Of a stretch of DNA of 64,000 nt, positions 1 to 64,000 are shown piece after piece. The stretch spans positions 11,567,501-11,631,500 of the forward strand of contig NC_058501.1 in NCBI RefSeq assembly GCF_020382885.2, written 5' to 3'. Position 1 is the stretch's first letter. Every line of letters begins with the position of its first letter. A program made the position numbers and the translations under genes. The notes under the pieces are model-generated. The model saw only the letters and a program-made list of their open reading frames with translations. It did no database searches and was not told where the DNA came from. The stretch is from Scatophagus argus. Lineage: Eukaryota > Chordata > Actinopteri > Scatophagidae.

Positions 1-198
1 AAAGGCAAAAACGGTCTTTGGGAAGAATTTATTTGATCCTTCCTCAGAGTTTTTAGTTTGGCCTATTTCCCATAACACGGAGCGGGAAGGATTCATGACC
101 TGTACTGCAGCCAACCGCCAGAAGGCGATCGATGCGTTTTAGCTTAACTTTTGGGGGTTGTTATGTCATTTGTCTTGGTCCAATTTTCTCATACTCAC

Positions 199-1111
199 AC
201 TCCAAAGTTATCTCTAACTTCACACTCTGTGAAAAGCCTCTGGGTGTGATGTGGACAGACCAGGGCCCAGTCCTGTTCTGCATCTGGTTTGAGTCGTCAC
301 TCTGACTGGGACACCTGGCAGCCTCGACATTCACCTAGAGAAAAGACACTTTAGTGTTATAAGTCGTATTTGCTAATGTCCTGTACAGGATATCAGTCTC
401 AATTTTGCTGACCAGTACAACTGCAGGGTTTCCAGTCACAATGTTGCTGAATGTGATGTTGACTCCCACTGGCACAGGGCTGGTGTCCACAGTCAGCCCT
501 GTCATAGGCTGCTCTGTTGGCATGGTGATAGTGAGAGGGAAGGACTGGCTCACGGCTGGCCTCAGATGCAGGGCGAACTCCTGGGGCTGGAGGAACAGAG
601 CCTTTGCATTCACTGGCTCTGTGCTGCAGAAGTTCATTTGTCACCGCCAAGAAGAACGTTACATTGGAAGTCATTTTGGTCTTGAACAAATAATGACACT
701 GTAATCTGGCACCAGTGTCATGTCAGTAGGAGTAATTTGTTGCATGTCTGTGTTGCACTCCCTGTTAGTGTTTTGATTTGATAAATACTGTTTTATCTGA
801 CAGGCTTGACTAGTACAAAAAAAGTTTTATAGCGGATCTTTAAACCAGGATACTCACCTGCTGTCATTCTTGACAACCTGCATCCCACCCTGAGGGTTAT
901 ACATATATTCTTCAAGACAGCCTGCTCTCCGCAATCTCTTCAAGGTATGACAGCGGATGTTAGAGAGAGGGGCGCTGCACCAGGCACACTCGGGGCCAGA
1001 CTGGATGCACTCGTCACAGCTGGAGGCAGTTGTGAGACACGTTTGTTCCTTGGCTCGGCTGGGACACGCAGGAAGCAGCAGCAGGCAGAGACAGAGCAGT
1101 TTCACGGCCAT
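199..1111 (-). CDS. Integrin beta-like gene, 5' part, lacking the beta-I domain (partial at left edge)
   Basis: Three coding exons are visible on the minus strand: 1111-858, 623-413 and 334-199, with consistent phases (2, 0, 1). The start at 1111 follows a TGCAG acceptor, so a 5'UTR exon probably lies upstream. The upstream Met at 1153 would put 14 residues before a clean signal peptide (MAVKLLCLCLLLLPACPSRA) and was not chosen. Exon 1 then gives a typical integrin PSI domain (SSCDECIQSGPECAWCS, later a Cys followed by a NPQGG turn). Exon 2 has the opening strand of the hybrid domain (LQPQEFALHLRP) but runs straight into a hybrid C-terminal strand (FSNIVTGNPAVVL). Exon 3 has the segment that normally follows the hybrid domain, with the I-P-GF pattern (HITPRGFSQSVKLEITLEC). 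The gap between exons 2 and 3 is 78 bp, so the roughly 240-residue ligand-binding beta-I domain cannot be encoded. The gene continues left of the window. The exon 2 donor (GTCAGC) is weak. Confidence 0.72.
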
Positions 1112-2103
1112 CCTGCAGTTACAATAAAGCTTTGGGGTGATGGTCCTCAACATTGAGCCATTTTTAATAAAATAAAGGATACATAGGCAGACTTTTAGTA
1201 ACTGTCTAAATTGAATCTTTTTTACTTTTTTGTCTTTTTTTTCCTCTTTCTTTTTAAATCGCTTGTCTCTTGTAACTCCTGTTTAAATGATGATAACCTT
1301 TCACTTTAATGAGTCCAAGACATGAAATTAAAAATAGCATAATCATAAGCAGTCCCAGAGTCAGGCCTGTTTTCCTTATGAAATGAGATTTTGTATGTAC
1401 TTGTTAATTTAGGAATTTAGTAATGTTGCATATAAATACTCAAAATATAACTATGTATCTCTGGCCTGACAGGGACAGAAACCATAGAAACTATGTTTCT
1501 GTTTAAAATTGAAAAGAAAAATAAACCTACCATGACCACTAGAAAGACAAACAACCAAACTTCAGCTGGACTGATGCAACAAGTAGCCTAATATGCTACT
1601 GCTACTGTGCTTATTTCTATATCTTTTTTAACAGCATGCTTCGTGTTTGTCTGATTCAGTAATTGATTATGTGGTAAATAAACTAAAACACAAATACAAT
1701 GCAATACTAGTACATTACCTGAGGTATTGGAAGCTTTCTGTGCTGTGTCTTGGGAGCTGTCAACCTCTACAACACTCTGCAACACACTGACAGGCTTCAG
1801 TCATGTATTGGCTGGATGTGAATTCTGCATGACACCCAGGGTGCAGAAATCTGATCACACAGTTCTGATTGGTGTGGCTGTTTGGGGTGTCTATCTGTGA
1901 CCTCAGAAAACAAACATGCACATGTTCTTTTTCTTTAGTCAGGTCTCTCACTGCAAATATTTACAGATCAGAGTCAGTTATTGAGACCACAGTCATTCTC
2001 TTGTAGTAATGCATGCATGCAATTTGTATCCAATGTGGGGTTCAGAGTGCGTGTTTCGGTGTATTTTTGAAACAGCTAACTTCCTCTGTCTGTTTTTTCT
2101 CAG
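1112..2103. other. Intergenic or intronic stretch between the integrin-like gene and mrs2
   Basis: No coding exon was found on either strand. The expected upstream mrs2 exons (mitochondrial presequence and the region leading to the first conserved core strand) were searched for by eye and not seen. Only short uncharacterised frames and T-rich tracts are present. Confidence 0.6.
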
Positions 2104-5100
2104 TTTTTGAAAGCCATCGTGACCCCGCAGTCCCTTTTGGTGTTGGACTTTCGTGGTCTTGGATTGGAGCGTTGGTTGGTGCTGGACCTGGCCCCTCAGC
2201 TAGCATCCCAGACACACTCTCTGCCCTTTGAGTTCAGAGCACTAGAGGCCATACTGCAGCACAAGGTGAGACAGATTTGAGAAACACTTTTTGAGTTCAC
2301 AGCACTAGGGGCCATACTGCAGCCCAACTGCAGAGGAATTAGAGAAACACTCTGTGACTGTGGTTTTAAGCATTTAACCTAGGTAAACCTCTGTTGTCAC
2401 ATAAAATAAAGTGTCTTCATGTATGTGTGTCACTAGGTAAACACTCTACAAGCTCGACTGAATGATGTTGAACCAGTAATACTGGACACGTTGGAATCCC
2501 TAGTAGATCCTAAAATCCTGTCTGCTGATAGAAGTAAATTACATATACTACTGCAGACCAGCAAAAGGTAAAACACACAACCATATACACCGACGTAGTT
2601 TGTATGTTCTTTTAAATGAGGATGGAGAGCATCAGTATTGCAATACTTTGCTGTGTTGATATGAGGAACTGGGTCAGAATCTCTGGGTATGGACTGGTTT
2701 TCAGCAGTCAATTAAAAAAGTCCTTCACCTTTCATAATTCCTTTTAGGAAGCATCAATAATCACATGCTAAAGGCTTATAGTCACAAATCTTGTTTTGTC
2801 CCTCTTGTTTCTTGTGCCTCTGTCAGCTTATCAGAGTTGGAGACGGATGTAAAAGTTTTTAAGGATTCCTTGCTGAAGATTTTGGATGAGGACGAGCTCA
2901 TTGAAGAACTCTGTCTGACCAAGTGGACAGACCCAAGAGTTTTGTATGCTACACATGCACTCCCATATGCTTACATGAATGCTAAAAGCAGTTCTCTTAA
3001 AAGTTTCTTTAGAGCTTACAGTCAGTGCCATGTTAAGTACAGATCTGCATGATTTTGTTGTGACTTCCTATACATAGCTTGTCACTAAAATGCTGTTTAA
3101 ACATCTTTGAATCACAAAAGATGACATGCATCTGAACATTAGCTAAATCATTAGCTTCATAATAGCCTAATGTTAAATGGCGGAATATATGAGCAACGTT
3201 GCTCCTTTGTGACAGTCACATTGCGATAATAATCACAGTTAGTGAGCCAGCAGCATTTCACTTTGTACTTTTCTCTTCCACATGTGTAAGCGAGAAGCAT
3301 TCAATAGCATTCATATATATTAGTCGGCCATGTTAACATTCGTTGACACTCACTTCCTGTATTATGTGTTGGATTGTACTTTCATGTTGTGCCTTTTGCA
3401 TACATGTTGGTTCATTTGGTGTGACACTTCTGGACCACCGTATCAAACAGAACATGAGGGTGAAAGAAAGGGGGAACTTAAATCAAATCAAATCAAATCT
3501 CACAGACGTGCTCCTACCTTTGAATGTGTGGTATTCCTTAATTTAAATCAAGGAATTACATACAGCTAATTTGAGCTTTTAAGGGAGTTCTGTTAATCTG
3601 ACATGGTAAAATCCTGCATGCAAACCTCTCAGAAGAAAAGATTGACAGATTTAGGATTGCACCATGAAAATGTTCTTGCATGAAACCTATTGATTTTGGG
3701 ATATTTCAGATTTAATTTCAGTGTGACATTTATTGTCTGGCTGCTTAAGACCAGGATACTGAAAGCCAGAATTCTTTCACGTATTTTTAGGTATTAAAAT
3801 GGTCAAGATTTGTCCTATTTGTTCTGAAGAAAAATATAGTTGTGCTTCCCCTTTTTATGATTGCAAGAAAAAAAAAAGTTTTCTATCAAAATGATAAATT
3901 GTTAATTGCTGAAAGTTCTGCTAACTCACAGGGCTTTTTTAAAGCAGCATATTTTATTGTGTGTATAATAATATGTCTGTCTGTCTGTCTGTGTTCCTAG
4001 TGAGGAGAGCAGCTTGGGTATTGACCACGCTGAAGAGATGGAACTGTTATTGGAGAATTACTATATGCAGGTAAGGCTACTTGTCTAATTAACTAACAAA
4101 TATAAAAATGTTCCTCTTTCTCTTATTAATATGGGGCAATTAAAACATTGTGAGATAAGCTCCTAATAACTAATGAATGCTCAACAGTGAATTAATGTAC
4201 ATTTATATTGACTGACTCTGCAGAAGCAGAATTCTAGCTGGAGGACATTTTCACACTAGTCTGTACATCAAGATCTGAAAATAGTATTGGATCTCCTAAT
4301 TTTTCTTGTTTATACTTCTTTGTACCTTTTTATTGTGGTGGTGAACATGTCCACTTTCCCCTCTTTATTTTTAATATGAAAAGCACTGAAACACACATCA
4401 AATGTCATCTCTCCTGTTGAGTGTTCATACAGTCACTGTGAACTGGTCCATACAGGCTGAAGAGCTGGCCAACAAGACCAGAGAGCTGAAAGGCCTGATA
4501 GATGACTCTGAGAGTGTCATCTTTATCAATCTGGACAGGTACACAAACACACACACGCACACACTGGGTAAACACTGGGTATGTGTATGCGGCAGATTAT
4601 AAGTGAAGTTGTCATTTTAAAATTTAACATTCATTCATCCAATTTGCATTGTATGAAGAATATTGGACCGTTCAGAATGTCTATTCATAAAGGTCATGTT
4701 TTCTTGTCATTTCCAGGAATTTGTTTGAAGCTGGTATAATAATATTGTAACTGACTCAAGAAAACAAAAAGATTCAGATGAGATCCCATCCTAATGTATT
4801 TTCAGTATGAGTGATCGGGGACAAAGTGCACCATCCTCACTTTGTGCAGTTTATTTGAAGCTGATTACAGCAAGGAGAAAAATAGTGAACCTATCCTTCA
4901 AGCCGCACATAAAAGACGTATTTTTAGTCCTGTTGAAACCAAATGACTTGGCTCTACAAGTCCCTCTCTCTTTCTCTCTTTTTTTCCCAGCCATCGAAAC
5001 GTGATGATGCGCCTGAACCTGCAGCTGACAATGGGTTCCTTCTCGCTGACCTTATTTGGTCTGATTGGAGTGGCCTTTGGAATGAATCTGACATCAACCT

Positions 5101-5974
5101 TCGAAGAGGTGAGACAGCTTCCTGCTGAAAACTCAATGGCATCTAGAGTTTGAACAGGTGCTGTTTACAACTTGGTTTAGTAGAAATAAAACCTTTCTTA
5201 TAACAATCAGATGAGTCAGATATGAAAATATTCCTGTCTACACACCGTTGTTGTCAGCTGCCGATGCCCGACCTCATCAAAGCTGCTGTCTCCTCTGTAC
5301 TGTATCCCCTGTCAACAAACTGGCCTCCACTGGTCGATTCTGCTACATCCTAATGACCATTTTTCATTTTTGACATTTTGCAAAAAGTAGATGAATTGAT
5401 TTAATTAAAAAAACGGTTTATGCATAAATCAATAATAAAAGTGACTTTCAGAGTTGTTTAATTTATTTGAAATAAGTTTTGTTATGTACATATTGTACCT
5501 TTTGTATGTTTACAAATACATATATTTCTAGATTTGCCTGCTTGTGTTTCTCACCAGGACCCTCGTGTTTTCTGGCTGGTGACAGGCTTCATGTTCTTGG
5601 GCAGTGGGCTGATATGGAGACGACTGTTGTCGTTTTTGGGTCGACATCTACAGCCTTCAGTTCCCCCACCAGTAATACAAACACACACAAAAACACATAC
5701 ATTGGCCCCTTACCATTTTTTTAATTTTTCTTCAGATGCTTAGTATTCCTTTACTATGGTACTCTGTCCAGTTAAATATAATTATTCCATCTCCGGTGCT
5801 TCTCATCCCAAATTGCTGATAGAAGTGATTAAACATAATTTTATTTAACTTTGCCGTTTGAAAGGCTGCTTAAAGATTAAGTCCCAGCTCTCATTTCTCT
5901 TCTTTGTTATACAGATTCCTCCAGTTTGGAAGAGAAATCTGAGATCATCAGACATCAAAGCAGGAGTCAGATGA
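2104..5974 (+). CDS. mrs2: Magnesium transporter MRS2, mitochondrial (5' exons missing)
   Basis: This encodes the inner-membrane Mg2+ channel that imports Mg2+ into the mitochondrial matrix as a pentamer (CorA/Mrs2/Alr1 family). Eight exons join in phase: 2104-2265, 2437-2567, 2827-2943, 4001-4070, 4456-4538, 4991-5108, 5558-5671 and 5915-5974, ending at a TGA, for about 284 residues. Conserved core blocks are present (DPKILSADRSKLHILLQ, SELETDVKVFKDSLLKILDE, GIDHAEEMELLLENYY). Transmembrane helix 1 ends in the diagnostic GMN motif (FGLIGVAFGMN) and helix 2 reads VFWLVTGFMFLGSGLIWRR. The first exon starts at a block that in the human protein lies well inside the chain, so about 130 N-terminal residues, including the mitochondrial targeting sequence, are not in the window. 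The C-terminal tail is shorter than human. A likely poly(A) signal AATAAA lies near 6446. Identification is secure; completeness is not. Confidence 0.9.
2227..2352. repeat. 63 bp tandem duplication spanning an mrs2 exon end and its donor
   Basis: Positions 2227-2289 and 2290-2352 are two adjacent 63 bp copies with few mismatches. The first copy contains the last 39 bases of an mrs2 exon and its GTGAG donor. The second lies in the intron and has lost the donor (CACAAGGTGAG became CCCAACTGCAG), so only the upstream copy should be spliced. Confidence 0.85.
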
Positions 5975-8030
5975 TGTTCTACCTCCGCTCTGTAAAATGC
6001 CACAGGCCTCCTACAGACTCAGCAGCTTTAAAGACAATTGTTTCAGCACCCTGGCCCCCTTGAATTCTCTACTGAGTCTAGAGATTTTTATTTAATAACA
6101 CACCTTGTTGCTTAACTTCCCCATGCCTACAGCAGAGTTTGACACTGCATCTAAATGTTGGGATAATTCAGGTGTGGTTCTGTGTCCTTGCCATTGCGTC
6201 AGTTGTACTGTGTTCAATCAAATATTTGATTTCATGTATGTGTATAAAACATGTGGGCACACAATATTGCTATGTCATCACTTGTTCTCGTGCAGTGGAT
6301 GGATGTGTGGGTGAGTGTCGGCGTTAGAAGTCAAACAGATAACAGCCCAACTAACATGATAACCATCTACATCCCACTGTACTTTCCCTCGTTTCATAGT
6401 GGAAAAAAATGGGTTAAAATGACAAAATCCTGTTAAATTGCTCTAAATAAATGTAAACCAAATTAATGTCTAAAGTTTTTTGTTAAGGTTTATTTCCTCT
6501 ATCATCTGTATGTAGGTAAGAATTTGTATTTGCTAAGCTGCACAGTGAAATCTGTTAGACAATAAGAACTTGTTCAGAAATTCCTGAACCATTTAGTGCT
6601 CTGAAAAACAGGGTTTTATTAGAAGATAATCTGGTAAAACTGATAAAAAGCAAATTTTCAGGCATTTCGGACGGAACAATGCATCACACTTTTCATCAGG
6701 CTTAATAAACATGTTTCTAGTTTGGTTTGGATTTGTTTTGGTATTATGTCTCATGTTGTTACCTTGAGTGTCTCAAATTGATGTTTGGTCAATAATACGT
6801 GAGAAACTTTTAGCACTATGACTTTAAAGTTGTTGGATTTTGTCCTGTTGCCGTTTGCACGGAAGCTGTTAGTATTCCACATGTTAAATCTAGCACCTCA
6901 GAAGAAAACATGTTAAAACCTCCTGCCAATGGAAATCTTAGTATTGTATGGCTAAACACTGTACATATTGACAACCCATGCCTTACAGCAGTGGTTTCAG
7001 GAAACCCTCGAGAGGCCAGATTAATGAGTTTGGTCTTGATATGATTCACAGGACACGAAAGCACAAGAAACACATTGCAGCTACAGTAAAATTCTGTTTA
7101 TTTAAAAGTTTAATATATATTTTTTACATCAGACAAAGGTGATTGACACATACAACTGGTTAGGGATCACCAATAGATTTGGTTTCATTTTCAGGGGTCA
7201 CAAGCCAAATATGTTGGAAAACACTGCCTTAGTAGAACCGTATGTTTTTCCAAGTCCTTCATCTTCTGACTGTTGTAAACTTGTGTTATATTTATTGCTT
7301 ATGAATAAATATTCAGCAATCTATGATTTTTTTTTTCTTTCACAGTGAATCTAATGTGGCTTTTCGTACACTGAGCCACCAAAAAGGACTCTTCAAATCC
7401 ATTTCAAGGCATCTTTGGCAGTAGTTAAGGGTTTGATAAAAAGAAAAAAAATCCTAATTACATCCACTGACAAGTGCAAAAAGAAGGGGCAAAAGTAAAA
7501 ACTGAATAAACATAATGGGTGAATTTAAAAAAAAAAAAAAAAAAAAAGCTAATTCCAGCTCATCAGTGCTAACAAAACGAGTTCATTGTGTTTGTTTTAT
7601 GTGTGATGTGGACTTTCTGAGTAAGAGTCTAATTATGTTATTTTGCTCAGCTGAATTTGACTTGATCAGCAACGAGCATGGCTTGAATGTTGCTGCAGGT
7701 GATTACTGTACATTATTTCCTTATTGAATTATTACCAGAAATGTCCCAGCTGCATTGATGGAAACAGTGAAGCTAGTGGATGACAGCAAAGTGTTGTTTT
7801 TCTCATGCTGTGCAATATTCTATGGCCAACATTAAATTAGTTTCTTCATTTCTCTACTGTGGGACTAATAACTAACTAATAACTTGAGTTGTATGGGATT
7901 GTTGCCATAACCTTGTGCACTAGAGGGAGTCATTTCAGAAGAAGAAGAAACCTTATTTGGCAGAACTTTTTATTTTTATTTTACATATACTGAATTTTTT
8001 CTATGCATTTAACCCATCCCTGGTTAAACA
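5975..8030. other. mrs2 3'UTR and gene-free DNA
   Basis: The mrs2 3'UTR probably ends soon after AATAAA at about 6446. The rest holds short meaningless frames, a 20-base A tract at about 7526-7547 and AT-rich sequence. No gene was recognised. Confidence 0.6.
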
Positions 8031-8039
8031 CACATGCAA

Positions 8040-8140
8040 CACAGCACACTACGTGCAGTGACCTCACAGGAGCAGTGGGTTGCCATGCCAGGCGCCTGGA
8101 GAGCAGTTAGGGGGTTAGGTGTCTTGCTCAAGGGAATATC
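8040..8140. repeat. Short dispersed fish repeat (TTGCTCAAGGG family)
   Basis: The block with GTCTTGCTCAAGGG resembles a widely dispersed teleost repeat. Related fragments recur in this window near 32150-32210 and 39680-39715. The boundaries are estimates. Confidence 0.45.
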
Positions 8141-8289
8141 AGCCGTTACTAATAAGCCAAAGTTATGCCTGCTGGTCCGGGGGAAGCTGCTTTGTCAACC
8201 TCTAGGGTTGCAACAAATTATAAATGGGCACATCACAGATGCATTCATATATAATCGGGTGTACCTCTTGTAGTTGTAAAAGGTCAAAT

Positions 8290-9090
8290 TATATTCCCCC
8301 GGAGTCATTCACCATATATGAGAGGTCTTTTCCTCCAAGAAATTTTATAAACGGACCCCATATGCACTGAAATTTCTGCTGTTTACCTTTGAGAGTATGT
8401 GATCAGGGGTATAGACAAAGACATTTCCTAACCCAGATCCCCACCCCTACCAGAATAAAAAACTTAGACTCTACAGTTAATTGATTGATAACATTTCCCA
8501 TAAAAGTTGGGTGATTTCTTCACAAAATTTATTGATCTTAAGACAAGACTACATACAATGAAAAAGCGTCCCTTTGTCCTCTCACCTTTTACATCTGGAA
8601 TGTTAAGATTGAATTTGCCGAGCCTCTCTGTTGTAATATAAACCCTCATTAACCATTAACATTGCAAAATTTTTAAACGTGTTCTGGAAGTCTGTGTGTG
8701 AGCTTACAAAGGTTTTTCCATTTTTCACCTGCGATCTCCTCTTGGAGATCAGCACTCCAGGCTTTTGATTTGGCCTCAGTGAATTCAGTGAAACTTGTCA
8801 TCAACATATTGTAAATTTCAGAAATGATTCCTTTGTCTAGGGGATTTTTAAATAAAACCTTTTCAAATGAGAACATACTGGAAAAGTCAATGAATGGTTT
8901 CATTTGGATCTAATTAAATTTATGAGTTGCAGATATTTAAGAAGGTGTGCTTAACCACAAGATCCCCCAAAATTCTAATTTCAGGAGAAAACACGTCCAT
9001 AATTTCACCTAGACCTCCGTCCGCCCTGCCTAGTCTGAAGAAATGGTTACCCCAAATCGGACTGTATCAAGATAATACTGGAACTTCGTT
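8290..9090 (-). mobile_element. Decayed L1-like non-LTR retrotransposon fragment (3' part of ORF2)
   Basis: On the minus strand, frames broken by stops carry the C-terminal part of an L1/Tx1-like ORF2. The longest open stretch, 8903-8673, includes KGIISEIYNMLMTSF followed by KAWSADLQEEIAGEKW, a pattern typical of the region after the reverse transcriptase. Further 3' come a TTERLGKF-like piece and, near 8350, IWGPFIKFLGG, also typical of these elements. Several stops and probable frameshifts show it is dead. No target-site duplication was identified. Confidence 0.65.
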
Positions 9091-10154
9091 CGAATATTTT
9101 TACACGTTGTGCCGTCCTACTACTATCAGCGAGAGTTACTTCTATAGCTTAACCTAAATTTATTAGTTTGTGCCCCTTCACACACTTTGTTGAAGCACAT
9201 CCTGGTTAATCCCTTTTTAAAGTAACAAGAGTATACAAAAAGTACTATTTGTGTAGGCTATTTAAAAAATTACTATGAAATAAAAACCTGTCGTGTATAC
9301 AAGAATGTCATGATTTGGTCTACCTGGGCTATAATACGCTGTATACCAAGCAGCTAGCGCTTATAGCTTTATGTATGCTACCAAATCTACTAATTTACTA
9401 GTTTGTTCAGTATTTCAGGAACCTATATCATATTTTTAGAGGTAGTTTATTGGTATGGCCTGGTCAGCCTTTGTTTCCCCACTATAGAGATGTCCATAAA
9501 GTACGTTTAGTTAACATACTGAAAATCGGCTCCATCATTTATAGACAACTAATGTAGGTTACACTAGTTCAATACATAACGGACATTCCCTAGAACTACG
9601 AGATCTTGGGCAGGTAAATAGCTGCTTTTTAAGGGTCCCTGCTTTCTCCTGCTCATTTGAGTTCACCGAAATAAATTGCGTCAAACTGAACGAAATTAGA
9701 TGAGGATCGTGGACTTTTAAATGTTTAGAAATCAGTGCGAATAAATATGCTCAAATTGTTTTAAAAACGATATTCCGCATTGTTCCCGCTTCACATGACG
9801 CAGTCCGTTTCCACACAGGTCTCCCTGTTGCTTTCTCTGTTTCCGTATCCATGGTGAATCGTCCCACCTGCAGCCTACCTTCTAGAACGAACGTCACGCC
9901 GTGCTTACGTCACCGCGGAGCCACGCTGCACTGCCAGTCCAAACAACTTTTCCAGAGGAACTTCGCATCACAACGCGTCCAGGAGCCGAACATCGAAGTG
10001 CTAAGAGTTAACAAAGCAGCCGTATACCCCAGCGAAAACGTGTCGAGGAACAAGCGCAACGATAGTTTTACTTTTGAGCTTTAAAAAAATTGTTTTTTTT
10101 TTCTTCTATATACACATTTTCCCTCACAGCTGCCGTTTTTGTTTGGAAGTAAAG
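9091..10154 (+). promoter_or_regulatory. Upstream region and 5'UTR of sdc2
   Basis: No gene was found. From about 9780 the sequence becomes richer in CpG than its surroundings, which fits a promoter and first exon just upstream of the sdc2 start at 10155. The transcription start cannot be placed from sequence alone. Confidence 0.4.
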
Positions 10155-13100
10155 ATGAGGAATCTGTGGTTGTTGTTCCTTGTCGGGTTGGCGACTGGCT
10201 TTATCAGTGAAAAAGTGAGTAGCTTTTATTTTTGCGGTTTTAGTGTGGCTAAAATATCCATGAACCAACGTTATACGAAGTCTCAGTGTTATGTGACTCG
10301 ATAATACAGACTTTGTGTCTTTCTTCTATACAGAGAAAATGCATTAATTAGCCGTTGAGATACGTTTAGAAAAAGCAACCTTCCCTAACGTAACGTTTTT
10401 TTTCGTTTGCCAGTTTTTTTCTGTTCGTGTTTCTAACCGAGGCCCCCCATAAAATCAATGGGAAAATGTTTTAAATGCTCTGAATGTGGTGTTACGTCAT
10501 TCTAGGTTGTTCATTAAGCTCATTTGTTAACATACCTTTCTTCCTCGGTCTGCCTGGACGTTTTATGTAAAAATGATCAACATGAAAATGAGTATAGCTT
10601 TTTAAGCTTAAGCAAATGTTCCAGGAAGCAAAAGTGTTAACATCGAAGATATGTTATCGTACGTGCTAATGCTGGTTTATTGATATTCACCATTAGGCTG
10701 TGTATTCAAGCCAAGTTCAGGCGTCAAGTTGGTGGTCAAGTTCACACAGGGCCAAAGTCTGTCCAGCTTCTCTCAGCTCTGACATTTAAACCCAAATCTC
10801 CAGACCGGACCTGCATTTCTCACCCACACAAGGCTTCAGTCAGAGTATAAAATGTCATCATTTGCAAAATGAATATTTAACTGGGGTAAAGATGTTAAGA
10901 ATGACAAAGAATCCTTTTGCCTGACTTGACAAGTTAAAGAAATCAAATCAGATAAGGCTCCCTGTATTTCCCCTCCTCTCTCTTTTTCTGTGTGTGTGTG
11001 TGTGTGCATGTATGTGTGTGTGTGTGTTGTAATGCTGGAAAACACCTGGAAATGACAGGCTAAATTAGTGCTCTGAACATTGTCACAAGTGCAATAATAT
11101 CCCAGTTGCATGATTTATTGACTGTAAAAGTCCCAAATGGTAAGACTTTGCCACCTCTCCAGAAATCCATGATATTTAAGATTTATGGACTGTATATTGT
11201 GAAAGGGAGAGCTTTGAAACCTGAGAGTGTCCTGCTGTCTAGCAGGAACTGACAAAGTAGTAAATATCAGTTAAATACTGAAACAGTTGTGGAGAGAGGA
11301 AGGAAATAAAATAAGTGTAATGTGAGCATAATGTATTATAAACAAATGTGATTACTGAAAAAAACACTTTTTAAATCTGCCAAAACTGTAATTTTATCAT
11401 CTTGTAGTGTGTGTCACACTGCACTGCTCTTCACATACTTCAGTTCCCTTTTACTTTATGCCACTAATACACAGACTCCAGTTCTAAATTACTGGGCGTG
11501 ATGGGTTACAGCATATATTCAAACTGCCTCTTTTTCTGAGAGTGGCTGTAGAATTACTGGTTAGTTAGTCAGTGATGTTGCTCACTTCTGAAAGATGAAT
11601 GTTGTAAGAAGCTCTGTGCCCGTGACACTTTGTGAATCAGTAGTGGTGTCATTTTCTGGATGGATGACTCACAGTGAGTCCCACTGGGCTAGTCCAGACA
11701 CGCATGGAACGGCTTGGGATACACAGTTTGCCAGAGTAGGCGGAAGGAAAATTGTGACACCTGCTGTCATTATTATTACTGATTATTCTCACAGAGCTTC
11801 TGAAACAGATTATCAAAATACGCACATGACGGGAGGACCAAATTAAAATAAAAGGAACTGATAAAATCTAATAGACATTCTCAGCTGTGGTGAGTTGGTA
11901 TACAGTGTGGTCTACCTCAAGTTTCATGTGTTATCACTTTATCAGCAGTGGGGTATTACTCACAACATATTACTCATAACATAGTTCTCTGTGTGGAGGC
12001 AAGACTGTACACATCCTGTCATTCTGACAGGTTGGCTGTTGGACAGTGTCTATGATCTTTTTGTGAGTTGGTGGACATATATGTGCCTTTCAATCTCAAC
12101 ATGTCCTTTAGGATTTTCACATCGTTTTCAAATATGTACAACTAGAGGTGTATGAGTTGTAGAATCAGGGTTAACTATATTTTTTCACAATGCTAAAATA
12201 AATAAATAGCAGTAGGATTTTCACTAGATATTGGTATTGAGGTTCCTTGTTCCACCATAAAGAGATTTGAACATTTTAAGCCTCTTAACAGATTGAAATT
12301 TTATCTTTTGTCAAATAATGTCAAGGACATATAGTTTGGCATCAGCAGAATTGTATAACTGTGACACATCTCAGTTAAGTACATCATTATATCCCTCAGG
12401 ATGAGACAAACGTAGAAATGTCACTTTGCTGTTACTGTCACACATAGGAATTTTGAAAAATTCTTTAATGCCCATGTTTTTCTATGCATTTCTACCAAAC
12501 CTGACCTAAAAACAAAAGTGTCAAATATCTATTCACCTTGAATTACCTCCCATTTATTTTACAGTGTAATTATAATAATAATTTTGCCTATGTGAGGCCT
12601 TTGGAGACTATAACTGCTGTTGAACAACTAAACAGATACATTTGACATTGAGGGGTCCGACATTTTAGGACTTGTAGCCTTGGTCAAACATACGCCCCCT
12701 TGAACGCAGTGTTGTGTGCTGTCTAGCTGGTGATGACAGCCCTGTTGTGTACTTATGGCTGTTACACAACCTCACTCTTGGCCTGACTGCTCTCTCATTA
12801 TCATTGACTTCCATCTCACTGGGGAAATATTTTACTGTAATAACTTTCAGTCCTGCAGACACAAAAAATATGGATTTGTTGATTACAAGACTTAATAATA
12901 CATTATATAGCTCCTATTGTGTGCCTACAGTGTTTTATTCCTGTGACATGGCTGCTTCCAGAAGACTGTCCTCACTTGGACAAAGCACCAGGATAGCAGA
13001 TGGCTATATGCAATGTGTATGTGTGAGCTATGTTCATACGTACGCTTTCCAGATGTTCGTAACCTCTGAGTCACTCAGTCAAGTCTTTCAGTAAACACTA

Positions 13101-16100
13101 ATGGCAGGGCAGGTCACCTTAAACGTGAATTCAGCTCATTTTCCGGTATGTACATCATGTGCCTCCTCTGCTGCGACACTTCCATCAGTGTAGACTCTTC
13201 CAAAGATATCAAAGAGGCCATGCCACCAAGACCAGTGATGTCCAACCTGGATCTTTGAGCTTGACTGTAAATATAAGACAGCACTCAGCTGTAATCTGTT
13301 TTGTTATCCAAACAGAAAAAGTTTTGACAGTATAAGCAAAGTGTACTGGGAAGATGTTATAATTATCACATTTCTATAACCGCAAATATTTCTGTTTTCT
13401 GCGAGTCTCTTCGTGAGTTTCATATTGACAAGTGCAGCGTCTGCTTTTTTTAATCCCTGGTTGAAGACGGCAAGAATGTGAGAGCCCCATCTGCTATTTT
13501 AGTCAGCCCTGGCCTTGCGAGACTGCTGTCTTTTGAAAACGAATGTTAATGGATCTCTCTTTGGCCTGTTTTGCCACAATGTTAACATATCTGCGTTGTG
13601 TCATAATGGGTTTCCCTTGTGACATCTCGAATGAAAATCAGATACCTCAGAGGTCGCAAAGGAAATTTGAGCTGGAAATTTTGTCTGCAGTCTTGATCTA
13701 ACATAGCCATACATGCTGCTTGTTGGCTAACGCAGAATGAAGCGACCAGCTTTATTAGGGGAAGTGCGCTTGTTGCAAGTTATAGGTTTAATACATACAT
13801 ATTTTAGATTCTTTGCAAGTTCTGATATCTGGCTTATTTAACTCTTCTGTTGTTTATGTGCAGAACAGTTTATCAAAGCTGTTACTATCAGCATGATGTT
13901 TTGGGCTACCTTTGTTTCCTTTTGACTACATTTTTCTTGACTAGCAACATAAGGCATACTCCCAGATGAAAGCATAGAGATGACTCATGCGTCAAGAATT
14001 TGTTTATACCTTTGCTTTCCTCAAGTGTGAATATTTACTGCACTGAAGTTTTGAGTGTCACACCCCATAACACATCTTATCCTGTGTCACCAGCACCTGT
14101 TTTATGAGGAACATACAGTACTGTCCCTGTCTCTAGCTTCTTCTCTTCCTTCTTCAATTCTCCCTCTCTCAGCACCTGTGTTAGTGGAAGCATAGTATAC
14201 ATACCAGACATACTTTAGGTCTCAATGGGCCATATTCATCCATGTCTCTCACTGTGTCTGTGTCTGTGTCTGTGTGTGTGCGCGTGCATGCACACGCCTG
14301 TCTAGCTGTCTTACTACCAACATCTGCTGAGCCTTTCCCTCTCTTTTTGAATTTCAAATGCACCAAATTGCTTTCTTTTTCTTTTTCTTTTTCATGTGTT
14401 TTTTCATGTTTTTTTTTTCTTTGGTCTGCCAGAGCTGTTTTTTACATTACCATAGCTTGTTTTAGTCTGTTTCAGACAGACACACACAGTCATATTTCAA
14501 CAAACTAATGGATAACATGATCTATTGAAATACCTCTTCTCTTGGCTGAAGCCTAGTTTATTGTGTCAGACTAAGTCTTCAGGTGACCAGACACGTAGGG
14601 TTTTGGTTTTCATCACACTCCCTCGCATGGTGTTTGAGTTGGTGGGAGGTTTTCCTGAGCTACATTATGAAACTGTTTTTTTTCTTTTCTCCATGTGTGT
14701 CCACTTGTCTTTGAAGCTGCTCTATCTCTCCTTCCTCCTCATAAATGCACTCAGATCTCTGCTGTTTGGCTCTGTGAAGCATCACAAATTACTGCCACAG
14801 CACATGAAATCAACAAGAAACCAGCATCCATCTACTGTACATGCTGCAGTATGGATGCAATACACACTGTGGTTAAACTCAGACACCAGTGGAGACTGGA
14901 GCATATGTCAATGGTTGTGAGAGCTATTGTCTTACTCACCAACTGTAGAAAGGTTCACATGTTTTCAATTAGAGGAAGGAATTCTGCAAATGTGAATGAA
15001 GGAGAACTACGTGTCTCCTTTCATTTGTTAGCATTTCTATTCTGTTTGAATAGTAATATCTGTAATTTTTTTCTCTCTTCCAGTTCTTCGTCTCCTCCCA
15101 ATCAGACGACATGTACTTAGAGGGCCAAACGTCAGGTGACCTCCCTATAGATGATGAAGATGGTGAAATCGATGGCTCAGGGTCTGGATCCGGAGACTAC
15201 AGTAAGAGGACCACTGTTTTTTTGTTTTGTAATTGTTTTGCTTTGTTATTTCTATTAATGGAAATAGTTTTGGTTGCAATGTTTAGTTTTAGAAAATACA
15301 TAACTGAAGGATTCACAAATACATTGTGATTTTTTTGAGTAAAATTAATACAGAGTTTAAATGAATCTTGCGCATTTGCCATAATGTAATCAGTCTTTAA
15401 AGACAGTTACTTTTAAAAATGTTTTCCCTCATTAGGGTGTGTTTCCCACTCTTCTGTCTGTCTGCTCATGTACACATGTCAGACAAATGAGCAATACGCA
15501 TACTGTAGACACACATGTTTGAATATTCAGACACAGAAGCGCTCACCCACAATGTGCCAGATGTTTGTCCTGAGGTGATGTGGAGTAACCCAGGTGAGGT
15601 TTTATTGAGAGTACACAGATGTCAAATTACTTTCTGCCTTTATTGTCAGTGACTCACCTTTATGTCCTCAGTGAATCATGTGTTGAAACATTTATTTCAT
15701 TCAGAACATTCGGTGGGATTGCAATATAAATTGGATTAGTTTAAACTCTATTAAGTTTTATTATAGCATTATCATACATTGCTTTCCTCCTGCATGATAA
15801 TGTTTAAGAAACGCCCTAAGAGCACATATTAAGACTGCGTCACTGTACTGCACAAACAGTATATCTTCAAACTGTTGGCTTTCCTTGAACTGAGAAAAAC
15901 TGCCCCTTTTTTGACAATTAATTTTTCAGAAAAGCCAATGGATTTTTTTAAAAATTATTTCTTTTATGAAGTAGTAGAATATTCTCAGCCTGTAGACACA
16001 CATAAACATTTAATCTTTCAGTTTATTTGAAAATGCCATATGCAAGGATTTCTTTGAACAGCACTGATTCAAAACTAGGTCCAAAATTGGTAAATGGTGT

Positions 16101-17465
16101 TAGGTTGAAAGCAAAATCAGAATTTAGTATAAATTTCTGCTCATTTTCCTATCGCAGCTTTCACTGACTTGACAAATCAAAAGGAGAAACTCCTGAGGTT
16201 CCACAACTTCTCCAGGACCACAGTCTCAAAAGAAATGGTTCCAAGTCAACCACAGCCAACAGCAGACTCTCCTCACAACCCACCAACCACAGCAGCAGAC
16301 AGCCAGGATGAACCAACCACAGTGAAGGACACCAAGAAAACTCCATTCATAATCCCTGGTGGGGACAGCGTGGATGAGGAGGTAGAATATCTCTTTTCCC
16401 CTTTATACAAATCCTTATCTCAAAATTACTATGTGTTTATGACGTGGGTCTCCAAGAACAACCACTATCAATTTACCGTAAACAATTTAAAAATTTCAAC
16501 CAGATATCACAAATGTCAAGAAATGTCTTTGGATACAATGTACAGACTTGTATCCAACTGCTTTGTTGATGTCTGACATTTTCTCTATGAACCAAAACCT
16601 CAACAAGGTCAAATTCATTATATGAAGTTTGACATGTGGTCTGGTGAGAGTTGCTATAGTGAAAGTGAAACTGGTTGTTACTTTTGCGACATGTATTAAT
16701 AAATACTTAACTAATGCATATATTCTTTCAGGTGCCAAACATTGGTCCAACAGCTGACTGGTTCACACACCATACCAGTCTCAGCTCTACCAGCATGCCT
16801 CCAAGTGAAACCACCACCACCAAATTCAATATAGACATCAGTGTAACCAAAAATACCAACCAGGACCATGTCTCGACACCCAAAAACGCTGGAGATACAA
16901 TCCAGGAGAAAGAGATTGAAAATGAAATTGTGGCCAAAGATGGCAGAGGCAGCAGGATGTATGAGATCAACAGTCCTGAAGAGGTCACCTCAGAGAACTT
17001 GTGGGAGAGGACAGAAGTGCTGGCAGGTAAGGACAGATTTCCACTAGGCTTTATTGCATCTTTATTGTACCCACATTTCCAATTTAGTGCACTGCAATGA
17101 GAATTTGACAGCTACCAGTAAACTAAACGGATAAAGGTTTTGGTGATAAAGCAGATGTAAAATTTGCAAGCAGTTGTTTCTACCAATGCCAAGCACTTGT
17201 GGAAAATTGATATTCAGATTTTTGATTTTTTTTTTTTTTTTTTTTTTGTAGTAAAGGTGAGGCACAAACTATATTTTGATCTTTTCTTATGCCCTTTCCA
17301 GCGGTGATAGCATGTGGAGTGGTTGGATTCCTCTGTGCTGTTTTCCTCCTCCTCCTCCTTGCATATCGTATGAAGAAGAAGGACGAAGGTAGTTATGACC
17401 TGGGAGACACCAAACTTACCACAACACAGTATCAGAAGGCACCTACCAAGGAGTTCTACGCCTGA
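10155..17465 (+). CDS. sdc2: Syndecan-2 (heparan sulfate proteoglycan)
   Basis: This is a type I cell-surface proteoglycan that binds growth factors and matrix through heparan sulfate chains. Five exons join in phase: 10155-10214, 15084-15201, 16158-16381, 16732-17026 and 17302-17465, for about 286 residues (human about 201). Exon 1 is a signal peptide. Exon 2 carries acidic residues and serial Ser-Gly sites ([12 protein letters not shown]) for chain attachment. Exons 3-4 are a Thr/Ser/Pro-rich spacer. The membrane-proximal ERTEVLAAVIA leads into a single helix and a cytoplasmic tail with the C1 region ([13 protein letters not shown]), a variable region and C2 ending in EFYA, a type II PDZ ligand. 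The tail ending [10 protein letters not shown] and its variable region favour syndecan-2 over syndecan-4. Intron 1 is about 4.9 kb. The ectodomain is longer than mammalian, mostly through exon 3. Confidence 0.93.
10215..15083. other. Intron 1 of sdc2, no gene seen
   Basis: Contains a TG-rich microsatellite at about 10990-11028 and a T/TG-rich tract at about 14240-14295. Overlapping open frames of 120-140 residues near 12.7 and 14.5-15.1 kb lack any recognisable motif or conserved composition and are treated as chance. Confidence 0.6.
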
Positions 17466-20400
17466 ACCGACCAGTAGGAACTTTAAATGGAGTTTGTCTC
17501 CTCCCAATCAGGACTGAGAATGGATCTATAAACACAATTCCTCTATGAGTTTGAAGTTTGACGCCAAGCACCTCTGTTTTTCTGCAGAGCTCCCTCCTTT
17601 TTTCTTTCATCTTTGCCACCTTTCTCCTGTGCTGCCTTCTCACATCTATATATGTTCAGCATTTGTGAAGAAGAGGTTATAAGAGAACAAATAACACAAT
17701 TAAAATACATCCTTATCATTCCATTCTAAGGAGGGAGTCACACATTAAACATTCTAAGTTTTAAGAAAGGAAACTTTGCTTTAATATTAGGACAGTAAAC
17801 ACAGTAAACTGTGCCTTTACACCCACGTTATTTCTGAAAGCTGAACCACACGGGGCTGGACTTTGTTCTGCTTCACAGACGAATTGATTGCAGAGCTGCT
17901 GCCTTAAACTATCCCTTATTAGCTTAGCCTTATTTTACATACATTGAGCAAGTTTGAAGAAGCATTTGAGAAATAATACCATTGGGATTAGTATTACAAA
18001 AGGCCTATAAAAATTGAAACCCTTTATTAGAGGTCAGATTTGCTCTGTTAGTTAACCTTTTTTGATTGTTACATTTCATTTTCCGTATGCTTTTTTTGCT
18101 GAATTGAAGATTCTTTTTGTTGTTATGAGGAATGAATATATGATTTTCATATGCTGTCCAGTATTGGTATGAGAGATTTTTGTTACTCTGCAGGTACATG
18201 TTTTTTTTTTTCATAGATATTTGACACTTACAGAACTGAACAAAATATAGATGTACTTTATTTGTTTTTTGATTTTTTTTTTTTTTTCAAATAATTTTTA
18301 GTTGCCTTTTCAATGTTTTGATGTTTAGAGATTATATTTCTGTAAGCCATTTTTTGAAAGGAGGTTTCAGTCTTTTCTTTCTATTCATACAGCGATGGTA
18401 GCCTTAAGTAGGTGACAATCCCTCAACCTTGCATCTGTCCAACATTAAGTAATATTTTCAAAACTGTTTTATTCAGTGACTCTGCACAGCAAGCATGTTG
18501 GACAGGATTGCTAAGGTAGAGCCAAGACCAAGGACTATAATTCAGAAACCGTAGAAGTGACCAACATTTTCTGACGATAGCCAAAGCACATTCCTTTCTG
18601 AATCTCAACTGTATACAGCTACAATAGCAGGTTTGAACTTAAAGGGACAAGTACAATTTATAGAGTCAGGACTTTTTCACTCAGCAGGGTTGGAGAGTTA
18701 AAATGCAGTCAATTATAGCTGACTGTTCAGTTCTCAAATGCGATAAAGCAATCTAACTGACTGGATTATGCCAAATCAGGAATTTATCCACTTTCTTTTT
18801 AGTTAGTTAAATACTATTCTGAATGTAAGCAGGTTTTTAACACAATTCCTTAATATTGGTCTTTACCTCAACCAGCCAGCCAAAGAAGCAGGGGAACTTT
18901 TTAGAGACCTTTAGAAAGGAGACATTTAACTGCAGTGACAACAGTGTGGTATTCCCTTTTGATAACACATTCTTTTTTACTTGTATACACCCTATTAAGT
19001 ATATATACATGTATTAGTGAAAATATCGGGGATTCGCCTCATGTGTCATTTCTGAATGAATTTTAGCCAGCTGCACACTGCTTATTTTGTGTTTTTAAAA
19101 AAACAGTACTTTTTTAGTATTGTTTATTGTTTAGTTTTCTTAGCTTCTTATTGAAATAGGGCAGATGTTTTGAATTAGCTCTGTTACAGTCTTTATGAAA
19201 ATTATCAAATACATTTTAAACCAGCTTAAGTTATCAACATGATTGTGATCAGTGGTTGATACATACAGAGAGGTGGTTAAACTAACAGTAGAACTGACCT
19301 CTACCAATATGTTGTCATTGAAATTGTTTTCACACTGTTTCATTTCTGTTGCTCTGCCTTTGTTGACTTTGAATTTAATATTGCATAACAAACGTTAAAT
19401 TCTTCCTGTGTCAAAGGTCACTGCCCCTATATGTTTCAAGAGTTGTAGTAGAATTTTTTATTTCTGTTAACGGTTTGATTCCCTTCGTGAGGCAACCGGA
19501 AAGCAGTCAAATTTTTTTTGGTGTGACGCTGCATTTATCTTTTGTCCTTTAGTTGAGGCTACTTAGTGTTTACAAGATATAAATTCCTATGCCATAGTAG
19601 AAAAAAACTATTTTAGAGCTAATCTATTTTTGACCTGAATGCAAGCGCAGACTACCTATTCACTATGGATGGAATAAACAGGACAATCTCATCACTAACC
19701 CACTGTGACTTAACTGTTGATAACGTGAAATTTGTTGGGCACTTGAATCCTCAGAACCTCAACAAAGCAACACATTGTATGAATTTATTTTCAGTGCTCT
19801 GACAGGATTACTGTTGTGGTTTGACCTACCAGCTGCACAAAACCACAACTGTAATAGTTCTGGGGAATATTTTGACAAGTCTGTTTTCAGTACCAACAGA
19901 AATGTCAGAGAAATGTCTGACATAAACCATACCCAAACAGGGTTAAGACAACGGGTTAGCATTTGCTGGCAATGCAGCAAGTGATGGCACACAGTAGCCT
20001 TCTCTTCTAGGACCTCTAAGTTTATACTGTATGTTGATGATACTATAATTTATGTTTAATAATTTATACTTGCTTAGACCATAATCCAGGTTGATGTGTC
20101 AGTGATAAATTGGTAATATACAGTATTTACTCATGGTTGAAGCCTCTTTGTGCCTACTGCTCAGTTTTTGGTGTTTTTGTGTGTTTGACAAGCCTTCGCT
20201 CAATTCATTTTCAGTTTCATCCTCAGTTTTCCTACTATGCTTTTTTCATATGAATGCATTTAATAAATGACTTCAGTAGAATAATAAGTTCTTTGTAAAT
20301 AGCTATTTTGTACCTTTAATTTTCATTTTAATTGACATGAATATGAATTGACCGAAGCACTGATTTTAATAAAACGCCTAAACAATGGAGGGGACCAACC

Positions 20401-20530
20401 AAAGATCTGCTTGGAGATAAAATGGTGACATAAGCACACGAGATGGCCAATAGAGAACTGTGTTGCTGAAATGGTGTATCTTAAAGAGGTTCACTACTGA
20501 ATAAAGTGGCTTTAATGCGATTCTCAAACT
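17466..20530 (+). other. Probable long 3'UTR of sdc2
   Basis: About 3 kb of AT-rich non-coding sequence follows the stop codon. AATAAA motifs occur near 20262 and 20500; the latter (GAATAAAGTGG) is the most distal good candidate. Mammalian syndecan-2 messages also have long 3'UTRs, so this assignment is reasonable but inferred. Confidence 0.5.
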
Positions 20531-21950
20531 GGCTGTCTGTCTGGCTGCTTTTTCTTTTTTTTTTGGCATTGGGGACTAGACTGAATATAAGAGAATACAT
20601 TCCTTCTTTATTCTTGTACATATAGCACAGCAGGACAGGACAGTATTTCTCTCAACAGCGTGTATGCTAATGTTCAACCACATTGCCCTTTTACTTCCCT
20701 TTTTCCCAGCCTTTCAAACTGTACTTATTGACCACTTGTCTCATGAAGCCTGTCACAATATCAGATTTTCACTACACAATTATCATTGTCAAAAGAATTA
20801 ACATAATATCATGATCTCTGTATAAAGTTTTAGATATACTATCAGGCAAATTACACATAAAATACAAATGTAGGGAGGAGGAGAGTCTGTAACTATAGAA
20901 AGAAACAATTATACTTCATGAACATGAAAAAGCAACCAGAAGAACTGATCAACAAAAGATTCACAAAGTCTAACATCTATTTACATGAAGATGTTATCAA
21001 TATTTTATTCTTTAAATATGATGGTTATTGCCGATACAGTTGCATTGTGACACCCATGTTTTTCACTGTATTTGAGAAGCTCTTTGTGGTCATAAGCTTG
21101 TGATTTCTTGTCAGTGTTGTGTATTTACTGTGTGAAAACAGGCAAAATAAGGCCAGATTCTTTAGGAAGTCCTGCATTCTGCAGAAGTTCAGAGTGTCAG
21201 CATTGTCAGTAGCTCTGACAGGATATTTGGAGTTCGCAAAGAGCTATTGCCTGTGGTGTCTCAGATGTGCCTGCATTGAAAGGTCAGTTGCAGGCAAAAG
21301 CACTGAGTTGCAGCTTTCGTTCCGCTGTGCTCTTGCATAGTAGCACAGAAAAACATTTCCTCCCAGCCATAACAAACATCATCTTACAAATGAAGGTGCC
21401 AGAAAAAGTTTTCAAACTACCATGTTAAACCAAGCCAGCAGCATGCAATTGTGCCAAATGGTCAGATGTTTTCCAAACTATGATGATGCAGAGAAGAAAG
21501 CTCAAATGGAAAAGGAGACAGTCAAAAGGGAGACTGCAGGGTGACATACAGGAAGATGGTGAATGTCTTATATTATTATGGAAAAATCAAATGGCTTAAA
21601 GCAAACAGAAGTTGAATTCCTGTATATAAATTCATATAAATATAGTAATAAACTAGAGTGGATAAGTAAACTGATTCAGTCTGACCCTTCTCATAGGGTG
21701 AATGATGATTCCTGCAGAAGAATGCAAAATACAGTAATGGTAGAGAAGGATGGTGTGGATACAGTACATTCCAATCATTGGACATCTTTTTGGCAGCTAA
21801 AATGGTTGACAGGCACATATGAAATTATCACAAGAAGACATGTTAGATAAAATTTCCCCATCAAATACTTAATAATTTGGTTACTGTGTAAGTGTTCTTA
21901 GTTGATTTCTTCAATTAAATAGTCAAAGTCTGAGCACAACAGTTCATACA
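20531..21950. other. Intergenic DNA between sdc2 and cpq
   Basis: No coding exon, RNA gene or recognisable element was found apart from the retrotransposon-like fragment that begins just to the right. Confidence 0.5.
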
Positions 21951-21957
21951 TCTGGCT

Positions 21958-22310
21958 GTGTTGTTTCCTTGGAAAGAGGTATCCGGCTCTGCAGCTGCAC
22001 TTTACACTGCTCTATCTCTATTAAACATGCTCCCACTCTTCCATGCATTGGTGAGGAAAGCCAGTCCAGAGATCGGTCTGGAGCTGGACAGCCCGGAGTC
22101 AGTGGCTGAGAGGATCAGGAACAAGCTCAGAGTCATTCTGGTTAAGCCAGTTAACCCTCTGCATGACGAGCTGTGACAGCTCAGTCAGCCGCCGACTCAA
22201 AGCAGGACAGGGCGCTTTAGATGCTCATTTGTGCCCACTGCAATCAGACTGTTTAACATGAGTGGAAACAAAATTCAGTATAGTCTTTACCTTCTATGGT
22301 GTCAGATATA
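21958..22310 (+). mobile_element. Retrotransposon-like coding fragment (LINE 3' end)
   Basis: An open frame (start 21958, stop at 22174-22176) has a coding look: SPESVAERIRNKL, VKPVNPLHDEL. Read through the stop it continues with RFRCSFVPTAIRLFN, which resembles the terminal motif of fish LINE ORF2 proteins (R-R-SF-P-AIRLFN). It is interrupted and isolated, so it is probably a 5'-truncated, decayed insertion. The family was not determined. Confidence 0.4.
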
Positions 22311-22599
22311 AACATAAAACATAATCCTGAAAACACATCTCTCTGACCCTAATTATTAAATGATTAATGCTGGTGTTGGCTGGAAGTGCTGGCTTTGAGA
22401 GTTTGTCATGATTTTCCCAAACAGCCTGGAACTATAAATCTATGTGTGTTTAGCTAAATGCTTAATTGTAACAGTCTTTGCTACTTGTCACTTCTGAGCA
22501 ATTTAAATAAATGTATTAACACAGTTTTACCACATGAAACCTTGTTCAGCATCTGTAGTTGCAGTTTAGTTTACTAAATTTAACTGCTGAGTATATTTG

Positions 22600-23010
22600 T
22601 AGCGATGGCGCTTTTATTGTGAAAACAGTGAAACCGGAAGTTTACTCTCGTTTGGCACGCTAAAATCACGAGCACGGAAACGGTGTTTACGTTCCGGTGG
22701 TGACTGTGAATGTGTCATTTAAAGTTCTCTTAAAACTGTATAAAGTGTTGTAACGTCAGCGACAGCAAAGACACTAACTTGGCCTGAAGGGTTTGTGTTT
22801 GTTTGCGTTTTCGAATCAAAGTTTATCTTCATTGTATTGTTGGTCTAAAAAACTCTGAACCGCCGTTTCTCTCCGTCCTCAGTTCGTCTGTATTAAAACC
22901 TGATCCGTCTAGTTTAACGATTGCTTGTTGACTTAGAAAGGTTTAACGGTGCAACTGGACAGTTAAACTACTGATGTTGTGGACGTGGCCTGAAAGTGAA
23001 AGTGAAATCT
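22600..23010 (+). promoter_or_regulatory. Probable cpq promoter and non-coding first exon
   Basis: The first coding exon of cpq begins with ATG directly after an acceptor (CCGTAG at 23480-23485), so a 5'UTR exon must lie upstream. This CpG-richer block holds a perfect ETS-type motif ACCGGAAGT at 22633-22641 and a second TTCCGG near 22693. At 22992-23007 it also has GAAAGTGAAAGTGAAA, a match to IRF/ISRE-type elements. Confidence 0.45.
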
Positions 23011-23485
23011 GTAATGTTAGCTAACGTTATGTTACTTCGCGTTATTTTTTGCCCACCCGCGAAGTAGTCGCTTCTGGGAGCTGCGTATGATAAATAACAA
23101 GAGTGTCCTACCTATTTTTTAATATGTCTTTTCACTGAAGTTGAACACTTATTCAGTCATAGAAATAATCCCCAAGATGATGCTGGCAAAGATGAGATGA
23201 TGAGCCTCTGGCATTTCATCGTAGTTGGTGTCCAGAGCCATGTTTGTATGAGGTTACACAGCATTAGGTTTTAGTGGTGCTTTTGAATCTACAATAGAAT
23301 AAATTTGTTATGCTGTTACAGTTTAATCTATCTTGGATAATATCTAAATGACGAGATACCCAACTGTAAATAAAACAGATAACCAGTGAAGTGGTTTGGT
23401 GATACTGTGATGTCTGTCGTTGCCAGTATGAAAACTTGAACCAATGTTGGAATTATAATCACACTGGTGTCTTCTCTGTCCGTAG

Positions 23486-26400
23486 ATGGCTCAGAAAGGT
23501 GGACAGCCCTTCCTCCTGTCCCTCTTCGTGTTTCTCTCCACGCTATCATCTCTGCATGACTGTCACCCTCACCCTGCTCGATACATGAATTCGATGTTTG
23601 CAGCAAGGACCATCTCCTATCATACTGCAGGGAAAGGTAACTCAAATCCTTGTACCTTCAGAAAATGTAGTAAAGGCCTATGTATGGACATCAGGGTGTG
23701 ACTGGGTGTCAATGAACATACCAGTCCAGTTACTGCCCATTGATACTTAAGATAGACTCAGTCATTAATCACAGTTTACTTACTGGTCACTCATATTGTG
23801 TAAGATAGTCACTGTATGTTTATATTGCTTCCTTTATCTATTGTGCATATGATTATTTGTGGCAGATCTTTGTAGAGGTCTTGAATTCTGTGCGTTTAAA
23901 AATATATAATTGCAGTATATTCGCTCATCTATTTAAGTTTCAAAGATACTCCTCTTGGTGCTTGACTCAAAAACTGCTCGAATGGTTTAAAGAGAACTTA
24001 ATTTAGTTTTTGTGTGCTTCTGTGTGTCTCAGACATAGCTGCAGAGGTAGCAGGCTACACTGATGTGGCCAAACAGATTATTGATTTGGCTGTGTCTGGC
24101 GCTGCCCAGAACCGCTCTTACAAACGGCTGACTGACTTCACCGACACCATAGGGAACCGTGTCAGTGGCTCACCCAACCTGGAGATGGCCATCAAATACA
24201 TGTACGGTGCTATGACACAGGATGGGTTGGATGTACATCTGGGTGAGTATACCTTGTTATCTATCTCAGTGGATGCAGGATGTGAATAAGTGTGCAATGA
24301 GAATAACTTGCTGTCATACATTTCACACATTGAGGAATCACTTTAAACAAAGCCTTGTCCTCTGCTAAATGGAACTGCACTTTAGTTTCACCTCTTTCTT
24401 CCTCAGAGCCAGTCAAAATCCCACACTGGGTGAGAGGGAAGGAAAGTGCAGAAATGATTTTGCCTAGGGCCAAAAGTCTGGCTATATTGGGACTGGGTAG
24501 CAGTGTGGGGACACCACCTGAAGGTAAAGACTATATTGAATATAATCATGACTGTCATCCTCTTTCCTTTTACATCTCACTGCCTCACTCTTATCTTTCC
24601 AGGCATCGAGGCAGAAGTGTTGGTTGTAAAGTCTTTTGAGGAACTGAAGTATAGAGCCAGTGAGGCTGTAGGGAGGATCGTGGTCTTTAACCAGCCATTC
24701 ATCAGCTACGGGGAGACTGTGGCTTACCGTGCTTATGGCGCCTCTCAGGCAGCCAGAGTGGGAGCTGTGGCCACACTCATTCGATCTATTACGCCATTTT
24801 CTATTAACAGGTATTTATCTATATTTCTAATTAGATGGGACGTCTATGAACATTACAGTTAAGTCTTGCTGAAGGGCCTATCGGTCTGATATTTGATCCT
24901 GAACTTCTCAGGTGTAATAAAGGTTTAATCTGAAGATTCACAGGTCTCATTCTTTGTGCCCTCCTCTTAAGTCCCCATACAGGTTGGCAGGACTACCAAG
25001 ATGGAGTGAGGTGCATCCCTACAGCCTGTATCACTGTTGAGGACGCTGAGCTGATGTGGCGTATGGCACAGAGGGGACAGAAGATTGTGGTCAGACTTAT
25101 AATGGGAGCAAAGACTCTGCCAGATGCCGACTCCTTCAACACAGTGGCTGAGATAAAAGGCTGGCAACACCCTGAGCAGGTATGACACCTACCTGTCTGA
25201 AGTTTTTATTTATGTATCTTATCATCTTCCTTTTTCCAGTCTTTTAATGGCAGGGGAAATCTTTGTGGGTAGGCTTTCCAATGAACTCTGTAGGAATTAG
25301 ATGTTCTGAAGGAAGGCTCTATCTACATTCTTGTCTCTCTCTTAATTAGTCTTTCTGTCTTTTCCTCAATTTGGTGGGCTGAGAAAGGAGTGGTGTAGCC
25401 TCTTTTTCCCAGCTACAGATATTCCCACAGCTGTTTAGTCTGGTCTGTTTAGTTTGCCAGTGTGTGTGTGTGTGTGTGTGTGTGAGTGAGTGTGAGTGAT
25501 CCAGTCTTTCCAGAAAGTGCTGAGCCTCAGTTGAAAATGAGGATTTCAGTTTTGGTCAGAGTAAATGGCTTTCTATGGAAGCACATGCCTTGTGTAAACA
25601 AACTATTCGGCTTAATTATGTTTTTTTGGATGTGTTTGAAAAAGTCTAGTTTTTCACTGCAATTAGAAACAGCTTCTTAGGAAAATTCCTGAGAAATGCC
25701 TCAGCATTAGTGTTCTATTTTCAATAAGTCCCCAAACTCTGACCCTATGAAGGTACTTAGAGAAATTACAACAATCCAAAGCTTTTTTTTTCCGTTTTTT
25801 TAACTGCATTTTTTTCTATTCTATTGTACAGTCCTGTCAAAATTAACATATCCTTTTATGGTATGTGTAGAGTTGTGATTTGTGAATACCTTAATGCAAT
25901 CATGCATGAAACTACTAAGTCAGTAGGGATAGACAGCGTAGCTTAGTAGGGACAGTAACCTACAAATAGGATAAAATAATCTGATTCCAGAATACATTGT
26001 GTGAATAGGGTTATTGTGGGTATTGTGTGTCATGCATCATAGACAGGCTGTTTGTCTGTTGTGGGATGAACACATAGGCGAACACATGTGCCACGTTACC
26101 AGTTTTGTTTTTCACTATTAGACTTCTCAGTCATAGGAAAAAATGGCAAAATATGCCCTGCAGTGTGTCAGAAAGCTATCACTGCACAAAGCAAACACAT
26201 TACATGACCAGACTTCCAACTTTGCAGTTCAGTATCACACAATGTCACACACAGTTCCTTGGTATGCTTGTGGATAAGGACACAGGCATGTTTAGCAGGT
26301 AGAACCTGATGAGCAGATAAGGTGTTGCTGCACAAACCTTGCATGCAGGTGCCCTGTTTGCAGGAAAAGGAGTAAGATGCCCCTGAATAAATCCCACTAT

Positions 26401-29400
26401 TGCTCCCCTACACAGTGGATAAGAGCTCTTGTACTGCTCAGAGTTGCTGAGTCTGAGCAAAAGTGGATAAGAAACAGGATCAGCATTTCTCATCCACATG
26501 GACAGCTTTGGTTACGTTGAACTAGCATGTTCTAAATAGATGAGCAGGGTCTGTAAATCCGCATGACGCAGAACTGCAGCATATCAGAAAAACAATGAGG
26601 AAGACTTTACCAAACTGAATCAACATTTTGCATTTCTATGTATCACACACTTGAAGCCTGTGTGAAATTTCCAGTGTCTTTTGTGTATCATGGTGTATAC
26701 TGTATATAGATGCGTGTTGCCTGGAGTGCGAGTGTTTTTATCGTTGTTAAGGAAGTGTGTTTATTGCATTTGGAACAGAGGCTTTCTTGCACCATATAAC
26801 ATCTGACAAGATACGTTCAGTGGGCTGATGAAAGTAAATACGTGTCTGCACTGGGAATTTCCCAGGAGTGTGACCATGAGATGCATGTTTGTAAAGGTTT
26901 ACTCCCTCACAGTCTCTTGAGCGAAGGTGGCCAAACACAAGATTCCGGACTTTGATTGCTAACAGACTTAGTATGTATGATGTTAAGTTAACTATACTTC
27001 AGCAGTTCCCAATGTGTGTGATTCAAGTAAACTCTGTTCTTTTTCACAAACAGCGGTCTCTCTGTTTTAATTTGGCGAAAAACCGGAAATAACTGAAAAA
27101 ATGCCCAGAAGACTTGGATTAGAGGATCATCACTGATGTAATCTGTTACTATTCTGATCTTGGAATGGATGCTTGGTCGTTCATTACAGAGAAGGGAAAT
27201 GAAACACATGGTATGGCTGACATCATTTCTGGCTCTGTGACTTTGTGCTTGGGCTGACAGTAGCAGCAATTGTGGTTGGTGTGTGTGTGTGCGTGTGCGT
27301 GTGCATGTGCGCAGAAAGATGTATATTTGAGTTTTAGTGAGTCATTTCCACAGTTTAGCCTTTCGGAGCCATTCACGGTCATCTGAAAATGAGTTGCTAG
27401 GATTTTTTTCCACCCACTCAGCTTTCACAATTTGAACTTTTTTAAATCTCAAATGTCCTGATGTGTAGGATGTATTTTTTTGGTTATGCTTAAAACACAA
27501 ATCATATACAATTATACTGGGATGACTATTGATCATAAATGTCAGCATGTTTTCATTAAAAACCTTTCTATTCCCACCTAAACTACACGTCACTGAAACA
27601 CATCTAAACATGTTGTTCTGAAAGTTGATATCTCATGATTTAAACTACGGTGTATGTCTCCACTTTCAACAGATTGTAAAAAGCAGTCTTCAACAGACTA
27701 ATAGCAATACTAGTCAGGTAGCTGTGCCCCTTAGTTGTAAGAGAAATGTAACAGTATAAACTCAGCAAGGTCAGAAGGATTTTCTGAGGTTCACTAATGT
27801 AAGAATTACAACAGAGAAATAATCCACATTGGATTTAAATATATATATGAATATCCTGAAATTTAAACACTGCTGGAGGCCTGAACTATTACACAACTAG
27901 TGTATTCATGAACAAATTCTAATTCAGAGAGTGGACTGAAAAATCTCTGATGTGGAACAAACTTTCATGTTAATTCAGTTCAATTTATTTATATAGTGCC
28001 AAATCACAACAAAAGTTATCTCATGTTAGAGGAAATGGGTGTAGAAGAAAAACCACTTCAGTGATTCATGGACCCACCATCTCCATGTTTGTTTGCTTAG
28101 TGTGTATTTATGTCCTCGTATTTCTAGGTGGTGTATCCTGATGACTAAAAGCGTTTAGTGTGTTGGCTACACATTTACACCAATAATGATACTACTGAAC
28201 TCACTTTAGGTACACTGGTGGTGAGAATATTTCTAGAAAGGTCACAGCAGTACTTTAAGTGCTAACATTAACATGCTAACATGCTGAAAATTTCATGACA
28301 GTAAGTCAGATAGATTTCGTGAAATTTCACTGGACAAGTGAAAAGTTTTAGCTGTCAGTGGTGCCAGTGGAAAGGTCAGAGAATTATAAAACAAATCATC
28401 AAATTTCTTGGAAATCCATCCTAAAGTTGCAGAGATATTTCAGTTTGGAATAAAGTGGTGCACTGACAATTTAGGTTATGCCACATGTGCTGCTAAAAAA
28501 TGTCCTAGCATTTCTGTTTATCTAAGACTGTTATGGAATGTGCAGCCTCTGGGTCATTGTCCACACCTGGACCTGCTCAGGTCAGGAAATGTTTGGTAAC
28601 CTGGAACATCAGGTCAGGACCGTCCCACTGACGGGAATCCCACCCCTTAAAATTCCTGGAAATGGGCTATCACTCTGAACTGTGTGTTTTTGTGTTTGTT
28701 TTCCTGTTTCTTTGAGTCCGTCTGTCTGAGACACAGAAATGATTTTTTTATTCAAAAGACAGTTGAATTTGAGCCATATTGTGCGTGTTATGTGTTTGTG
28801 TGTGCTATAATAAAATGTAGACAGCACATCGGTCAGATAGCATTATCTGGTCCTATCTTCTCAGCATGTCTGATTCAGATCAGACAGAGTCTCCATGGAT
28901 ACACACCTAGCAAAACTGTCCCGCCTCCGCCACCACCATCATCACCGCATTCTCTCCGTCTCTTTTGTTTATGTTTAATATGCCCATATTGGTCTGATCT
29001 GCTAGGTCGTCTTGCTGAGTGGTCATTTGGACAGTTGGGATGTGGGCCAAGGCGCCATGGATGACGGAGGTGGAGCCATGATATCCTGGGAGGTTCTGTC
29101 ACTTATCAAGGACTTAGGTAATATATGTCACACACACACATGCAGTTCACAGATGGAAATTGACATTCTGCAGAAATACAACCTGTTTGTCCTACTGAGA
29201 TGTACAGTTTGATAAAAGTACAACTCTCCCAACAACAGGAGCTGGTAGAACAATGTATATGTACAAGTATAGTAAAGTTCTATTCAGCAAAACAAAATTT
29301 TCTTTATTGCTCCTTCAATAAACTCCATCCAGTTATAGAATACTGTGAAAAGTTGGCAGAGAATCTTGTCCCAAACTTAGGGACAAATTACAAAACAGTT

Positions 29401-32400
29401 CCTCAGACTGTAAACAGTAATTTCCTCCAACTGTTTGTAAACCGATTTGGATATACTGTCCTGTACTCTAGTGGACAAAAGAATGCAACTGATGAAGCTT
29501 ATAGTGTGTCAGGTTGCATCAACCTGGAGTACAAGGTACAGTGATGAAGAGTTTTGTGGGCAGGATTACGCTAAACTTCAGCGTGTTTTACAGCTTGTAC
29601 AGAAAAGCTACTGCATTTTCATCACTATACATGAAAGTTGTGTCTTTTGTGAATTTGAGACGTTTTTCTTTCTGTATATATTTGCATCTCTGTTGCTTTC
29701 TGTATTGATTCAAGTCTTAATCCATTTCCAGGTTTACGTCCAAGGAGGACCCTACGAACAGTGCTGTGGACAGCTGAAGAGCAGGGTGGAGTTGGAGCAC
29801 AGCAGTACTACAATCTACACAAGGTACTGTTACTACAATACCTAATAGGAAACACATTGTGACGGCAGTAAAGCAAATTATCACAATCAGAATCACAATA
29901 CTTTATTGATCCCTGGAGGGAAATTGGATTATGTTCTTGTCAGTAGGAAGGGTCAGACCATGATGTGGAAGCATAGAGTGACTGAGTGTACAAGTCTACT
30001 TGCGAGGAATTTTTGTATAACAGGCCTTGACCCACAATAAACTATGTTCTCATAGAGAGGAACAGGTGTAGTGTGTTTATGTACCGGAGAATCCCTGCCA
30101 GAGGAATTACATTTGTGGGTTGTCCTGTCAACAAACTCGTCTGTCCTTCCTATTCTTTTGAAAGAGATAACTCAGAATTGCCTTGAGGAAATTTCCTCCC
30201 ATTTGGAACAAATATCCACTTGGACTCAAGGATGAACTCATTGGAATTTGATGGCCAAATGTCACTATGACCTCACAAAACATTTTTGGCCTTAACTCAA
30301 GCATTTCTATGGTAATTATGACAAAATCATGTGTACTAGGATAAAATGATGAAGTGATGACATTTAATATCCAGGAGGTCAAAGATCAATTTCACTGTTA
30401 TGTTTCACATAGTTCATATTCGGTCAGATACTGTATCCCTGACACAAATCTTGGGAGTTCCCCTTGAACCAGTGCAGCTTGTGTAGATCCTCTGTGCTGT
30501 CAGGTTGAAGATGCAAGTGAAACATGGACATTTGAGAGTTTGCAAGAACATCTATATTTGGAGCATTGTCTGCTTTCATGGCTTTGTGTTTTATCAAAAT
30601 CAGCTTCGTTGGTGAAACACATGAATACATAGAAGGGATCTGACTCAAAGAACTCAGATACTACTAGACAGACTACACCTTTAGTTCAGCTCAAGCGAGT
30701 AAAAGTAGTCTCTGAATGAGGGCAGCATATCTTTCATGGGAAATTAGTCACTAAAATCATACAGGTCAATACTGTGATCACGTCCATAAATACACTCTTG
30801 GTCCTTCACCTATTCCATCTGCTTTGTCTCCCCATCCAGGGAAACCTGTCCAACTTTGACCTGGTAATGGAGTCTGACTTGGGAACATTTAATCCAGTGG
30901 CTCTTCAGTTTACTGGCAGTGAAGCAGCACGAAAGGTAGGACTGAAAATACAATGCCATCATGTAATTATTGGTATTTGTACAGGCTGTAAAGTCTGAAC
31001 TATTTTGCAAGGTGATATAAATTAGTATCATGCCATTAAAGTGCAGTCCCTTTTAAATGGCAGGAACCCCTATTAAATTCAGATGTCCACTTAAAAATGG
31101 TCACAGAATAGTCACTGTGGGCATATAGTTGGCTGCCTGAATTATAGTGGCCATGTAATGTAAAAATAAGACAATGCATCTTGAAATTAGCATTAGTTTT
31201 TAATAACGCTGAACCATGTCTGATAAGTACTGGCACATAAATAGACTGCATGATGAGCTGAGAAACACTCAGATGTGTCTGTCAACAGGTGATGGAAGAA
31301 GTGGTGAAATTATTGGCTCCCATTAATACGACCAAGCTGGAAACATATGCAGAAGGGACAGACATCTCACCATGGATGAAGGCAGGAATACCAGGTCAGA
31401 TAAGTCAATATGTCTGTGTCTCTGCTTGGAACATTAGATGTTAATGACAGGATGAGTTTGTAAAATTGATCTTACATGTTACAGTGTAAGAAAAACTTCT
31501 AAACCTGTTCTAACATGACTGTATGTCAGTCATAAACACAGAAACTTGAAACAGGAAGTAACTCATCCTAATTTTCTGGTTTTGGTTTGAATAACTACTC
31601 TTTTCTCATGAAAGTGTTGTATACACAGAATCACATCCTCACTGATGAACTGTGAACACAGAATACTGTGGTATTGGGAAGTGGGATCTGATATTCATTT
31701 GAAGTATTTCATGAAATTCTGAATTGAAACTTCCAACAAGTTTAAAGTATGGACGTACTGTATGCAAGTACGTACAGAATAGGCCTGACAGAATAAAGAG
31801 TAAAATCATTGTCTTTAAAAAGGCTGCTGATTGATAAAAAGCACTGGCCAACTCACTGCAGGATTTCACAAAATCTTAGACAGTGGACCTTTAACATCTG
31901 CCAATGTGATTCTATCTTTGTGCCTTTGGGAGAGATGTAGTGGTCCTCTCTGCCTCTGTCTGTTTTTTGTAGAAGTGAAACTGCAACATACACAGTGTGA
32001 TATAATCTTCAGACAAGGAAGTGAAAAACCCCCCACAAAACCCCCAATTTAAACATTTCATTATACAACAAGGCACTGCAAATCTTCCTGCTGTAAAGCA
32101 GTGATAATATGTGGATACAACGACAGTCTTCAATTACCAAACATTTAACAGCTCCACTGGGGCAGCTGAAGGTTTGGTGCCTTGCTCAAGGGCACCTTGA
32201 AGGCAGTAGGGCTTCTGCTACACTTTGTCTGTTTGGATATTCTGGAATGTTTTCAAATCCCTTCTTCCCTATCTTTTAGGGCTTGTACTGTGTTCATTGT
32301 ACTGTAATACATGGGAGTGAAGAAAAATGTTTGCAGCGAATAGCCCCATTTCAGTTGGACAGTGTCAAGTGTCAAGTCAGTTACACAAGTTGATAATTTG

Positions 32401-35400
32401 CTGTAGAGGCACCTTGTTCAAATGCCATATTTATACAAGATTTTAGCAGTCTTAAGGCCAGAATGTACTCGCAAATGGACGCGTACACACACTGCACGCT
32501 GCAGACACCATAGACATGTAGAAATCCTCAGAGTCATGTTGAGTCCTCAGGTTCATGAACCACCAAAGACACGCTGCACTCTGAAAGGCATTCATCTTTG
32601 TCTGTGAGGCTGAGTCGAGTTCTCTTGGCTGCTCTGTTTACTGCTGGTTGTAGGAATAGTAATGGACTGTCCAAGGGGAAGGTGAGGGTGCACACACCAC
32701 AGTCTCTGCTGGACACTGTAGCTTGGGTAGCTTCAACGCACAAACAAAGATATCAGTAATTCAGTTAGTAATGTCTGATTTAAGAGTATGAAAGAGCAAT
32801 TGTTAGTGAAATAAGTGAGTTAAAATAAGTGTTTTCAATAAGTGAAAACAATTACAGCTAATTTCATATATGACTACAAACCTATACTTCGAACGTTAGT
32901 CTGCTGTGTGCCCACGGATCTTCTCTCTGTGGGGTCAGTTTGGGTGGCCACATGTCTTAAAACAGGCAAACTGTGAGATGTGCTGCTTTCATTGTCCTAA
33001 ATGCAGGGAACGGTGACAATTAACACAGTATATTCAACATTACAAATATTTAAAACAACAAATCAATGGATAAAACACACAATAAGGCTGTAGTTGTTGT
33101 AACTATTCTCATAGCTAGTACACCACAGTGACAGGTTCCTTCCTAACTGCTCCTTCATTAGAAGCCTGAACAGGTGGCTGAGGCATTGTGTGTTGGGCTG
33201 GGAATCTTTTTGGAATCACTGAGGCTGACTACGAGAATGATCATAAACTGATGACAACATGGGCGTGTCTCAAACTACCCCCTATACCTCCTGTCTACCC
33301 ACTTCCATTCTGACTGCATGCCCTCAAGAAGGATCTGGCACATTAAGTGCCAACTCAAACCAACTAAACTGGAGTGGAAGGGAATTCTAAAACCGCCTGA
33401 CTTGCTGTCTGACTTACTGACCATGTGCAATGTGATGCAAATATACCCTTCAGTGTTGCAGAAAACCCAGTATGTAAAATTTTATTACACTCTGGGATAA
33501 AACTGGTCAACACATAATACCAGGGCTACCCATAGATACTTCCATTGCTTATCACCGAACCTGCGTAATCACAATGAACTGCAGGATGAAACTTAACTCG
33601 AGTTGTGATTTCAAGCCACCAAAATTTTATCATTAACAAATGTTAACAAACCTTAACTGACTGTGAATGCAGTACTGGAGCTGTGGTGACAGGTTTCTTC
33701 CTCACTTCTTCGTCATCAGATTGCAGGACAGTAGGCTGAGGTAGATGCTCGGACTGAGGCCTGGGTTTCAGACTAACCACAGCAGACTAGAGTAGAGAAG
33801 ATGAAAGACAAGAAATAATAACACAAGACAAGTAATAGTGACACATTTTCACTTAGCTTTGACTGCAATTTGAGAATAATTTCTTATCAGTTCTTTTCTC
33901 TGCAACATTTTTACTTGTGTTGTGAAACTGCTAACCTGAACTGAATGTGCAGACCAATCTACTGGAGCCATAGTGACAAATTCCTTCTTCACTACCCCAT
34001 AATGAGACTGCAGGGCAGTTGGTTGAGGTAGAGGCTGGGACTGAGGCTGGGACTGAGGCTTAGGTCTGGTTTTCAGGCTACAGACCGCAGACTACAATAG
34101 AGAAAATGAAAGACAAGAATTTGTGACATTTCAATTTGACTTGACTCATACTAATTTCAATAGCATTTTTTTATATCACTCAGTAGTAACAGAACACATT
34201 AAATACAGAAAATACAATCCAAAAACATGCAGCAAATACAGGTGAACGAGATGATCTTCAAGGTAGTACAGCATGTGGAGGTGGTATGGGGTCAGTCACA
34301 TCATGCATGTCAGGTGTGACATCTGCGTGACTGATATGATGTCAGATTGATTTAAATGAGAGAAAGTTCACACAGCTTAAGAGGAATCTGTTTGTTCAAG
34401 AAACAGTGAGGACTAATGCTAAAAACAGATAAAGGACGTATGATCAGAGAGGGGACCTGGGGCCTCATTTATAAAAATGTTCTTAGATTTATACTTGTAC
34501 CTATTCTTAAGATCATTTACAGCGTTCATAAAAGATGCTGAGCATAAAAAAAAGCTTATTCTGTATTTGCAGCACTTTCCTGTGATGTGCTGTAATGTCT
34601 GAATTTGCAGCACGTTTCCTAAATGCTGCGCATGTGTTATCAAACTGATGAAGAGGTTTTCTTAATTTGCTTATGTTTTCTCTATCTGTGTGAGTTTCCT
34701 TTAGCTGCAGTGTGTTGAACTCTCAGGACCACTGTAATACATTCAACCATTACCACATTTCTCTGCAATATCTCAACTTGCAATGTGAAACTGTTTGCTT
34801 ACCTGAACTGAACGTGCAGACCAATCCACTGGAGCCATAGTGACAAATTTCTTCCTCACTGCTCCGTGAGGCTGCAGGACAGTTGGCTGAGCTACATGCT
34901 GGGACTGAGACCTGGGTTTCAGACTACAGACACCAGACTGCAGTAGAGAGGATGAGACAAGAAATAGTAACACATTTTAACTTTACCTTGACTTCTGATA
35001 CCAATTTTCATGAAAGCTCCTTTTGAACTTTACTGGGGACTGGGGCTGTGGCCAGCTGCTGTTTTAAACAAAAAAGAAAACCAATGGCTGGTATGTATAT
35101 AACTTACACTTACTTAACAAAAATACTGTTTTCCTCTATGCAAAATTTTACTTTCATAATAATTAAAAGATTTTTTTTTTACTTTTACAATGTCTTCTCA
35201 AAATAAAGTGCTCTGCTATTGGAAAGAGCTACAAATAACAATTAACTAAAAATGAGCTGTACACCCAACTTTATCTGACATATTTTACTTGGTGCCTCTA
35301 TTCTCAACTATGGGGAATCGCTGTTCATCCAGAGCCATGGATTCCAAAATTTTCCTCGCAATTGCTTTGGTCTTTTCACTGCTCAAACCAAGGAAAGATA

Positions 35401-38400
35401 GGAGAGGCTGCTAGCTTGTGCTTGGCACTGAGCTCTGAGAGACCATCAGGGACATTATTCAGAATTACCATTCACACACATCTATAAAACACAACATATT
35501 CACACACTATAGTAACAACCTCACACACTTACAAGTCAAATGCTTTCACATACACTACTGAAATGTTATGCTTTCACACACACTATTGAAACGCTCTCAC
35601 ACACAACTAAAATGCTCAGGAAGGCAGCTCAAAAGAGAAAGTGCTCTGGAGCATTCTGATGAGGCACATGCTGTCTAAATAGCAGATAATTGCCGGAGGG
35701 AACGCCGTGAACAGGGAAAATGTAAAGTGACGGCTTAAAATGAATCTTTATCTATTCCTCTTTGTTTTTGGTTTATTAGTGCAAACTTTATTTTATGAAA
35801 ATAAAGGGAATGAAGAGGATATAATACGTTGTTTTACAAGCGCTTTGCAGTGTGCTGAATCGCTTCAGAGAAATGAGCCCAATAATTTTGACCAGGAAAG
35901 GCTTTATAGAGTGTTTCATGACCATACAAGAACTATATCTGCTTTTCGTCCAGAGATGATCTTTGGAATAGGGACATCAGTCACCTACTGGGATTGCTGC
36001 ACAGGTGTTTTTGAACATGAGGCCAGACAGAGGTCTGCTGGTGCAAATATATTGTTACCCCCAACAACTTTCACGGGTCACCCCGCCGTCCCAGACACAC
36101 CATAACCAGTGAGTAAGGCACACTTACCAAAAGCATCCTTGATGGTTTTACATAAAGAGCTTTAGTTTTGTAAACCTTGTGGATAAGAATTCCATTCAGC
36201 TCCTGACCCTTTTGGAGTTTAGGGGACACCAGCTTATTGCCACAAGCCATTAGGAACTGGAGGCTACAGAAAGATGGGGAACAAAGAAAAATGTTTAAAT
36301 AACATGTTTTACAGCCGTCTTAGAGATAGAATGTGTGTGTGTGTCACTATGACACACATGTATGCATCGTGTATCCTTTGACTTATTGCTTCTAATGAGG
36401 CTCAAAAGTGTGACGGAACTCCTTAAAACATGGTGTAAACATGCTGTGTCGTTAACTGCCACAATCGTTCACATGATCGCTTTGGTAAAAAGAAAACAAA
36501 AAAACGATGGGGTGAAATTTTTCTCATTTCTAACGCGGAAACAAAGCCAAGGACCTCGGATCTGTGAGCTAACAAGGAGACGCCAAATGGCCTGGAAAGC
36601 CGCCGTGAGACAACCAAACATCACTTTCATCGCAATCACCCGACACGTGTTGGTGTGTTCATGACATTTTTAGACTGGTGTTGGTGGTGTTTTTCTGAAA
36701 ATAAAATCAACGGCTGTTAATCTTCCTCTGCTTATTTCTATTTATCCTTAACGTGTCATTGATATGTCAGGCACAGGAAAATCTCCTCACCTGTTACTTG
36801 CTCATATGCCAACAAACACCAGGCCTACACTTTACAAAGAAAGTTAATAAAACTATGCCTGATGGTGATAATAAATATTGTAGTTCAGTAGCAATATGTG
36901 AAACTATATTCCAACTACTTTAATTGAGCCATAAGAAGTCCTCTGTGAGACCATGCCATTTACTCAAGCAATAATGTCTGAACACTTCTTGTGTTCAAAT
37001 CTTTTCAGTTTATTACAAACATTCTTGTGCAGTGACACTTAAATTTCCAGTAACAGTGCAAATAAGGTGCCAACAACAAAAGACTGCGTTCAAACATATA
37101 AATAACAAAGCAAATGAGGTAACAAATGAAAATACAATGTGCAAACACAGGTTAATATCACTGTGCTCATATGGCTCGATCCCACCAATTTTACTAATTT
37201 TTTCGAGGTGCTGAGCCTTTGGAACAGGGTCCAGCTTGTCTCGGTATGGTCCATTTTTTCATGGTGTGTGTCTCTCTCTCTCTCTCAGCACCGTATCTAA
37301 CGAGAAGTGATCTAAACAAAAAACTTTTGGCCGCAAAAACGGCGGCCGCGCCACACAGTGCTTTGTGAGATCACGCGCCCTTTCCAGCCCTTTGACCAAT
37401 TCACAAACACTGATAGTATGCTATCAAATGGATAGAGTGATCATGAATGTACTCGCACTGTACGTGTGATTGTTTTAAAAAATGTGGATACAAAAAAGAA
37501 AGAAAGAAAAGCCTTTACCTGACATCTTCCGGAATACGTTCACCAAATCCATCCCTGATGTGTTGTATTACAGTCTGGTGGTCCCAGACCTTCTGGAACT
37601 CAAAGGCACTGAGGATGTGTCCATGTTTGTGTAGCCACACTTTTGTTCCTTGTTTGCAGACAATTGCCCATGATGGATTGGGAAGTAGTATCACATCTTT
37701 GTTGAAATGGTCATGCTGCTGTGCACAGGCTCTGAAATAATAGAAGAACATCAGACTGCGCGTAAACAGACAGTGCAAGTCAAGCACAGAGACCATGGCA
37801 GCAGAGCATCGTGTACACCTGGTTAGACCATTAGGCTTCAGATACTTTAACTAATAATAATAATAATAATGATAATAAGGAAGGTCAGACGACAGATGTT
37901 TCCCACACTGACATTTGCGTGTGCTTCACCTGTTAGGACGGCGTCGAAGGAAAAAGAAAAGAGAGGACTACGCTCTCCAGCCGGCTCACCTGCAGCTCCA
38001 AAGACCAGCTGTCAGAGGAGCGCTCGGCTGTTCCTCTCTATAGCCTGCGTTTGTGCTAAAGATTCTACTACCAAAATGTTTAGCACAACGGGTGTCGCGA
38101 TGTGTTTTAACGTTGGCAAGAAAAAAAAAACCAAACCAAAACATCGTCTGTCTTCTCAGTCGCTGATAGCAGCAAAATATGCATCCCTAGTTAGACTGGC
38201 AATACACAGGGTAAATATCCATCTCACCTTCTTCTACTTGTGCCCGATGTCCATGTGCCGAAGCTCTGCTCAGCTTGATAACGCGGCACGGAGGTCCGGA
38301 CCGGGCCAGCAGCCGGCTGTGGCAGGCCGGTGCGGCCGCTAAATGGGGATAGCGTTGTAAGTCGACTCTCGCCCGTGTCACAACCTGAGGCAACGTGTGA

Positions 38401-41400
38401 CTGTTGCCCGGTTGTTGTTGCATTTGACGGTGTTCGAATTGTCTCCGCCGACGCCAAAACATTGTTTAACAAGGCGGCAGCTTCTGTTGAGCCACCGGAG
38501 AGCTCCTGAGATGACATGTGCGCTCCACTTCACACTCCACTTCCTCTTCTGAAACGCCTTCCGGTTACACTGAAACACCTTCCGGTGCCACTGAAAGGTC
38601 TTCCGGTTACACTGAAATCTCAGTAGAGTATGTGAAAGCCTTTCAGTTGTAAGTGTGAGAAGGTTTTACTCTAGTCTGTGTGAATAGGTTTTGTTTTATA
38701 TACAGAGTCAGTCAAAATAATGTACACAGATCAGGAAAAAAGGGTAATGCCATCTGTTGGGAAAACAACAGTACACACTGTTATGGTAATTTGATCAAAC
38801 TTTGAAAGAGGTATCTATTTGTATAAAAGCATATATGTATAGAAGCACTTATACAAATTAAATATTTGTGCATGTTTTTCTTTTCCTGATGTGTGTATAC
38901 TTGGCTGACTGTGAATGGTAATTCTGAATAGTGTCCCTGACGGCCCCTCATACCACTTCTTTCCTGTGTCCTCCACTCTACTTGCAGAGTGGAGAATACA
39001 CTTGTATTGTACATGACTGCAGAACTTCAGACCTTAAACTGATGATGAATCTTTACTTATCAGCACCTTGTGTACATACTTACAGTGTACATACTTGAGA
39101 TGGGTGTTCATCTGTTTTATTAGAAAGTGATTGATTGAGGCTTGTATGTCCTTGACTCAAACTAGTAATGATGTCCTCCTCCCAGGTCTTCATTTCCTGT
39201 AAAAACATGTTTTTAATCATTAATTTATTATTGTTCCAGTATTCTTCCCAGACTCATTTTTTGTATATTTCCTGAGATTCCTTCCCTGTACTCAATATAG
39301 GTCTGTAAACAATAAAACTATTGACTATATAAAGAATAAAATAGAAGAGCACTTAACCAGTATAACAGAATTTTGTTTTATTATAATACATCTAATGAAC
39401 CCTATTTTCCTGTAAAAAAGAAAATCACTCATGTGATAAAACCCACATAACACATTTTTCTACCATTTTTCTACTGTAACTTTGCTGCTCTGCTTGTGGT
39501 TTTGGTCGAGATAGACTGGTCAAAACATCTCTCCTGTGTCTGCCTAGTGTTAGTAGAAGTTAAATCTCCTAACACTCAGAGAGACATGGTAGTAAAACTT
39601 GTAGAAGAGGAACTGAAAACAAAAAGAACACAAAAACATTTGAACTTTAAGCTGGGTAGACCACAAACACACTGAGGGTTTGGTTTTTTTGCTCAAGGGC
39701 ACATTGAAGCCAGTTTCCTTGACGGGATCTTTTTTGCATTCCTTTTCTGTTCTGTAATATCAGGGATATGAAGACACATGTGCTGCCATGTGTATCTGAT
39801 GGTAATATGTTTTCCACATTCTTATTCGTTCTGTTCACTAATTTGTCGCTCACCAAGCCCTCATTGTGAAGAGGGCTCTGAAAAGTTAAACAAAAAAGAC
39901 GCAGCTGATAACCCAGGACAGCAACAGGGTGTTCAGGGTCATGTCAAGTCCTCTGGTTCATGAACCACCATGGACAAGCTGCATTCTGACGGGCCTTCCT
40001 CTTCATCTGTGAGGCTGAGTCGAGGTCTCTTGGCTGGTCTCTTTACTATTGTTGGCTGGAGGAACAGTATTGGACTGTCCAAGGGGAAGGTGAGGGTGCA
40101 CATGCCGCAGTCTCTGCTGGACACTCTTGCCTGTGTAGCTTCAATGTGCAAAGAAAAAGAAATCAGTACTCCTGTCAGTGGTGTCTACAGTAGCAGTATG
40201 AATGAGCATACTTATTATTACAGTAAGCAAAAGCAAAAACTAAACCAAATTTCATATATGACTTGAAGATATGTGGTAAGACAAACCTTTACTTCGAAAG
40301 GTATTCGGCAGAGTTTTCATGGATAGCTGTGTGGCCACAGATTTTGTCTCTGGGGGATCAGTCTGGCAGGCTACGTGTCTTACAGAAGGTAAAGTTCCAG
40401 AGACATTGCCCACGGTGCCCTAAAAGAAACACAAGAGACTCAATAGATCCATTATCCATTCATCCATGTTCTATACCCCTTTATCCACCAGGATCATGGG
40501 TGGGGTGATGGAACCTGTCCCTAACCTATAGGGCGAGAGGCGGGGTACACCCTGGACTGGTCAACAGTCGATCACAGGGACGACACACAAAGACAGACCA
40601 TCAAACACCCTCACACGCCACATCTAGGGGCAATGCAAGTTAACCTAATGTGCATGTTTTGGGGATTGTGGGAGGAAGCCGGAGTCCCTGTAGAAAACCT
40701 GCAGAGGCACATGCAAACTCCGCACACAAGGGCCCAGACCCAGACCTGCAACCCTCTTGCTGTGAGGCAACAGTGCTATTCACTGCACTGCCCTCATCCA
40801 TTATCATACATGTAACTTAAAACAACCAATACTGAGGCAAAGTACTGAGTACAAAGTGGGGGCAAAATTAAGAGTTATGTGTTTAGGTTGTGAGGTGAAA
40901 GTCGTCTGGGTTTATGGTATGTGACAGGTTGAAAGAAAAATTAAATTAGGGAGCAATATTATTCTTCGGTCCAAGTTTAAGTTGTTTAAGATTACCTCCC
41001 CTTCCGAAAACTTCTAATAATTATTACTTTTCTTTTACCAAATTTTGTAATATCAATTCATGTTCATGAACACATGGCTTATAAAACCATAGCCAAGCTA
41101 AGTAAGTTTTATTTATATAGTTCATTATAGCAAATCACAAGTTTATCACAAAGCTTTTCAGGCTGTGTATCATAAGACACCTTCTGTCCTTAGACCCTCA
41201 ATCTGGATAAGGACTTTAACTGACATATTTCACCTTGCCAAACAAGATCAGGTGCCTCACCTGATCATCCAGGGCCATAAATTCCAAAATTTTCTTCATG
41301 ATTGCTTTGGTCTTTTCACCACTCATACCAAGGAAAATTATGAGAGGCTGCTGAACTTGAAGAGACCATCCAAAACATTATATGTATGCTCATTTCTTTT

Positions 41401-44400
41401 TGTTGACTAAATAAACCAATGAAGGAAAAAGGAATGACAGCGGTGTGTGCCTAACATATGATTTCATATGTAGAGAATACACAACGCTGGATTGTTTTTG
41501 TCTGGTACACACAGCTAGAATGTTTATTTATTTTCTGTTCTGGCAGTTGATGGCACACAGGGCAAGTCAGCATAAAACTTAAAAGGGTTTACGTACACTT
41601 ACATGTGTGTTTATAAAAAAAATCCTTGCTGCATGTTAAATATCCTGAATATTTGACAAATATTCTCAGAAAAAAGTACACCTTAAAAAGGCATGTAGCA
41701 AACACACATAACATGACATGACATTTTCAACTTGGCTGTTAGCATTATTATCATTCATATACTTACTTTTCTTTCATCTGCACTTTTGCCACGTACCGTT
41801 GGTACTGATCCCTGTTTTAATGACAGTTTCTGGGCCAGTCCTCTCTTGTGCTGACCCAGGTTGAAGAAGCAGTCGGAGGCAAATTGGTTGGCACACACAA
41901 ACAGGTTTTTAGAGATTGTTGCTGGGATGTTCCCATCAAAAATTAAGTTAATCCACAGAACTCCGATGTCCTCTAAAGGCTGGAAGGCAATGCAGTGATT
42001 TGTGTTGGTCGAAGCAGCCGACAACAGAACAGTTCCCGTGTTTAGCTCTGACCTTTGCTGTAATGCCAGCGGCTCAGGTGCTTGCGAGAAAAACAACAAC
42101 AACAAAACAGCGAATATGTGCAAAGGTAGATCTCAATCCGTGGGTGGAGATATCCACGTGAGTTGGGATTATTCAAATATGCCTACTCCATACGTAGAGA
42201 CGGGAGTAAAACCTAAACGTTGAATCCCGTATTTTCTGATCTAGGCAGCCCACTCAGAAGTCACTGGGTTGTCATATTTCACATTTTGTGAGTTGGTGGG
42301 CCCTCCAAATACACAAATATATGAGCACAAGAAAAAAGTGAGTTTTTATATTAAGTACCCTTTAAATGTCTAATTAAGTTTGTTATTCCAAGCGTTTACG
42401 GTTCACTTTGGCCTTAGATGTACACTACAAATTGCGGACTTTCTGTCTTTGTCACTCACAGTGAAGCATCTCCACGTTAAACACGTCAGTGGGCCGCTGT
42501 GCGTCGTCCTCTTCTTCTTTGTCTTCTTGGAGGTTGGCATCCACCTTATTGGTACATTACCGCCACCGTTTGCTCCGAAGTGTGGGTCAGACAGTAGATT
42601 CACAATCTAAAAAAAATCTCTGTACTTATCTCTATTAACTAGTATCCTAAAACCCAGCTCCTGCCTAATGTTCATATCCTGTGAAAAGGCCCTGTTTCCC
42701 TTAAAAAACCTAATAGTACCCTATCCCGTGTGAGCTCACCCTTATGAAGCACATCCTGCTTTGATAGTCTGCCTCAAAGTGGTTTGGACACATACATGTA
42801 GATGTTGGTCGTAATGGAAACTCAGAAATGTGCAGAATATTTCCCTAATTCGCGGCCAACCAGTGGATAAGTGCGGTGTTTGCTTTTTCCACAATAGAAA
42901 TAATGGTTTATTAAAGCCAGGGTTTTCGTATTTGACATTTCCTCGGGCTAAACACTCACCTGTGTCACCACTTGGACAGGTGTTGGGACGGCATCGGGAT
43001 TTAACAGAAGCTGCTTCTTGAATCCCATTTCCACCTCTGCATAGTTGGAGAAACACTCGCGAGTGAAGTGGAGGTTGCACACGTAAACAGAAGCGGAAGG
43101 CATGTCGATCCGCCCCAAAGCATTCAGCCAGCGGTGTGCCATCTCTCTGTTGGACGGCAAAGAGTGCAAACCCTCCGTGCTCTTGCACTCGGGATAAGAG
43201 CACTTCCGTCCCATGCTTGACAGCTGACTGTCGGGCAGTCTACGGGCTGATAGCTAACCAAGCTAAAAACAAACCAACTTCAACTTCTTTCTTTCAAAAT
43301 AAATGGCAGTTGGCAAGTCGTTTTCTAACTTACCGCCACCTGTGGACCGGAGGGTAGTGTTAGGTGGTCTTTGCGCCGTGCTACGTGGCCTTCATTAGAA
43401 GATGGAGTTTGCTAAGTTGTTAATAGCTCAGAAGCTGTTGCGGTTTAATCTGTTGTTAAAATATTTTTAAATAATTGTTTTACCTTTAAATGTGGTCCGA
43501 TGTCCCTCACTATCCATTGTCTTTATAATTGTAGATCAACGTGGAAGCACTGATATGGTAAATATTTGTCCATATCCCTGTGTTTATAAGACTTACAACC
43601 TGTAACACTGGCGTTTACACTTTACACACTGAATGTGGTGTCTGAGGAAAATGTGTGAATATGGAGAATGACAACTTCATATGGCTTCATTTTTCACAGC
43701 TTTTTACACACATAAACATACATATACATATATATATTACTAAACAATCTAAACACATTTTCAAGCTTAGGACCTTTAATGTAATAAAAAAGCTAAATTG
43801 TTAAAATGATTACTGTTTCTGATTACATGAACAAACCAAAGCAGGCCCAGCAGATAAGCAAGTTGAAACAGAAAGGTCACTGCAATGAGAGGTGAAATTT
43901 AAACTGTGACCAGTTAGAAGTTTTATTCCTTCACTCTTCACAGTGTCTGAGTATTTCATGGCTGTAGTTCTTTTGCACATGTTAGGGTCAGACCTGATCA
44001 ACAGCTTTTTCCTGATTCACGGTCAAAATACACTGAACCGTTCAGACCCACGTTCCCCTTCTGTAAAAACGTTCAGCTTCAACAGAAACATCCCTGGAGG
44101 ATCAAACAAGGTGCAGTAACGGTGTTTCTTTTTTGGTGTAACATTTTGTGTCCAGGATTGTCTAAACAGTTCACTCTTCAACTTGTGATACTTAGTGGAA
44201 AAGTTGGTATTTCATTTCTCTTTTTCTTCATCGCTCCTGCAGGTGCCAGCCTCCATGTGGCAGACAGTCGATACTTTTGGTTCCACCACAGTGAAGGTGA
44301 TACCATGACGGTTCAGGACCCTCAGGACATGAACCTCTGCTCAGCACTGTGGGCCGTGGTTGCTTATGTCGTGGCAGACCTGCAGGACATGCTGCCCAGG

Positions 44401-44403
44401 TAG
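23486..44403 (+). CDS. cpq: Carboxypeptidase Q (plasma glutamate carboxypeptidase, M28 family)
   Basis: A secreted or lysosomal di-zinc aminopeptidase-fold enzyme that hydrolyses dipeptides with unsubstituted termini. Ten coding exons join in phase: 23486-23636, 24033-24242, 24407-24523, 24603-24810, 24972-25179, 29006-29117, 29732-29823, 30840-30935, 31289-31394 and 44243-44403, about 486 residues (human 472). The N-terminus is a signal peptide. Metal ligands are all in place: His305 and Asp317 in [19 protein letters not shown], the catalytic Glu351 and metal-binding Glu352 in WTAEEQGG, Asp379 in VMESD, and His449 in [10 protein letters not shown]. The end ([11 protein letters not shown]) matches the human end minus its last residue. 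A poly(A) signal ATTAAA lies near 44507. It follows sdc2 in the same orientation, as in human. The last intron (31395-44242) hosts two genes on the other strand. Confidence 0.95.
25180..29005. repeat. cpq intron 5: microsatellites and dispersed fish repeats
   Basis: No gene was found. It holds a (TG)n tract at about 25459-25482 and a TG/CG-rich run at about 27275-27312. A dispersed element starts at about 27970 (CAATTTATTTATATAGTGCCAAATCACAACAAAAG, a motif common in fish genomes), and a second dispersed-repeat block lies at about 28120-28470 (GAGATATTTCAGTTTGGA with an AAAGTGGTG tail). Boundaries are approximate. Confidence 0.45.
29880..30335. repeat. Two dispersed fish repeats in cpq intron 7
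   Basis: At about 29885-29935 there is the TTTATTGATCCCTGGAGGG motif of a common fish repeat. At about 30150-30330 a second block includes TGACCTCACAAAACAT, also typical of dispersed fish elements. Neither shows termini that would fix its ends. Confidence 0.45.
32150..32210. repeat. Dispersed fish repeat fragment
   Basis: The core TGGTGCCTTGCTCAAGGG is followed by CACCTTGAAGGCAG. Same family as the fragments near 8100 and 39690. Confidence 0.4.
32534..38517 (-). CDS. Nested THAP-family-related gene with a serial exon array (gene B)
   Basis: Minus-strand exons with canonical splice sites and matching phases: 38517-38228, 37731-37519, 36263-36128, 34937-34803, 34091-33936, 33786-33652, probably 33228-33124, 32996-32882 and 32730-32534 (TGA). 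The protein is about 458 residues, or 493 with the doubtful exon. The N-terminal exon is Ser/Thr-rich and has no THAP zinc module. Exons 2-3 form a globular block ([58 protein letters not shown]) that I recall from uncharacterised fish proteins. Then come three or four homologous phase 0-0 exons of 35-52 residues with SLKPRPQ and K-FVTMAP motifs. The end ([35 protein letters not shown], a K-R basic patch) matches the C-terminus of gene A. It lies wholly inside cpq intron 9. Function is unknown; nuclear location is inferred from the basic patch only. Confidence 0.6.
35321..35410 (-). pseudogene. Relict 30-codon exon of gene B (donor lost)
   Basis: This segment is homologous to the 90-base exon at 41350-41261 of gene A ([14 protein letters not shown] versus [14 protein letters not shown]; both end in ALD-Q) and stays open. 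Where gene A has the donor CAG|GTGAGG, this copy reads CAGCGATTCC with no nearby usable GT. Its acceptor (GCTAG) is intact. It is therefore probably skipped, and the gene B message joins exon 36263-36128 to 34937-34803, which keeps phase. Confidence 0.55.
35740..36105 (+). other. Unidentified 121-residue open frame
   Basis: An uninterrupted ATG-to-stop frame opposite gene B and between two of its exons. Its composition looks protein-like ([20 protein letters not shown], then [20 protein letters not shown]) rather than random. No domain, splice partner or signal was recognised. It may be a remnant of a mobile element or a terminal exon of something else. Confidence 0.25.
36440..36675 (+). pseudogene. 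Broken THAP zinc-finger fragment
   Basis: In one frame, 36445 onward reads [16 protein letters not shown], the C-x3-C opening of a THAP domain. After an A-rich run (about 36487-36506) homology continues in another frame with FFSFLTRKQ, a conserved-type Trp ([10 protein letters not shown]) and VCS, then a stop, then HF, where intact domains have a C-x2-H-F site. A frameshift and an in-frame stop make it non-functional. It lies in an intron of gene B on the opposite strand. Confidence 0.55.
38558..38620 (-). promoter_or_regulatory. Three tandem 21 bp repeats with ETS cores upstream of gene B
   Basis: Three direct repeats at 38558-38578, 38579-38599 and 38600-38620 share CTTCCGGTTACACTGAAA with small changes. 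Each holds TTCCGG, the core of ETS-family sites on the gene B strand (CCGGAA). They lie 41-103 bp upstream of the gene B start at 38517, in a CpG-rich stretch, as expected for a TATA-less promoter. Confidence 0.6.
39939..43214 (-). CDS. Nested THAP-type zinc-finger protein (gene A)
   Basis: Five minus-strand exons join without a break: 43214-42960, 42057-41767 (an alternative acceptor at 42080 would break phase), 41350-41261, 40419-40287 and 40138-39939, for about 322 residues. Exon 1 is a THAP-type C2CH module with Cys5, Cys10, Cys46 and His49 (CSYPEC, VCNLHF), Trp29, and the AVPT segment; THAP modules usually bind DNA. Exon 2 is a second module-like segment ([25 protein letters not shown]) in which the zinc His is replaced by Gln and the N-terminal Cys pair is not seen. 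Exon 3 is a short helix-like block ([20 protein letters not shown]). Exons 4-5 hold [18 protein letters not shown] and [17 protein letters not shown], then a basic patch ([16 protein letters not shown]). Family members are numerous and uncharacterised in fish. It lies in cpq intron 9, 1.4 kb upstream of gene B, in the same orientation. Confidence 0.68.
40440..40805. repeat. Dispersed teleost repeat, about 365 bp
   Basis: The block runs from CATTCATCCATGTTCTATACC through GGCGGGGTACACCCTGGACTGG, GTGGGAGGAAGCCGGAGT and CATGCAAACTCCGCACA to CTTGCTGTGAGGCAACAGTGCTA. This string of phrases is characteristic of a very abundant fish interspersed repeat. It lies in intron 3 of gene A, only about 20 bp from exon 4. 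Confidence 0.75.
41100..41185. repeat. Dispersed fish repeat (TTTATTTATATAG family)
   Basis: It has the same opening motif as the element near 27970 (ATTTATATAGTTCATTATAGCAAATCACAA). Short and diverged. Confidence 0.4.
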
Positions 44404-46748
44404 CCTGTTACCACACAGGATGCTGAGCCTCCAGCGAACATGAGGACTGGATGATCACCACGCCTGTACTGCTCAAGTCCAAAACATGCAGTCAAATTCA
44501 ACTTTTTATTAAAAGAAAATCCAACAACCTTGACATTTAGTGGATTAAGACATTTTTGATTACAAATTGAATGTGAAGGAGAGAGGATTAAAAAATAAGA
44601 CTGAGTGACTCCTCTGTATTAACCAGAATAAGTTGCACAATATCAGCACAAAAAGTATTTTAGTTGAATTATAGTAGATTAAAACATTTATAATTACAAA
44701 GACGCAATAGATTTGCATAACATTGCAGCTTGTGGGTCTGGTTGTCTTGACTCTAAACAAGACTAACAAGACTAAAGCAAAATTAAGTCCAGTTAGGACC
44801 AAAAATAGAGACAATAAGAGCAATAATATAAGCTTACAGCATATGATCCTTCTGCATAGTGACTTTTAACAGCAACATCATTCATCATCATCATTCTTTA
44901 TGAGGGAGATATTTTTTAAGTGAAAAGCTGATTTTTATATGCTGACTGACTGGCTGAGACTGGACCAAGAAGATGAGAGTTTTCTTTCTCAGGCATTTGA
45001 CTTGTCTAAACGCGCTCATGTCTTGTGCTGCAAAAACAGGATTTTGTTTTAGGTCTGTGGGAGTAGAGACTTATCAAGTCTTATCAAGTGCAAGGAATCA
45101 CCTCCACACTGTGAATTACTCATCTGTGAGAGAGACAGAAAGCTTCTTACTATGTTAGCCTTTAGTCTAATAAAGACTAATAAAAAGCCTATCTTATCTT
45201 GTCTAATCTTAGTCAAACCAGCCTAACAAGCAACAGCAATAAGCTGCTTAATAATCAAGTGTGTTGAGAAACTGTGACAAAATTCCCAGTATTTCTGTCA
45301 GTATCCAAAACATCATCTTAATCTCATTTTATGTCACGTCTTTGTGCCAAATGTAAGATTTTACATTAAAAATCATTGCAGTCTTGTATTATAATCATTA
45401 AAGTTTTACTCATTGCTTCACAGCGTTATTCCCATTTGCTCTTCTGCCGTAATGTTTTAAAGTTTGCTTGTCACGTCATTTCTCTGACAGAAGAAAGAGG
45501 AAGATGAAAGACAGTGAGGACAAAATTTAGTTCACAGAAAGGAGAAGAGAGGAAGGAGGAATGGAGAACCAGGCGGTGGCATGATGCATGAAGACTTAAA
45601 AAAGATCATAGAGAAGAGTTGAGGAAGGAAAAAATTCATCATTTTGTGGGTGCCATGTAGACCAACATAGCAGATACACACACACACACACACACACACT
45701 CAGCTCGGATCTCTTTACCCCGTGAACTGATAAGTCAGCACTCCCAATGGGTGATGTCAGGGTTAGTCAGACAGCCAATGTAGATAAAGTCACGTTGAAA
45801 ACGCAGATGTGTGTGTAGGTGTGTGTCTTTGTTGAAACAGAGCTGGGAAAAAATCTAGCCAGTTTCTTTTAAACTCTTCCTTATGTGCCAGTAACACTGA
45901 TTCACACACAGACAGTTGTGTTAGTGAAGAAACACACAGTCTGTGGATGTTTAACGCTTAGTGAGTCACACATATGCGCTGCTGACATGATGCGCATGTG
46001 TCAACATTAGACACATGCGCATCACAAGTTAAATATGTGAATAATTTAACTGTTAAGTCTACAAAAAATGTGGTCAAATATAGAAATGACCGTTGCTAGT
46101 TTACAGAGCCCTTGGTGACATTTGCACGTCTCGTTTTATCCTAGAAACAGTCCAAAACTCAGAGATAGTAAGTTATCACTGAACAAACACCAATAAATGA
46201 TTAACTTAATATATATCTATTACTTTTCTGTTGATTGACTAATTATTTCAGTTCTGCCAGTGGCTGAAACATCAAAACAATACTGTAAGTCATTCATTTG
46301 TGTGATTCTGTGAATGTTCTTTTGCGATCTCTCTTTGCACTACAAAAAAACGGTTTACTTTAAAGAAGGACACCGATTTTATACCGAATTTGGTCGTACA
46401 GGCCGCCACCTTGTGGATAACCTGCAGCACAGCACCGAGGATGTTCCTGAAAATGAAGAAGGTGCGAAGTTTTCCAACTTGGTTCAATTAAGGACAAAAG
46501 GAGACTCAGAAAACCACTAACATGATAATATGAAATCTGTTTTATTGTCAACATGAAGCACTTTTCAAAGACAAAATAAAAGCTGAGAACAATGATCGCA
46601 TTTTGTTTAAGTGACAAAAACTTTAAGTTTTGAACTTTAATTCTAAGAAGGCATTTTTAGTAATGAGTGAAATAATTTTGACAATTGCAAAAGTCACTCT
46701 GGAAATACACATAACCAGATTAAATTCCATAAGTAACAATGAATGTGT
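44404..46748. other. cpq 3'UTR, dscc1 3'UTR and intervening non-coding DNA
   Basis: cpq and dscc1 converge here. cpq has ATTAAA near 44507. dscc1 has TTTATT on the plus strand at 46541-46546, that is AATAAA on its own strand. Between them lie an (AC)n tract at about 45675-45701 and a perfect hairpin at 45988-46024. No gene was seen. Confidence 0.55.
45988..46024. repeat. Perfect 15 bp inverted repeat with 7-base loop
   Basis: Arm TGATGCGCATGTGTC (45988-46002), loop AACATTA, arm GACACATGCGCATCA (46010-46024). The arms pair without mismatch. No gene reads through it. Confidence 0.85.
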
Positions 46749-49700
46749 TCATGTAGCCACAGGCCTTCTGGAGTTGAAGACCTTAATGCCATTTTGCATT
46801 GAAGATCGAGCATATTTAGTCAGGAGGGCTCCAGTGGTCTGTTTCTCTCCACACAGGTCCCTGAATGAGAAGAGGGAGGACGTATTACACATTATAATAT
46901 GAAAGAAAATTATAAGAAAAAAATTATAAAATTACATATGTATATATGCTGACTGACTTTTTATACTAAATATCTCCTTTTTCAAGTACGTTTTACTGCA
47001 TATTTATTGTGTATATATTATATTTTTTACTTTTTTTCTTTTAAAGAATATTGTCAGTAATTCCTGCTGTGCTTGAGCCATTGTACCAAAATTTTGTTTG
47101 CGATGAAAATCCAAATGACAAATAAAGAAAGTCTAAGTCTAAGTCGAAGTCTAAGTCCTAATCTAAAAAATCACTTTTTAATTTCTGCACAAGACAAAAT
47201 AACATAACTTGATTTTATGATACGTTTCTAAATTAACTTTAATGACACTTACTGTATGTAAGGCGTGATGTCATCTTCTGTCCATTTCTCTCTGAGCGTG
47301 AAGAGGTGGTTGAATCGCTCCAGCGTGTCCTCTGGGAGATCCTCCACCCGCAAAAGGCAAATGGTCTCTGGATGGGAGGTGCGGTCCACCAGGGCGACGC
47401 TCTGGAAGATTTACAACACGGTCAGCACTGTGGTCAGTTTCTCAAGAGAAGTCAGTAGGTAGTTAGTAGTCTCCTGGCAGACGTCTCTGTCGGATTTATG
47501 CACTTGGAGTATATGCAAGGAAAAATATTTCCCAGATATTATAGGATAGAGAGCTTCTTGAAAACTCAGATACATGAAACTGCATCATAAAAGATGAAGA
47601 CTGAGATGAGATTATCACAGTGATCTTGGGGTTCCAAGCCTTTTTAATGCCATCTGACCTTTACAAAGAAAACAGAGACCAGCTGAACCATTTTATAACC
47701 AGATAGTAGAGGCAGCATTTTTGAGGAAGCTGCACTTTGGAGAGGTTGTCTCAATTATTCTGGCTGTGGGAATTATTTTATTTTATTTTATTCTTCAAGT
47801 CAGAAAATTTCCATCTCTTCTATATCTAAAAAAATTAAGGGGAAAACCTGTGTCCAAAATGCACGACTTGTCCAATAAATGCAACACGGAGAAGAAAGAA
47901 AACCCAGACTAACCCTTAGCTGGTCCAGTCTTGTGCTCATGCCCTCTGGGATGCTCTGCTGCCACACTTCCTGAAACTCTTTTAGATTGAACTTGACAGC
48001 GTTCTGCAGGAGCAGCAGTGCCGTTCCCCGACACACTTTGTCCTCATTTAGTGCATAAAAAACTTGGTCTAAATAGAGGAAGGAAGACACAGACATGTCA
48101 GTACTGTGTCATCGTGCAGATTTTGTAGGATTCTACTACCAGTTCAAGGTTTGAGTGTTCATAGATTGTTCGTCTTTACCGTTTTCAGTATAGCGTTTCC
48201 CATAGCAGTTCAAACAGTGCTCGATCATCTCTCTGTGAAAGAGAGAAGAGTGGTTGGTCAAAAGAAGCTCAGAGAGTCAGTATAACCTCTTTTCTTTGGT
48301 TAGTTTGTCATCTCCTAAGCATCAACTAACTTGCAACTAAAAATATTTAGTGTTTCCAGTTGCATGAGTGTGAGGATCAGAGACGACTTAACTTACTTGG
48401 GTTCCAGTGGAGCTAACTCTTCCAGACAAGTCTGAAGGGGAACCTTGTTGAAGGACCACGACTCAGAGTCCACAAGCTGAGTCACGTGGCCGAGCAGCTT
48501 CATCTCATAGTCAAAGTCCAGCATGCGCCAGTAGCCTTAAAGACAACAACAAAGAAAAAGTATAGCGATTGAGACTGCATTTACATAAGCATCTTCCCTG
48601 CACTATACCTCACAGGAGCACTGCACTGACCCTGGTTCTTAACCTATTTACATACCCAACTTTAACTACTAATGTTCATGTAGTTAATATTCAAATTGTG
48701 TCACTGTTTACCATCTATCAGACAGGCATGGACTGTCTCCAAGTGGGTCTTTGTCTCTTCTTCACTAGCCTGGATCCTCTCCAACAGATCCTGCATTGTG
48801 TACTGGTAACAGAGGAGCACAGGAAACCGCTTATGGACAGATACCATTAACATTCAAAAGAGAGCAACACTTAAGAGTGAAAGTCAGTCTAAAAAGTCTA
48901 GTCAGCTAAACTTGGACTTGTGATTTAAAAGCCATTTACTTCAGATAGAGTGGGGACAAACCAGGTACAGATGTTGACACAGGAGCCCCACACCTCACCG
49001 ATGTATAAAATAATCAGTTACAACTGCACTGAAACTTCACCACAGAAGTCATATGTAATAACCAGATGGCTTTTGTATGTGTTTTTTTTCTTGACACTAG
49101 GCATACAGCATTTAAGGTAAAAATGGACGGCGGTGAGATCACTTTTACCAAGGAAACCGCTATCACTCCTCTGCCTGGTGAATAATCTACATGGTGACAG
49201 ACATCATAATCAACGTGTGCTTTGAAAGGTTAAAGACTTGACATGCATGTCGTGTACCTATATACACAGGGCTACAGGATATTATAATTAATTATTACGC
49301 AATAAAATATGTTTTTATTTTACCCTGTTCTCCATATTCTCCTCCTGCCCTCCTAAAGCGGGTCCTTCATAAGGATTCTCCATTAAAAGCTTCTTCAGCT
49401 TCTTCAGTTTAGGGCGTTGCTTCCTCAGTTCCCAGTAGCTGTTGCAAAATCCCCAGATCTACAACAGAAGCAGGACATTGTTAGTGCATGTGGATCTTAA
49501 ATCCAATTAACTGCTAGATGCATATGAACCCAGCAGACTGTGGCTGTTTATGTGTGTGTGTCATTTCCATACCTGAGCATGCACCACATGAGCGCAGTCC
49601 TGGCTGTTAGTTAGCTGGTCTGGTGTTCGGCATTCTGGCACAAACAGCAGCAGGTTGGATGTGTCGGCTATTTTTAGATCATACGTCTTGTCACCACTAC

Positions 49701-50338
49701 AGAGGACTGCTCGCTCATCCTTATCCCCTCGAATCACTAGACTGGAAAGAAAGAGAGAAGGGAAAGAAACTGTCAGCTCTCATTTATGAATTACATTTAC
49801 ATATGTCTGCATTTATCCTGTTCATGCATTTGAATTATTTTTACCCACCTTAAAAAGAAGAAAAGGGAAATGGTGGAGATTGTGGTCTTTCCTTGTTTTA
49901 CATTGCTATAACTTAAATAAGCCTTTAACAATTGATGGTTTTGGACTTTTTTTTAAGATAAAAGAATCATACTGAAAACCGTGAAGAACTTGTGAAGGGC
50001 ATATTCTTAACATTTCAAAAAAGAAAAAAAGAACCTGGAACCTGTAATCAATAGTGAAATAGTCAGATTTTATGACCAGAACAGAATAACACACAATACA
50101 AAAACATCAGCGATGTTACCTTTTTGTTTTGTTTCACCACAGAGCCAATAGGCAAGGTAAGAGCTTACCTTTGTCCAGCTTCTATGTGTTTGCACAGCGT
50201 GTCGTCCAGCTCCATCAAGCAGTAGTCTGCAGAAGAGACGTTTTCCCCAAATGACAGACAGTGAATTGTTTTCTGCAGGTCCCCCTCTTTCAGCTTGGCG
50301 ATCTGCAGAGTGGCCTGAACTTCCTCTAAAGTTCTCAT
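46749..50338 (-). CDS. dscc1: DSCC1/DCC1, sister chromatid cohesion and alternative RFC clamp-loader subunit
   Basis: DSCC1 joins CHTF8 and CHTF18 in the alternative replication factor C complex that loads PCNA and supports sister chromatid cohesion in the nucleus. Nine exons join in phase: 50338-50169, 49741-49573, 49458-49324, 48802-48712, 48535-48397, 48232-48180, 48068-47914, about 47401-47253, and 46860-46749, giving about 390 residues (human 393). Blocks nearly identical to human include LVIRGDKDERAVLCS, RPKLKKLKKLLMENPYEGP, FDYEMKLLGHVTQLVDSESW, LLQNAVKFNLKEFQEVWQQS and LREKWTEDDITPYIQDLCGE, with the end at NSRRPVAT. These include the winged-helix region of the C-terminal half. It is divergently transcribed from mrpl13, with 503 bp between the two start codons. 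Confidence 0.95.
46990..47165 (+). mobile_element. Probable LINE 3' tail with AAGTCT repeats in the dscc1 last intron
   Basis: CCAAATGACAAATAAAGAAAGTCTAAGTCTAAG ends in a run of about five diverged 6-base units (47130-47160). A GACAATAAAG-like sequence followed by short tandem repeats is the usual 3' end of several fish non-LTR elements. No coding remnant was recognised, so only the tail seems present. Confidence 0.4.
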
Positions 50339-50841
50339 TTTTGGTCTGACAGCTGGCTAGATGAATAATGTTTGGATAAATAAACCGTTTCAGACTCCGA
50401 AACCAACAGTCACAAACTACTCCCTTTTCTACTGTATAAAAACAAATCAAAACTATTGTCACTCGGTGACTGTCAAATTTCCGCGCTCTCTTTCAGTCTT
50501 GGGAAGGAAGTGCGGGAACGAGGGGAACTACGTTTAGGTGCAACGTCAAAATAGGATCGAGTAGAAACTGTTAGATAAATGAAATAAGTACTAGATAAAA
50601 GGCAACGATTATTATTTTAAATACAGATTGTTACTGCGACGTATCACTGTTTAACATGAGCACAGCCATGAAATAACATATTGTACATATTGCTACATGA
50701 CCTAAATATAGATAAACCTGTAACATAGGAACGGTGAACTGTCACGTCTTGTTCCAACTGAGTAAAATTACCAAACGAACCGTCACTCACGTTGAGGGTC
50801 AAATGTTTTGAGTATGTGCTAGTAACGTTGGTGTTAAAGAA
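50339..50841. promoter_or_regulatory. Bidirectional promoter region of dscc1 and mrpl13
   Basis: Only 503 bp separate the two divergent start codons. The segment has no TATA box at a sensible distance. It contains TTTCCGCGC at 50478-50486, close to an E2F-type site, which would suit a replication gene such as dscc1. The motif match is imperfect and could be chance. Confidence 0.55.
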
Positions 50842-59737
<8,896 letters not shown>

Positions 59738-61588
59738 AATCAAGGCTGCCCGACATGACCAAACCTGAAAACACAGAAACTAGCAACAGATTCCTTGATT
59801 ATATTACCTGACCAAGTATTATAAAACTCAGAGGCCTTTTAATAGGATCTGTTTCAAGATGTTATCTGTTTTAAAACAAAACCAATTTTCCCTGTTCAGA
59901 TGAAACAATGCAATAAACAACTTCAGATTTTGTTTGACTGAAGTCATAATCTGGATGCCAACATCATCAACATAATACCATATATTAAAAATATGTCTGT
60001 CAGTGGTATTAACATTGACAGCAGACCTGAATTATCCAGCAACAGCTTGAGATTTTACCATGTGACTCATCTCTAATCAGAGGAAATCAGATTCTGTCAG
60101 CTGATCAGCCCATTAAATGATGTGCGTTTGTTACAAGTTATCCTGTCTTCACAGCAAAACCAGTTAATGTGATACTATGATGTTGTTTCAGTAGAAAATA
60201 TTAACTTTGGTCAGAAAATCTGGAGCATTTTGTCTAGTCAGTGTGTTAGAAATTTCTGGAGTTAAAGTGTAAATCAGTTCCATTCAGTTGTAAAATAGGC
60301 TAATAAACAATTTAATAAACCTGTTCTTATCCAGTGTTTCTTTATATAAATGTTGTAAAATCTGGTTGATCCTTTTGTATCACTGAAGTTCAACAAATAA
60401 CTAAAGACACAATTTTATAGTCTCATTACAGGTTTATTGGTTATAAAAGCGAACAAATTATAAAATAAATAAGTTCATACTGTACTTAAGGGTGTGGTAG
60501 TGAGACACAGTCCTTATTAAGACTGTTCAAGTTTAAACTTCAAATAAACCAGGGCCTGCTCACTCAACTTTCTTAACTTGTAGTTTTAGTGTGTGGTCTG
60601 GGGAGGGCGGGTGGGCAGGGGGGGGATCAGACTGCAGTGCAGGAGGGGTCCAGTCCTTACTGGTTTTATTGAGAGGTCCCTGGCTGTTTGGAATAATAAC
60701 TGGATCCAGGTTTCACTATGGCAAGAGGTCAGAGGTCAACCAGTGAATAAAGGCTTCCACAGTGAGCAGGCCCGACTTTGCATAAGAACAATAAATGAAA
60801 CCAACAACCCAAAACAGTCCTGGTCCATTTTGTAGCAACAGAAAGAAATATTGCAAGTAATCTAATGGCAGCCAGACCTTCTCTGAACAAAAAACAGTTT
60901 TAAAAATCAATACGTTATTGTGTTCCACAGTGTTAAGATAAAATTAACATAAATTTGATCCAATCTGCTTCTATAGTCAATTTAGGGGAATTAACAGAAG
61001 CAACTCAACACAATACGGAGAAAATCACTTCAAAAACATTTCATGTTCCTTTACACACTGAAGTAAAGGTGGGGCAATCTTGATTCGTCATTATAAAAAG
61101 CAGCCTGTACAAATATTGCCGGCTCATCATCCTCGGTTTGGATTGTAAAATAAACTAGCTAGTTACACACAGCCAAAACAAGATGCACATGTCCGGTTAC
61201 ACGCTCAACGGTTGGCTCAAAGGACACATGCAGCTTCACGCCAAAAAGAAGGGTTTCAGTCCTGAAATCAACTGTGAGATGGTGAGAAACGGCTCTTACC
61301 TTTACATTACCACTGGACGATGCTAACATAGATCAGGCACTTCTTGGACCCCCCCTCTTACAGAGATAACGTACAAGAGTCCACAGAGCTATTTACATTG
61401 TTTCACCGGGTGGAGGAAACCACTGGATACACAGGCGGGGCGGAGAGGGGGTGGGGGTCTCACCACAGTTTCAGATTGGGGGGGACAATGTGTGTGCGTG
61501 CTTGTCAGTGTCTGATTTGTTTATGTGTGTGTGTGTGTTGTGTTGTGACGTGCAGGGCTCAAGCACTTTAGGTGAGTCCATCTATCTT
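59738..61588. other. Convergent 3'UTRs of mrpl13 and the right-hand minus-strand gene
   Basis: mrpl13 sequence ends soon after AATAAA at about 59911. On the other strand TTTATT at 60433-60438 (AATAAA in minus orientation) suggests that the gene with its stop at 61589 has a 3'UTR of about 1.15 kb. No coding exon was found in between. Confidence 0.5.
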
Positions 61589-61905
61589 CTAAAGTCCTCC
61601 CTCCTCACTCTCTTTCAAGACAACATCACGCGGAAACCTCCTGGCGACGCCCGGTGACCTCAGCTCCGTGTCCTCAGAGTTGGTGGGGCTTGAGCGGTAA
61701 CCATGTTGGCCGTGGGCCAACTGGGAGGGATATTGGGGGTAGTACTGAGGGGGGTAACCACGGTAATAGGGGTCCTGCTCTTCCTCTCCCTCCTCCTCCT
61801 CATCTTCGCTTTCTTGGTCGTTGTTGTACGCCACTGCAGCAGGATTGTAAGGCCGGTTGTAGGGCTGGTTGTAGGGCTGGTAGCCTCCGTGAGGGAGGGG
61901 TTGGA
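61589..61905 (-). CDS. Terminal coding exon of an unidentified gene (col14a1 candidate by gene order)
   Basis: A 105-codon exon starts after a strong acceptor (CCTTCACCTCAG) in phase 1 and ends at a TGA. Its product is low-complexity: QPYNQPYNRPYNP, an acidic run with ESEDEEEEGEEEQ, then YYRGYPPQYYPQYP, and a tail ELRSPGVARRFPRD ending in SEEGGL. No transmembrane or enzymatic motif is visible. Upstream exons were not identified in 61906-64000, so the preceding intron is at least 2 kb or an exon was missed. In human, COL14A1 is the tail-to-tail neighbour of MRPL13; the same arrangement here makes the C-terminus of a col14a1 orthologue possible, but no Gly-X-Y repeat is seen to support it. Confidence 0.5.
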
Positions 61906-64000
61906 CTGAGGTGAAGGGAATAACTAGGGTCAGTTTGAGTGAATGTTTTCGGACCAATGCAGCTAAAATAAAACCACCACTGTGCATGAGCATGGCGGGA
62001 AGTTAAGGCGGACTTTGAGACTACAACCATGTGAAATGCCACCACCAGTCAAAAGCAACAAGGAAGCAATACACTGTTAAAGGGTTAAAAACAAAAAGTT
62101 GCACAAGCAGCTCTGGGACCTATGATAGTGTCTGAAAGACCGGGTTAATGAGGAAATGGGTTAATGCAATTGACTAGTCTGTTTTGGATCATTTTTTGCA
62201 GAAATAAAATAATCACATCTGCATCACATTAGAGTTATGAAGCTTAGATTCATGCCCAGTTTACGGTATATGAGATGTACAGATTGAGGGATTGTTCAGT
62301 AACGAATACAGCCAAATGCAATTCATCCCTATTTATCTGATCCATCAGACTTTGAAAGATGAAATTAACTTTGAAGGAACTTGAGCTGGAAGAGGAGGCT
62401 CCTGCAGCAAAGCTTTGCGCACATGAGCATTTGTTGGCAGATGGCACTGGGATCAGTGGTGGTGATCCTCAACAGCAGTGTCAGGGTTTGGCTTGGTCTC
62501 ATGGGAAGGTAAGCAAATCTCTTTTTGTCTCAGAGAATGTCAAATGATGACATGATCAGATTAACCATTCAGGTCTATCGAGAAAGTCAGCTGATAGCAC
62601 AAATTAATCAAATCTCTGATCACACTAAAGAAGCACAGAGCATCATGTGGGTACAGACAGAAAATCTGGTGTATTTCTGAAACTGTACACCAGACCGCAG
62701 TGAGGGCACAAACGTGCCTTAAATGACCTGTTCTATTATAGAGGCACATTGCTGTTAAACTTGGTGGTGAATGATGATGGTGAATTGAGATCTTCAGGCT
62801 GTTAGATCTTTCAAAACATCAACATAATTTTATAGAAAATCCTGAAGAAAATGTGTTGGTTGCAAAAGCAGTCTCAGAAAAGAAGGGCTCTGAGGAAACT
62901 AAATTTAAAAACCGCTGCTGCAGGGATTAGAGGTTAAACACCAGGAGTAATTATCCGTCCCAAGAAATATGGAGGTCTTGAAGGGATAATTTATCAATTT
63001 CCTCAGTTTCTAGTCTTATGTACAGGGCACACAGGGAGGGATGGAGGGAGAGTGAGCACAGGAGGAGTAGGAGAAGGAGGACAGGAGGATGGTCGGAGAA
63101 TGCTCCTCAGTAATCATTCCCATAGTCCTGTTGAACTTTAGTCACAAACAGGAAGAGAGAGAGAGGGAGGGGAACACAGGAAGAGAGAAGATGTTACCTC
63201 ATATCAGGGAGAAAACCCATTGACACCAAAGAGTTAAACCTCTCAAACGGCACTGAGAGAACGTCACCAGCTGTTGTGGGTTGCGGTTTGGAGGTAAAAG
63301 AATTAGTCCTGGAATCTGCTTCTCTCTTTGAGAGGATGACACAAACCCTGAGTAATTTGTAGAATAAATTAACTTCAAATAAATATTGAGACATTCATGT
63401 GAAATGTTTGGAAAGAGGGAAAATGTGTCAGATCTCTATTTCTCTTTCTGTACATGAGAAAGCACAAATAAAGATATCTAACACAGAAATCAACAAGATT
63501 ATACCAAGAAAAACATGCATCCTGGGTTATACTGAACCAAACATTGCGAGATCAGCCACTTGATAACAGTGTACCACATAGCAAATACTTATTTCAGTTT
63601 GAATAAAGTATGAATTTTGGTGAATTAAATTTTAAGAAATAACACCTATGGTATGAAGATATTAAACAGCTAATGACACTTAGGGGGCTCTTACTATTTT
63701 CCCTCCAAACCAAAATGAGACAGAGGCCTTTTATTTGTACTTATGGCTGCATGAAACGCTTTAAAAAATATGGCTCGACATTTTAGGAAATCATTTGGTT
63801 TCTTTCCGAGAAATAGATGAGAAGATCTATAACACTTTGGTGCCTGATTGTTTAACATGAAGCTACAGCCAGGAGGTGATTAACTCAGGTTAGCATAATG
63901 ACTGAAAGGTCTAGCTCTGCCCAAAAAACTGTTGCTTTGAAGAGCAGGATGCAAGATATTTATATCATGACATACAGTTCCAAGATGCACTTCATGATCA
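61906..64000. other. Upstream intron of the unidentified minus-strand gene
   Basis: No convincing exon was found. On the minus strand at about 63145-63105 a short frame after a pyrimidine tract reads VTKVQQDYGNDY then a stop, which could be an alternative last exon, but nothing else supports it. The rest is AT-rich with purine-rich tracts near 63020-63170. Confidence 0.4.

Follow-up and report, generated by a model that had tools for sequence, protein, structure and literature searches.

A putative integrin beta-derived PSI-hybrid gene without a beta-I domain in the genome of Scatophagus argus

Integrin beta chains are treated as molecules built around the beta-I domain, which carries ligand binding and the main interface with the alpha subunit. 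Can a gene of this family be built without that domain? The question is raised by a small locus at one end of a 64,000-nucleotide stretch of the Scatophagus argus genome (571 Mb), referred to here as the window, which corresponds to C9:11567501-11631500 (C9 being the contig of the window). From the letters alone, a first-pass annotation had proposed there an integrin beta gene whose exons run from the PSI domain through both ends of the hybrid domain with the beta-I domain missing.

The gene lies on the reverse strand (1111-161) and is composed of three exons, which, after removal of two GT...AG introns, give a spliced frame that is open for 212 codons. Exon 1 (858..1111) contains the start codon, a signal peptide (residues 1-20, read by eye) and the whole PSI domain, with seven cysteines and the motifs CDEC and CAWC. 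It is followed by intron 1 (624..857), which is 234 bp long with the donor GTGAGT and the acceptor CTGCAG. Exon 2 (413..623) encodes the N-terminal half of the hybrid domain, a short linker replacing the beta-I domain and the start of the C-terminal hybrid half; then come intron 2 (335..412, 78 bp, donor GTCAGC, acceptor CTCTAG) and exon 3 (161..334), which encodes the end of the hybrid domain and then CEYEKIGPRQMT, with the stop codon TAA at 163-161. On the same strand, an AATAAA signal (28..33) is located 128 nt past the TAA, and T-rich sequence follows it. The exon series first proposed (PSI, hybrid start, hybrid end), with only 78 bp between exons 2 and 3, is borne out by this open frame. 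Of the further statement that frames are open and splice sites good, the first half stands and the sites are usable, but the donor of intron 2, GTCAGC, is below consensus strength. The mature chain of the encoded protein has nine cysteines and three N-glycosylation sequons.

The identity of the PSI domain can be read from single-sequence searches, for which a provisional 197-residue translation was used as the query; its incorrect join of exons 1 and 2 falls outside the PSI match. The Pfam family PSI_integrin (PF17205) matches residues 24-65 with an E-value of 1.4e-9, and in a phmmer search against the PDB the best ten chains are all integrin beta-2 or beta-1 (E 1.3e-9 to 8e-9), among them the integrin beta-2 chain 5e6v at 1.3e-9. 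Moreover, the seven cysteines align with those of integrin beta paralogues in the same genome, so that the N-terminal PSI domain of an integrin beta chain is present. For the hybrid domain, a profile was made from the PSI-hybrid parts of five integrin betas of the same genome (L013, L014, L015, L016 and L021), with the beta-I domain omitted. Against it, the window protein's hybrid part reaches 30.5 bits (top of 2000 shuffles, 9.3), and the C-terminal hybrid half alone 19.5 bits (top of 2000 shuffles, 8.7); these shuffle controls exclude a chance resemblance. Both hybrid halves of an integrin beta chain are found, and in the right order. When the hybrid part was searched as a single sequence against the PDB, no integrin appeared in the 10 matches with E up to 10, and the hybrid assignment is based on the paralogue profile. 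The single-sequence AlphaFold model of the window protein is poor (mean pLDDT 44.2), and in a fold search with this model none of the 138 matches reached E <= 0.001.

Alignment with the paralogues shows where the domain is missing. In the paralogues, the hybrid strand ends in EDYPID, then the beta-I domain is inserted, and the hybrid domain picks up again at SLSSE; the window protein instead has TEQPMTG passing straight into LTVDTS in the middle of exon 2 (479..517, reverse strand), and TEQPMTG-LTVDTS is aligned to EDYPID-SLSSE. The absence of the beta-I domain and its direct fusion point within exon 2 had both been claimed in the first-pass annotation; the alignment upholds them and corrects only the exact point, which is TEQPMTG/LTVDTS at 517-479, slightly before FSNIVTG. 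The insertion of beta-I into the hybrid domain, a defining feature of integrin beta subunits, is thus absent from the window gene. Since the junction lies inside one exon with no intron there, splice forms cannot supply the domain, and beta-I exons hidden in the introns are ruled out, because these measure only 234 and 78 bp. A genome-wide search with PF00362 (beta-I), which scores only the best candidates, lists 40 matches, all of them outside C9; on C9, the 5 kb beside the window is N. As far as its sequence can be read, the gene is an integrin beta relative in which beta-I is missing at the domain boundary. An origin by exon skipping is unlikely: a single exon of L015 holds hybrid and beta-I residues together, so skipping cannot yield the junction found in the window.

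From which integrin beta gene is the locus derived? Ten integrin beta loci of the genome were considered, for which the names beta1, beta2, beta3, beta5, beta6 and beta7 are used here as labels. The five named above served for the profile and the intron counts, L019 and L020 entered the tree only, and L017, L018 and L022 were left out altogether. The hybrid-end intron is followed, in all five paralogues and in the window gene alike, by an exon that starts at the same aligned V (I in L014), and the acceptor AG immediately precedes this V/I codon; the common position of intron 2 points to shared ancestry with the integrin betas. Other introns differ. The intron inside the PSI domain (4/4 paralogues, L014 being without its first PSI exon in the set) and the intron after LRPG/LRSG (5/5) are absent from the window gene, and its intron 1, after KNDS, has no counterpart in any of the five, where the stretch from RCD to LRPG/LRSG is unbroken. 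Over the aligned PSI-hybrid part, identity to the five paralogues is 21-34%. In an eight-sequence tree the window gene groups with the beta7-like L016; its branch measures 1.49 substitutions per site, and the support is only 42, so that the class assignment is a likely guess. Among the 10 matches of a genome search that scores only the best candidates, three are the exons of the gene itself, and the next (E 0.006, on C18) lies inside the L016 gene. Direct repeats of at least 14, which would be signs of a retrocopy, were not found in window positions 1-2200. Taken from these alignments, the gene is probably a derived integrin beta paralogue of the beta1/beta7 class. As it derives from integrin betas but fails one of their defining features, it is termed here a beta-derived PSI-hybrid protein gene and not an integrin beta subunit gene.

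The next question is whether the gene is alive. It could be a recently dead or dying paralogue, whose open frame is a leftover and from which no useful protein is made; the long branch (1.49), the loss of several domains and the weak donor of intron 2 would all agree with this. In neutral runs with substitutions only, starting from the gene's own sequence, the frame stayed open in 278/500 at 95% residual identity and in 168/500 at 90%, so a gene dead for a short time would still look open; the number falls to 66/500 at 80%, 8/500 at 60% and 1/500 at 40%, and drift lasting since the split from the paralogues would almost never have kept the frame intact. Since the frame is open at 21-34% identity to the paralogues, selection would have maintained it over most of its history. 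In addition, the GC content at third positions is 0.615 in the frame, which is coding-like, whereas the introns have 0.38 and 0.359, and the seven PSI cysteines are retained. At such identity, the open frame, the third-position GC and the kept cysteines argue for long-lasting selection, and a recent death is considered rather unlikely.

The 3′ end of the gene differs from that first proposed. In the first-pass annotation, exon 3 was ended at 199, with the string GTGAGT (198-193) as a donor and with EGF, transmembrane and tail exons expected to the left. In L014, L015 and L016, the Cys-Glu-Cys codons also read TGT GAG TG, in an exon frame that continues past CxCxC; TGTGAGTG stands within the exon that reads on in 3/5 paralogues, and in L013 and L021 (2/5) other letters occur and there is no GTGAGT string. 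In the window, TGT GAG TAT GAG encodes Cys-Glu-Tyr-Glu, the next residues are KIGPRQMT, and TAA follows at 163-161. The GTGAGT at about 199 is therefore probably coding and not a donor, to judge from the aligned codons, and 161 is the most likely end of the gene. From the paralogue codons, the frame continuing to TAA and the AATAAA signal, we take the protein to end just after the hybrid domain; the gene probably has no EGF, membrane or tail exons. Neither the exon end at 199 nor the exons expected to the left are retained in our gene model.

It could still be argued that the gene continues to the left, GTGAGT being a real donor and the EGF repeats and a membrane anchor lying in sequence that cannot be read, so that the product would be a membrane-bound stalk without beta-I. 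The string does agree with the donor consensus, the odd number of cysteines would be settled by a cysteine of EGF1, and the region C9:11562501-11567500, directly adjoining the window, is exactly 5000 N with round coordinates, while the 9.5 kb on the other side of the window is free of N. Nevertheless, the same letters are coding in three of the five paralogues, and the frame goes on as CEYE, similar to CECE, to a stop with AATAAA behind it. Beyond the N run, 15 kb of the 20 kb to the left can be read, and among the frames there with at least four cysteines, judged by eye, none resembled an EGF exon. With the window frame stopping at 161, no EGF, beta-tail, transmembrane or tail part is found in the window gene or in the readable left flank, the nearest 5 kb of which is N. 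The same 5 kb may, moreover, be needed by another gene, mrs2. A leftward continuation is accordingly regarded as rather improbable.

The mrs2 exons (mitochondrial magnesium channel) lie on the forward strand at 2104..5180, with a PDB match to MRS2 homolog residues 139-277 (E 4.7e-51); one exon is presumed to be mrs2 by its GMN motif, and a Pfam search on this exon gave no match. Earlier mrs2 exons were looked for by their motifs; the one match obtained was unrelated, and in window positions 1-2080 nothing was found. The first exons of mrs2 may lie in the N stretch, and, if so, the integrin-like gene would stand antisense inside an mrs2 intron. At 2215-2360 on the forward strand, an mrs2 exon ends in TTTGAGTTCAGAGCACTAGAGGCCATACTGCAG, and a diverged repeat of this 3′ end comes next in the intron. 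Elsewhere in the window, Pfam searches of ten frames identified a THAP domain (42951-43253, reverse strand, E 1.2e-11) and a match to sister chromatid cohesion protein Dcc1 (47803-48108, reverse strand, E 2.6e-10); the remaining eight frames had no match. The reading of the frame at 24458 as carboxypeptidase Q is unsupported, with no match in the PDB or Pfam. About 18.3-18.6 kb to the left of the window, a cysteine-rich, Ly6/uPAR-like frame on the reverse strand (L011) has three Pfam matches, all below the cut-offs.

An assembly artefact, in which collapse or a chimeric join would have removed the beta-I exons, is highly improbable: the 5 kb run of N does adjoin the locus, but the junction lies within one exon whose flanking residues have diverged from the paralogues examined, the intron places differ from theirs, and no near-identical second copy is present among the 10 best genome matches.

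The closest known relatives are the integrin betas of the beta1/beta7 class (L013, L015 and L016), with which the gene has in common the PSI cysteines, the order of the hybrid halves and the intron position in the hybrid domain. It differs from them in having no beta-I domain, in that EGF repeats, beta-tail, membrane span and tail are not found, in lacking the PSI and LRPG introns and in having one extra intron, at 31-34% identity. A similar junction is seen in human beta-2 structures of the PDB, 5e6v and 2p26, which we take to be man-made beta-I-less constructs. In both, the PSI domain is kept and the hybrid halves are connected, through a few residues, where beta-I would otherwise be inserted, and the aligned sequences run RRAKGYSRVFLDHN and RRAKLSSRVFLDHN; 5e6v at least continues past CECRC, whereas the window gene stops after the hybrid domain. 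Another member of the wider family, ITGBL1 (integrin beta-like 1), is a secreted integrin-beta-derived protein with EGF repeats only, and the part kept there is complementary to the PSI and hybrid domains kept in the window protein.

Natural truncations of beta chains have been described as well. According to one report (PMC1538996), zebrafish has three beta1 paralogues (beta1tr-1 to -3) without membrane span and tail, which were found as transcripts and are possibly secreted; they have a beta-I domain with a changed ADMIDAS site and stop four residues after EGF-4. Its authors propose PSI, hybrid and EGF-1 as a region of key functional importance (PMC1538996). In the zebrafish genes, beta-I (also called A) and four EGF repeats are still present (PMC1538996). 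The window gene, with no beta-I and a stop after the hybrid domain, does not belong to this group of truncated beta1 genes. In sponge and man, truncated beta splice forms ending in the hybrid domain are described, which are probably non-functional and come from alternative splicing of full-length genes (PMC1538996); the window gene is itself built without beta-I. Searches of open-licence literature, several of them narrow, turned up no account of a natural integrin beta gene that lacks beta-I.

Our preferred reading, held at about even confidence and drawn from sequence comparison, is that the locus is a derived beta paralogue without beta-I, EGF repeats, membrane span and tail, which would encode a secreted, glycosylated PSI-hybrid protein. 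In this scheme an ancestral integrin beta would have lost these four parts, the gene would be translated and its product secreted, and the joined hybrid halves may fold as one Ig-like domain, like the beta-I-less beta-2 constructs. As ligand binding and the main alpha interface reside in beta-I, neither pairing with an alpha subunit nor metal-dependent ligand binding would be expected. As a soluble leg fragment, the protein might instead occupy the partners of PSI-hybrid surfaces and serve as a decoy. What the first-pass annotation proposed, a decoy or a secreted partner, is in this sense a fair guess.

Alternatively, the protein may act through redox chemistry at the CXXC motifs of its PSI domain. 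As described in PMC12383024, PSI has two CXXC motifs and a thiol isomerase activity of PSI has been reported; in a crystal structure, the CXXC cysteines are not reduced, and PSI is unlike thioredoxin (PMC12383024). In beta3, C13 of PSI bonds C435 of EGF1; that source counts eight PSI cysteines, yet the bonds named in it use seven (PMC12383024). In the window protein CDEC and CAWC are retained, there is no EGF1, and by alignment Tyr stands at the C435 equivalent; by this comparison, the cysteine equivalent to C13 appears to have lost its partner. Nine cysteines cannot all pair within one molecule, and the prediction is either an unpaired thiol or a dimer held by a disulfide. These features would suit a secreted PSI domain with redox activity, or a decoy that takes up the partners of PSI-hybrid surfaces.

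A bolder proposal, put forward tentatively and thought improbable as a whole, is that this is a conserved, expressed fish gene for a free-standing PSI-hybrid protein, a natural counterpart of the beta-I-less constructs, that works without an alpha subunit, metal or EGF stalk, in which the unpaired CXXC cysteine would rearrange the disulfides of integrins or blood proteins, or which would act as a decoy. If the preferred reading is true, the PSI and hybrid domains of an integrin beta chain can be retained for another purpose, and the gene would make it possible to test directly whether the PSI domain has a biochemical function of its own, thiol exchange, an idea that is disputed.
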